Shown here one piece after another: positions 1-64,000 of a DNA stretch of 64,000 bases (its first letter is position 1; each line of letters starts with the position of its first letter). Source of the stretch: Powellomyces hirtus (Eukaryota > Chytridiomycota > Chytridiomycetes > Spizellomycetales > Powellomycetaceae); assembly GCA_025526995.1 (NCBI GenBank), contig JAHLKG010000016.1, positions 620,001 to 684,000 of the forward strand, given 5' to 3'. The notes below the pieces were generated by a model. The model saw nothing but the letters and a program-made list of their open reading frames with translations. It was not told where the DNA came from and did no database searches. A program made the position numbers and the translations under genes.

Positions 1-1940
1 TTTGACGGCACTTATCGCTGTTGGGATGACAACTGTCAAGAAATAGTCATTTCTCGGAATGTAACGTTCAACAAAACCTCAGCACTCAAACTTGTGAAAG
101 ACTACATCCTGCCCGAAGAACTCTACAAAGTCTAATAGATTCTCGACTCACGTGTTGGCCCGGAAGGCCCTGAATTCCTCCGCAAAGGGCTAGGATTGAA
201 AGACGACAAAAATACATGGGAACCAATTGAAAATGTCAACCATTTGACGGTCTTCGCTAATTACATCAACAAGAAGACGGCGAGTGCCCTTTTGGCTGCA
301 AGTATTAAAAAACCCCAACCTACAAACAAGCTTTCTCATCAGACGACGCGCCAAAGTGGACCAAGGCCATAAATGCCAAATTGAAGTCCCTTCATACCAT
401 TGAAACATGGGAAGCCATTAACCCCAAATCCTTACCGCACAATCAACAGCCCATCTGCACCAAATGGGTATTCAAGATTAAGCGAGACCTGAATGGTCAA
501 CCCCAACAATACAAGGCCCGGCTTGTAGTGAAAGGCTTCAAACAACACTATGGCATCGACTACAATGAAACCTACGCTCCGGTTGCCAAGATTGCTACCC
601 AATGCGTCCTCCTCACTCTCGCCACCAGCCTAGGCTTGAAATGCCATCAAATGGATGTAGTAACCGCATTTCTGAATGGGATTGTTACCAAGACCATCCT
701 AATCTATGCCCCTGAAGGCTCTGGCTTTCCGCCCGGGACCATCCTTTGACTCCAAAAGGCCCTTTACGGTCTGAAACAAGCCCCGCGCAAATGGTACTCC
801 CTACTTCACAAAGAACTTACTTCTTTGGGATTCAAGCGCCTGGCAAATGACAATGCCATCTACATCAGAACTCTACCTGAAAGTGACTCATCGCAGTACA
901 TCTCCGTCTACGTTGATGATCTCCTCATTTTCGCACAGACCGAATCGGAAATCTCGTCAATCAAGACATCCCTGCACAACGAGTTCAACATCACAGACCT
1001 AGGCAAAGTCAACCACTACCTAGGAAAGAGAGTTCGACGTGATCACTCAAGGCACGTCATCTATCTCGATCAAGAGTCATATGAAAATGACATCCTTGAG
1101 CGCTTTGGTATGCAAGAGTGCAAGCCCGTCAATACTCCGATGGACCAGACCAAGCTCGAACCCTACAAAGTCGAAAATACAAAGACTTCATCCAACCCGC
1201 AAGAAGGAGAATATTGCGAAATCATTGGTCCTCTCATGTACCTGATGATATGCATGCACCCTGTCATTGCTGTCACTGTCAGTATGCTTTCTTGCTTTGC
1301 AAGCAACCCTTTGCCTCAACATCTGCAAGCTGCAAACCGCGTTCTTTGCTATCTACCAGGGACATCTGCTTACAGTCTCTGCATCGGCGGAAACAATGTT
1401 ACCCTGCATGGCTACAGCGATGCCAATTGGGGAAACAACATCATTGATTGAGGGTCAATCACTGGCTACCTTTTCTACATTGGAAATGCGGGCCCTGTCA
1501 CGTGGGCTTCGAAGAGCCAACCCACCGTTGCTCTCTCATCTACCAAAGCTGAATACATGGCACTTTCCTTCACCACTCAGGAAAGCATCTGGCTTCACTC
1601 ACTTCTGCAAGGACTCCAAATCCCTGAATATCTCAACGAAAATGCTTGACCTCCAACGATCTACAAAGACAATCAGTCATGCATCTTGCTGGCAATGAAT
1701 CCCATGCATCACGCCCGTACCAAGTACATCAACTTTTGACATCACTTCATCCGTGATCACATCGACATGGAGATTCATCTGGAGTACTTATCCACCACTG
1801 AAATGGTCGCTGATTCCCTTACAAAACCCTTACCGGCCCCGGCATTCAAATACCATCACAAAAATATGTGCATCAAGCACTACAATAACACCATCACAAC
1901 AATGACGAAAGCGTCCATGACGAAGCTCCCAAATGAGTAA
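1..1940 (+). pseudogene. copia pol remnant: chromodomain, reverse transcriptase, RNase H
   Basis: A decayed pol frame. A chromodomain remnant lies at about 110-270 and has a TAA inside it. The reverse transcriptase core follows, with the YVDDLLIF catalytic motif near 907-930 and ALYGLKQAPRKW near 760-792. RNase H follows, with a YSDANWG motif near 1411 and a degenerate C-terminal part. In-frame stops include a TGA after GTIL (about 747) and one after NNIID (about 1449). Elements D and C share stops at these points. At a third point where C and D have TGA (near 507), this copy reads CAA. The likely end is TAA at 1938-1940. Confidence 0.85.
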
Positions 1941-1979
1941 AATCCCTTCACTGCGGATCGATTTCTTGGACAGGAGGTG

Positions 1980-2344
1980 TATTGGAATTTTGAGCCTTGC
2001 ATACTCAACGTTAGTCCTTACGCTAGATCCTAACTTGGATTCTCCAACTAGAACGCGTGACCGCCATACCAGTAATGCTAAGAGCTGAATTGGATCACGT
2101 GTGATCACGTGATTGGAGAAAAAGTAGATTAGAACGCTCGAAGTGAGACATTACCGATAAGACTTTAAGACATAAAATACATTCACATACATTACATCTC
2201 CATGCATCTGACAATGCTACATCGTCATCTGCATCACAGAAGAGCTTTGTAAACCCCCTTTACAAATTATACTGGAGACTGCATCAAATTCGGCCAAGCC
2301 TCTGCATTTCTGATAAAGTACTGGGAATGTTGATTTCATAAATA
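1980..2344 (+). repeat. 3' LTR of copia element A
   Basis: About 365 bp, starting TATTGGA directly after the polypurine tract and ending at a diverged copy of the family end (TCCAATA has become a TAAATA-like end). It aligns along its whole length with the LTRs at 4653-5018 and 13126-13491 and keeps the paired CACGTG sites. Confidence 0.85.
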
Positions 2345-4652
2345 AAAGTAGATAAGACTGTTTGACAAGCAAAACATTACCAATATGACTAAGACATGGA
2401 AATACATACTCCTACATACATCTTTGTGCATCTGACACTGTTATGCCATCATCTGCCTTACAAAAGAGCTCTGTAACCTCCTTACAAAGTCAATACAAGT
2501 AGCCTGACTTGAATTCGGCCAATCCCCTGGATTTTTTAATAAAGTACCAGAAACACCAATATCTACAATAAGTTATGAGCGTTGAGAACACTGGTCGAAT
2601 GCAAATCATTCTCCCTTTGTAGGACCTTGAAACTACAACTTTTCTGTCAAATTCAAATGCCAAGAAAGTACCGAGCACACCGTCAAGATGCCTACTGCAA
2701 GATCTCCCATTCAAGGAGTGCAGACCTGCCAACAAGCCCATCAAGCCACACAAGATGCCGAACAGCGTCCTGACGTTGAAGGTGACATTAATAATGAAGC
2801 CTCAATCTAACCAATTCCCATGACAAAGATGCTGTTGCAGATGAGATGAATCCTGGAGGAATGCACACCCAACCAGTGACAGAACTGTCCGGCCGCAGGC
2901 TGACATAGTTTTGCACATTTTGCAGAGGTTCAAAACAGAATTGGACAAAAAGTCCACCCATCAGATGGAGAAGCTGGAGAAGAGTCTATTGACTAAGCCA
3001 ATCCTCTCGTTACATCACCTTTCCATCAACACAAAAAGTTTGAAAACGGGAACACTCACATCAGTGGCTACAATGGTCCTGCAAATCTTACAATGCAAGA
3101 CTTACTTGTTTCACCTATGTGCAGCCCAAAAGCGGGCCCGGAGTACGCCTATGCCCAAAATCTTGTGACTCACAGCCAAGTTGAAGCCCCTGTTGTCCCT
3201 CACTTCCATCTGCATTTCCCAGCGCAGAGTGCAACAACCATGAGCAGTCAAAGTGAAGACCGTGAAGCGCAGCGCCTTTCATTCTTTGAGCCAGCGATCA
3301 ATGAAGTCATGAAGTACAACAAAACGGGAAATGTTTCAAAACTTGTGGATTTTATGGATCAGATTGACGTGGTCTTCCACCTCAAATCTGTACCTGGAGA
3401 TGAAAAACTCTCCTTCATATCTGGCAAGCTCACTGGCAATGCAAGATAATGGTATTGGAACTACTGCAAAAAGGGTGATGAAGGGAAATATGCTCCCATT
3501 ATCAATTGGCCAACTTTCAAAGACCTTTCCTCCAGTGTTTCAAACTGCGCAATCATGAAGAGAGCTTACTATCTCCGCTCAAAGGACTACTTCAAGGAAA
3601 TCACACCATTCAGCAATACAATACTTCATTCACAAAGATTACCAGCCAGATCATCACATACATTCCGTTCCTGACCTACCTGATCTACAAGTGGTTCTAC
3701 CTTTGAAGAATGAACGAACATCGAGCTGAGCTCATCAGAACCCAGGGTTTTGATGATCATGAAAGCCTACATGCAGCAGCCAAATGTTTGGATAATAGAG
3801 GTAACAAGAGTAACTAAAACAACCGTTGCGCCAAGAAGAGCAAAAACATTGTGCTCAAAGCCCAACCTTCTAAGAAGGAAGGCTCAACTTACAAGAAGAA
3901 TGATGCAAAGAGGACCACAGACTTGAGGAAGAAACAAAACTTCCCCTGTTGATTATGCAAGTCAAATGAACATACTCCATTCAATTGTCCCCTCAAAGCC
4001 AAGGCTGTCGAAGCCTTAAAACCTGCTGCTAATGTCCACATTGCAGAAGCACACAATGCCCATACATTGGCTTACCTGGATTCGGGCTGCTCACAGCACA
4101 TGACAAATGACATTTCCATTCTCGAATCCTACAAAGAGCACTCAACGCGCGTCAGATTTGGAAATAACGCCTTTCTCGATGCCGAAGCAAAAGGGAATGC
4201 TATCTTGAAGCTTCCAGATGGAGATGTACCTCTCACTGATGTTCTCTACGTTCCGAAACTCGCCAAAACTCTCATCTTGGTCTCCGCTCTTGCCAAAGAT
4301 GGAAAGAGAGTCACCTTTGAAGATGAGAGCGCTATCATTCAAGACTGCAATGGCACTACAAATGACATCACCATACCTCTTGTTCGAGGAATGTATCACA
4401 TCTCGCCAACTCCGATGGCTTTTGCCACTCAAACTTGCTCAAGGACAAACGCGTCCAATGTACCAACACACACGTCAGAAAATACATCCATTGAATAGAC
4501 AAAATGGGCAAAAGCGTCCAATGTAATGACAAACGCGTCCAATACATCAATTCAAGCCACAGCCACGGCACTATCCCCCCCTTCTGCTCCAGTCAAGGAA
4601 GGAACCCTCTGACATCACCGTTTGTGCCATCCTGGTGTCCATATCATGAAGA
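2345..4652 (+). mobile_element. Ty1/copia element B (5' part, decayed, interrupted by element C)
   Basis: A second + strand copy that abuts the LTR of element A. Its 5' LTR is truncated (2345-2570, missing the first third). A mutated primer-binding site follows at 2571-2584, and a gag-pol reading region from ATG 2688. The sequence stops at 4652 inside the integrase zinc-binding region (the HPG..IMK segment), exactly where the LTR of element C begins, so C was inserted into B. The other half of B is not visible to the right of C. Confidence 0.8.
2688..4652 (+). pseudogene. copia gag-protease-integrase remnant (element B)
   Basis: Frame-broken gag (conserved start MPTARSPIQGVQT), a zinc knuckle region near 3950-3990 in which the first CX2C cysteine pair is damaged by an in-frame TGA, and an aspartic protease with an intact D-S-G (YLDSGCSQHM, about 4075-4105). 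The linker before the integrase is short and lacks the GC-rich block found in C and D. The integrase is cut at its zinc finger by element C. Many stops and indels make it non-coding. Confidence 0.8.
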
Positions 4653-5018
4653 TATTGGAATGTTGAGATTTGCGTACTCAACGTTTAGTCCTTACATTAG
4701 ATCCTTACTTGGATTCTCCGACTAGAATGCATGACCGTGATACCGGTAACGCTAAGAGCTGAATTGGATCACGTGTGATCACGTGATTGGAGAAAAAGTA
4801 GATTAGAATGCTCAAAGCGAGACATTACCGAAAAGACTTAAGTCATAAAATATATTCACATACTTTACATCTCCGTGCATCTGACAACGCTACACCGTCA
4901 ACTGCATCACAGAAGAGCTCTGTAAACCCCCTACAAAGGCAATACAAGCGGACTGCCTCGAATTCGTCCAATCCTCTGCATTTCCGATAAAGTACTGGGA
5001 ACGCCGATCTCTCCAATA
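4653..5018 (+). repeat. 5' LTR of copia element C
   Basis: 366 bp, starting TATTGGA and ending TCCAATA, the same length as the 5' LTR of element D. A TATA-like stretch (about 4844-4856) lies downstream of two CACGTG hexamers, a plausible retrotransposon promoter layout. Confidence 0.9.
4770..4785. promoter_or_regulatory. paired CACGTG motifs in the LTR
   Basis: Two CACGTG hexamers at 4770-4775 and 4780-4785, their starts 10 bp apart (one helical turn), in a near-palindromic context. The same pair occurs at 13359-13374 in the 5' LTR of element D. In the 3' LTR of D one copy is mutated to CACGAG. They resemble bHLH (E-box) binding sites; the binding factor is unknown. Confidence 0.45.
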
Positions 5019-5032
5019 GGTTATGAGCCCTG
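5019..5032 (+). other. primer-binding site (anticodon arm of tRNA-iMet), element C
   Basis: GGTTATGAGCCCTG starts at the base after the LTR. Its reverse complement, CAGGGCTCATAACC, matches the anticodon stem-loop of fungal initiator tRNA-Met rather than the tRNA 3' end. This is the half-tRNA priming arrangement known from Drosophila copia. Confidence 0.8.
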
Positions 5033-5132
5033 AGACCGGTCGAATTTGAATCATTCTCCCTTTGTAAAACCTGGAAACTACCAGTCTTCCGTCGAATTCA
5101 AGTGCCAAGAAAGTACCGAGCACGCCGTCAAG

Positions 5133-7731
5133 ATGCCTACTGCAAGATCTCCCATTCAAGGAGTGCAGACCTGCCAACAAGCCCGTCAACCCACATGAGA
5201 AGCCGAACGGGTCCTGACGCTGAAGGAGACGTTAATATCGATGCCTCAACCTACCATGATTCCCACGAAGCAGATGCCGATGTGGATGAGATGAATCCTG
5301 GAGAAATTCATGCAGAACCGGCGACAGAACTGACCGGACCGCAGACTGACAGAGTCATGCATTTTCTGCAGAGGTTCAACAAAGGAATGGACAAAATACT
5401 CGACCATCGGATGGAGAAGTTGGAGAAGACTCTCTTGACTAAGTCAAATCCTCTCGCTACATCACCTTCCCATCAATACGAAAAGTACGAAAACGGAAAT
5501 CCTCACATTGGCGGTTATAACCCACCTACTTCACCAATGAGAATCCTAAAAGCGGCCCCAAAGTACCCTTTTCTACATCAACACATTACTCATGGCGAAG
5601 TTGAAGCCCCAGTTGCCCCTCACTTTGGTCTGTCTTCCCCAATGGAGAGCACTACAACTACAAGCAGCAGAAAGAGCAATGACCGTGAAGCCCAGCGCAC
5701 ATCATTCACATTTTTTCAATCAGCAATTAATGCAGTCATCACATTTGACGGAACGGGAAATCTCTCAAAACTTGTCGACTTCGTTGATCAGATTGAAGTG
5801 GTCTTTCGTCTCAAATCAGTACCTGGAGAAGAACAACTTGCATTCATCTTCACCAAACTCTCTGGCGATGCAAAACAATAGTATTGAAATTACTGCAAAG
5901 AGGCCGAAAAGGGGAATGCTGACTCCATCACAAATTGGCAAACTTTCAAGCGACCATTCCTTCGGCATTATCAACCGACCTATCACAAGGAAGTCCTACT
6001 CACTCAACTAGAAAGATTGCGACAAGGAAGCCACACCATCTCGCAGTACAATACGTCGTTCACGAAAATTACCAGTCAACTCGTCTTGGACATCCCGTTT
6101 CTAGTCTACAAATGGTTCTACCTTCGAGGCATGAACAAACATCAAGCGGAGCTTGTCCGAACCCAAAGTTTTGATGTTCTCGAAGGCCTACAAGCGGCTG
6201 CCAAACGTTTGGACAATGGAAGAAACAAGAGTAACCAAAATAACTGTTCGCGTTCGAAGCCCAACCTTCAAAAAAAGACGGCTCAAGTCACTAGAAGACT
6301 GACACAAAGAAGACCACAGACTTCAAGAAGAGACAGAACTTCCCCTGTTGGTTATGCAATTCGAATGAACATACCCCATTCAATTGTCCCCGCAAAGCCA
6401 AGGCTGTTGAAGCCTTAAAACCCGCTGCTAATGCCAACATTGCAGAAGCACATAACACCACTACATTGGCTTACCTGGATTCGGGCTGCTCACAGCACAT
6501 GACGAATGACATTTCCATTCTCAAATCCTACGAAGAGCACTCAACGTGCGTCAGATTTGGAAACAACGCCTTCTCAATGCCGAAGCGACAGGGAACGCTA
6601 TCTTGAAGCTTCCAGATGGAGATGTACCTCTCACTGATGTTCTCTACGTTCCGAAACTTGCCAAAACTCTCATCTCGGTCTCCGCACTTGCCAAAGATGG
6701 AAAGGGAGTCACCTTTGAAGATGAGAGCGCTGTCATTCAAGACTGCGATGGCACTACAAATGATGTCACCATACCTCTTGTTCGAGGAATGTATCACATC
6801 TTGCCAACTCCGATGGCTTTCGCTACTCAAACTTGCTCAAGGACAAAAGCGTCCAACCTGTCGACAGATGCTACCGGTATCTCAGCCATGCGTTCTACTC
6901 CGACCCAAGCTACGACGGAGGGGCCGGCTGCCCCAAATCGGGGCTGGTCGGCCCCATTGGGGAACGTCGGCCCCGTCCTCACTGAGGAATCCCCCCCCCC
7001 CAGAGCACCGCCCCCTCGGTGCTCTCGGAAAGGAGGGGGGGGGGGGGCGCGCACCCCTGCAGAGGGGGCAGCCAGATTTAGCACTGCCTCCGCTGCTGCT
7101 TTGGCGGCTTCTTCTGGGGCTGGTTCTGGTCCCTTTTCCTCTGTCAACAAAGGAACCCTCTGGCATTACCGATTGGGCCATCCTGGCACTCACATCATGA
7201 AGCAACTCAAGCTCCCAATGACCAACGAAGTCTGCAAAGGTTGTGAGTTTGGTAAGCACAAGCGCTCACCATTCAACGGTACAATGACACGGTCCAAGAC
7301 GCCACTCGATCACCTACATTTTGATCTAAACGGTCTGCACATACCCGCGGTTGGCGATGAGAAATATGCCCTTGTTGTAATCGATGACTATTCACGCTTC
7401 ACATGGATCTTCTTCTTGAAGACAAAGAGCGAATCTACTGCAAAATTGATTGAATTCATCAATTTCATCGAAAAACAGACCAACGAAAGGGTCAGACGAC
7501 TTCATTCCAATCAAGGGGGGGAGTTTGTCAATCACGATCTGAAAGAATTCATTTCGAAAAAGGGCATTCTGCATGAACTCACCGCTGCAGATTCCCCACA
7601 GTCCAACAGTGTAGCTGAAAGGTTCAACCTGACCCTGTTTAACACCATTCGTTCATTGGAACACTCATACGGCATCCTGAAACAACTCTGGACCAAGTTA
7701 GCGGCTACATCAGTCTACTTGCGGAATCGCC
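5133..7731 (+). pseudogene. copia gag-pol of element C, left part
   Basis: Gag from ATG 5133 through the aspartic protease (YLDSGCSQHM near 6472-6500), a GC-rich linker (about 6900-7140) and the integrase (HYRLGHPGTHIMK zinc region, then the D and D residues of the catalytic core, then VAERFN with the E near 7615). A TAG stop at 5879 and indels near 5900-6000, 6250 and 6560 break the frame. The sequence is interrupted at 7731 by element D, in the integrase segment VYLRNRL, and resumes at 13493. Confidence 0.88.
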
Positions 7732-8096
7732 TATTGGAGATATTGGCACTTCCAGTACTTTATTGGAATTGCAGAGGATTGGCCGAATTCGATGTGGCCT
7801 CCAGTATACTTCGTAAAGGGGGTTTACAGAGCCCTTCTGTGATGCAGATGACGATGTAGCGTTGTCAGATGCACGGAGATGTAATGTATGTGAATGTATT
7901 TTTGTCTTAAAGTCTTATCGGTAATGTTTCGCTTCGAGCGTTCTAATCTACTTTTTCTCCAATCACGAGATCACACGTGATCCAATTCAGCTCTTAGCGT
8001 TACCGGTATGGCGGTCACGCGTTCTAGTCGGAGAATCCAAGTAAGGATCTAATGTGAGGACCAAACGTTGAGTACGCAAGTCTCAACATTCCAATA
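7732..8096 (-). repeat. 3' LTR of element D
   Basis: 365 bp, the downstream LTR of the - strand element. On the element's strand it is preceded by the polypurine tract GGACAGGGGGTG (complement at 8097-8108). One of its two CACGTG sites is mutated. Confidence 0.92.
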
Positions 8097-8135
8097 CACC
8101 CCCTGTCCGAGCAATCGATCCGCGATGATGGGATT

Positions 8136-11100
8136 TTACTCATTCGGGAGCTCCGTCATGGACGCTTTCGTCATTGGCGTGATGGTGTTATCGTAGTGCT
8201 TGATGCACATGTTTTCGCGATGGTGCTTGAATGCCGGGGCCGGTAAGGGCTTCGTAAGTGAGTCGGCAACCATCTCAGCGGTAGGCAAGTACTCCAGATG
8301 AATCTCCTTGTCGACGTGATCACGAATGAAGTGATGTCGAATGTTGATGTGCTTGGTACGGGCGTGATGCACGGGATTCATTGCCAGCGAGATGCATGAA
8401 TGATTATCTTCGTAGATCGTTGTGGGTCGAGCATTTTCATCGAGATATTCGGGGATTTGGAGTTCTTGCAGAAGTGAGCAAAGCCAGATTGTTTCTTGAG
8501 TGGTGAAGGAAAGTGCCATATATTCAGCTTTGGTAGATGAGCAAGCAACGGTGGGTTGGCGCTTCGAAGCCCAAGTAACGGGGCCCGCATTTCCAATGTA
8601 GAAAAGGTAGCCAGTGATTGACCATCAATCAATGATATTGTTTCCCCAATCGGCATCGCTGTAGCCGTGAAGGGTAACGTTGTTTCCGCCGATGCAGAGG
8701 CTGTAATCTGAGGTTCCCCGTAGGTAGCGAAGAACGCGCTTTGCAGCTTGCAGATGTTGAGGCAAAGGGTTGCTTGCAAAGCGAGAAAGCATACTGACCG
8801 CGACAGCGATGTCAGGACGCGTGCATATCATCAGGTACATGAGAGAACCAATGATTTCGCAATATTCTCCTTCTTGCGGGTTGGATGAAGTCTTTGTATT
8901 TTCGACTTCGTAGGGTTCGAGCTTGGTCTGGTCCATCGGAGTGTTGACGGGCTTGCAATCTTGCATACCAAAGCGCTCGAGAATGTCATTTACATATGAC
9001 TCTTGATTGAGGTAGATGACGTGCCTTGAGTAATCGCGTCCAACTCTCATTCCAAGGTAGTGGTTGACTTCGCCTAGGTCTGTCATGTTGAACTCGTTGT
9101 GCAGGGATGTCTTGATTGATGAGATTTCCGATTCGGTCTTTGCGAAAATGAGGAGATCGTCGACGTAGACGGAGATGTACTGCGATGAGTCACTTTCAGG
9201 TAGAGTTCTGATGTAAACGGCATTGTCATTTGCCAGGCGCTTGAATCCCAAGGAGGTCAGTTCCTTGTGAAGTAGGGAGTACCATTTGCGCGGGGCTTGT
9301 TTCAGACCGTATAGGGCCTTTCGGAGTCAAAGGATGGTCCCGGGCGGAAAGCCAGAGCCTTCAGGGGCATAGATTAGGATGGTCTTGGTAACAATCCCAT
9401 TCAGGAATGCGGTTACTACATCCATTTGATGGCATTTCAAGCCTAGGCTGGCGGCGAGAGCGAGGAGGACGCGTTGGGTAGCAATCTTGGCAACCGGAGC
9501 GTAGGTTTCGTTGTAGTTGATACCGTAGCGTTGTTCGAAGCCTTTCACTACAAGCCGGGCCTTGTATCATTGAGGTTGACCATTCAGGTGTCGCTTAATC
9601 TTGAATACCCATTTGGTGTGGATGGGCCGTTCATTGTGCGGTAAGGATTTAGGGTTAATGACTTTCCACGTTTCATTGGTATGAAGGGACTTCAACTCGG
9701 CATTTATGGCCTCGGTCAACTTTGGTGCATCATCTGATGAGAGTGCTTGTTTGTAGGTTTGGGGTTCTTCAGTACTTGCAGCTGAAAGAGCAATTGCCAT
9801 CTTCTCATTGATGTACTCTGCAAAGACTGTCAAATGATTGACATTTTTGATTGGTTCCCATGTGTTATCTTCGTCTTCGAATCCTAGCCATTTGCAGAGG
9901 AATTCGGGGCCTTCCGGGCCATCACGTGAGTCGAGAATCTCTTCGACTTCGTAGAGTTCTTCGGGCGGGATGTAGTCTTTCGCTAGTTCGAGTGCTGAGG
10001 TTTCGTTGAACGTTACATCGCGAGAAATGACTATTTCTTGACAGTTGTCATCCCAACAGCGATAAGTGCCGTCAAATTCATAACTGATGAATTTCATATG
10101 TGTGGCGCGCGGTGCCAACTTCAAAACTTGTTTTCTCTTGACGAGATGCACGAAGGCATTGGCCCAAATCACACAAAGGTGAGAAAGTGAGGGCTCTTCG
10201 CCGTTGAGCCGTTCGTACGGTGAAATGTTGTTATTGGACTTGTGGGGTAGGCGATTCCGTAAGTAGACTGATGTAGCCGCTAACTCGGTCCAGAGTTGTT
10301 TCGGGATGCCGTATGAGTGTTCCAATGAACAAATGGTGTCGAACAGAGTGAGGTTGAACCTTTCAGCTACACTGTTGGACTGTGGGGAATCTGCAGCGGT
10401 GAGTTCGTGCAGAATGCCCTTTTTCGAAACGAATTCTTTCAGATCGTGATTGACAAACTCCCCCCCTCGATCGGAATGAAGTCGTCTGACCCTTTCGTTG
10501 GTCTGTTTTTCGATGAAATTGATGAATTCAATCAATTTTGCAGTAGATTCGCTCTTCGTCTTCAAGAAGAAGATCCATGTGAAGCGGGAATAGTCATCGA
10601 TCACAACGAGGGCATATTTCTCATCGCCAACCGCGGGTATGTGCGGACCGTTTAGGTCGAAATGTAGGTGATCGAGTGGCGTCTTGGACCGTGTCATCGT
10701 ACCGTTGAATGGTGAGCGCTTGTGCTTACCAAACTCGCAAGCTTTGCAGACTTTGTTGGTCATTGGGAGCTTGAGTTGCTTCATGATGTGAGTGCCAGGA
10801 TGGCCCAATCGGTGATGCCAGAGGGTTCCTTCGTTGACAGGAGAGAAGGGACCAGAACAAGCCCCAGAAGAAGCCGCCGAAGCAGCAGCGGCGGTGGCGG
10901 CGCCATCGGCGGATGGTGCCCCCGAGGGGGCACCATCCTCAGCATCATCCGATGCTTTTGGGGCGGCCGGCCCCCCACCACAGCACCCACAACTCTCACT
11001 CTCCAGTGGGGGGCTGGCCAGCCCCAAATTGGGGCGGCCAGCCCCCTCACTCTCCAGTATGGGGCCGGCTGGCCCCCCATTCGGGGCGGCCGGCCCCTCC

Positions 11101-13010
11101 GACGTGGCTTGGAGCAGGGTAGAACACGTGACCACCATAGCGGTATCGTCTGTCAACAGGTTGAGCGCTTGAATCGATGTATCGTCTGCGTGTGTCGGTA
11201 CATTGGACGCGTTTGTCCATTTTGTCAATTTGGTAGATGTATTTTTCGACGCGTGTGTTGGTACATTGGACGTGTTTGTCCTTGAGCGAGTTTGAGTAGC
11301 AAAAGCCATCGGAGTTGGCGAGATGTGATACATTCCTCGAACGAGAGGTATGGAGATGTCATTCGTAGTGCCATTGCAGTCTTGAATGACGGCGCTCTGA
11401 TCTTCAAAGGTGACCCTCTTTCCATCTTTGGCGAGAGCGGAGACCGAGATGAGAGTTTTGGCAAGTTTCGGGATGTAGAGAACATCAGTGAGAGGTACAT
11501 CTCCATCTGGAAGCTTCAAGATAGCATTCCCTTTCGCTTTGGCATCAAGAAAGGCGTTGTTTCCAAATCTGACGCGCATTGAGTGCTCTTCATAGGATTC
11601 GAGAATGGAAATGTCATTTGTCATGTGCTGTGAGCAGCCCAAATCCAGGTAAGCCAATGTAGTGGCGTTATGTGCTTCTGCAATGTTGGCATTAGCAGTG
11701 GGTTTTAAGGCTTCGACTGCCTTGGCTTTGAGGGGACAATTGAATGGGGTATGTTCATTCGAATTGCATAACCAACAGGGGAAGTTCTGTCTCTTCTTCG
11801 AGTCTGTGGTCTTCTTTGCGTCGGTCTTCTTGTGACTTGAGCCGTCTTTCTTTGAAGGTTGGGCTTCGAGCGCGATGTTTTCGCTCTTCTTGGCGAAACG
11901 GTTGTTTTGGTTACTCTTGTTACTTCCGTTATCCAGACGCTTGGCAGCTGCCATGAGGCCATGGAGATCCTTGAAACTTTGAGTTCTGACGAGCTCTGCA
12001 TGATGTTCATTCATTCCGCGAAGGTAAAACCACTTGTAGATTTCGAACGGCACCTTCAAGGGGATTTGACTTGTGATCTTCGTGAATGAGGTATTGTACT
12101 GCGAGATGGAATGACTTCCTTGTCGGAGTCTTTCAAGTTGAGTGAGCAAAGTTTCTTCGTGATTGCTTGGTTGGTAACGCGAGAGGAAGGGAGGCTTGAA
12201 GGATTCCCAATCCGTGATGGGCTCCACCATCCCTTGTTCGGCATCTTTCTGATGATTACGATACCATTGTTTTGCTTCGCCAGAGAGCTTCGTGAAGATG
12301 AATGAGAGTTGTTCTTCTTCAGATACAGGTTTTAGGCGAAAGACTAGAGTAAGCTGATCAATGAAGTCGGCAAGTTTTGAGAGATTTCCCGTCCCGTCGA
12401 ATGTAGATACTGCATCGATCGCAGATTTGAAGTACGCGAATGATGAACGTTGTGCGTCGCGATCATCGCTCTTTCTGCTGCTCGTAGTTGTTGTGCTCTC
12501 CGTTGGGGAATACGGACGAAAGTGAGGGGCAACTGGGGCTTCAACTTCGCCGTGAGTAATGTGTTGATGTAGAAAAGGGTACTCAAGGCCCGCTTTTGGG
12601 CTTCTCATCGGTGAAACAGCCATAGGATGACCACCGATATGAGGGTTTTCGTACTTCTCGGGTTGTTGATGGGAAGTTGATGTAGCGAGAGGGTTTGAAC
12701 TAGTCAATAAAGTCCTCTCCAACCTGTCCATCCAATGGTCGAGCTTTTCGTCGATTTCCATCTTGAACCTCTGCAGAATTTGCATGACAATGTCAGTCGG
12801 TACTTCGGACGGTACTATCGCCGAGTCTGCATGAATTTCCCCATGATTCATCTCATCCACATCGGCATCTGCGTCGTGGGAACCATGGTAGATCGAGGCA
12901 TTGTTATTAACATCTTCTTCAGCGTCAGGACCCCGTTGGGCTTCTTGTGTGGCTTGACGGGCTTGTTGGCGGGTCTGCACTCCTTGAATGGGAGATCTTG
13001 CAGTAGGCAT
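8136..13010 (-). pseudogene. gag-pol polyprotein of copia element D with three in-frame TGA codons
   Basis: One frame of 1625 codons from ATG 13010 to TAA 8136, broken only by TGA at 9567-9569, 9327-9329 and 8625-8627. Domains by approximate residue: Gag 1-400; zinc knuckle CX2CX4HX4C at 411; aspartic protease at 455, where the active site reads D-L-G instead of D-S-G; a GC-rich Pro/Gly/Ala linker 620-720; integrase HHCC at 729 and DDE core 775-885; chromodomain 1013-1065; reverse transcriptase with YVDDLLIF near 1281; RNase H from about 1450 with YSDADWG. The chromodomain is unusual for copia elements. The copy is probably inactive through the TGA codons and the protease change. Confidence 0.92.
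9810..9965 (-). other. chromodomain segment within copia pol
   Basis: Encodes YEVEEILDSRDG, then FLCKWLGF, then NTWEPIKNVNHL: the classical chromodomain pattern of an aromatic residue, E-x-IL, a KW-x-G core and a WEP motif. It lies after the integrase C-terminal region and before the reverse transcriptase, and is also present in elements A (broken) and C (about 13790-13950). In chromoviruses (Ty3/gypsy) such a domain steers integration to modified histones; the same role here is an inference. Confidence 0.8.
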
Positions 13011-13111
13011 CTTGACGGTGTGCTCGGTACTTTCTTGGCACTTGAATTTCGACGGAAGACTTGTAGTTTACAGGTTTTACGAAGGGAGAATGATTCGAAT
13101 TCGACCGGTCT

Positions 13112-13125
13112 CAGGGCTCATAACC
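13112..13125 (-). other. primer-binding site of element D
   Basis: CAGGGCTCATAACC on the + strand lies directly beside the 5' LTR end. It equals the anticodon arm of initiator tRNA-Met, identical to the site in element C. Confidence 0.8.
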
Positions 13126-13491
13126 TATTGGAGATATCGGCACTTCCAGTACTTTATCGGAATTGCAGAGGATTGGTCGAATTCGATGTGGCCTCCAGTA
13201 TACTTCGTAAAGGGGGGTTTACAGAGCTCTTCTGTGATGCAGATGACCATGTAGCGTTGTCAGATGCACGGAGATGTAATGTATGTGAATGTATTTTTGT
13301 CTTAAAGTCTTATCGGTAATGTTTTGCTTCGAGCGTTCTAATCTACTTTTTCTCCAATCACGTGATCACACGTGATCCAATTCAGCTTTTAGCGTTACCG
13401 GTATGACGGTCACGCGTTCTAGTCGGAGAATCCAAGTAAGGATCTAATGTGAGGACCAAACGTTGAGTACGCAAGTCTCAACAATCCAATA
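13126..13491 (-). repeat. 5' LTR of element D
   Basis: 366 bp, bounded by TATTGGA (13126) and TCCAATA (13485-13491) on the + strand. It has both CACGTG sites (13359-13364 and 13369-13374). Confidence 0.92.
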
Positions 13492-13492
13492 A

Positions 13493-15447
13493 CGCCTACC
13501 ACACAAGTCCAATAACAACATCTCACCGTACGAAAGGCTTAACGGCAAAGAGCCCTCACTTTCTTATCTTCGTGTGATTTGGGCCGATGCCTTTGTGCAT
13601 CTTGTCAAGAGAAAACAAGCCTGGAAGTTGGCACAGCGCGCCACACGTCTCAAACTCATCAGCTACAAATTTGACGGCGCTTACCACTGTTGGGATGATG
13701 ACCATCAAGAAATAGTCATTTCTCGTGATGTAACGTTCGACAAAAACTCAGCACTCAAACTCGCAAAAGACTACATCCCGCCCAAAGAACTCTACAAAGT
13801 CAAAGAGATTCTCGACTCACGTGATGGCCCGGAAGGCCCCGAATTCCTCTGCAAATGGCTAGGATTCGAAGACGAAGATAATACATGGGAACCGCTCGAA
13901 AATGTCAATCATTTGACAGTCTTCGCTGACTACATCAACGAGAAGACGGCGATCGCTCTCTCGGCTGCAAGTACCGAAGAACCCCAAACCTACAAACAAG
14001 CGCTCTCATCAGACGACGTGCCGAAGTGGACCAAGGCCATAAATGCCGAATTGAAGTCCCTTCATACCAATGAAACATGGGAAGTCATTAACCCCAAATC
14101 CTTACCGCACAATCAACGGCCCATCTGCACCAAATGGGTATTCAAGATCAAGCAAGACCTGAATGGTCAACCCCAATGATACAAGGCCCGGCTTGTAGTG
14201 AAAGGCTTCGAACAACGCTACGGCATCGACTACAACGAAACCTACGCTCCGGTTGCCAAGATTGCTACCCAACGCGTCCTTCTCGCTCTTGCCGCCAGTC
14301 TAGGCTTGAAATGCCATCAAATGGATGTAGTAACCGCATTCCTGAATGGGATTGTTACCGAGACCATCCTAATCTATGCCCCTGAAGGCTCTGGCTTTCC
14401 GCCTGGGACCATCCTTCGACTCCAAAAGGCCCTTTACGGTCTGAAACAAGCCCCGCGCAAATGGTACTCCCTACTTCACAAAGAACTTACTTCTTTGGGA
14501 TTCAAGCGCCTGGCAAATGACAATGCCGTCTACATCAGAACTCTACCTGAAAGTGACTCATCACAGTACATCTCCGTCTACGTTGACGATCTCCTCATTT
14601 TTGCACAGACCGAATCGGAAATCTCGTCAATCAAGACATCCCTGCACAACGAGTTCAACATCACAGACCTAGGCAAAGTCAACCACTACCTTCGAATGAG
14701 AGTTGGACGCGATTACTCAAGGCACGTCATCTACCTCAATCAAGAGTCATATGTAAATGACATTCTCAAGCGCTTTGGTATGCAAGATTGCAAGCCCGTC
14801 AACACTCCGATGGACCAGACCAAGCTCGAACCCTACAAAGTCGAAAATACAAAGACTTCATCCAACCCGCAAGAAGGAGAATATTGCGAAATCATTGGTC
14901 CTCTCATGTACCTGATGATATGCATGCACCCTGTCATTGCTGTCACTGTCAGTATACTTTCTTGCTTTGCAAGCAACCCTTTGCCTCAACATCTGCAAGC
15001 TGCAAACCGCGTTCTTTGCTATCTACCAGGGACATCTGTGTACAGTCTCTGCATCGGCGGAAACAATGTTACCCTGCATGGCTACAGCGATGCCAATTGG
15101 GGAAACAACATTATTGATTGAGGGTCAATCACTGGCTACCTTTTCTACATTGGAAATGCGGGCCCTGTCACGTGGGCTTCGAAGAGCCAACCCACCGTTG
15201 CTTGCTCATCTACCAAAGCTGAATATATGGCACTTTCCTTCACCACTCAAGAAACAATCTGGCTTTGCTCACTTCTGCAAGAACTCCAAATCCCCGAATA
15301 TCTCGATGAAAATGCTCGACCCACAACGATCTACGAAGATAATCATTCATGCATCTCGCTGGCAATGAATCCCGTGCATCACGCCCGTACCAAGCACATC
15401 AACATTCGACATCACTTCATTCGTGATCACGTCGACAAGGAGATTCA
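13493..15447 (+). pseudogene. copia pol of element C, right part
   Basis: This continues the integrase of element C after the insertion of D. It holds the integrase C-terminal region, a chromodomain (about 13790-13950), the reverse transcriptase (ALYGLKQAPRKW, YVDDLLIF near 14580) and RNase H (YSDANWG near 15085). It has a TGA near 14177 and one near 15119, but keeps the arginine codon CGA at 14417 where A and D have TGA. RNase H stops abruptly at about 15447, where the sequence jumps into a late part of an LTR, so about 0.6 kb including the polypurine tract has been deleted. Confidence 0.88.
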
Positions 15448-15559
15448 TCACAGAAGAGCCCTGTAAAACCCCCCTAACGAAGTATACTGGAGGCCACATC
15501 GAATTCGGCCAATCCTCTGCATTTCCAATAAAGTACTGGAAACGCCGATATCTCCAATA
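15446..15559 (+). repeat. LTR fragment (3' third) fused to element C
   Basis: The last ~115 bp of the family LTR, ending TCCAATA at about 15559. It is joined to truncated RNase H at a short shared CATCA, suggesting a microhomology-mediated deletion. Confidence 0.75.
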
Positions 15560-15560
15560 T

Positions 15561-15732
15561 TACAGAGCTCTTCTGTGATGCAGATGACGGTGTAGTGTTG
15601 TCAGATGCATGGAGATTTACTGTATGTGAATGTATTTTATGTCTTAAGTCTTATTGGTAATGTTTGCTTGTCGAGCGTTCTAATCTACTTTTTTTCAATC
15701 ATGGGATCCCACGTGATCCAAGTCAGCTCTTA
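15561..15732 (-). repeat. Inverted LTR fragment, left piece
   Basis: The family LTR in the opposite orientation, lacking its last ~75 bp. It is interrupted at TTA (15730-15732) by the Harbinger transposon and continues at 19292-19371. With the preceding fragment it forms a tail-to-tail inverted LTR pair. Confidence 0.75.
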
Positions 15733-15768
15733 GAGCATTTTTAACGGCGGGCATTTAATTGTGGCACA
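15733..15768 (+). repeat. Left terminal inverted repeat of Harbinger element
   Basis: About 36 bp that pair with 19256-19291, with roughly two mismatches by eye, flanked by the TTA duplication typical of PIF/Harbinger. Confidence 0.9.
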
Positions 15769-15877
15769 GCAGTCACATGTGAAACCCCAAAATTTAAAGT
15801 CCCACTTGCCAACCTCACACATTAACGCTATTTCTTGCTTTACTTTCTTATGTAATGCCCAAATAGACCGGTTGAGA

Positions 15878-17279
15878 ATGCTTGACAAATTCTGGGCCAA
15901 GTACAATACAAGGCAGTGGGGTAGGCGCATTTTACAATGGAGACTGGAACAAAAAGAAGATGTGGAAAGAAAAACAGCAAGAAAGCGCCTCCGCAATCGT
16001 GACCGCCTTAGGGCACTTGGACAAGAGCGTCTAATTCATGACTATTACAGCGCTGAATGCATCTACAGTGAAAAGGATTTCAGGCGCCGCTTCCGAATGT
16101 CATGCCAGCTTTTCCTGCGTATTCAAGCAGATCTGTGCAAAAGTGACCGTTACTTTAAACCAGTAAGTACGCTACTGGGTACCCGCTGGCCATGCAGTAT
16201 GTGGCCACGCTGTATGTTTGTACTAATCACAACCTCTGCAATAGCGTCGTGACTGTACAGGCCTTACTGGTCTTTCATCCGAACAAAAGCTTACTGCCAC
16301 ACTACGCATGCTCGCCTATGGTGTTGCAGCAGATGCTGTGGACGAGTATGTTTGCTGCGCCAAAGCTACTGCCACAGTGGCATTACACCGCTTCTGTGAT
16401 GCCATTGTGCAAATTTATCACTACTTACCTGAGACCGCCAAACCAAGATGACCTAAATCATATATTGCAAATCAACAGGCAACGTGGTTTTCCTGGACTG
16501 CTTGGTTCTCTGGACTGCATGCACTGGGCATGGAAAAACTGTCCTCGAGCGTGGGCTGGTCAATTTCAGGGCAAGGAGAAGGTGCCAACGATCATTTTGG
16601 AAGCAGTCGCAACCTACAATTTACGAATTTGGCATTGCTTTTTCGGCGTTCCCGGCGCTAATAATGACATTAATGTCTTGGACCGCTCCCCTCTTTTTGA
16701 TGACCAACTGGCTGGTCGCGCACCAAACCTCGATTACAAGATTAATGGATATCAATACACACAAGGTGCGTTGCGTGGTGTGTTGTGCGTACCTGCGCAC
16801 TGCGTGGTGAAATACTGCATAGCATATACTCATGAAGAGCTTTACTAGGATATTATTTGGTGGATGGAATATACCCTCCTTGGGCGATGTTTGTGCAAAC
16901 GTTCTCACAGCCTGATTGCAAAAAAAAGAAGTTTTTCGCCCAAATGCAGGAGGCAGTGTGCAAAGACATAGAGCGTGCTTTTGGAGCACTACAAGCGCGA
17001 TGGCACATTATTCAACGGCCCGCTTGTGGGTGGCATTGCGCGCAACTGGGAAATATCATGAAGACCTGTGTGATTTTGCACAACATGATTATTGAGGATC
17101 AGGGAGATGCGGCAATGGAAGATATAGCAGAGGATTTTGCGGACATTAACATCTCCCTGGGCGGTCGCAGAGAAACATTGCAACAAATAAGAAGAAAAAC
17201 ATTGCGTGACTCTATGCTTCATCATCAGTTGCGCGCAGACCTAATACAACACTTATGGGAATGGAAAGGTAGTCAATAA
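15878..17279 (+). pseudogene. PIF/Harbinger (HARBI1-like) DDE transposase
   Basis: Three exons: 15878-16162, 16245-16765 and 16849-17279. Intron 1 (GTAAGT...TACTAATC...TAG) and intron 2 (GTGCGT...CTAG) both splice in frame. The catalytic residues are visible: D in GSLDCMHW, D in GANNDINVL, E in DIERAFGALQARWHII. The N-terminal part FRRRFRMSCQLFLRI is the usual Harbinger helical region. One apparent single-base insertion in exon 2 (about 16400-16440) shifts the frame between LHRFCDAIVQIY and YLRPPNQDDL, so this copy probably makes no full transposase unless the base is a sequencing error. Expected length about 410 residues, normal for the family. The protein would cut and rejoin the ends together with the Myb-like partner. 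Confidence 0.88.
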
Positions 17280-17479
17280 ATTGCATAAATTGCTTGCAAT
17301 CCCTGAAACATGTCAGTACGACTCAATGAGAGCATGCAAGCATGCGACGCAAACTGCAACCTTTTGATATATCCCTTAAAAGGATTGAATGTTTCTTTGA
17401 CACATGTCAATATGTCTCAAAAGCGTTTTTATACTTATACTATACTAGGGTAGTAATGCCCGGCTGTTTTCTCATCACA

Positions 17480-17931
17480 ATGCCTTGCCCCAAAAAGCCC
17501 AAAGTCCAAACTGACGCTGAGTGTCAAGCTGAAGAAGATGCAGCAGCTCTTGTAATTTGTTAAATTACTATACTGTTTATGACACACCACTTAATTTGTT
17601 TGTATCAGGTTGCAAGGTGCGCAGTGCAGCTTCGTCAGCTGCAGCACCAGTACCCACGCCTCTACCAAGAGGCAATGAAGGAGCACCTTGACGAGGTGAA
17701 TTGGAATATGAACTTGGCAAAGGTAAGTGTAATATCATTTTCTGCTGACCTCGTTTACACTAACTGCGGCAACTTGTAACTCAGACCAAGTTTGATGAAG
17801 TGACAGCATACGCGGAGAAATGGGTCCGCGCCTTTGCTTGGAGGGATGGGGAGGGAAGGAGAAGGGGAGAGGAGGGGACGGGGCAAGGGGGAACGGGGCA
17901 AGGAGGAAGTGGAGGAGGAGGAAATGGGTGA
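17480..17931 (+). CDS. Small spliced ORF inside the Harbinger element, function unknown
   Basis: Three exons that join cleanly: 17480-17551, 17609-17722 and 17785-17931, with GT-AG introns of 57 and 62 nt and phase 0 at each join. The product would be 110 residues: a basic start (MPCPKKPKVQ), a charged helical middle (VARCAVQLRQLQHQYPRLYQ onward) and a Gly/Arg-rich tail. It lies between the transposase and the Myb-like gene. I do not recognise it. It could be a third transposon protein or a leftover captured exon set. The in-phase splice sites and open frame are the only support. Confidence 0.5.
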
Positions 17932-18007
17932 AAGTCCCAAGCAAAGCGACCGTAAACTCGGTGGCTACCTTAACCGGTAGACAGGTTTTTTTATTCACAC
18001 ATGAACG

Positions 18008-19081
18008 CTAGCTGCTATCCTCAGTTTGCAGCTCTTTGGCCAAGTGAGACAAGGCCTTTTGAGCAATGGAGCTGTCACGCCCAAAGAGCTGTACCAGTCT
18101 TTCCACCCTGCTAAGACGCTGCTCGTTCTCCTTTAATTGTACCTCACGTTGCTGTATTTCCAGCTGTTGCTTCACAAATTCCAACTCTTCATCCTTCAGT
18201 AAGTCCTCATCTTGTCGGCGCTTTGCTTGTTTGATACCAATTGGACGGACTTTGTCCTCTTCTCCTGCTGCCTTTTGTGGCGTTTCCTTGCTGTCTGCTA
18301 TAAATCTAAATGAAGTTGATGTTAAAGCATTTTTTTACCATGCAGTGCGCATCACGCAGGTACGCACAACATTACCACGCAGTATGCAGGTACGCATCAC
18401 GCAGTATGTTGCCACGCAGTACTTTCCCATGCAATTAATTGCTTACCTGGGGCAGTTCTGCAGTAAATTGTAGGCGTGCAGCAGGACACACTTTTGCTTT
18501 TCCGCTCCGTAGTAGAAGTCTTCTCCTAGAAGCACGATTTGGTCTCTAGTGGCACCACTGGGCAATGAAGCTGTGGCTGAGCGTATATGTCCTGCGAATT
18601 TGGCAACCGCGCGAGACACAACCCCCCAGCGGTTTTTCAGCGAGCTTCTGTTCCGCGCTTCGTCTGGTGGATTGTCATTGAACACTTTATGAATTTGACT
18701 CCAAAATGCATCCGCTTTCTGCTCGTTGCCGGAGATGGGGTCCTCAGATATCTGAATCCGGACCACGCATAGGCACTCTTCTTCTGTGCGGGAGAACCCT
18801 TTTCCTCTTGTGCCATACCACAAGGATGATTCTGAGGGAGGTGTGGCCTGTGCTTGCGGTGCAAGTGTTTGGCGTGGAGTTAGCGGTGCGGCCTGTGACA
18901 GAGCTGGTAAAGCCAAAGGGAAATGTATAGACGGGACAAGTAGGCTGCTTTCTCCAGATTCTGTGTAGGTAGCTCCAGTATACATGGCTGGGTTCTGTTT
19001 TAGCAAAGCTTGCGCAGCAACAGAATGCGGGTTTTGAGCAATCAACTGTGCAATTCATGTTATAATATTGGGGTCTGCCAT
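18008..19081 (-). pseudogene. Harbinger Myb/SANT-like DNA-binding protein
   Basis: Two exons, 18447-19081 and 18008-18305, with an intron of 141 nt, about 310 residues. Exon 1 has the Myb/SANT-like domain (GFSRTEEECLCVVRIQISED, then SLKNRWGVVSRAVAKFAGH). Exon 2 has the RPIGIKQAKRR basic motif and a coiled coil typical of the NAM-associated C-terminal domain found in plant Harbinger partners. The ATG at 19081 is followed at codon 9 by an in-frame TGA (19055-19057) that fits a mutated CGA, so the copy is probably dead or starts later. In this superfamily such proteins bind the ends and bring the transposase to DNA. Confidence 0.8.
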
Positions 19082-19255
19082 GACGAGGGCAACTTTACAG
19101 GGCCAACTGTTGGGAGGCTTCATTTTAAAAGCTGGGAGCTGACCAGTTTCAAATATAAACTGTGGCGCAGGAAAGTAGCAACGCTTAGTACAAAATAGCG
19201 CTCCCGCGCCACACCTATAACAGTGCTTTGGGAACCACGGGCTTCAAAATTTGAC

Positions 19256-19291
19256 TGTGCCACAATTAAATGCACGCCGTTAAAGATGCTC
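19256..19291 (-). repeat. Right terminal inverted repeat of Harbinger element
   Basis: Complement of the left end, followed by TTA (19292-19294). Confidence 0.9.
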
Positions 19292-19371
19292 TTAGCGTTC
19301 TAGTCAGAAAATTCAAGTGAGGACCTAATGTAAGGACTAACGTTGACTACGCACGGCTCAGCATTCCAATA
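19292..19371 (-). repeat. Inverted LTR fragment, right piece
   Basis: Continuation of the LTR split by the Harbinger element, ending TCCAATA. About 30 bp are missing between two GCGTT repeats, a small internal deletion. Confidence 0.7.
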
Positions 19372-19519
19372 ACTTTTTCTACAATCACGCAATCACACAT
19401 GATTCAACTCAGCTAATAGTGCTACTGATATAGTGGTCACACGTTCTACTACAGAAGATACCAAGTTAGGATCTAATGTAAAGACCAACGTTGAGTACGC
19501 AGGGCTCAACATTCCAACA
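19372..19519 (-). repeat. Second inverted LTR fragment
   Basis: About 148 bp of diverged family LTR (from the CTTTTTCTACAATCACG stretch to TCCAACA), abutting the previous LTR end. It marks another lost element. Confidence 0.65.
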
Positions 19520-20272
19520 CAATCCTTATCATTCCATTGGATTCAAGTTACAAGCATTCTTCTTTGCTGTTAATAAATCAATGGCAACATTGATATCTCC
19601 AATAATCCTAACCTAAAGAAAAAGCAGCAAAGTAGCTCAATAATTGATTGATAAGTGCAATAGACATCAAGTATAAGTAGTAGTGTACTTTTTATTGCCA
19701 TTCAAAATATATAATCTTCTCTTGCTCTTTTGATAGTAGTCTATTCTATCCTTTCCTCTACTAGACTTCAAACATATTATATAGTAGCACCACTTGTTGA
19801 TCTTGACAATTCTCATTATCTTTCTTAATTGCAATGTCCCTTTTATTTGTTGGACAGCATTGGTGCTTTTTCATTAAACGTAGTAACCACCAGAACAAAT
19901 GAGAGATAACCAGTACTCTGAAGATCAAAATAGTTTGAACAGTATTATCAAATCTTAATGTTGACACTCTGTAACAAAGATGATTCACAAAGTACAACAG
20001 CCAAAAAAAAAAATGTATGATATTTCCAAAATAGGGATGAAAAGACCCCAATCAGACATCAGATGTATGTAAGTGAACGTCTCTCTAGTATCAGCAACCC
20101 GCAGGATGCCTGTCCGGCAAGGGTCTTGGTATGATGTGGGTGGTGTAATGGTGCATGCGGGCTTGCCACACATGATGCAGTAGATGAGAAGATGTAGGAT
20201 GCAGATGAAATGTGGAGATGATGGGAAATGCGGCGCGGGGCGGAATCGATATGTTTCGTTCTCGTTTCTGTC
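19520..20272. other. AT-rich intergenic stretch
   Basis: About 750 bp between the transposon pile and the 3' end of the flippase gene. It is AT-rich and contains a short LTR-end-like scrap near 19586. I see no gene in it. Confidence 0.5.
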
Positions 20273-23200
20273 TCACCGACCAGCAACGCCCATTTCTTGC
20301 TGATCCCCGTGGTCGAGCTCCTTGTTTGCGGCGGAGGAGGTGAGGCCAACGCTTTCTTCATGCAGGATGTCAGTATCTCGGGGAAAAATGTGGCGGAAGA
20401 AGCTGATAGGCATTTCGAAACCGAGGTGAGGATTGCAGCTAGAGACAAACGACAAATAGAAATTATACTTACTATTTGATAAACAAAGCCCCGCCAGAAC
20501 ATGTGGCGACCACGAGCACCGTCACGGTCTGAGGGTAAGGTTCGTTAGGGAAATATCTATCTAGCACGGTATGCACGCGTGGGCGAAGACAAGCTGTACG
20601 TACCCAGAATCCGGTCAATACGTGTACACTTTCAAAGGTACCTTCGTCAACCCATTTGAATAACTCGACAATTCCCATGACGATGAGGTTCGCAACCAAA
20701 CTGAGAACGAGCACGCCGGCTGTAATGCAAGCTCCGCGACCAACCCATACGACGTGCATCATTCCGGCACGGATCAACACGACGATCAGCATTGGTGTTG
20801 AGAAAAGATAGGTTTGCGTATAATATCCAGCGGTATATCCTCCGGGATCCAATGTGTTGTCGTGAAAAGGAATATAGACGAAGTAGAATATCAGCGAAGC
20901 CGTGATGAAGGCTTCAAACAACGTTCGAAACATTCGCGTTCGTGACCAGTACAGGCTATTTGATAAGAACGTAGGGCGAGGGAGCGCGAAAGGTCAGAGA
21001 ATATCCAAGCGGCAGCCGGGAATGTCAGTCATAGCTCACCCTTTGCGAATCGCTTTGTAAAGTTGTGGATGTTCAAGAAGAACGTCTGGTCGGCAATCAT
21101 AGTCAAACACGGCAATAAACAATGGCGGCAACGAAGTGAAGACAATGTTGTAACCAGTCAGAAAGATTTCCTCGTACACCAACTACAAGTTGACAGCAGG
21201 ACCGCAAGCGTCAGCCATTAGCACAAGGTGCATATCGACCCAAGTCATGGCAGCTTACCGAACCACTCCACGCACACTGAAAGCCAAACCACCACTGCAC
21301 GGTGATCATGACCAAGTTCTTGTAAAACGAGTAGAAGACCAGACTCGAAAGCCGCAGACTGAAAATCAAACACCATGAGATCTTAGTACCTTCAAAGAAC
21401 ACGACTGCGCAACGCTACCGGCTCCATCTTCCGTGAACAGTTAGCAATCTCGCCAAATGTCGAAACTCGCCAATGGCATAGTCTGCCGCTCTTACAGCTT
21501 GAGTTCCCTCGCGACCGACGACACCGACACCAACATTAGCGGCTTGAATCATGCTAACATCATTAGCGCCATCCCCAATCGCTAGTGTTGTACATTTCAG
21601 GTTCCGCTGAACGAGCTGAACAACGAGGGCCTTCTGTAAAGGTGTTACACGACAAGCGATCACTGTCGTACAGAGTTGCGAAAGGGTCAGGAGCAGTGGT
21701 GGCAAGTGAGGATGGTCTGAGGAGAAAATCGTTGCGAGCGTTGAGCCCGGAATAATAAGGGCAGCGCGTTTGTAATTGGAGGAAGACGGTGAGAGTTGCT
21801 GCGTGAAGGAGTCGACTTGATGAGCAAGATCTTGCTCACTGAGTGCGTCCAGAATGAGAACGGACATGTCTGGGAGGATGAGTCGGGATGACATCCCGAT
21901 GTTAATTGCAGTTTCCATCTTGTCCCCTGTAAGAAGCCAAACTTTGATGCCGCAATCAACTAAGAATTCTATTGTTTCTGGAACGCGGTCTTGCAATCGA
22001 TCTTCGATCGCAGTGACTCCCAGGAACCGCAAATTCTTTTCAATCTCCTCAGACACAGCGGCAATGGATTCCTCGCGATTTGTCAATGCCCGTTCCGCCT
22101 CATCCAACTTCCCTCGAAAGTCCTCATATTCCTCGTCCGTGAGCGTGCGGTAAGCTACAACCAGCGTGCGATATCCCTGCTCACTGTAATGCTTAAGTGA
22201 AGCGTCGGCATGGTGGACGAGATCCGCTTGGTCGGCGGCTAAGCGCTCCAAAACGATGTTATCCGCGCCTTTACAGTATAAAGTGAGAACTCCGTCTGGA
22301 GCCCGTACGATTATTGACATCCTTTTCCTATCAGAGGTGAAATCGAGGAGCGCGAGTTGGCCGAATTCGAGAGGGTTGGCATTGGTGCCAGTTGATGTGG
22401 GATCCGTTATCTTTATGGCGGCTTTGGTTCGGGATAGTAATGTGAACCCGTCTGTCTTGATGCCAAACAGGAGTGCGGACTCGTCGGGCGACTGCGATTC
22501 ATACAAAAGCTCGCCGGGAATGCGTGGATCCGGCGCCGGGATGACATTGTGACACAGTGCTAGGGCATGACCAAAGGCAATTATACGCTGCTTCGTTTCT
22601 TCATCGACGGAATTCTCAGTGACCAACCGTCCCAGCTTGCCCGCGCCATCAGCGATCCCTGCTGGTACATTCCCTATCCCGTCGAGGTACCATCCCACGA
22701 CCTTCATCTCGTTGCGCGTAACAGTACCGGTTTTGTCCGAAAAAACGTACTCCACAACTCCCAAATCTTCATTCAGGTTGGAATTATTGGCTTTCGATTT
22801 CACGGTGGTGATGGTTCCGTCGGAGTTGGTCATGTATGAACGCATGTTGAGGTCCCACTGAATGTACTTGGCTTGCACAACGCGGACGATTTCTATAGTG
22901 ACAAATAGGGAGATCGGAATCACGTACGTGTAAAGCGCAAAGAAAGAGATAATGGTGTTCAAAACATGCTGCATCAGGGACAAAGAAGAAGGGAAAATTG
23001 AGCTCAACAGCACCCCCAATGACAAGGATCCAATGAGTAGTCACGAGCAACAAGCTTACCCGACTCGGCTGATCATCCACGGGCCCAAGGTACCAGAGAA
23101 CGGGGTAATTCACAGGGTCTGTTGCAATGGCAACGCGCTCGCGATCATAGATGTTCTTGTAAAACCTCCATTCGAGAGACACGCTGCTAATCAAGAAGAT

Positions 23201-25231
23201 TGCGTTAACGACAAAGGCGCCCATGACCAGCCAGTTGATCTTTTTTTCCAGAGTCGAGGTTTTAAGCTTAGGTTTCTTCAGATTCCGGATGATTTTCGTG
23301 TTGGCCCCCGTGTAGACTACGAGCGCGTATGCGAATGTTGTGTTGCGGATGTTCGAGCCACGCAATATGACGTTTGTCGGGGTTAGTGGGTACTTGACAG
23401 ACGGTTGCCCGTTAGGGGCAGTAACACTAATGAGGCCGTCAAATGTATTGAGCTTGTCGTTTGGTTGTTCGCAAAGAATGGTCCCTTGTATAGAGCTTAC
23501 TTTCTGAAAATCACAGCATAGTAAGTATGATGAGCTTCCGCCGGCTACATTGTACAAGCTTCCCCGTCCATCAAGCCCGTTCCCGCCAAGCCCCACAAAA
23601 GATCAGCTTGTCTTCGTCTTCAGTGAACAGACATTCGAAACACCTTCACAGTGCACATGCCAACCTCAGATAGACAGTCGAACACTGTCGTGCTACGTAA
23701 ACATCGATGATGCCATTCCCTCCAGCAGGGGCCGCTCAATCGCAGAAGATTCACCCATGACACAGTTTGGAAGGAAAGCTTGGGCCCAACCCTCCGGAGC
23801 ACCATCGCGGGGTTTCCCCTCAGAGTGGCGCTTTTCACCAAAACCTTTGATGAGCTTCAATAATCTCACCTCGTCAGTGTTATAGTGCGCGAGTTCAACC
23901 ACAGCGGAACGCCTCTTCAAGTTGGTTTCCCCGTCCAGCTCTGCTGTTTCCACAAAGCAAGTACCATCTTCATAGTTGGTTGACAAGATGATTGCATCTA
24001 CTGGGCTTTTCTCTCCTTTCTCCAAGCAAACAATGTCGCCCGGTTGAATGTACATGCGTGTTGTCTCCAGCCTAGACCCGTTTCGAAGCAGTGTTATCGG
24101 GCCTGTATTGGCAAGTCGGTCGGCTTTGTAGCGATGCTAGCAAGACATCACGGAACCAGTTAATTGTCGAACGACCGATGAGAAGAATAGTGTTCAAAGA
24201 AGAGTCACAAGCAGCATGTGCAAACAACAGCCGCCGTGACGCTAGGTTACTCACATAGTCTTCATATGCTTCTTTGGCCAGCGAAAAGGCAAGGACGACG
24301 ACCAGGGGTAAAATCTGAGATGCAGGCGAAAGACTGGAAACGCCAGCAATGACGGACAAAGCTCCCGCAAGGAAGTATATGTTATAAAATCGTCTGAACT
24401 ATGAAACCAGAGAGAGGATTAGGAACATATCACATGAAACTTTTCTATAGAGACGCTACGGGTCACGGGTTGCACTCAGTCTGTCGTAAACACAAGCACT
24501 CGACAAAGAGAAGCGATCGCGTTGCTATCATCTTCACCTCCGCCAGACATGCGCGAGTTGCATCCGCGTGGAAGTAGATCGTCATGTCTCCAAACGTTGT
24601 TCACTTCAATGTCGCCCATGCTACAACATACCTGGTAGTAAAGGGTTTTCGGGAGAAAGGAGTATATTGTGTATTTGGTAGTGCGGATATAATTGGATTT
24701 AAGCCTGAATGTACTGTCTGGGCATGGAAAAACGACCTCGTATGGTGTATCGTCATCGTTCCCAGCGTTGCGGCGCAAGGGATTATGTTTTCTCAATGTC
24801 TCCGAGAATGCTTTGAATGGATTCGACTTTCGCTTGGAATGTGAAAGGTGCGTGCGTGTGGTAGCGACGGGTGGCAGAGAATCACCGTCCGGCGCCGGTG
24901 CAGAGTGTTGATGTGAGGGCGCTTTCGCAAGTGGTTGTTGCAGCGGCTGCGTTGCTGGATAGGCAGGTCTAGCATTCAAGCTCGCAGTGTTGTTATTGGG
25001 TGGGTGTTGTGTCGCCAGAGCACTCGCTAGCGGCGGAGAACTGTTGTTGAGAGCGTCAGGCGGGACAAAGTCGCCTGAAGGGTTGCCATCTCCAGGAGGC
25101 ATTGAATCGACTGACTCAAGGCGGAGGTTTTCTCCAGCGGCCAGGTCCTGCTGAGGTAGGTTCTGCTGTGAGCCGGTCCCGTCTTCCCAACCGTCAGGGT
25201 GGATGCGAATGGAATGGGCGTGGCGAGGCAC
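20273..25231 (-). CDS. P4-type ATPase (phospholipid flippase)
   Basis: Exons, read on the - strand: 24632-25231, 24255-24398, 23870-24136, 23060-23503, 21419-22968, 21259-21358, 21040-21182, 20604-20955, 20473-20528, 20273-20438. All joins keep frame, giving about 1270 residues. P4 ATPases move phospholipids to the cytosolic leaflet of plasma, Golgi or endosomal membranes, usually with a Cdc50 subunit. Seen here: KTLYYQFRRFYNIYFLAG at the first membrane helix, the actuator motif DGETNLK, the phosphorylation site DKTGT, the KGADN nucleotide site, LTGDK, GDGANDVSMIQ, and a C-terminal set of membrane helices (FYSFYKNLVMITVQWWFGFQ onward). The true start is uncertain: there is no ATG in frame upstream of 25231 before a stop, so a further 5' exon is likely. 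The substrate cannot be read from the sequence. Confidence 0.92.
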
Positions 25232-26471
25232 TTTGAATACGCGTGAGAGAGCGACAAGTAGGTGTGGGTGCCGTCAGGCGCGGGCGGCAGGATTGCGGAG
25301 AAGAATGTGAGAAAAGAGCTTCCCCGACTGGCGCTTCCGGTCAAGACAAATCCCGAGACGGCGAGGACAAGGAGCGTATGTGCCAAGTTCCGTTATTGTG
25401 TCGCTGAGTATGTGTGTTCCCAAAAGGTTCCGCGGCAAGGCCAAGAACGCAGAGCAAAGCAGCCAGAGCGTGTCGCGCCTTGCTCAGCCGTAAAATGTAG
25501 ACTTTCCGTCAGCCCGCGTCAATGGGATATATGTGCTGAGTATCGTTCTTTGTCTCACTCAACAATAATTATCGATATAAGCAAGGCGCCGTAATTCCAT
25601 CGCCCATTCGGTTGCTGCGACTTCCGACGGGCCGAGAGTTGATGAGTTGACGAGTTTGGTGAGCGACTTCCCTTCTCCTTGTGTCTCCTTCGTCTCTAAT
25701 TTTTGACAAAAGGCAAGTTGGCGGTGCTGCTGACAAAAGCAGGTTGCGTAAGCACATAGCCAATTGCGCAGCCACACCAACCATGTGCCATCGTCAACAA
25801 CCTAACTATAGCATCAATCACTCTAGATCTACGATGACATCTCCCGGGACTTAGATCTAGGACGGCGCAATGCTCTTGCCGCTAATATTTGTTTCAGAGA
25901 CTGCTTGACTGACTATGATATATTCTACATATCGATAGTACTTGTGGCAGTTGAAAGTCATGGAACATCGTGGACTGAAGTACCGCCAAAGCGCGTCAAA
26001 TTCCCTTTCGCGCGCGGATACCGGAAACATGGATATGGTGCGAGTGCATCGGGGACTCGTGTATGAAAAATCGCAAGTGGTAAAAGCCCCATTGCAGCGC
26101 GTGGTGACTTCGGCTCATTTGTGAGCCCGTTGGAGGCTTTGGACAAGAAGAAAGAAAAAAAAAGGAACACCCCGCCTGGTAGCCTGTTATGCCGCGGTCG
26201 TCCTATGATGGGACATCGTGAATTATTCCACGAAATGTTTAGGAGTTTTTCTGACAAATGAAATTTTCATCGCCGCCCGCGGGTTCGCGGAACACGTCCC
26301 GGGACAATCATTTACACCTCATCCCGCTTCCCGTCGGAATAAATCATATCATGCTGCATCCATCCCACGTCGAGCCCTCCGCTTCCTTCAAGAAGAGAAT
26401 AATCGGACCGACCGCCGGTCCGAGTTGTTCAAATTTAGACTGCTCGATTTTCCAACATTCAAGCTCAAGCG
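25232..26471. other. Intergenic region between flippase and transporter
   Basis: About 1.2 kb between two divergent genes. It should hold both promoters and the missing first exon of the flippase. I can define no further gene. Confidence 0.5.
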
Positions 26472-27989
26472 ATGAAGACGATGACGACGACCGGAAAATC
26501 AACCTGCAAAGTAGTCGATGTCGATGCGCTGGAGCGAGATGATGTGGACTTTGACGCTGCCTGCGCCGCCTCGATCGCCTCGGTCGTCGTGCCAGCACCG
26601 ATGGTGCCATTAGACCAAAAGTTTGATTCAACCAATTCACAAGTTACCATCGTCTCGGATGTGGACGATGGAACGGCTCTACATCTGCAACCGCCTCCCG
26701 ATGGTAAGACGGTGGGGAGTTGACACAGTCTGCTTGTTCATATTGTTGACAGGATGCTTTTGATTTGCTTCGCAGGCGGATATGGATGGGTATGCGTACT
26801 CGCCTCGTTTCTCGTGCATGTGGTGACAGTCGGCGTTCAAGCCGAGTACGGTGTCTTTCAACAAGCGTACAAGCAAACCCCCGAATTTGGAAACGTCTCC
26901 AACCTCGGCATTGCTTTTGTCGGCTCGGTGAACGCTGCGATGCTCGGACTTGGATCTATCCCTTCTGGCCGCATGGCTGATCGGTACGGATACCGGTTGA
27001 TGCTGGTGATAGGCGGAATGATTCAGATGGCCGGCCTGCTTCTGGCGAGTTTGGCGCAGACCTACTGGCAACTCCTCTTGTGCAACGGTTTCATTACGGG
27101 CCTTGGCATTTGCATCGCGTACTTTCCGGCTCTGAGCATCATCGCGCAATGGTTTGAAAAGAAACGTGGCGTTGCCATCGGCATAGCTGTAAGCGGCTCA
27201 GGGCTGGGAGGCTTGGCTCTTGCCCCACTAACGCGCGCAATGATATCCAGTCTCGGCTGGCGCTGGGCGCTGCGGATAACCGCTTTTATGGCTGGTCTTG
27301 TCATTCTGTTCGCTGCGGCAATCATGCGAGTGCGTTATCGCGCCCCAAAGAAGCTCGCAGGCGGCGCTTCGTCGGTCGTTCGAGATCCGCTGTTTTGGAG
27401 ACTATACGGCTTGGGACTGTTCTGCTCCATGGGATACTACGTCCCATTTTTCTTCATGCCGGCGTTCGCGGCGAACAACGGTCTGAGCGCTTCGACCGGT
27501 GCTCTCCTAATTGGCCTGCTTAATGGTGCATCGGCAGTCGGACGTCTCGCAATGGGTTTCAGCGCCGATATTCTCGGGCCCACAAACACTCTGGTGGCCT
27601 GCATCACCATCTCGACCATGTCCGTCCTGGCTTTCTGGCCTTTCGCAACTACGTTCCCTGCCATGCTAGCATTCGTGCTCTTGTATGGACTCGCAATTGG
27701 CGGCTTCATTTCCCTACTACCGTCCGTTATTGCGGGCTTCTACATCAAGACGGGACATCTGGCGACTATCACGGGCATGATCTACTCGTCCATGTTTGTC
27801 GGCAACCTCTCGGGGACGCCCATTGCTGGTGCCATGATGGACCATTTTTCTACTCGCGACGCTGCAGGAAACTTGGATGTGAATTTCATCCCGGTTATCT
27901 ACTTTACCGGTGGTCTTGCGGTTATCGGAACATTCTTTGCTATCTCCATCCGATACACAAGGCCAGGCGGATGGCGCACGAGGATCTAG
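26472..27989 (+). CDS. MCT/SLC16-like major facilitator transporter
   Basis: Exons 26472-26703 and 26776-27989, with an intron of 72 nt; 481 residues. The splice creates the hallmark PPDGGYGWV at the start of the first membrane helix, the signature of monocarboxylate-porter-type MFS proteins. It is followed by about twelve hydrophobic helices with the MFS loop SGRMADRYGYRL between helices 2 and 3. The acidic N-terminal tail (about 75 residues) is cytosolic. Such fungal proteins sit in the plasma or mitochondrial membrane and move carboxylates or small organic substrates; the substrate here is unknown. Confidence 0.9.
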
Positions 27990-28531
27990 CGTCATTTTCA
28001 ATAGCTCTTCTCCTGTCTCTGGACGTCTTAAGCATTCTGTAGATACTGAATTTATCCATGATACCCTAATATATTTATTTAAGATTCAAGTGCCTTCGTT
28101 GCGTCGCACGTATGTAGGGCTTGCAGCTAGTGCGCCGATCGAAAGAAAACGCCTCGTTCTAACGCATTGGTCAGTTTTAAGAACACAGAAAACTGGCAAT
28201 ATGTTCAGTCTTATCCCTAGCATTGGTTGGCAGTACTGCAGGCCCAATTCGTGCAAATATACTCCTTTAGCGCTTCTTTGTGGCGAGCCTCAAGTGCGCA
28301 ACCGTAGAGAAAAGAGGGCCCGAAGTTCCGCGGCTTATACCAGCATCAGATACCATGGTTCTCAACCAAGCAAGCCAAATGCCCCCGATTCATGAAACAT
28401 TGTGGTAATGATGCTGAATTGGCGCTTAGCGTAAATTGATTTATTGTTTGATCCAGAAATGAGAAATGAGAATAGTTACAGGGAAATCCAAGTGTTCCTC
28501 AAAAGTATGGTCATAGAGACAGACGCCTTGT
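27990..28531. other. Intergenic stretch between transporter and IFT140
   Basis: About 540 bp between two 3' ends, presumably both 3' UTRs. I see no gene in it. Confidence 0.5.
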
Positions 28532-31500
28532 TCAGTCCGCGTCAACCGAAATATTTTCCTCGACATGGTCGCCGGCCGCAGCGTCCATTGTGTCGCCTCG
28601 CAAAGCCTGTACGATCCGCTCGTCCAGATAGTAACCAACGTTCATCCCCGGGATGCTTTCCTGCATGCGGGCCAGCAAGTCTTGCGCCTGCGGGTAATAC
28701 CCATTTGCAAAGTGGAGCTCTATGAGCAGGGCGTAGATGTCACCTTGCCGAATTGTTTGCTACCAGAAAAAAATTCATTGTTAATCACACTGAGTGCAAT
28801 TGCTGCAATCAAGCAATGATCATACGTCAATATTCGGAGTCTGCAGAAGCGACTCGCATATCTGGAACGTGGCAATCGTATCCGTTTTGGCTGCCTCTCG
28901 TGCCTGCACGAACTGCGCCATGAGGGCAATCTTTGATTCCAGTTGTCCCAAGATGCCGACCCGACGGTCGGATTCTTTGATTTTCTCAACTACTTTGGCT
29001 GCTTCACGCATAGCGCCCAGAGCCTTCCGATTGAGAGACCAAAACGTTAAATAAGAGACAGCCACGCAATCAGGACACCGTCTGCGCTCACCTTCTCGTA
29101 GTTTTGAAACTCATCTACCTCGACTCCCGCGCAGCTTTCATAAAAGCTCGCGAGGTTCTCCCACGCTTTAGCTTTGGTATAAAACGTAATGATGTGTTTC
29201 AGGTACGTAGGGTTGCTCCGCCACGCCAGTGTTTGCAGGTAGTTGGAAGCCAGTACGTATATCTGGCGGTCTCGCGAGCCAGAGACATCTAATCATCAAA
29301 AAATGAGAGTTGATAAACGAAGATCGTTCAAGGGTGGACCGTCAAGTGGCCGAAAAGAGACATACTGGCAAAGAAGATGATTTTGTCCGTGTCGCCCGAC
29401 TTGAGCAGTGCCTGCATTGCCTTGAGTCGTTCTCCAACCTGTGTACGAGCGCCGGAATAAGCATCAGCTCTACGTGGGCCACTCATATACCGTAGACGGT
29501 TCCCTGCCTACCTGAGTATACTTCTTACAAGCAAGCTGCCATTTCTGTTGCGCCATGCAGACGTCCGCAATCTGAGTGAGCAACTGCTTGTCTGCAGCAG
29601 AGTCCGTGACCGGTATCCCATCGATGAGGTCTTCTGTAAGTGGTATGGAGTGTTGCTCGATCAAAGACAGAGCCTAGCGAGAGGAAAAGAAGGATTCAAA
29701 TTTCCGTTGAAGTACACGAATTGCGAGTTTGTTCGGTTACCTCGTCAAACTTCTTTGCCAGTAGGAGCAGGTGTAATGCTTCCGATGGGTTATTCTTTGC
29801 TTTGTAGTGCGCTGACAGGCGCTGGAGGATTGCTGGGTCCGTATCTGGTGGGAGATTCCGCACTAACGACGACCCAACGCGGAGCATTAGGATTGGGTCA
29901 GGTTCATGGAACATAGCACGTAACATTTCTAAGGGTTGCACAACTTACCCAGATCCTCAACGTCCCCAGACTTCAATCCGACGTCCACTGCTTTCGCCAC
30001 AGCTCCTGCCTTCATATAGAGCACGGCAGCACGATCTCCCATGCCCCGAGCTTCAAAGTAGCGTGCGACATCCAACAAACAGTCCGGGGACGACTGCAGA
30101 GCCAGGGAGGTCAGGTGTGTGATTAGCTTGTTCTCCTTTGCCAATCGAATTGCCGGGCGGATATGTGTCGATTGGCTGTACAAGCTGATAGCTTCGCTTA
30201 TCTGGAGATCAAGTCCGTCATGCACATGTCAGGGTTTCATCATCACACAGTTTCGATTGAGCGAGAAACTCTACCTTGTTTTCAGCTTCATAATGTTGCG
30301 CGATGTGGTACAGCGCCGATTTGCTGTTGGCCTTTTGAGCAATGTCGATTGCCTACAGAGTGTTTTGGTCAACACCCAGAGCCATGGCCGCCGGACTATT
30401 AGAACCAACGTTAACGCACTCACGACCTACCTTCTCGACTTGTCCCACCAAGCAGCATATCCTCGCAACAGACAGCGTATCGCCCGCCATCTCATAATAC
30501 TGCATGGCGGTCGACAAATCACTGTTGGACTCACAGTATTGCGCCCACCATTTCTTGAGTGCCTGCATTCCATCAAGAAATGAGACAAAGCGTGTTAGGT
30601 ACAGCATTTCTTGAAGGCACAGCAGGCTCGATATTGCATACAATGTGAGAGAAAGAGAACAACCAATACCTTGTTGCTATTGCTTGCGATGTACTTCTCA
30701 AGTTCTTGTGCGTCGTGGTTTGATAAAAGCAGCCGCGGAATCTCAAAGCTAGTTAGATAGACGAGCTAACGTTAGCTTCATTTGCCATGAAGGTGATTGC
30801 CGTGCATGCGCTTGTGGACTTGTGGACTTGTGGCTCTGTTACCTTTCGCAACCACTCTTTTCGAAGGCAGCTACCGCTCCACTTTGATCTCCGATTTCTT
30901 CCAGCCACCTGGCAAAGTTGTAAAAAGTGGACTTCAAGTGGATGCGGTCTTTGGTGGCGGCGATGTGGAGGGCCTTTTCCCAGTTGTTCTTTGCCTGGAT
31001 GAGCGCACAATTGGAGCCAGTGAGTTTCAAGACTTGGTTGGTAGATATTCCGTACTTACTGACATAGCTCATCCCTGACATACCTGGTGAAAGCGATTGA
31101 CCAAATCCCATCGTCCGCATTCGCGACAGGCATCCTCGACCTCAGCCTCCATGCCCAAGAACATGGCGCCCATCGCGATGGCGATGGAATCTCCCTGCCC
31201 TGCCACGCGTTCCATTTCCCTTACTGCGCGCGCATTGCCCATGTTGGCAAAACACAGAGCCGCGATGTCTGGTCTTCGGGTCTTGATGCACAGTTTGGCT
31301 AGGGTTGTCCATGTTGAAGGATTGCGCACGTGCTTCAGAGACTAAACGAAATTGCGGGCATTAGGATATGTTCGTTTTCCATAGTGAGACGGGCAAGCAG
31401 TGCATGTACTTTGAGCGACTCGTTGATGTTGCCCGTAGCAAGATGGAAGCTGAAGTCCAGCATCGATTTCAAAGTTGCTGTATCTGTGTTCTCCAGACCC

Positions 31501-34500
31501 TCTTGATCTTTCGCGGGCACGCTGAGCAGTAAATCTTGCGGCTCGCTTGATACAACTTTCTTGACGTAATATTGGAAAGGCATATAAACGCCCAGTAATG
31601 TCTCAACACCGCTTGGCGGCGGATGTGCACAATATTGGGTTATGCCGTGTTTGGATGTAACGAAGAAGGATAGGATCTGCACAGATATTATAAGCGACAG
31701 GGCAAGGCGACCTCGAGCCGGATCTCGCCCTCACCTGAGAGGAATCAACCACAGTATTGGGATCTGCAGACGATTTGCGTATGACACTTGTCAGTTCCTA
31801 TCCTCATGAAGATCTTTGAACACAGTGATATGGACTACCGCATCGTTACCTTCTTCGGAGCCGCCGTTCTGGCCTTCTGTTTGACAGATGAGGATACGTG
31901 GATCCTCCCAATCCCACCAGTGCGAGATGGGCTATCCGCGACATGAGTTTCTCATATTCGTTGAAAGTACGGAAATCCGCATAAACGTTTACTCACCGGC
32001 CCGCCATGCAAACTTAGATCAAATGACAGGGTCATGTCATGTTCGACATCATACACGTAAATCTTGGGATCAATTTGGCAGAGTTGGCTCGCCCCTAGGG
32101 TAGCAAGTGAGTACAACAGCGGTCAGCCAAATTATTAGTAAATTCAGCGTGTGAGCACTAACCAGGAAGCAGTGTGTTGGCACTGAAGCTGATCATAGTT
32201 CCTTGCGAGTTTGGCTTAGCCGATATGACTGAATGGAGATCGAGCTTCCTGAGAAGAAGGCGATGTCAGCTATCTGGACATCAAATCGGTGATCGAGATT
32301 CGTCTACATCACGTACGGGTCTACACGCTTCGATAAGACTTGCTTGGGAGGCCCATTGCTGGTGCTAATGAGTTTCAGGTACTTTTTCGTAGTTGTCTAT
32401 GAATTATCCTGCAGTGAGCGACGATGGTTATGGACGCTTTCTCAAATATGGCTTTTCTTTTATACCAAGCAAAGCCATCCAGAAACACATTCAACAGTGG
32501 ACACTTCGCCCTCATTATCCGTCCATGAAACCACTCCCTTTGCAATGCCCTGGAAATTGCATATGTCAACCCGGTTCCCCAGCGCAATGTAAAGCCAGAG
32601 GTCGTCGATGGTGATATGCATAGCCAGAGTGTTGATCGACGCAGCAGGTATGGTCAGCGGGGAGTCGATTGATTGTGATTCGTTCCACGCTGCGAGGAAC
32701 CAATCCATACGCTCATCGGGCTTTGCGATAGAAGGATCGCTGTTTGCTGCACGGCTTTGCAATGGTGGACCCGCTAAATGACGCATCACATAGGAGACTT
32801 GAATGAAGTGGCAGGGTGAGATGCCTTTGAAATCAGCTTACAATCAGAGTATTCCTGAATTTCCACGCTTGTGCCGTTCCATACCGCAAAGCGATTGCGA
32901 GAGAGAGCGAGCCCTTTGATTCGGAGTTCGACAGGCCGCACAATAGGTTCCTGAACCGCCACGAGATATCAACAATCATTGAAACGTGGCAAACGACGTA
33001 AGGTCGCCTACAAAAATGCGAGGCCAAGCTCGCACCTTTCCTCCAGGGTAGAGCACCACTTTGCTTTGTTCCACCTGCACTACAGCATTCCGGCCCCACA
33101 AGCGTTTATGCATGACCTGTTCAGTGAGGATCTTCAGCGCGCTGCGCTTGCGCACCGTGAGCAACCGTGACTGCATGCCTAAGTAGGAGGTCATGAACCA
33201 AATTTGTTTCGATGCATTAGTTTTCTTTTGAAAATGCCACCGCTGAGATGCGAAACTCTCCTACCCCACGACACTTCGTCGACGCTTCCGCCGACGTCGG
33301 TTTTGCTGTGTACCTGCAAGTTGAATGATCGCCGAGTCAGTCCATGTGCCGTAAGCTTCGCATTCTAAGTTTCCTCTGATCGATGCTATACCTCCCAGAC
33401 CTGCGTCCGTCCTCGTTCCTCGTCATCTGTCTGCACGAAGCGCCCTTTCCACACTACCACATGGCCAGAATCTGTTCCCGCTTTAGATTTGTCAGCCCCC
33501 CTTCGATATGGCATTTGACAGTATTCCATCAACAATCTGTTGCTTACCAACCAGCATGTTTTTATGATTGCTGAACGAGATGCAGTTGATTCGTGCTTTG
33601 TCAGTGCCTGATGGCGGCGGACATGGAATGTTCGAGCAGATGACCGCGCGATTAGTCGTGGCCTCCGCGGTAGGGTATGACAAAAAGTTCTTCTTTTACC
33701 AGATATGTTGAGTACATAATTTTCCTCGTTCTCGATGTCCCAGATCCATATTGGCTGTCCGCCAATTGACAATGCGAGCGTTGCCGGGCCCGCCCATATA
33801 GCATTTATAACTTTTGTGTCGCGCTTGGCAGCAGTGCTGAGTTTCATCTGCGTAATCAAATCATCAGTCTCCCAAGCCCCGTACACCAAAAGATATCTGC
33901 AATCAAGACATCACCTGGGACTCCCGCGTGAGCTTCCCGTCTGGCGTCAGTAGAAACTGGAGCAGAATCAGGCTAGTGGTGATGACGACGACGATGTCCT
34001 TGTGCTCCAACATCAGCAGGGCCGCGATGGAGGTTTCGACAAGCGCGCTTTCCGTGCAGTGGCCCATGTCATCAGCGTAGTGTATAGAGCCTACTGATGT
34101 GGCAAGAAAAAATGGCGGCGAGCTTTGTGGTCTATACCAGGCGAAATGATGATTAATTTGAGATCGCTTATCGTTGTACCACCAGCAGGCGAGTATAAAT
34201 CTGGGACACACTTGTTTGGTGCCGGCAATGCTCATCATTGTTCTCAAGTTCCGTCCCCTCCCACCAGAGCGCTCCCTTCACCATCCAGCTTACTTTAGTT
34301 CCAGCTCTTCAGATCCTCTGAAGAGGCAATGTGTGACCTTGTTACTGAGTCTATACTGACAGAGCACTGCGATTCGCCCCCGCTGGTCTACTTTCCAGAC
34401 CACAACGTCGCCATCCTTATGAAGTAGAGCATAACATCAGCTGCCTGGCATTTTTTTGTAAGAAGAATGGTGAGGGCACCTCGTCGCCTGTTACAAGCCG

Positions 34501-34876
34501 ATTGCCGCTTGGGCTCCATTCCATCACCGACAACGGAGACTGGTGCACGTTCCCCTCACGAAGAACATGCTCATGATCACACCAGACACCGACCATCCCT
34601 GTAAAAAAACAAGAGATGAGAAACCTGAAATATATATGCAGACTCTAAGCGATTCTTCTCACCATTGGACCAAGATACTGCTAGAAGCTTTTTGGCAAAA
34701 TGCCACTTCAATTGCATATCACCCGGAACGCGCAAAATCTCGGCTTTCTCCTGCTTGTGACCTTCATCGTCAAATAACTCGACTCGCCCTTCTTTTGTCG
34801 CCGCTGCAATCAGCGGAAACGCCGAGTGTGCCGCAACGCATGTGTAGTCGCCATCGATGGTCTGGTCGTACCACAT
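28532..34876 (-). CDS. IFT140: Intraflagellar transport protein IFT140 (IFT-A complex)
   Basis: A many-exon gene from ATG 34876 to TGA 28532. The N-terminal half is WD40 repeats, for example [70 protein letters not shown] and [11 protein letters not shown]. The C-terminal half is TPR-like helices, for example [20 protein letters not shown] and [19 protein letters not shown]. It ends with [20 protein letters not shown] and a short acidic tail. IFT140 is a core subunit of IFT-A, which drives retrograde transport and membrane-protein entry in cilia and flagella. Its presence indicates a flagellated life stage. I did not resolve every exon; introns are short GT-AG. No other IFT gene lies nearby. 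Confidence 0.92.
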
Positions 34877-35060
34877 GGCGCTAATTGCTCAATGTGTGTC
34901 CTCGCAGGCCACTTTTGACAGGATTTGTACTCGACGCGATTACGAGGAGCGCGCGTCTCTTGCGTCACGTGAGCTTGCGCCACTTCAACTTGTTTGGATT
35001 GTTTCTGATTATTATGACTTTGGGACACTCTTCATACAGGGAACGTGATGGGAATGCAAT
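34877..35060. promoter_or_regulatory. Upstream region of IFT140
   Basis: About 180 bp between the IFT140 start and the Tc1-like relic. It is the expected core promoter region; no motif is certain. Confidence 0.35.
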
Positions 35061-36190
35061 TGTTATTGATCGGAACAACGGGGTATCTTACTCCCATATA
35101 TATACACTACTATGTCAAGAGTCGTTGGATCGGATCTGCTCACTGCGACGACGACTGAGTTCTTCCAAAACGGGAGCTTTCTCCGTTCGCACCATTCTTT
35201 GCTTGGACGATAATCTTTGTGATCTTGTTGAGCGGCTCAATCATGTTTCCTACAAAACAGCCCCAAAACATTACTCATTTCTCCTTGCACAAGATATGGT
35301 GGACATTCTTCTCAAGGAACCGCTCACCGGGGCCCCGCAGAACGCGTTTAGCATACCGTCTGCCGATCATAATGGAGGTTTTGTCCATGGAGAGAATACG
35401 GCTCCAATGCTCGATTGTCCAGCTAGAGTGAAGCTGGGCGTAGGCGAGTCTGTTGCGGCGATGCTCAGCATTGAGGAAGGGATTTTGGGCTGCCCAACGG
35501 CTTTGCCATTTGAGGTATTCAAAAAAATGGCGACGGAAAGTCTTTTTGTGAACATGCAGACCTGAATGCAAAAACAAGGCAGGAGCGGGAGCTTGAACGG
35601 TCTCCCACTTCATGTTCTGAGCAAAGGCTTTCAGCATAGCTATATCTGCAGGGAAACTCCCAAGCCTGCGGGGCTGGCCGCTGCGTGGTCTTGTTGCGAC
35701 AGTCCCCTGCTCCCGCTTTCCAGGTCTTCTTTACTGTGGATTCTGCCACCTCCTCCTGGATGGCGACCTTTGTGAAGGAATGCCAGCCCTCCGGAGGGCT
35801 ACGATAGCAGACCCCTTCTCAGCTGTGAGGGCCTTGCCCTTTCCGTGACAAAAATGCAAGGAAGATCTTGAAATGGCGAACATGGCGGCAAACTGTGCGC
35901 AGCAGCCCAAACGTCAGCAAGGTTGGTCCACAATGTTCCGTGACACTGGTGTGGATTGAAGAGGGGCCCGCAGACTTTTGTCGTCTGGCTGTATCTGAGT
36001 AGAACTCTCAGACCCTATCACTGTCGTTGTCAGAGAGCTCAGGGTAGAACTCTCATCATTGTCTAATGACATATCAGCCAATGTTGTTGTTGGCGAGTTG
36101 GGAATGGAACTGCTGTATTCTGAAGTCGATGACATTTTGGAAAGAAACATGACGCTCGATCTGTCGCGTTCGTTCATCCCAGCCCACATC
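35060..36190 (-). pseudogene. Tc1/mariner-like transposase relic
   Basis: On the - strand a broken transposase can be followed. A helix-turn-helix start (KGSAIVALRRAG, then FTKVAIQEEVAESTVKKTWK across a frameshift) lies at about 35690-35840. The catalytic part follows: RNRLAYAQLHSSWTIEHWSR, then ILSMDKTSI with the first catalytic Asp (about 35380), then VMFWGCF. The later catalytic residues are missing, so it is truncated. The upstream Ser/Thr-rich stretch (35914-36189) may be its N-terminal tail. I found no clear terminal repeats. It lies between IFT140 and VPS36 and cannot encode an active enzyme. Confidence 0.65.
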
Positions 36191-36284
36191 TAGGTTCTCT
36201 GGTCATTTCACACTTCCACAACCTTTCTTATTCTTCTTCCCTCTTTTTTTTTTCTCTTATTGTTTCGTTATATCGTCTTGAAAT

Positions 36285-38730
36285 ATGGACTGCTTCTCCA
36301 CGGTGCCTCTGAATCCGGACACCCACCGCCCCACATTGCTGCCGGGTGAGACCATAGCCCTCTTGCAGAGTGATGTCGGGCTATACAGCGGCAAGACACG
36401 TCTGCAGGACTATGACAATGGCATCGCCTTTGTCACCGGCCTGCGCATCATGTGGGTCGACGAGGCCCGCGACACGGCCCTTCAGCTTCCACTGACTGCC
36501 CTCAGAGGCATTGATACCTCTGTATGTTGTGCCGTTGGCCTCTTGAACTCGTGTGCCTTGTAGCTGAAAACAGTGCTCGCTTCGATTCGTTTTTCCCGTT
36601 TCCACCAGGGAGGAATATGGAAGGCGTCGTCACCCAAACTCATTCTCACCCTCCAACGCCAAGCACCACTTGCTGGATCCGCAACGCCAACCTCGCAGCC
36701 ATCATCAGCCACATCAGCCATCGCCACTACCTCGACGACCGCCGTGCCCTGGACGTGCCCGATATGCGCCCACCTCAATAGCAGTGGAGACCACGCCAAA
36801 TGTGACCTCTGTGGAGTCCAGAAGCCTGCTGGCCTGTCCTCTTCCCAACCTACTCCCGCCTGCCGCGACAGCCCAGCGATATCCGCCCCATCCCCGGCAG
36901 CAACCTCCGCATCCTCGTCCTCGCCAACCAGATCCCCAAACTTTCAAATCACACCCACATCGTACACCTACCCATCACTCTTCACACCCACCTCCCCGCC
37001 CACCCCACCGCCAAAAACAACATCAACTCTTCAGAAACAGTGTCCCGTCTGCACATTCCTCAATCACGCCGATTTGATCACTTGCGAGATGTGCGACGCG
37101 CCATTACCGGGACCGCGGCCGGCGGCCAACCTGCCCTCTCCCGCTGTTGACGCGTCGTCCGGTCCGGCCCAAGACACCTCTGCAACAACCGATGACGACA
37201 CCACATCCATCGTCAAACTGTCGTTTAGAGCAGGCGGGCTGTCAGAGTTTGTGAAGGCGCTAAAGGCGGCGGTAGCAGATCGCGCGTGGGAGGTAAAAGC
37301 ATGCGACGAGAGCCCGTTGACGAACACCTGGGGTCACATTCTGCTTACAAGCTTATCTCTTTCTTGATACAGCGCGCGGTCACGCCAATTTCAAAAGCTT
37401 CCGTACCGGCACCTGTCCAGTCATCCCCCGGATTAGGAGGAATCGGTAAGGTGCCTGAATGTTGAATCAACTGTAGTCAAACACGCGAGCCCGGACTCTT
37501 CTCTAACCCGCCCTTTTCCGTTGCTGCAACAAAAAGCAAGCATCATGCGGTCCGTCGAGCAATCCAACCAGCAGATGGGCTCCTCTGTCGACGAAGCCTT
37601 TAGCGATCTGAACGCGCTCATGGCCAAAGCTGCCGACATGGTAAAATAGAAACAACGTCCAGAGAAAAAACGCCCCCCCCCCCCCCCCCCCGAGCCCCAT
37701 TTGCACCTGACTGGTTTTTTGCGCTGTCTAACCTCCCCGCAGGTCAAACTCGCCGAATCGATCAGCAGCAAGATTGCGCAAAGCACGGCCCTCGCCGCCG
37801 ACGACGACGATTCCTCTGAAATGGCCGCGTTCCGGTCCTACCTCATTGACCTCGGAATCTCCAATCCGGTGACAAAGTGAGCAAAAAAAAAATGCAACGC
37901 TCTTGATAGGTCCCCCCCCCCCCCCCCCCCGCGACCATTTTTTTTTTTGAAACCCAAAATTTGCCGTGTGTTTTTGCAGGAAATCCACTGGAGACTTGTA
38001 TACCCAAGAACTAACCCGCCAATTAGCCGAGTTTCTGGCCCGCGCACTGCCCCGCCACGGCGGCATGATGGCCCTCACGGACCTCTACTGCCTGTTCAAC
38101 CGCGCGCGCGGTTCCGGTAATGCACTGCAGAAAACAGAAAAAAACCCGGGAAAACCTCTTTTCATCAATCTAACACACAGCATCACCCCGTTCCCTATTC
38201 TATTCTATCCCCCGCAGCCCTGATCTCCCCCAACGACCTGCGCGCGTGCTGCACGCTCTTTGAAGGCATGAACCTGCCGTTCCGCGTGCGCGAATTCGCC
38301 AGCGGTTTGCTGGTCGTCCAGTCCAGCACGCACCGCGACGACGAAACGGTCGCGCGCGTGCATGCCCATGTTGTCCGCCGCGCGCACACAACCACACCCA
38401 CAACAACAACCACACCCACCATGGGCGGCGGCCTGGCTGCGGCCGACCTCGCGGCGTTGGAAAAGGTCTCGATTGTCCTTGCCGCAGAGCAGCTCCTGGT
38501 ACGTTGTTGCTTTTATCCGCCCCGCGACCCACATGTCCACCGCCCCCCCCCCCCCCCCCTCCCCCTTCGGTGCTCATCCATCATGTGTCCCCCCCACTCA
38601 TCCCGTCCTCATTCCCCCCCCGCAGCTGGCAGAAAGCAAGGGCCTGCTGTGCCGCGACGACACGATCGAGGGACTGCGCTTTTTCGACAATATCATCACG
38701 GGCTACGTCCTACCCCCGCTCCTTCCGTAA
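36285..38730 (+). CDS. VPS36: Vacuolar sorting protein VPS36 (ESCRT-II, GLUE domain)
   Basis: Eight exons: 36285-36521, 36564-37292, 37373-37445, 37537-37640, 37743-37876, 37980-38116, 38218-38498, 38626-38730. They splice to 599 residues. VPS36 is the ubiquitin- and lipid-binding subunit of ESCRT-II on endosomes. Seen: an N-terminal split GLUE domain, interrupted by two NZF zinc fingers (WTCPICAHLNSSG...CDLCG and KQCPVCTFLN...CEMCD) as in yeast; then the second half of GLUE (KLSFRAGGLSEFVKALK); then the EAP45 winged-helix region (DLYTQELTRQLAEFLARALP, FRVREFASGLLVVQ, LLLAESKGLLCRDD). Four introns have pyrimidine-rich 3' parts and three contain poly(C) runs of 17-19 nt. It ends tail-to-tail with TFIIS. 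Confidence 0.95.
37673..37691 (+). repeat. Poly(C) tract in a VPS36 intron
   Basis: 19 consecutive C. Equivalent runs occur in other introns at 37912-37930 and 38543-38559 (VPS36), 45003-45020 (MAF1) and, as G on the + strand, 40314-40325 (TFIIS). Confidence 0.95.
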
Positions 38731-39086
38731 AACAAAGTCTGCACACACCCAGATCTACACACAAGAAAACTGCAATGCGCAGAGTCGGATATAGTGATAT
38801 ACTGTCATCATGTGTGGGCGTCGTTTTGGGCGGGCCTCAGAAAGCCACGGTTGGAAAATATAGTTATATGCCAACTGATACGGGCAAAGGGGGGGGGGGG
38901 CGGAGTTTACGGGATTGGGATTGCAGGGCGGCGGGCATACATACTAGGCCGGGGAAGTGGGTTGAAACGTTCGCGTTTGCGTCCATGGGATGATTCGGGG
39001 GCTACGTACGTGGCGCCGGGGTAGTGGTGGTGGTGGTGGTGTTTGAGGAAATGGGCAAGCGGGAGGGGGAAGCCTCCTCATCCCGC

Positions 39087-40532
39087 TCAACAGAACTTCC
39101 ATTTCTTCCCACAATTGACACACGTGACAAACGTGGTCATGGGTTCATCGGCGCTGCGGGTCTGCAGCTGATAGTATTTCGTTCTGCGGGCCTTGCATTT
39201 CCCGCACTGGAACATGTCTGTCTCGGCCTGCGTGTCGTTTTTCGAGATGGCTTCTTCCAGCGCGAATTTCTTGGCCTTTTCCACCTCCAGCTTGCGTTCG
39301 TCGGACGCCATCTCGGCCGTGTCCATTTGCGCGAGGGATGCGATCGGGAGCGTGCCGGCCAGGACCCGCGCGCAGAGGTTGGGGTTGTGCGTGTCGCTGA
39401 GATTGAAGCGCAGGGTTTTGATGCGGTTCTTGTACGGTTGGCCGGTGCCGTGTTCTTCAAAGGTGAGGCGTTCGAGCAGCTCGGCTTTTTCCAGGATCGT
39501 CTTTCCGTCTGTGTGAATGTACGCGTACGGGGATGGCGTACGTCAGTCTTCCGATGATATCTCAGGCCCACACCAAACCAATCTCACAAACGCACCCTCT
39601 TTCGTGTCATGCGCCAACGCCGCATACAGGAACCCGATGCATTTGTCGCGCAATGTATCGCCCGTAGGCGCGGCGACCAGGTTATCGCTTTCGAGCGATC
39701 GACCGGCACTGGCAGAGGCAGGGGTGCTCGGTCCGCTGATGGACGACGGGCGACGAGCCGGTGGAGGTGGGATGTCAACTGCGGGTTGAGACGCGGCGTG
39801 GGTGAGCAACGGGGTTGAGAGGGGGGGTTGTGATACACAGCCGGCCCGAAACAACATAGGGGTTATACAGCATCCTTTCACATCAACCAACCTTTCATGT
39901 CTCGCTTTGATTCAGAATTCACTTCTCCTTTCCCATTGCTGTTCTTGACCGTGTCCTCTCTCGGCGTGCCGCTTCTCGCCCTTGGAGTGTGGGATTTTGC
40001 GTCGGCGGTGGTAGGCGCGCCGTAGTCGACATCCGTCTTCCACTTGCCAATCAGCTGCTTGGCCGCCACCCTCTGCGCATCGCTCGCGAGTGGGTGTTTG
40101 CGGATCCCGTTGACCGCGACTCCGATCCCCGTGCTCTGGCAACCGCACAAAAAAAAAATACTAATAGTCAGCGATATGAATGAATGGATGGATGGGATGG
40201 GCCCCACGCTGGTATGCACATTCCCCCCTACCTTCAAAAGCTCTGCTGTCGCAGCCACCGACTTTAGTCTCTCCAATACATCGTCAACAGCCTATATACG
40301 CGCGAGGGAGGGAGGGGGGGGGGGGTGTATCAAGATCAGTTTTGTTTTCTTTCCGGTTTCCCCACGTCGTGTACTCTTTTGGAAGAGCGCAGGCATCAGC
40401 AATCATGCCCCCACCCGTCCATGTCCCAACTAGAAAAAGGAAAATGTGTCCACGTACCGATGAGTTTGAGGAATCCAGGGCTTTGGTGAGGGAGCTCTTG
40501 AGGATGCGGATTGTGTCTGTTGAGAGCGTCAT
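39087..40532 (-). CDS. DST1: Transcription elongation factor TFIIS
   Basis: Five exons: 40458-40532, 40232-40291, 39892-40135, 39596-39778, 39087-39508, giving 327 residues. TFIIS rescues backtracked RNA polymerase II by stimulating transcript cleavage in the nucleus. Seen: an N-terminal LW (TFS2N) domain (DDVLERLKSVAATAELLK, then STGIGVAVNGIRKH and LIGKWK), a Ser/Pro-rich linker, the central Pol II-binding domain (LRDKCIGFLYAALA, LCARVLAGTLPIASLAQMD), and the C-terminal zinc ribbon CGKCKARRTKYYQLQTRSAD with the catalytic DE pair and CVNCGKKWKF. Intron 2 of the gene contains a poly(C) run. It shares a 180 bp divergent promoter interval with the Alba-like gene. Confidence 0.95.
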
Positions 40533-40712
40533 GTTGTTGGTAACAGAGGAATGGACAAAGTGTCGCGAACCGAGGAAAAAACAAAAAGGGCGACGGCTAC
40601 GCGATCAAAACGAAACTGCGCAGTTTGAGACGCTTTGCACTGACTCAAGAAACTGGAGACAGTTTTTCGGGTTGCATTCTCCTCCACACTCTGCAGTAGT
40701 AGACAGACCGAC
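40533..40712. promoter_or_regulatory. Divergent promoter interval, TFIIS / Alba-like gene
   Basis: 180 bp between two start codons on opposite strands, so both core promoters must lie here or overlap the 5' UTRs. No motif is clear enough to name. Confidence 0.5.
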
Positions 40713-41320
40713 ATGGAAAAGTACCGGCGAAAGGTGGTCGGAGACGAACCCGCCGAGCCGCGCCAACCTAATGAAATCCACATTGCAACCCATGGCAAAA
40801 TCCGAGATTACGTCCGGGACGTGCTCAACCTGCTCAAGGTAGGTCTCGCCAGGAGCGGGAGAAGAGAGCAGAGAACGTTCGTTTCGCCGCAAAAAGAAAA
40901 TGTCGTGCTCCCCTCCCAACTTGGTTTGATGTGTTTGGCCCAGCCCCCCATGTCATGTAATATAACGTCTCTCGCTTTTTGTCTCTCTCTGTTCTCTCTG
41001 GCGACCCTTAGGATCGCCAGCACGAGCAAGTAGTGATTGTCGGGCGCGGAAAGGCGATTAATAAAGCCGTCACGGTGGCCGAGATTACAAAACGGAGAAT
41101 GGACGGCAAGGTTAAACAGGAACCGAGCATATACCACGTTCAGGCGACGGATGTGTGGGAGCCCGTGGAGGACGGGTTGGAACGGTGAGTTTTTTTTTGC
41201 CCGTAATGTCATAAGCGGCCCCGTTCTCCTCGCACATGCGTTCTCACCGACAAACGCAGTTTACTGGTCACACGAAATATGCCGTGCATGAGAATAGCAT
41301 GTCAAGCTCAAAATCTGTGA
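40713..41320 (+). CDS. Alba-domain protein (Rpp25/Pop6-like)
   Basis: Exons 40713-40838, 41012-41184 and 41260-41320, giving 119 residues. The whole protein is one Alba domain: EIHIATHGKIRDYVRDVLNL, then VVIVGRGKAINKAVTVAEI with the usual GRGKAI.KAV RNA-binding loop, then VWEPVEDGLERLLVTRNMP and a final beta strand. Eukaryotic proteins of this form are Rpp25/Rpp20 subunits of RNase P and RNase MRP, or Alba-like mRNA-binding proteins; the WEPVEDGL segment favours the Rpp25-like side. It is divergently placed to TFIIS. Confidence 0.87.
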
Positions 41321-41860
41321 GGAAAGCCATCACTATGAAGGGAACTCTGAGGCCCAGCAGAGTGTCCGAAGAATGTTCCCGCGCGAGAGGTATCTGGCGT
41401 GAGAGACCGGACAACTTTGGTTCATCCGACGAACGCATCCGATTCAAAGCGACTCGAAGGCTGGAGCCACCAGCAGTTGGATACACGGCAATGAGCGAAC
41501 GAGCTTGAGGACACGCACGGCAACGACGCGATGATAACGTGTGAATCTACAAAGCCATCACAGAAAAAAAGACTTGAGAAAGATCCCACCCCACACACAG
41601 TGAGGCCAGAGCCTTGGCTACTCTACGTCGTCCACCTAGTTTGGACCGCTGCGTTCAAAACATGCGCTGCCGATCGCTCAACAACTCCCGACAGCGGAGC
41701 TGCCAGTCGCACTACTCCCAGATGTCGCGCCAAAAGCCTAAAATGGAGAGACCGTTTGTCTCGTCGGGGGGCCAGAGATAGATTGATTGATTGATTGACG
41801 GTGGGGATGCGGAATATGTATTGATGGATGGTAGTCCTGTTTGCTCCACTGGAAAGAGCA
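41321..41860. other. Intergenic stretch, Alba-like / SFT2
   Basis: 540 bp between two 3' ends, with a short GATT repeat near 41780-41798. I see no gene in it. Confidence 0.5.
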
Positions 41861-42775
41861 TTATTTGAAGAATCCTCCACACATGTTCTTGAACAGATCT
41901 CGTGCAAATGGAATGTAACTGTGGGCCGATGGAGAGGTGCAATTTAGCACTATGCAGCGGCGGGACTTTTTGGAGACCCATGTCTTGGACACGCACCTGA
42001 GGGAGTACCAAAATAGCGCCAAGAATTGGATGAAACAGCAGATCAACGTAAGGAGAACGCTCTTGAGCTGCCAATTGCCAATGTCAGTACCAGTGTAGCA
42101 CTGGGGCCCACACTGGGGCCCACGCTGTGGAATGGTAACTGGCGTACCGTAAAGGCCACGACTAGGGTGGCCACCATGGACACGAGGAACACGATACTTG
42201 CAGTCAAGCGACTGGCATCCAGCATTTTCTATACCACGAGTCGGTGAAAACCACGAGTCCGTACGAGTGGGTGAAAAGCACGAGTCGAGAGTTGCAGCGC
42301 ACCTTGAATTGAGATTTGAAGCCTATCAGGAAGCCCGTCGACAGTAGGGAGATGATGTTTCCGCAGGTGTAGAAAACGGCAAAGCCAGCTATGCTTCCGA
42401 CGGTGAGCAGGAGGGTGGACTAGGAGGGGGGAAACAACAAGATTATGTCAAGCGAGACTGTACAGACGGACGCCAGTGTCCCCACCGTCAACACACCAGC
42501 AAACTGATGACGAAACCCAGTACAAAGCATATTCCTGGTGGGAACAGAGACGTTGGTTAATGTCACATGGTCCCGACACGAGTTTCGCAAGGACGAGTGA
42601 CGCGTACCGAAACCGTAAAAGCGCTGTTTCTTTGTGAGCTCAAAGCCTCCGCACATCTATACAAGACACGAGTGAGTGCAGATGAGAGTGGGGGGAGGGG
42701 GTGAGTGGTGCAGCTTACAGGATCCATGGCGGAGCCCGTCTGAGCGGCGCCCGAGAGGTAGTCGCCAATGGCCAT
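41861..42775 (-). CDS. SFT2: SFT2-family Golgi vesicle-transport membrane protein
   Basis: Seven exons: 42719-42775, 42608-42656, 42497-42534, 42303-42419, 42148-42228, 41997-42067, 41861-41918. All joins keep frame, giving 156 residues. SFT2 proteins are four-helix membrane proteins that act with Got1 in fusion of endosome-derived vesicles at the Golgi. Seen: LTKKQRFYGFG before helix 1, LLLTVGSIAGFAVFYTCGNI, then FLIGFKSQFK, LDASRLTASIVFLVSMVATL and the ending LFWYSLSYIPFARDLFKNM. The C-terminal YSLSYIPFAR motif is strongly diagnostic of the family. Confidence 0.92.
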
Positions 42776-43970
42776 TGTTGACTGGAGATGTTTGGGGATG
42801 AGCGACGAGAAGGGGTGAGTGGGGTGAGTGGGTGAGTGCGGGCGACGAGCGTGGAGGACCGTAGACTAGGGACTACTAGAAGAAGGCGCACTGCCCAATG
42901 GAACCTACATGTGGGATGTCCTCTGCGAAGAGTGTGTGACAGTGTGTTACTGGGCAGACATGAAGGAGAGAGTGAGACGAGGGAGAGAGGGGGCGATGGG
43001 GAGACAGTCACAAGGCAGAAGACAGAGAGAGAGACAGAGAGAAGGGGGCAGAAGAGTCTAAACCCTAACACATGTATTGGATAGATATGGTATCGATACC
43101 CGCAGTGGCATCCAGCAGGGGGCATATATCTAGGTGCCGAGTAGAGAGAGAGAGAGAGAGGGAGCGAGAGAGAGAGCGAGAGAGGGAGGGAGGTCCCCGT
43201 TGATGGCCCCCACGTGTTGTCCCCGTCGGTCTCGCTCCTCCCTCAAGCATCCATCATACATCTAGTCTCTCTCTCTCTCTCTCTCTATTTGAAGCAACTC
43301 ACTCTGCGATGGATGGACTGACTGACTGACTGACTGACTGACTGACTGACTGACTGACTGACTGACTGACTAACTAACTGGCAGCGTCTTCTCTCTCTCT
43401 CTCTCTCAACAACGTATCTACCATAGGGAGGGTCATGCATGCCATCCCATCGCTATCTTTCTATCTATGTCTATCTATCTATCTGTCTGTCTATCTGTCT
43501 ATCTCAATGTTCATGTTGCGCGTGTTTCAAGTGCTTGCGTGCGCGTGGGCGTGCGTGCGTCACAGGCAGGCGTTCATAATATGATAATCACCCACCCGCT
43601 CGCCCACGCTCCATCACACACGCTTGCTCCCTCTCTCGCCTCCTGGCCCAGGCTCCGTCCGTGCATTCCAACAACTGCAATCCCCAACTCACTCCCTCCG
43701 CCCCACCGCCCTCCGCCCACCGCCTGCCTGCTCTTGCTCCTGCTCCTGCTCTCTCTTGTCTGTCGCCCCCACCCTCACCCATTCTCCCCCTGCGAGTCGG
43801 TGCGCGAATTTCCAGCCCCCATCAACCCGCTCCCCACATACTATGTCCATTGGTGTGCACGCCAACCACAGAACGCTACCCACCCCGACGAGAACCATAC
43901 ACTCCTGTAGCTCTTTCCAACCACTATCCATACCGACACCCTCGCCCACATTCAGACCCCATTCACCACA
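42776..43970. other. Microsatellite-rich divergent promoter region, SFT2 / MAF1
   Basis: About 1.2 kb between two divergent starts, packed with simple repeats: GAGA/GAGC runs (about 43140-43195), CT (about 43264-43287), GACT (about 43310-43370), CT (about 43390-43407) and CTAT/CTGT (about 43458-43503). No coding sequence is supported. Confidence 0.7.
43310..43372 (+). repeat. (GACT)n microsatellite
   Basis: About 15 tandem copies of a 4 bp unit, ending in two variant TAAC copies, in the SFT2/MAF1 interval. Confidence 0.95.
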
Positions 43971-45092
43971 ATGAAGTACCTGACAGACTTTGAATCCCTG
44001 GAGAATATAAATAACCAGCTCTCTTGCATCGACACGGGTGACTGTCGAATATTCGGCAGAGTCGAGGCTTATTCATGTACGTTGCCAGAGCCTCGATCTT
44101 ACACCGATGGCTTATATAGGATTTCCCCCCTGCACATAGGCAAAAACACGGACGACGACAAGAGATTGAAGCGGCATGTGGATGAAAAGTACCCCGCAGA
44201 GGTCCCGCTCGAGATTGGGTCGTGGCAGTCCCCAAATTCTCCCAGCTCGCCACATCACGGCATTCTCAACGACAGAGTCACTCGCAAAACCTTCTTCTAC
44301 CTCCTGGCCACCCTCAACGCTGCCTTCCCAGACTATGACTTTAGCGACCTGAATCCCGACTCGTTCTCCAAAGTCCCCTCCACTCTGGTCGCCAACACGG
44401 TCAACACAACCCTCCTGGTCCATCTCGGCATCGACAGTGCCGCCCATGCCGTCGGCGCCAAAATATGGGCCGCCATCGATGAAGCCATAAGTTTAAGCGA
44501 GTGCGAAATGTACAGCTTCAATCCCGACGGTGATGAGGAGCCGGATGCCGAAGAGCAAGGGAATCTGTACGTTCTGCTAGTCCCTTTCATTTGCCCTTTG
44601 CCATGCATTGCATGCATTCAAATCTTGGAGAAAACCTAAACCCTACTCGACTCGTCCTACTCCTTTCCCTTGCCCCGTTTTCGATCTTGCACTTTTTCTT
44701 TCTTTCCTTTTTTCAATTCATCTCAGATGGAGCTTTTACTACTTTTTCACCAACCGCCGACAAAAGCGGATCGTCTTTTTCACGGCGCGCGCCGTCAGCT
44801 GTCTCGCACCCATGCAGCCGGAAGAGAAGAATGCAATCTATCTCGTCGACGACACGGATCGCAGCGTCGAAGATCTCCGCTTTGGCGCAGACAATGACAC
44901 GTACGTTGCCTCCCCCTCCCTTGTAACCCACTCGACACAAAAAGGGGCCGTCTCCACCTCTCTCCATCCACCCCCCGTGCTCGCATCTGTAATTAATCTG
45001 CTCCCCCCCCCCCCCCCCCCATTTCGTTCTTCCCTTTTGCTTTCAGAGGACTGTCTTTTGAGCAGTATACGATGGGTCAACTCGACGTCTAA
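43971..45092 (+). CDS. MAF1: MAF1, repressor of RNA polymerase III
   Basis: Exons 43971-44076, 44140-44566, 44727-44900 and 45047-45092, giving 250 residues. MAF1 binds Pol III and shuts down tRNA and 5S rRNA synthesis under stress, downstream of TORC1. Seen: an N-terminal MAF1 A-box (MKYLTDFESLENINNQLSC, then GRVEAYSC formed by splicing), RKTFFYLLATLNAAFPDYDF, LSECEMYSFNPD, WSFYYFFTNRRQKRIVFF formed across an intron, and a short acidic end. Intron 3 has an 18 nt poly(C) run. The central regulatory linker is shorter than in yeast Maf1. Confidence 0.96.
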
Positions 45093-46138
45093 AGCAATGA
45101 GGGGGCAGGCAGGCGGCAAGCCACAACCCCCACCATTTAACCATCTCCCACCCGAACCAAAAAACACACCTGGCTGCCCCTCACGCCAGGCTCTTTTCAG
45201 AGCCACAACAATCCCCCCCGCGGGGGGCGAGACAACCAGACACCCTCCACCTTGGAAAACCCCTAAACTGTACATACATTATAACACAATTACATTTCCG
45301 AGCATCCCCCCTTGCCCCGGGCCGTCTACCCCGTCGCTGTACCTGTAGCTGTAGCTATACCCCCAGCAGATCAAACCCCCCACATCCCCACATCAGCATC
45401 ATCATCAGCCTCATCGCCATCATCCAGTTTTGTAAATCCCCCGCCTCGTGGCCACGCATCGCACCCACGACGTGCGAGGTTGGGCAAAACCCGCGAGGCC
45501 CCCCCCAAAAAAAAAAAAAAAAAAACAAATGAGCCCCTACACCACACCACACTACACCACACTACCTACCCGTACAGCGTATCGTTATCCCCACTCGGGG
45601 CGCCTTGTCTGTTCTGTGCGGCCGCGACAACCCCCTGATATACTATACATGTCCTGTCCTGTCCTGTACCTACCTGTGGGGCAACACACCCGTCAGAGTC
45701 AATCGCGCTCGAGGGTCACGCACGCACTGCGCAGCGCAGTATCAAACGCGCAACCGTAAAAAAAAAAATAAAAAAAAAATAAAAAAAATACGCAAACCCC
45801 AAACCCCATCGTTTGTTTTTGTTTTTTTTTTTTTTTTTTTTTCACAAACACCGCCCCCGCAGCCCGCTTGAATAACACAATAACACAAAAACGGCTAGGG
45901 TCGTCTTTACAGTCCTGAACTGCGTGTGCAGCGTATCAGCTGGGGGAGCGATGGCGCACGCGAAAAATGTGGGTTCTTTCTATTGCGAACACGCGCGCGT
46001 GGACCTGAACAACTACAACAACCACAGCAACAACAATATGCATATAAAACCGGGTGGGGCATCAGAGAGGTTTTCTATTGCGAACGACACGCGCGTGGAA
46101 CCAGGACAATAGCGATAACAACAATTTATGCATATAAA
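45093..46138. other. Homopolymer-rich intergenic region
   Basis: About 1 kb between the 3' ends of MAF1 and the START gene. It has A-rich runs at about 45505-45530 and 45758-45795 and a T run at about 45823-45842. No gene is supported; likely 3' UTR and spacer. Confidence 0.6.
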
Positions 46139-49100
46139 TCAGAGGTTGAACGGCACCTCGGACGCGGCGGCGGCGGCTGCAACCGTCGTCGTGACCGTGT
46201 GGGTAACCGAGACGATCGTGGTTGTGGTCGTGGTGGTGGTTGCGGTGCGGCACACGGGACAGGGTGGACAAAAGACCTGCGGACACGCGGGTGACGCTGC
46301 TGGTGGTGGTGGTGATGGTGGTGGTGGGGGTGGTTGTGCAGTCGGCATTGGGGTAGCTGCGCGGTTGGCCAGATTCGCCGCGGGTGGGTTGGGGCGTGCT
46401 AGCCCCCCGTTGACCCCCGGACCGACGAGAAACAGCTGCAGGGCGTATCCCAGCGCAAAGGCCAGGACGCCACACACGACGAGGAGGGAGAGCGGGTACG
46501 TGGGGCTGCTGGGAGGCGCTCTCAACCGGGTCCAGAACCCCTGTCCGCGGGTATGCGTGGTGGTGGTGGAGGCGGCGGCGGGGGGGAGCCGTTCGGCGGG
46601 CTTGAACAGGGGCGGCGTTTCCATGTCGCGATGGGACGACCCCGGGGGTGTGCGACGCGTCGTCGGCCCCGATATGAGCGATGGACTGTGGTGGTCGGAC
46701 GCCAGAACCGCGCCAGAGGACGACGACCGCCGCTGGGCGAGGCTTGTTCCAAAGGAATGGGCAAGGCCACTCTGGGCGCCGAGATGGGCTTTGGCACCGC
46801 CGGTGGACGTCGTAACCGGCATGCTAGACACTCGCGCACCGTGCTGGTAGTGGAGCGGTAAGGGGGGAAGTGACAGGTCAGATTGGCTGCCCTCCCGTTC
46901 CCAGTTCAGTACCTCCGTTAATGATACCCTACCTTGAGTTCACCAGCAGCATCTGTCCCAGGTCGCCTCCTATTCCAAAGTCCCGCCGTATTGAAGATAC
47001 TAGGCGTAGACTGGCCGGTTGTTTGCGTGACAAACTGTCCCGGACCCGGTGGCAGATGCTGCCCAGGTGGAGCTAGCGAGACCATACTGGAGCGATTTGA
47101 GCTCAGCGACAACCGACTGAAAAAAAAACAAAAAAAAACGCACATCATCAAATCAATGGTGTCCCAATCAAATAAGGGCGTTGTTTGTCAATTCAGAAAA
47201 CCGCCTACCTCATTCTCTTCTTGAGCCGTTCCCGCTGCAGAGCTCTCGAGTCGGCCAGCTGGTACATTACGACCTCGACCCGCTTCCCATTGACAGACAC
47301 CAGGCTGCTGGCATTCTCGCCGCCCACTGCGGCCGACCACAAGCCCGGCACACCCCCACTTTTCGGCGTCGCTGGGGTGATCCGGATAACGCTCGAAAAC
47401 TCGGTTCCTGTGATATCTGACTCTTCCAGCGACGCGTCTCGGCTGATGCCGTGTCGAGGCAAGTACACCTTCAGACTGTGTTTCAAGACCGTGTTCTTTG
47501 ATTTGGCGCGAGATGGAGTAGAAGCCCTCTGCCGCGTCGTCAGCCCGCGGTCGCCTGCGAGTGCTCTACCGTCGGATTCGGCGCCGCTATCTGATCCGGT
47601 GTGGACTGCCCTTGCGCCAGCCGTGCTGGACTGCCCATCCGTGGCAGAGGCAGGGAAATGCGTTGCCGAATGGGTAGGTGGCGGTGGAATTTCAACAAGC
47701 TCTATCCTCAGGTCCAGGCCTTCCCCAAATTTAGTGCCGTTGACACTTTGACTGCTTTCCCACGTTACATCATATCCGAGCCGATATCGTGACATGTCCA
47801 GTATGATGTGCATAAGCAGAACGTCTTCCTCCTCATCCTCATCGGACGACAGCGGTGGGTCAAGCTCGATCTCAAATGGTTCCGTTCCGGGTCGGGTGGT
47901 CGTCGATGAGCCGTGGAGAGCCCGTTTCTTGGCCGCCAGATCTTCCGCATAGATATTGAACTCTGTCACAAAGTAATTCTTGGCATGGTCGAATTCTTGG
48001 CGCAGAACCCGAATATCTCTGCTTTGGACTCCATCGACCTCGGCACCCTCTTCCTCGGGGTCGGTTTTGGTGATCCCCGGCCACGCGACGTAGGGCGGTA
48101 CGCCGTGCTCCTTCAAATACGCTTCGACACGAGCAGGATGTTTCGGGGCATTTCCGACCAAGAATCCATACAGCGATGTCGGAATAGAACCCCCGAGATC
48201 GGCTTGGTAGTAGAAAGTAGCTTTGGTTGATGGAATCGGATGCTGCTGAGCCGTATACGGATCGATAGGCTCCAGGAGCCAGCCTGATAGGAGAAGGTTT
48301 CCACGTACGTTGGTTTCACGGGCAATGCTGGACAGCGCCTCCGAAGACAGCAGGGTCTCTGACACGCTGGACGCGGCAGTGACAATCGTCGGCGGCCCAT
48401 TGTTGGACGAGCTCAAGATCTCATCTTTGCCAATCGCCACCAGGTCCCGGCGGCTCATGGGAAAAAAGCTCTGGAGAGTGATATACGAGACGTCGACTCC
48501 TTCGCCACAGTATTCAAGGCGGCGGCCATTCTCCAAGAGGTCATCCCACATCTTCCGGCAGCCGAATGCCTTGATGACTGCAAACACTTCTTGCGAAGAA
48601 AACCCTTCAATAACCTTCACCCCTTTCATCATGGGAAAGCCGGAAGTGGACACGGTCCGTTTATGCACCGTCAACCCAGAACGGAGGGATGTGACCAGCG
48701 TCCAATTGTCAGAAGTGCTGTTGATTTTCATCATCTTCCCAACGGCTGATTTGGCGGAATGCTTCAGTTCCCTCAGTCGTTCCCCTTCGGAAGCTTTCCG
48801 CGGGGTGCGCGGTGCAGCGCCCTTGACCCCTTTTGAAGAGTCGTCTGCAGGAAGGGACATTGGCCGAGTCGCATCTCTCTCGTTCAACATGACTGCGGAT
48901 GCAGAAAGTCGCCCGGAAGGTGATTCCCAACCTTGACTATGATCAGGTGTGCCGGCTGGCGATTGTGAGCGGGGCGTGGGTATGCTGATGGGCAAAGAGC
49001 CAATCAAAAGATTTGATCCAGAACGACTGAACGAGTCTGGGTCAAAGTCCACGTGGCCTTCATCCACCTCACGAGATACACCATTCACCACAATGCCCTC

Positions 49101-51648
49101 CCCCCTTGCGCCTTTGGAGACCCGCAGCTCAATGTCTGATTGGGAGGCAATGATGCGGATGAGGAGTGCAGAATCCCCGTACGTCTGATTTCTCAGCAGT
49201 TTGACAGACTGAGAAGCCCCGATATCCACATCCCCAGAACACCATTTCTCCAAGTCGATGCGCACATCCAGGGCTTGAAAAGTGCCCATCTTGTGTTCTT
49301 CTGATCGCGGCATGGCGGCTAGTTGGAAAGTCCCGGAACCGTGGTCGTATTCTTTTCGGACGATTCGATATCTTTCGGGGCAGCGGACTATGTATGGCGG
49401 AGCACCAAACTCTTTCACATGAGTGTAGACGGCATTCACTGCGAGCGGCAACTGCGTCGAGACTGCATTGAGGAGAGAAGACGGGATCCATCCTCTGGGA
49501 TTGAATTGCATGATGTGTGTGACTCTAATCTCCCCGTGAGGAAGACACTCAATGTCCCATCCGGCAATGTCCACGTGCGCGCGCACGTTCCCGTTTTTGA
49601 CTCCCGGTAACGCATCGTCGTTCTCCACTGAATTTACGATTGACTGTATTCGTGAATCGTTGTCAGTAATCAAGGTGCTGACTACCGTTGCGTCCCTTGC
49701 ACTGTTTTTCGGCGATGTTGGTCAGCGTCAGCGATGGCAGTTGCACGATTGTGAAGTACCACCGATTTGGCAACGAACCTGACCTTGTTGGCCACACGGC
49801 TTTATTCATCGCGTGCACGAGGAATGATGTTGGACATAGATGTTCAATCAACGTATCATTCTCGAAATTCGCATCCCCTGGGGAGAAGCGTCAGATCTAA
49901 TTGACGAAAGCGCCCCCCCCTTCTGTTCAACAAGCTGCCCTTACATATTTTGCGGACGCCCGCAGTCTGAATAACGGCCAGCACGTCCCACATGAGCCCT
50001 TGACTTCCCGCATACACGCCGACGCCTTTCAAAATCCCAACGGGATGATCCAAGACTTCTTTGTGGAAAATCGCGATGCTCTTTTGCGAGGAGACATGTC
50101 TGAAGGTGGTATCTGACAGCAGACAATTGAACAAATTGAAACCTTTCGCGACTGCAGTTATGAATCGATGCTCATATAGTCGAAGGCTAATTCCGGGTGT
50201 GACAGATGCCTGCATCTTCACGTGTTCTTTGGTAAAGGATATCCCTCCAGAAGGAGTGGATCGTTGTTCATCAATCATGGGTGTATCCCGGATTTCAGCG
50301 GTTAAGGCTGATGCCGAATCCACCGAGTCCAGCAGTCTCCCATTTATCCAAATGCCCGCCTGGTCAGAGACTTCAATTTTCATGGTGAAAACCTCGTGCT
50401 TTCGGTCCATATCAAATACACAGGCGATCTTCAGTCCGTTCTCTACGTCTGGTGTGACTTCAACGAGACTCTCTACATCCGAATCATGTTCCGCTCGATC
50501 TGATTCAAGGTAAATTCGGAGTCCCTTACCCGGCTTCAGCCATCTCTTGCTATCCAGACGGACTTCGACCATTGGGGCAGGGGTCGCGCTTCCCGTTGAA
50601 AAGATCGAAACCGTAGATTCTCCCAACTGGCCAATCTCATCTTCTTCCGGCGGCGGAGGTTCAATTTCCCATTGTAACTCATAAGTCAAGGAGTCATGAT
50701 TGTAGGTTTCATTTCTGATGATTATCGACTGTGCAAAATTCAATAGATACGGCGCGAACCCTTGCTTTCTCAGAATCGCTGAAGCGCCCAGGATTGTCCT
50801 TGGTATCTTGTTGACCGCCAGCAGATCGGCGCCTTCCTTTTCTTCGGTCTTCAGCAAAACAGTCACGCGCAGCCCATCAAAATCAGCTGCCCTCTCAACC
50901 ACAAAGGCAAGTAGATGAAGTTTCGAGCGCTTGCATGGTTGCGCTGCTGTCGTGGCGGCAGGGGATGCGGCTGCCGGTGGGACGGAGGTAGATATGGAAA
51001 CAAAGGTGGTTGAGGTAGCAACGGTCTGTGTGATGACGATAAAGTCATTGGAACTGCATGTGCGTGCCATGAGACATTGACAAGCATTGGCAATAAAATG
51101 GCTCTACTGCACGCCTTACACTGATGTCACTTTGGAAGATGAAGTTCGCAGGTGTTGCAGAGACGTCCGCGCATCGATGCGTTCAATCACCTTGACTTGA
51201 TCAAAGATGCAATCTCCTGAGTTGCACGACTGGACGTTGAGTTGGGGGAGACATCTCTACTAGCACGAGTTTAAGAATGGCAACGAGACTTACTGTTTCC
51301 GCAGGAAGCTTCACCAAGCACGGCCCCAAAATTTCTCGGTTTCAGCGCGATGCCGGTGTTTCCGTCCGGTACGCGAGCGACAATCTTGAAGCAGGTGGAA
51401 GAGGCAGCGCGACGATATACTCTCAACGCTTTTGCGTCGTCGGAGCGGTCAGGAGCGTCATAGGGGCAGGCTTCCCAGTCGGAGGCGGAACTCAGAGACC
51501 GATACTGCTCATGTGCGCGCAAAAGCAGGTCGGGAAACGCGTGGGCTGGAGTTGTGTTGGCGAGAGAGTTGTGGCCGGCGGCCATTGGAAGTGCGCGTAT
51601 CGGTTTGAGAGGGTTAGTGAGTCCTGTATGCTTGTTCGTTGTGTACAT
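46139..51648 (-). CDS. Triple-START-domain, C-terminally membrane-anchored protein
   Basis: Seven exons: 51294-51648, 51120-51216, 49945-51053, 49784-49877, 47209-49701, 46933-47116, 46139-46843. All joins are in frame, giving 1678 residues. START domains form a pocket for sterols or phospholipids. Approximate layout: START 1 at 30-330 (WEACPYDAPDRSD, VRVYRR-like strand, FVVERAADFDGLRV); START 2 at 430-700 (GLMWDVLAVIQTAGVRKIWD, LIEHLCPTSFLVHAMNKAVW, WDIECLPHGEIRVTHIMQFN); a beta-rich segment at 720-830; START 3 at 860-1130 (FGCRKMWDDLLENGR, YITLQSFFPMSRRDLVAIGK). Then a Ser/Pro-rich region and one membrane helix at about 1558-1583 (LLVVCGVLAFALGYALQLFL), followed by a Pro- and Thr-rich tail. 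An inferred role is lipid transfer or sensing at a membrane. The Thr/Ala tail encoded by GGT repeats is low complexity. Confidence 0.87.
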
Positions 51649-51999
51649 CTAACATCGACAGCCACATTCCGTTGTCGTTGCTGTGGTTCGTCTCGCTGTC
51701 CGTTATCGTTGTTGGTGTTGTCGAGGGATTGCACAAAGGGTCAGGGCATTGAGGTCGAGCACGTTCTTGTACTCGCAGGCGCCACGTTCAGAAACGCGTC
51801 ACTTTGTGAACACTTTGGTGACGTTCATGCTTTAGTCGTTTTCTTATCTGTTTCTGGACGGGACGACCGAGTGGAGAAAGGCTGCGGAAACAACTTTCTT
51901 GTCGGACAATCACTGCCACATCGGATGCCCTGGGACTGACACATTGTATAAAAAAAAGCGTCGTCTTCGTTCCTCTCCGTCCCAGTCCGTCGAGCAAGA
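51649..51999. promoter_or_regulatory. Divergent promoter interval, START protein / NAD kinase
   Basis: 351 bp between two opposed start codons. It presumably contains both promoters; no certain motif is seen. Confidence 0.45.
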
Positions 52000-54363
52000 A
52001 TGAGCAGCGAGACGCCACGTACCCTTGCGGGTTCCACCTCCGCCTCCCCCAACACCGCCGGTCCACTGCCCGTGCATAGACCGTTACCAACGCCCCTCGA
52101 TGCGAAATATCGCAAGCACCTCGATGCACAGAGAAGACCGTCCGCATCCTCCCCGGCCGGTAACGCAGCAGGTTCTGCTCGGCCCATGACTCCGACTCAC
52201 CAACTCGCAGAGACGGCAGTTGGTGTGAGAGAAGCGGCAAAATGCATAGGTGAGGGGAGGTAGCGATGAAGCGACATCGGAAGCAGAATGGAGGGGAAAC
52301 GGGAAGGATAGTGGAGTTCTTGCGGAACGTGGCGACGGCATTATCATCTGTCGGGCGATGTGTGCAGTTTCTTGCACGAGCGTGAGCGCGGAAGAGAGAA
52401 GCCGGAAGGAGTGGAATGGAGAAACCCCTGCGGCGGGAAGGGGCTCTCGCTGGGCTTAAGCGAGACCTTTCTTGTCTCTGTTGGCGAGACGCAAGGACCT
52501 GACGCTTTCCACCTCTCTCATACTCACAGACCTTTCCATTCCTGTTCTTCAATACACATTGTAGGTCGCGCATTAGTCAAGTTGGAGCGACCGAGCACGG
52601 TCATGATCGTCGCGAAGGCATTTGACGCAAAGATTGTAAAGTTCACCCGGCAGCTCGCATGCCATCTGATCGATACTCCGCGCGCATCTTGCGGTCTCCC
52701 GGGATTGATAGTGTGCGTTCCATCGTGTTGCGTCCAGCTGGCCACGATTGATTAGCATGATCACTAATTTGTCCGTGGTTCTACAACCAGTTACATTGAT
52801 GCAAAGTTCCGCACCCATCCTGCGTTCAACCTTTCAAATCTGCTGGCGCGATACCCACATTACGAGCCGCGACTTCGGTTCTGGACGCCACAAGTGTGCG
52901 CGACGCAGACTGAACAGCTAGACTTTATCGTTACGCTGGGCGGTGACGGAACCGTCATCTACACATCTTGGCTGTTCCAGACGGCTCAAGTGCCGCCCGT
53001 CATCGCTTTCGACCTCGGCTCTCTAGGGTTTTTGACAAACTTTAACATTGCCGACATTAGAAGCGTCCTGAAGAGAGTGATTGGCTGCAGAGGAGACGGT
53101 GTCCGAGTGAATCTGAGAATGCGATTGAGCTGTACCGTCTGGAAATGGGTCGATGGTCCCGTTGGGGGCGGGGGCACGGGATCCTCGCCCGCCCGCGAGG
53201 GGGACGAAAGTCCTAGCTCTACCGTTGCTTCGGTCCGACGCGCACTCTCGGGTCTCCAGCTCGCAAACATGACAAAACTCCCCGGTTTCTCGTTCGAAGA
53301 GCTGGATCACCTCACCTCTCCGCCCACCCCGAATCCGCGTGTGGGCACCAACGACGAACAGCTCGAAATCGGATCGTTACTGGATGAATTGTCGTCGACG
53401 TTGGCGTCCAAAGCTGATCCGGACGAACTGGATGAAGGAGTGGGACCGAACATAAGTTATAGGCGCGCTGCCTCGTTTCAGAATCTTGACAGCGCTGGCA
53501 CGTCGACGGCGCACGGTGCGTCGCGACAGACAAAACAGGAGCAACCGCTGGACCATCATCACCACCCTGTGGACACATTCCAAATCCTCAACGATCTCGT
53601 TGTGGACCGCGGCCCAAGCGCTTACATGTCGCAACTGGAACTCTATGTCGATGACAGACATCTCACCACCGTGCAAGCTGACGGATTAGTGTTGAGCACG
53701 CCAACGGGATCCACCGCTTATTCTGTATGTACAGTATGTCCCTTTCGCGCGTCGGCTGCGCACGTGACCTCTACACAGCCTTCTTACATGTCGTTCCATC
53801 TTGTCTTTTTCTCACAGCTTTCAGCGGGTGGCTCCTTGGTTCATCCAGAAGTGCCGTCCGTGCTGATAACTCCCATCTGCCCGCATACCCTCTCCTTCCG
53901 GCCCATGCTTCTTCCTGACAGCGTGGTTATCCGCGTCCAAGTGCCGCGCGATTCGCGCACGTCGGCTTACGCTAGTTTCGACGGTCGCCACCGTATCGAA
54001 CTTCAGAAGGGTGATTGCATCACCGTCGAAATGTCGCGCTGGCCAGTGCCACAGGTATGTCGCGACGACCAAGGTGTCGACTGGGTGGCGTCCCTCCGAC
54101 GATGCCTGTACTGGAACGAACGCGCTGCCAGACAGGGCGCCTTTGACGGGATCGGAAAGGGTAACTTGGAGAGTGTAGGGAGAGGATTGGATACGGCGCC
54201 TCAGGACAGTGATGATGACGTTTCGGAAATGATGCATACCAAGGACAGAGCTGCCGTGAATCCCTTGAACGGTGATCTGATACATGATGATGATGAAGTA
54301 CAGTCTATTACATACACTCGCTGCGCTTGTGGCACTGATTGTGGCACTACACGCGTATCATAG
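52000..54363 (+). CDS. NAD kinase
   Basis: Exons 52000-52249, 52565-52712, 52791-53724 and 53818-54363, giving 625 residues. NAD kinase phosphorylates NAD(H) to NADP(H) with ATP. Seen: the catalytic GGDGT motif (FIVTLGGDGTVIYTSWLF), FDLGSLGFLTNF, the NE/D-like substrate region (NDLVVDRGPSAYMSQLELYV), the glycine-rich TPTGSTAYSLSAGGS loop formed across intron 3, and PICPHTLSFRPMLLPD. A low-complexity insert at about residues 240-340 separates the two halves, as in some fungal Utr1-like enzymes. Intron 3 (93 nt) is stop-free and in frame. The gene ends 54 bp from the NADH pyrophosphatase on the opposite strand. Confidence 0.95.
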
Positions 54364-54417
54364 CCCTTTCTCATCTATATATTGTATACCTATATAAGTG
54401 GATGGATCCCTCCTTAC

Positions 54418-55722
<1,305 letters not shown>

Positions 55723-55937
55723 TTTCCGCGTAACATGGAATGTTCGTCACGCATTAATTGCTGACAAACGCTATGTCCACGACAATTTGGCCGATGATAC
55801 GTATTTAGGTCGATTTGGTAAGAGCAATCGAACAAGAATCGCAAGGATATAGGGCGAGATTAGAACAACTCCCAAAAGCAAGGTAAATGACACCACATCT
55901 CTTATTATACAAAGACCAAAGACAGACAGACGACCAT

Positions 55938-56880
55938 TTAAGCCTTGACAGCGTACTTGCGGAGAGGGAAGTGGGTCTCACGCTTTGTTTGCCTGACGGT
56001 CTTGCGGGACTTCTCGTTGGTGGTCAGGCGGCGACGGATGGCGCGGGTCTTCTTCACACGGAGGTCAAGAGGAATGTACTTCTTTCCCTTGTAGAAGATG
56101 CGGAGCTGGTCACGCTGGGTCTGGCTGATGACGGTGTTCACACGGGCAACAGACTTGCGAACATCGTGGCTGGTGATTCAGAAAAACCAGATTAGTATCT
56201 GGAAGAGGTTTTGCCGTCGTTCCTCCAGTCCAACAAATTTCTATAGCGTATGGTCTCTCATCGTCTCTGTGGCGTTATTCCAGTGTGACGATATCTGTCG
56301 TTCCTTTGGTCACCATTCCGCCATTCCAGTTGTCACAGCATCGACATGCAGCCCCATTCCACTCCTCCTCGCCGACCTCTTCCGCGAGGGGCGAGGCCTC
56401 CCTAATGCTCAGTCCAGTACTCCAGCCCAAAAAGCGTCTACTTACATCTTAGCAAGCTTGGAGGCGGCACCACCGGCGACCTTCTGGACGCGCAGGGAGG
56501 CAAGCTCCTGCTTCAGGTCATCCAGCTGCTTCGTCAAGTCAGCCTTAGTCTTGTTGCGGAGCTCGTGGGTCTTCACCTTGACCTAACGAAGGGGAAGGAT
56601 CGAGAAAAGGGGAAATCCGTCAGAACTTCCGTACTGCAAATGGTAATTCGTCCGTCCCCACAATGGCCTAAGTCGACCCCCCACAACTTTCTCTAATCCA
56701 CTATGCTGATATAGTCGTTGTTGATCGTGACGTTGACAATGTCGGGTTCGTAAATTCAACCATCCATCCATCTATCCATCCATCCATCCATCCATCGGTC
56801 GTCTCCTCCAAACTCCCCAGGCTATCGTCTGTCCATCTCCCCGTCGTAGGTTCGAGCTGTATTCGTCGGCTGCTCACCAT
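55938..56880 (-). CDS. RPL35: 60S ribosomal protein L35 (uL29)
   Basis: Three exons: the start codon alone at 56878-56880, then 56446-56582 and 55938-56169. This gives 123 residues, exactly the usual eukaryotic length. uL29 sits at the polypeptide exit of the large ribosomal subunit. Seen: [60 protein letters not shown] and the basic ending. Intron 1 (295 nt) has a GT donor immediately after the ATG and holds CATC repeats. Intron 2 is 276 nt. Long 5' introns and ATG-only first exons are common in ribosomal protein genes. Confidence 0.96.
56757..56800 (-). repeat. (CATC)n repeat in L35 intron 1
   Basis: A run of CATC units with one CTATC variant, within the first intron of the L35 gene. Confidence 0.9.
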
Positions 56881-58971
56881 CTTTAATAATTCTCTCCTCA
56901 AAAATTGAAGAATTGAGTTGCGGGGAGCTCGCCTAATCGCTTCAGCTGCCCGCTCTGCTAGACCCAGCGGGGGAGCCGACAGGAGAGGCCAGTCACGTGC
57001 ATCTGGATAAAGGGACATAGCGTAAGCGCAGACGCGTCTGCTCCGCCTTCGTTCAAAAGTTAGGTTTACGGCAAATCTAAGAATGTGAAGCACCCTATCT
57101 GATCGTTGTAGTACCCGAGAACTCATCTGACGCCGAATCAATGCGTTTTTGTATGCTGTACGACAAGTTGATATTCCACAGAGAATCGATATCTGACTGT
57201 GTCGCAGCTCACCCGCATGCAGTACGAAAGAAACACCGGGGGTTCCTGGAATGCTTAATGTGGTTCACTTTGGCATGTTAATGACTAGATTTGTGATTGT
57301 CGGTGCCCGTCACAGTGACTTGTTGAATCATGTAGGGGCCATACAAACACAACTGTAGTTTTGAATCTCTGATCGGGAGGGTATCGGCATTATGAGGATG
57401 CTCATCCCACAGGACCTAGGCGCAATGAGAGGCGTGACAAGTCTAGACGGAAGAACTATGAATTCATCCCAACCCGTCCTGTTCTTGCCATATGCGATAT
57501 CAAAAGATGTCCCCACATTCTCCAATGCGACCTGGAATTTCGAAAGGTAGTTCTTTGTCCTGACCATCCAAACCTAGACTCTTTTCTTTCTGCTCTCTTC
57601 AAATTGTCGTTTTCCAATTTGCGACGCTTGTCGTCTGGATAGCCTTCGCCCTCCTGTGAGTCGCCTTCTCTTCCTCCGCGGCGCTTGAGTTGAAGGAATT
57701 ATGTACACATTTTCTAATTACTCATTCTAAATGCATACAAATTTCGTATTCCCACGGTCATCATAAACCATACCCGTCGGAATCCCTGGACCCCCATGCG
57801 CACCTATCTACAAGTGTGAAAAGAAAACTTGCCTCCTCATTCTCTATGCCAGATACGCTAACAATTGGGACAAGACCCCCAGTGAATTCAACGCCCAGCA
57901 GGCGGCTATACGCATGTCCGTTGCCACTCCTTTCACTCCATCTCTTGAACTACTGCTAAACGCACCGATGAGACAGCATTTCCGGCTCAGACGTCGCAGA
58001 GTAATTTCAAGAAGAAGAAAGCCAAAAGCGACAAGAAGAAAGACGAAAAGGGGAGCATGAGAAGAAATACAAGTTTTGGTTTGCCACGTCCCACTGTATG
58101 CCCCACACTGAATATGTTCAGCATCTGTACATCGTGAGTGCAAAAAAAGATAAAAGGCAGCAAAGGCAAAAACAGCGGCGACTTTGACGCTCAAACATCA
58201 AGCGATGAGCCTGTTCGCCGATAATGTGCGTTATGTTTGCTCGTTTATTTTGTTTTCGTTGCTATTGTCTGTCTAGGGGGGTGTGAGCATTGTCTTTGTA
58301 TCACATCACCACCCCCGCCCCTCTAACCACTATCTATTCGTCTATTCTAATATTGTCGCCACGTGGACGTTGATCCCAAGCCCGTTACGCTACCTACCGT
58401 AGGTTTAAGTTGAACGCTTGCATATTCGTTTGAATCTAATCTGTGTAGCAATGTATTTATGTAAATATGCAGCAGTGTATATCATTATGACGCAACGTGG
58501 GGGGAGTAATTTACAGGGGGGGAATTATCATAAGGAGAGCGGAGGGGTAAATGTCAAATGCATAGATAGGCCAAAAAACCGGCTGTCTTCTCTTGTCCCT
58601 CGTTTTCATTGGACATGGGTTTCAAAAAGTGAGTTGAGATAGGGTCCAGGATAAGTTAACAAGGAACAGGGATGTTGAGAAGCGATGGCTACTGGCTGTT
58701 CAATAGAGATTGACTTTGACGTCGTGAAGCATTGTAAAGGATTTGCCCGCAATCATGGTTGAGGACGGAACTTTGCCGAGGAGGCAGCCTGGCCCAAATG
58801 TACGATTTTCGTAGTCCTTACAGCAAGTTCGGCGGTGTGCACCGGCACACATCCGAATCTGACTGCTGACCGCGCTCAACTAGACCGGCGTAAGCATGGA
58901 GAAATTAGCTCGCATGCGTCATGCACTCGTCATCCCAACACCGAATTGATGTCCCGACTCGCAAGGGGTTC
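56881..58971. other. Intergenic region, L35 / histidine kinase
   Basis: About 2.1 kb. It includes the L35 promoter at its left and the 3' end of the kinase at its right. One ORF of 116 codons (57844-58194, -) with two hydrophobic stretches lies opposite a purine-rich run; it has no recognisable domain and I do not call it a gene. Confidence 0.5.
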
Positions 58972-61900
58972 TCAAAACGGCGAGCCCACTTGATCGGCGG
59001 CAGCACCAGCGTCCGGGATGGTTGTCAACATGTTGATGATCGCATCGATCGTCAACGGTTTGGCAGCATACGAATCAAAGATTTTGAGATAGCTTCCTTT
59101 CTCCTCCTCCATCGCATTAGCCGTCACTGCCACGAGCCATGGTGGTTTTCGATCCGTGAAGCTCAAGCTGGCCCATCGCCGCCGTGCGTCCGTGAGATGC
59201 TCCTTTTGATGAATGTCAAATTCGTCTTCTTCTTCGTCCTCCGGGAGAATGTCTCCACTTGATAGTGACCAGGTGAAGCGAGCCAGCGTAAACCCGCCCG
59301 GGCTCATCACGGGCGTGGCGGTTAGGTCCGATCTGTTGTATCTCGGCGGCCGCCAGAATCTGCGGATGGCGGAAGCGGCTGCCACGCCGTCCATCAGAGG
59401 CATTCTAATATCGAGGAGAACAATGTCGAACCCAGGCCGTGGGTCTCTCAGCGGCGGGGCCGTACCCGGAGCAGATGCATCTTTTCTGCTTTCTGGGGCG
59501 GATGCAGGCACGTCGGACGTGTAAACTCGTTCAAAGATTTCCACGGCTGCCAGTCCATCGAAAGCAACAGTAACGGACGCTGGAGGTGGGTTTGGCTGGT
59601 CTGCAGGGTTTTCCGTGTACCCCAGCTTGGATAGCATTGTCAACAGTACTTTGCGGTTGATTGGATTATCTGTTGTGCAAGAGATTGTTGAAGACACTAA
59701 CGAGCCTGCGCCCGAGAATTTGAACAGACAAATGACCAGCACGAATAGAACGCACCTTCTGCCAATAGTATCCGCAACGGATGATCCCGAGCTACGTTCT
59801 GATTGTGCTTAAACCTTCCAGTATTGAATGACACGTTTGACGTGAGAGATGATCGCGCACTTCCCGTTTCGCTGATCGCGCCATCGGGCGGCAGCATCGT
59901 CGATTGCCCATCCGGTCTCATTGAAACAGCATGAACGAGAACATCCCTCAGCGCCATAGCACGAACGGGCTTCCGCAAGATTTGCATATTGGGTATAGTT
60001 GCTGGCGAGGACGGGCGCGATTCTCGAATAGAGGGCGGGCTCGAGGAGTTGAAGGAGTAGGAAAGTTCCGAAGAAGTATAGGCACGGTTGTCAATGAGAG
60101 GATGCCGGCGCGCATTCGCTGCCTGGCGGTCTAGCAACAGGACAAGTTGCGGATATGGTGGACGTGGTGTTCCGAGGCTTTCCGGTGATCCATTTGGCTG
60201 GGTGGAGGTGCAGCGCGCGACAACAGCTTGCCTATCCTCTGTTGAGATTGACTCATCCATGACAATGACATCGAAGGGTTCCTTACCCGCTACGTGTCGG
60301 AGGAATCGAATTGCTTCGCCAGCCGCCACAACGGGAACGACCGACATGCCCCACACCACAAGTTGCCGAGCCCATATCTTGTTTGCTTCGCCATTGGGGA
60401 CAATCAGCAAGACACGTCTACCCATGAGCGTGGGAACCGGTCGGTGGAGTAAGGGGTCGCTTGTTATGCCAGAAGACGGAGGGGTGATTCGACTGGAGTC
60501 GGTCAGGGAAATAGCAGCCATACGATCATGCAGGGAATGTACAGGCGCAGGTGGAGCCGAAATCCAAAATCGGAAGGTGGCACCTTCACCGGGAACACCC
60601 GAACTGTCACACATGATATCTCCGCCCATGAGTTGGACCAGCCGCTTGCAAACAGCCAACCCTAAGCCCGTGCCGCCATAAACCCTTGTGGCGTGAGAAT
60701 CAATTTGTGAAAAGGGCTGGAAGAGACGATGCTGAGCCCGTGGAGATATGCCAAATCCCGTGTCCTTGACTGAAATATGTAGAGTTCCGCTTGGTGTGGT
60801 GTTTCGCATATGCGCCTCTGGCGTTCCATGGCAAGTTTCAGACGAAGGCGGTGATGGAGATCCAAAAGTGTTTCCCGATTGGTCATCAAGCTCGTATCGA
60901 ATGTACACGCTGACGTGTCCCTCTGCGGTGAACTTGGCTGCATTGTTCAAAAGGTTGATCAACACTTGTTTCAGACGCGCCAAATCGCATATCACAATGT
61001 TTGGGGTGCTTGGATGGATCGACCAGACGAACAGAAGGTCATTTGAAGACGCCGATGAGGATACGATATCCACGGCCTCCTCAAGGATCTGGCGGATCAC
61101 AACCGGGTGTGGCTCAAGTTCCAACTTGCCCGACTCGATCTTGCTGTAGTCCAACGTCTCGTTGATGATGACCTTTATGGGAGTTGCAGACCATTATAGT
61201 TAGCAAGCCACATCAAGTTCATAGATAGAACCACCCGCTCCGTACCTGCAAATGACTCCCGCTGGATCTGACGGTCTCCACAAACTCCTTCTGCTCTGCG
61301 TCCAGTTGTGTGTCGAGTAAAAGGTCCGTCATACCAATGACGGCATTGAGCGGTGTTCTCATCTCATGTGACATAATCGCTGAGAGATATAGATTAAGAT
61401 GAGATTGTGTCATCGTTTTCGGTTGTTTAGACATGTTCAGACAAACCTAGGAATTGACGGGCAAATTGTGAATTAGCTTCGGCAGCCGCAATGGCTTTAC
61501 GCTGAGCGGCAAGCATTTGCGCTGCCCAATCTCGCCGCGTTTTGGACATGGCCAGCTGCGATTTGACTCTGGACACGAGTTCAGGAACATGGAACGGTTT
61601 GCAGATATAGTCATCGGCACCGGTTTCCAGACCGTCCTTGATGGCTTCAGGTCCAGCGCGAGCGGAGAGGAGAATGATGGGCACATACAAGGCATGATAA
61701 TCCCATCGTGGATCGACGGGCGTGTCATGGTCGTCGCCTTTTCGCCCGGCGGCGGCAATGACAGATAGTTTCGCGCGGAACTTTGACGACCGCAAGGTTT
61801 TGGCGAGCATCTTCCCGTCCATTTCCGGCATTTGGATGTCGCTGATGATGAGGTCTGGCAGGCGCTTTTGGATAGAGTCCAACGCAGCCCGGCCGTTCGC

Positions 61901-64000
61901 CGCAGATCCAACCTCACAGAAAGGCGAGAGCAGAGTTTGTAAGTATGATCGCATGTCCCTATCGTAATTGCATTAAGATATGTCAACACAAATCAAAAAA
62001 GACACAGGGGACCAGCAAGATTCACTACCGATTGTCGTCCACACAGAGCACATAGCCGCACGAATTGCCGATCGTGCTTATGCTCAGCCACTCTACTATC
62101 GGATCAGTAACACCTCGAGGCGAAAGCTCAGCTGAACTTTGCCCATCACCGCCGGTGCTAAGATCGTCGGAAAGCCATTGACTTGCCGCCACAACGGCCT
62201 GATTGGCACTAGCGGAACCTCGCAAGATCTCAATCGCGCCAGCATCCACTTTGCGCTCCGGGGGTATATGAGAGTCGCCTAATGGCAACACGACGGTGAA
62301 TGTTGACCCTGTCCCCTCCAGGCTTCTCACTGCAATAAAACCCGAATGAAACTGGACGATCTCTCTCACAAGAGAAAGACCAATCCCCGTCCCTTCGTAA
62401 CTTCGACCTTTAGAGCTTTCCACTCGGTGAAACCGGTCAAATATAAGAGGGATATCTTTTTGTGGTATACCAACGCCCGTGTCGGCAACGGAGAATGCCA
62501 CGTATCTTGTAACCGTGCTACCGTCAATCTCGGAGAACAGTTCCGCCTGAACTTCAGGAGTAAGCGGTTGGACGGTGACGCGGATGTGACCTTCTAATGT
62601 ATACTTGAAGCTGTTTGAAAGCAGGTTGAGGACGACTTTTTCCCAATGATTGACGCTGACCCAAACTGCTTCTGATAGCGGATGGGCATTAACACTGAGC
62701 TTGATTCCAGCCTTGTCACATAATGACTGAAAGGAGCTTGCCATCTCCGCCGTTACAGTCGAGAGATCGATTGCTGAAAAGGATATGGACGTCGTACCGG
62801 TTTCGATCCGCGAAAAGTCAAGTAAGGTGTTGACTAACCGTAAAAGACGGGATGCGTTCCGGTAGATCAGGCGAATACCTTCAGCGTCGATGGAAGGTTC
62901 GGGAAGACTCAGCGCTTGCTCCAGCGGAGCGATGGACAAGGTCAACGGCGTTCTCAGCTCGTGCGAGACGTTACTACGGAGGGGCTTGACCATTTAGCGT
63001 CCTGTGCGATAACGCAACAAACGAAATAAAATAAAATCACGCGTGATAGAGTCAGCAGATGGCCCTTTCTGTCTCACCTGAAGAAGACCTGCTTTTGTCT
63101 ATCAAGCTCCAAGAGCATTTCGGCACGTTTTCGCTCTTCTTCATGCGCCTTCGCATTCGTAACGGCGATGAAGACTTGTGAAGCGATGAGTCGATAGAAC
63201 GATCTGTAATCTGCGTCCAGCGCTTTGTTCGGATTGACTGCCCCAACCATCACTCCCAGTGCCTTTGAATCGTGATGACTTGACGATCGAATGGGTAGCA
63301 CCACGGCCGTATGCACAAGATCATCCCATGGTCCTCCGACAACCTGAGCAAAGTTCTGCACGTCTGTGACTTCCGTGAGACCGGATGCAAGCGCCACATT
63401 TAAAGACCAGATATCGTCTTTGACATCTTTCCCAATTTTGACACGCGCGGGGGCAGTGTTTGGGTTGGCTGTCGTATCGAGGCCAATGGTCTTTGTCAAC
63501 ACCAGATGCTCTGTATTAGAATCCGCTAGATAAATGATGGCAAAAGGTACTGTTGTCTTTCTGCCTGCCAGCGCAGTCGCAATGCCATTAAGAGCGACAT
63601 CGACTGAGCTCGTATTTGTGGCGCTCATGGAAACATCACGCAACACGTTCATTCGCTCCGCAAAAATGATGGATTGGGTTTGTTCGCAGCACACTGCCAG
63701 CATTCCAGCAATACGGCCTTCGTCGTCCATGGCGGGGGAATGTGACACACTAAAGTAGGCTTCTTCACGATATCCCGCTCGGATAAGTTGTAAAGGAAGT
63801 GCGGGCACCCAAGTCGGCTGGCCCGATAAAGCCTGATAAACAAGTGGCTCAAGAACGCCCCAGGATTCGTTTAATGTGACTTTGATGTCTATTCCCAGAG
63901 CGGCTGGGTGTCTCGCGCCGATGAGAACGCTGTACGCGTCGTTGTATATCTGAATCTGCCGGACCAACACGTCAACTACGGAAACAGGGAAATAAAGGCG
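58972..64000 (-). CDS. Tandem hybrid histidine kinase (C-terminal part, truncated by the window)
   Basis: A large - strand gene whose N-terminus lies beyond 64000. Order: a PAS-like domain ([20 protein letters not shown]), a GAF-like domain, a first kinase (VSHELRTPL with the phospho-His; [14 protein letters not shown]-box; [15 protein letters not shown]), receiver 1 ([18 protein letters not shown] with phospho-Asp, K in ICKPF), a second kinase ([42 protein letters not shown]), a degenerate receiver-like stretch ([10 protein letters not shown]), and receiver 3 ([25 protein letters not shown]). Such proteins pass phosphate through two His-Asp steps to a phosphotransfer protein, as in osmotic or light responses of fungi. 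The exons I followed keep frame at short introns. Confidence 0.92.

Follow-up and report, generated by a model that had tools for sequence, protein, structure and literature searches.

We describe here a defective Ty1/copia retrotransposon, D, together with its relatives elsewhere in the same genome. D lies in a 64,000-nucleotide stretch of genomic DNA (the window, meaning the whole stretch that was analyzed), belongs to a family designated F1, and spans positions 7732 to 13491 on the minus strand (5.76 kb), as delimited by an aligned long terminal repeat (LTR) pair, domain matches, and a broken frame. Its 5′ LTR (13126 to 13491, minus strand, TATTGG...CCAATA) and 3′ LTR (7732 to 8096, minus strand) are identical at 355 of 365 aligned bases, with 2 additional gap columns. 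The LTRs of D and of a second F1 locus (L024) begin with TATTGG, and those within the window end with CCAATA; the usual LTR start is TG. A probable 5-bp target-site duplication, with ACGCC at 13492 to 13496 and TCGCC at 7727 to 7731, differs between its two sides by one mismatch. Immediately after the 5′ LTR lies a likely primer-binding site, GGTTATGAGCCC (13114 to 13125, minus strand), which would pair with initiator tRNA-Met at its anticodon arm; half-tRNA priming is that of Drosophila copia, and the site in D looks alike. The open frame of D (9567 to 13067, minus strand) stops at 9567, and the reverse transcriptase (RT) and RNase H resume in another frame that holds one more stop. D sits within copy C, a member of its own family that reaches 7731 and resumes at 13492, an instance of the nesting described in the original prediction for this DNA. 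Host genes outside the repeats include a P-type ATPase of the phospholipid type (21415 to 23040, minus strand), a START-domain protein (47205 to 49721, minus strand), and an NAD kinase (52768 to 54363, plus strand).

The open frame of D encodes, in order, Ty3_capsid/Retrotrans_gag, a gag capsid of the Ty3/gypsy type (PF19259 and PF03732; 11937 to 12422; E values of 6e-19 and 1.8e-14); Pol_BBD (PF22936; 11421 to 11651; 1.8e-17); gag_pre-integrase (PF13976; 10722 to 10841; 1.9e-8); the integrase core, rve (PF00665; 10383 to 10679; 1.3e-13); the SH3-like C-terminal domain of the integrase, SH3_retrovirus (PF25597; 9996 to 10202; 2.3e-16); and Chromo (PF00385; 9816 to 9953), all on the minus strand. 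RVT_2 follows, mostly in the other frame, with part of the copia RT (PF07727) matched at 8934 to 9326 on the minus strand (5.4e-29). With the integrase domains before Chromo and RVT_2 after it, this is a copia-type pol whose integrase is followed by the chromodomain. A spacer rich in Gly, Ala, Pro, and Ser, whose length varies between copies, precedes gag_pre-integrase in F1 (about 10840 to 11110 in the window, minus strand, and also in L024).

The original prediction had placed a chromodomain just after the integrase in D and in copies A and C and had named a profile search and a structural model as checks. The placement was borne out, with the domain reading on the minus strand and stops interrupting the plus-strand reading. 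Against the Pfam cut-off of 25.1 bits for PF00385, hmmscan gave 46.1 bits in the open frame (E value of 4.7e-12; residues 1039 to 1079, about 9831 to 9953), a 138-residue piece gave 50.2 bits, and a genome-wide profile search recovered the domain at 9816 to 9953 with 51.8 bits. The top phmmer matches in PDB were HP1-type chromodomains, including chromobox homolog 1 (1ap0; 2.4e-10). Copy C, interrupted by D, retains the SH3 tail, the chromodomain (about 13793 to 13945), and the linker at 13637 to 14173 on the plus strand, in a piece that is 91% identical to that of D and has no stop. The equivalent piece of copy A (1 to 503, plus strand; chromodomain at about 124 to 276) has internal stops.

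The structural check also agreed. An 81-residue model of the domain (pLDDT 83.8) has strands at residues 12 to 21, 24 to 31, and 40 to 43 and a helix at 51 to 69, giving the three strands and C-terminal helix of the chromodomain topology; a longer model of the integrase tail plus chromodomain had a pLDDT of 55 and was not used. The best 50 of 379 Foldseek matches were chromodomains, many of them with H3K9me3 (CBX1, 6d07; Rhino, 4quf; Chp1, 2rsn), and 12 matches had E values of 0.001 or lower. For comparison within the family, 47 F1 copies were assembled from 40 fetched places, L024, L025, L031, L032, and window copies A, C, and D; the sample leans toward intact copies, since the fetched places were picked among stop-free matches. 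Seven were excluded where the match was broken or missed an end, and all 40 of the remaining gap-free pieces keep the aromatic-cage residues Y, W, and F. The corresponding residues in F2, F3, and F4, three further families introduced below, are Y, W, and Y. Group I retrotransposon chromodomains are characterized by three aromatic cage residues (Y24, W45, and Y48 in HP1) in excerpts of PMC3350952, and those of F1 to F4 match group I in having all three. Among F1 copies, pN/pS is 0.29 in the chromodomain, 0.38 before it, and 0.20 after it. Judged from the model and these residues, the F1 chromodomain looks functional and is predicted to bind methylated H3K9.

Four copia families in this genome carry SH3_retrovirus, then Chromo, then RVT_2: F1 (window and L024), F2 (L010 and L011), F3 (L029 and L088), and F4 (L086). 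Their Chromo matches score 46.8 bits in L024, 62.5 in L010, 38.7 in L029, and 33.6 in L086. The integrase precedes an RVT_2-type RT, which is the Ty1/copia order; in L024, rve is at 810 to 904 and RVT_2 at 1140 to 1387. Membership in the chromoviruses is ruled out by this order and by an RT of the RVT_2 rather than the RVT_1 type. Two other F1 copies are single open frames of 1,652 and 1,657 amino acids. One full-frame copy has LTRs identical at 363 of 364 bases, which indicates that F1 moved recently. Together the four families occupy at least 216 places in the genome, a count that may be a little inflated because some small contigs, C38 and C39 among them, possibly duplicate larger ones. A search with an F1 piece, in which the best 150 of 660 candidates were assessed, gave at least 123 F1 and 11 F3 places once 16 fragments or second halves had been set aside; in the total of 216, the F2 to F4 places come from one set of matches, with one F3 place added from the F1 search and four matches left unassigned. 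Contigs C38 and C16, C39 and C23, C48 and C12, and C31 and C7 pairwise show the same match scores and partly the same spacing and are possibly duplicated or haplotype contigs. Viral contigs searched with the F1 piece yielded no relative.

In a fifth copia family, CopA (L030), no chromodomain matched, and the gag is that of PF14223. Copia elements usually have this gag; the superfamily is not defined by gag type. In all four chromodomain families, the gag instead matches PF03732 and PF19259, the Ty3/gypsy type, and PF14223 is absent from their matches. Five of the six gag pairs among F1 to F4 match each other, with E values of 2e-22 to 9e-11; the F2-F4 pair gave no match. Compared with the gag of a gypsy family, G1, those of F3 (about 1e-10) and F4 (about 1e-7) match, and those of F1 (0.009) and F2 (0.4) barely do so. 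The CopA gag matches those of F1, F3, and F4 no better than at 0.003.

The chromodomains of the four families probably do not form one group. The F2 domain is 49% identical to a host HP1-like domain and 27 to 33% identical to the domains of F1, F3, and F4; F2 (L010) and the host HP1-like gene (L083) have a 14-residue run, IKWKGYPSSDNTWE, in common, and at the DNA level they share 51 of 66 bases in the core motif. A tree of 12 domains pairs F2 with HP1 (92/92) and F4 with gypsy families G3 and G4 (97/93), of which the G3 domain scores 19.2 bits, under the cut-off of 25.1, and that of G4 (L094) was recognized by eye and has no Pfam match. Common descent of the four copia chromodomains was rejected, with a p-AU of 0.006 for an F1 to F4 clade, on 50-residue rows that have little signal and with a constraint group that was named once the identities were known; a group of F1, F3, and F4 was not rejected (p-AU of 0.105). 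The RTs of the five copia families are about equidistant (36 to 45% identity, with the row F1_L025 left out), and an RT tree did not resolve the families. These sequence comparisons suggest that gypsy elements, copia elements, and the host HP1 likely exchanged chromodomains, as opposed to descent of the domains from a single ancestor, and that the F2 domain was possibly captured from the host HP1-like gene. Host reader and writer places above cut-offs comprise two chromoshadow matches, one of which adjoins an intron-split chromodomain (HP1-like), and one Pre-SET match, which adjoins a stretch that by eye is SET-like. Two gypsy families with an integrase chromodomain of the chromovirus kind (L015 and L026) were examined in this genome, and two further gypsy families (L093 and L094) have at the integrase end a weak (19.2 bits) or by-eye chromodomain-like stretch.

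CopA places were defined as RVT_2 matches above 230 bits (133 of the best 150 of 630 candidates), with family identity read in L030, L025, L013, and L014, and a CopA block was defined as three or more CopA places in succession, spaced no more than 30 kb apart. Sixteen blocks of 19 to 85 kb were found, one each on 16 of 60 contigs (C1, C3, C5 to C8, C12, C13, C16 to C18, C22, C25, C26, C28, and C35), totaling 727 kb or 2.5% of the genome. Among the matches listed, 114 of 133 CopA places fall in blocks and 19 lie outside, including a second pair on C7. With one block per contig, the blocks are candidate centromere cores. The repeat-rich end of the window (1 to 15.7 kb) sits in the flank on the outer side of the C16 block, which runs from 513 to 599 kb on a contig where the window starts at 620 kb.

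Places of F1 to F4 (at least 216) are distributed with 7 inside CopA blocks, 63 within 60 kb of one, and 146 elsewhere. The 60-kb flanks make up at most 6.6% of the genome, and the four families are 4.4 times commoner there than expected by length. Their share inside the blocks (7 of 216) is about that of random placement and the flank density is over three times higher, so the strong contrast is between blocks and flanks only. Across 24 mixed clusters, the label changes between CopA and F1 to F4 numbered 41, compared with 97.5 ± 5.9 after shuffling (0 of 20,000 shuffles as low), and such shuffles overstate the evidence because adjacent copies may stem from a single event by duplication. When F1 is restricted to its 60 top-scoring matches, the split from CopA persists at linking distances of 60 and 100 kb (1 of 5,000), and at 30 kb it weakens (50 of 5,000). 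In control comparisons, F1 and F4 are freely intermixed (51 changes versus 44.1 ± 3.5 expected), as do F1 to F4 and 84 other chromodomain matches (87 versus 88.0 ± 4.8), the latter drawn from 150 matches that comprise 52 F1, 9 F2, 5 host, and 84 other. These 84 are themselves split from CopA (20 changes versus 39.8; 0 of 5,000), and none lies in a block.

Gypsy elements behave similarly. Among 150 scored RVT_1 matches, 149 lie outside CopA blocks, and 83 lack a listed chromodomain within 4 kb. Those 83, one of which is inside a block, are split from CopA (20 changes versus 32.7 expected; 0 of 5,000) and mix with F1 to F4 (73 versus 72.2). Of two that were examined in detail, one has a Chromo match that is weak and below the cut-off and the other has none, so the blocks may be avoided even without a chromodomain. 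CopA is the sole copia family seen that lacks the domain, and since it is the only such contrast and gypsies avoid the blocks too, the split is no proof that the chromodomain is its cause. The split marks CopA as special; the chromodomain as cause is one reading.

We consider it reasonably likely that the HP1-type chromodomain behind this Ty1/copia integrase, a predicted reader of H3K9 methylation, tethers the integration complex to heterochromatin. The domain of F1 to F4 would bind H3K9-methylated histones, a predicted activity as regards both binding and specificity, and, once bound, would hold the complex at heterochromatin and so may steer integration. The genomic positions of F1 to F4 are compatible with such steering, and the host has candidate reader and writer genes. 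New copies would then land among existing repeats, their own family included, as D did in C. A broader and rather doubtful extension of this reading is that the genome hosts a guild of copia-gypsy mosaics with a copia pol, a gypsy gag, and interchangeable chromodomains drawn from gypsies and host HP1. Elements with a chromodomain would fill the heterochromatin that flanks centromeres, CopA without one would fill the core, and the domains would act as exchangeable address labels that determine how the centromere is laid out.

The spatial split could instead come from CopA alone, which would have its own route to, or survival in, centromere cores, with everything else going elsewhere, chromodomain or not. 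We regard this as somewhat less than an even prospect. It accounts for the confinement of 114 of 133 CopA places to 16 blocks, one per contig, and for the near absence from blocks (1 of 83) of gypsy RT matches that have no listed chromodomain; it leaves the function of the chromodomain aside, however, and with it the 4.4-fold excess of F1 to F4 within 60 kb of blocks (63 of 216). Less probable, and in our judgment unlikely, is that the chromodomain is kept and folded with no role in site choice and that the clusters are what remains after purging from gene-rich DNA. Selection against insertions in genes can also yield clustering, and gypsy and copia elements do occupy the same clusters (87 changes versus 88.0; 73 versus 72.2). 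Such purging would sit poorly with a domain that is under constraint (pN/pS of 0.29) and has an invariant cage, and CopA, exposed to the same purging, occupies different blocks.

Heterochromatic tethering by an element chromodomain, as we favor for F1 to F4, has a fungal precedent in the gypsy element MAGGY, whose chromodomain binds H3K9me2/3 and targets heterochromatin according to an excerpt of PMC3350952, citing Gao 2008. The original prediction left undecided whether a chromodomain on a copia integrase had already been described. The combination itself is known from diatoms, where excerpts of PMC2774666 and PMC5348765 describe copia integrases with a chromodomain in CoDi-A and CoDi-I, respectively, and the consulted portion of a 2024 article (PMC11541908) gives CoDi-like elements as the copia case. 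It would be possible to regard F1 to F4 as CoDi-A sensu stricto, inherited or transferred from the lineage known in diatoms, a reading that we think quite improbable. Both have the chromodomain at the C-terminus of the copia integrase (PMC2774666, in part), a likeness drawn from the described architecture alone. One clade for the F1 to F4 chromodomains was rejected, however, and that of F2 groups with host HP1; the domains here are likely of more than one origin. The Ty3/gypsy-type gag is stated here for F1 to F4 only. The host in the present case is likely a fungus, unlike that of CoDi-A; the best matches of its New1/eEF3-type protein and Chd1, two genes only, are yeast-type proteins. An assembly or annotation artifact or a chance match can be set aside as the source of the fusion, given scores of 46 to 52 bits, the matching model, 40 of 47 F1 copies gap-free over the piece, and two single frames of 1,652 and 1,657 amino acids.

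Several other systems resemble parts of this arrangement. Ty3/gypsy chromoviruses (MAGGY, Tcn1, and group I) share with F1 to F4 an integrase chromodomain, three cage residues, and the gag type; in F1 to F4, by contrast, the integrase precedes an RVT_2 RT and the chromodomain is inside the polyprotein rather than at its end. HP1 and chromobox proteins share the fold and cage, with the F2 domain closest to the host HP1-like one, whereas F1 to F4 have no chromoshadow domain and their chromodomain is part of a retrotransposon polyprotein. Chronos of oomycetes and ECR-1 of Ectocarpus represent separate chromodomain gains on an LTR integrase in the available text of PMC5348765 and PMC11541908, and both are Ty3/gypsy elements, unlike F1 to F4. 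The centromeric copia element of Ganoderma, with LTR GlCEN427, is confined to predicted centromeres, as CopA would be; GAG, INT, RT, and RH and no chromodomain are listed for it in the section of PMC10817607 consulted, so its counterpart is CopA and not F1 to F4.

A survey of fungi (PMC3248453, in excerpt) places chromodomains in gypsy elements, and no fungal copia with a chromodomain was found in the open-license literature, itself searched in part, which is weak evidence of novelty. As far as searched, what is new is the likely fungal host, the presence of four families, the signs of chromodomain exchange, and the spatial split. If the favored reading is true, a copia integrase gained a histone reader outside diatoms, and did so more than once, with chromodomains passing between the two great LTR superfamilies and also the host. 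A single genome would then have families that carry the domain alongside others that lack it, and ChIP together with the mapping of insertions could test directly what a retrotransposon chromodomain contributes to site choice, a question of long standing.
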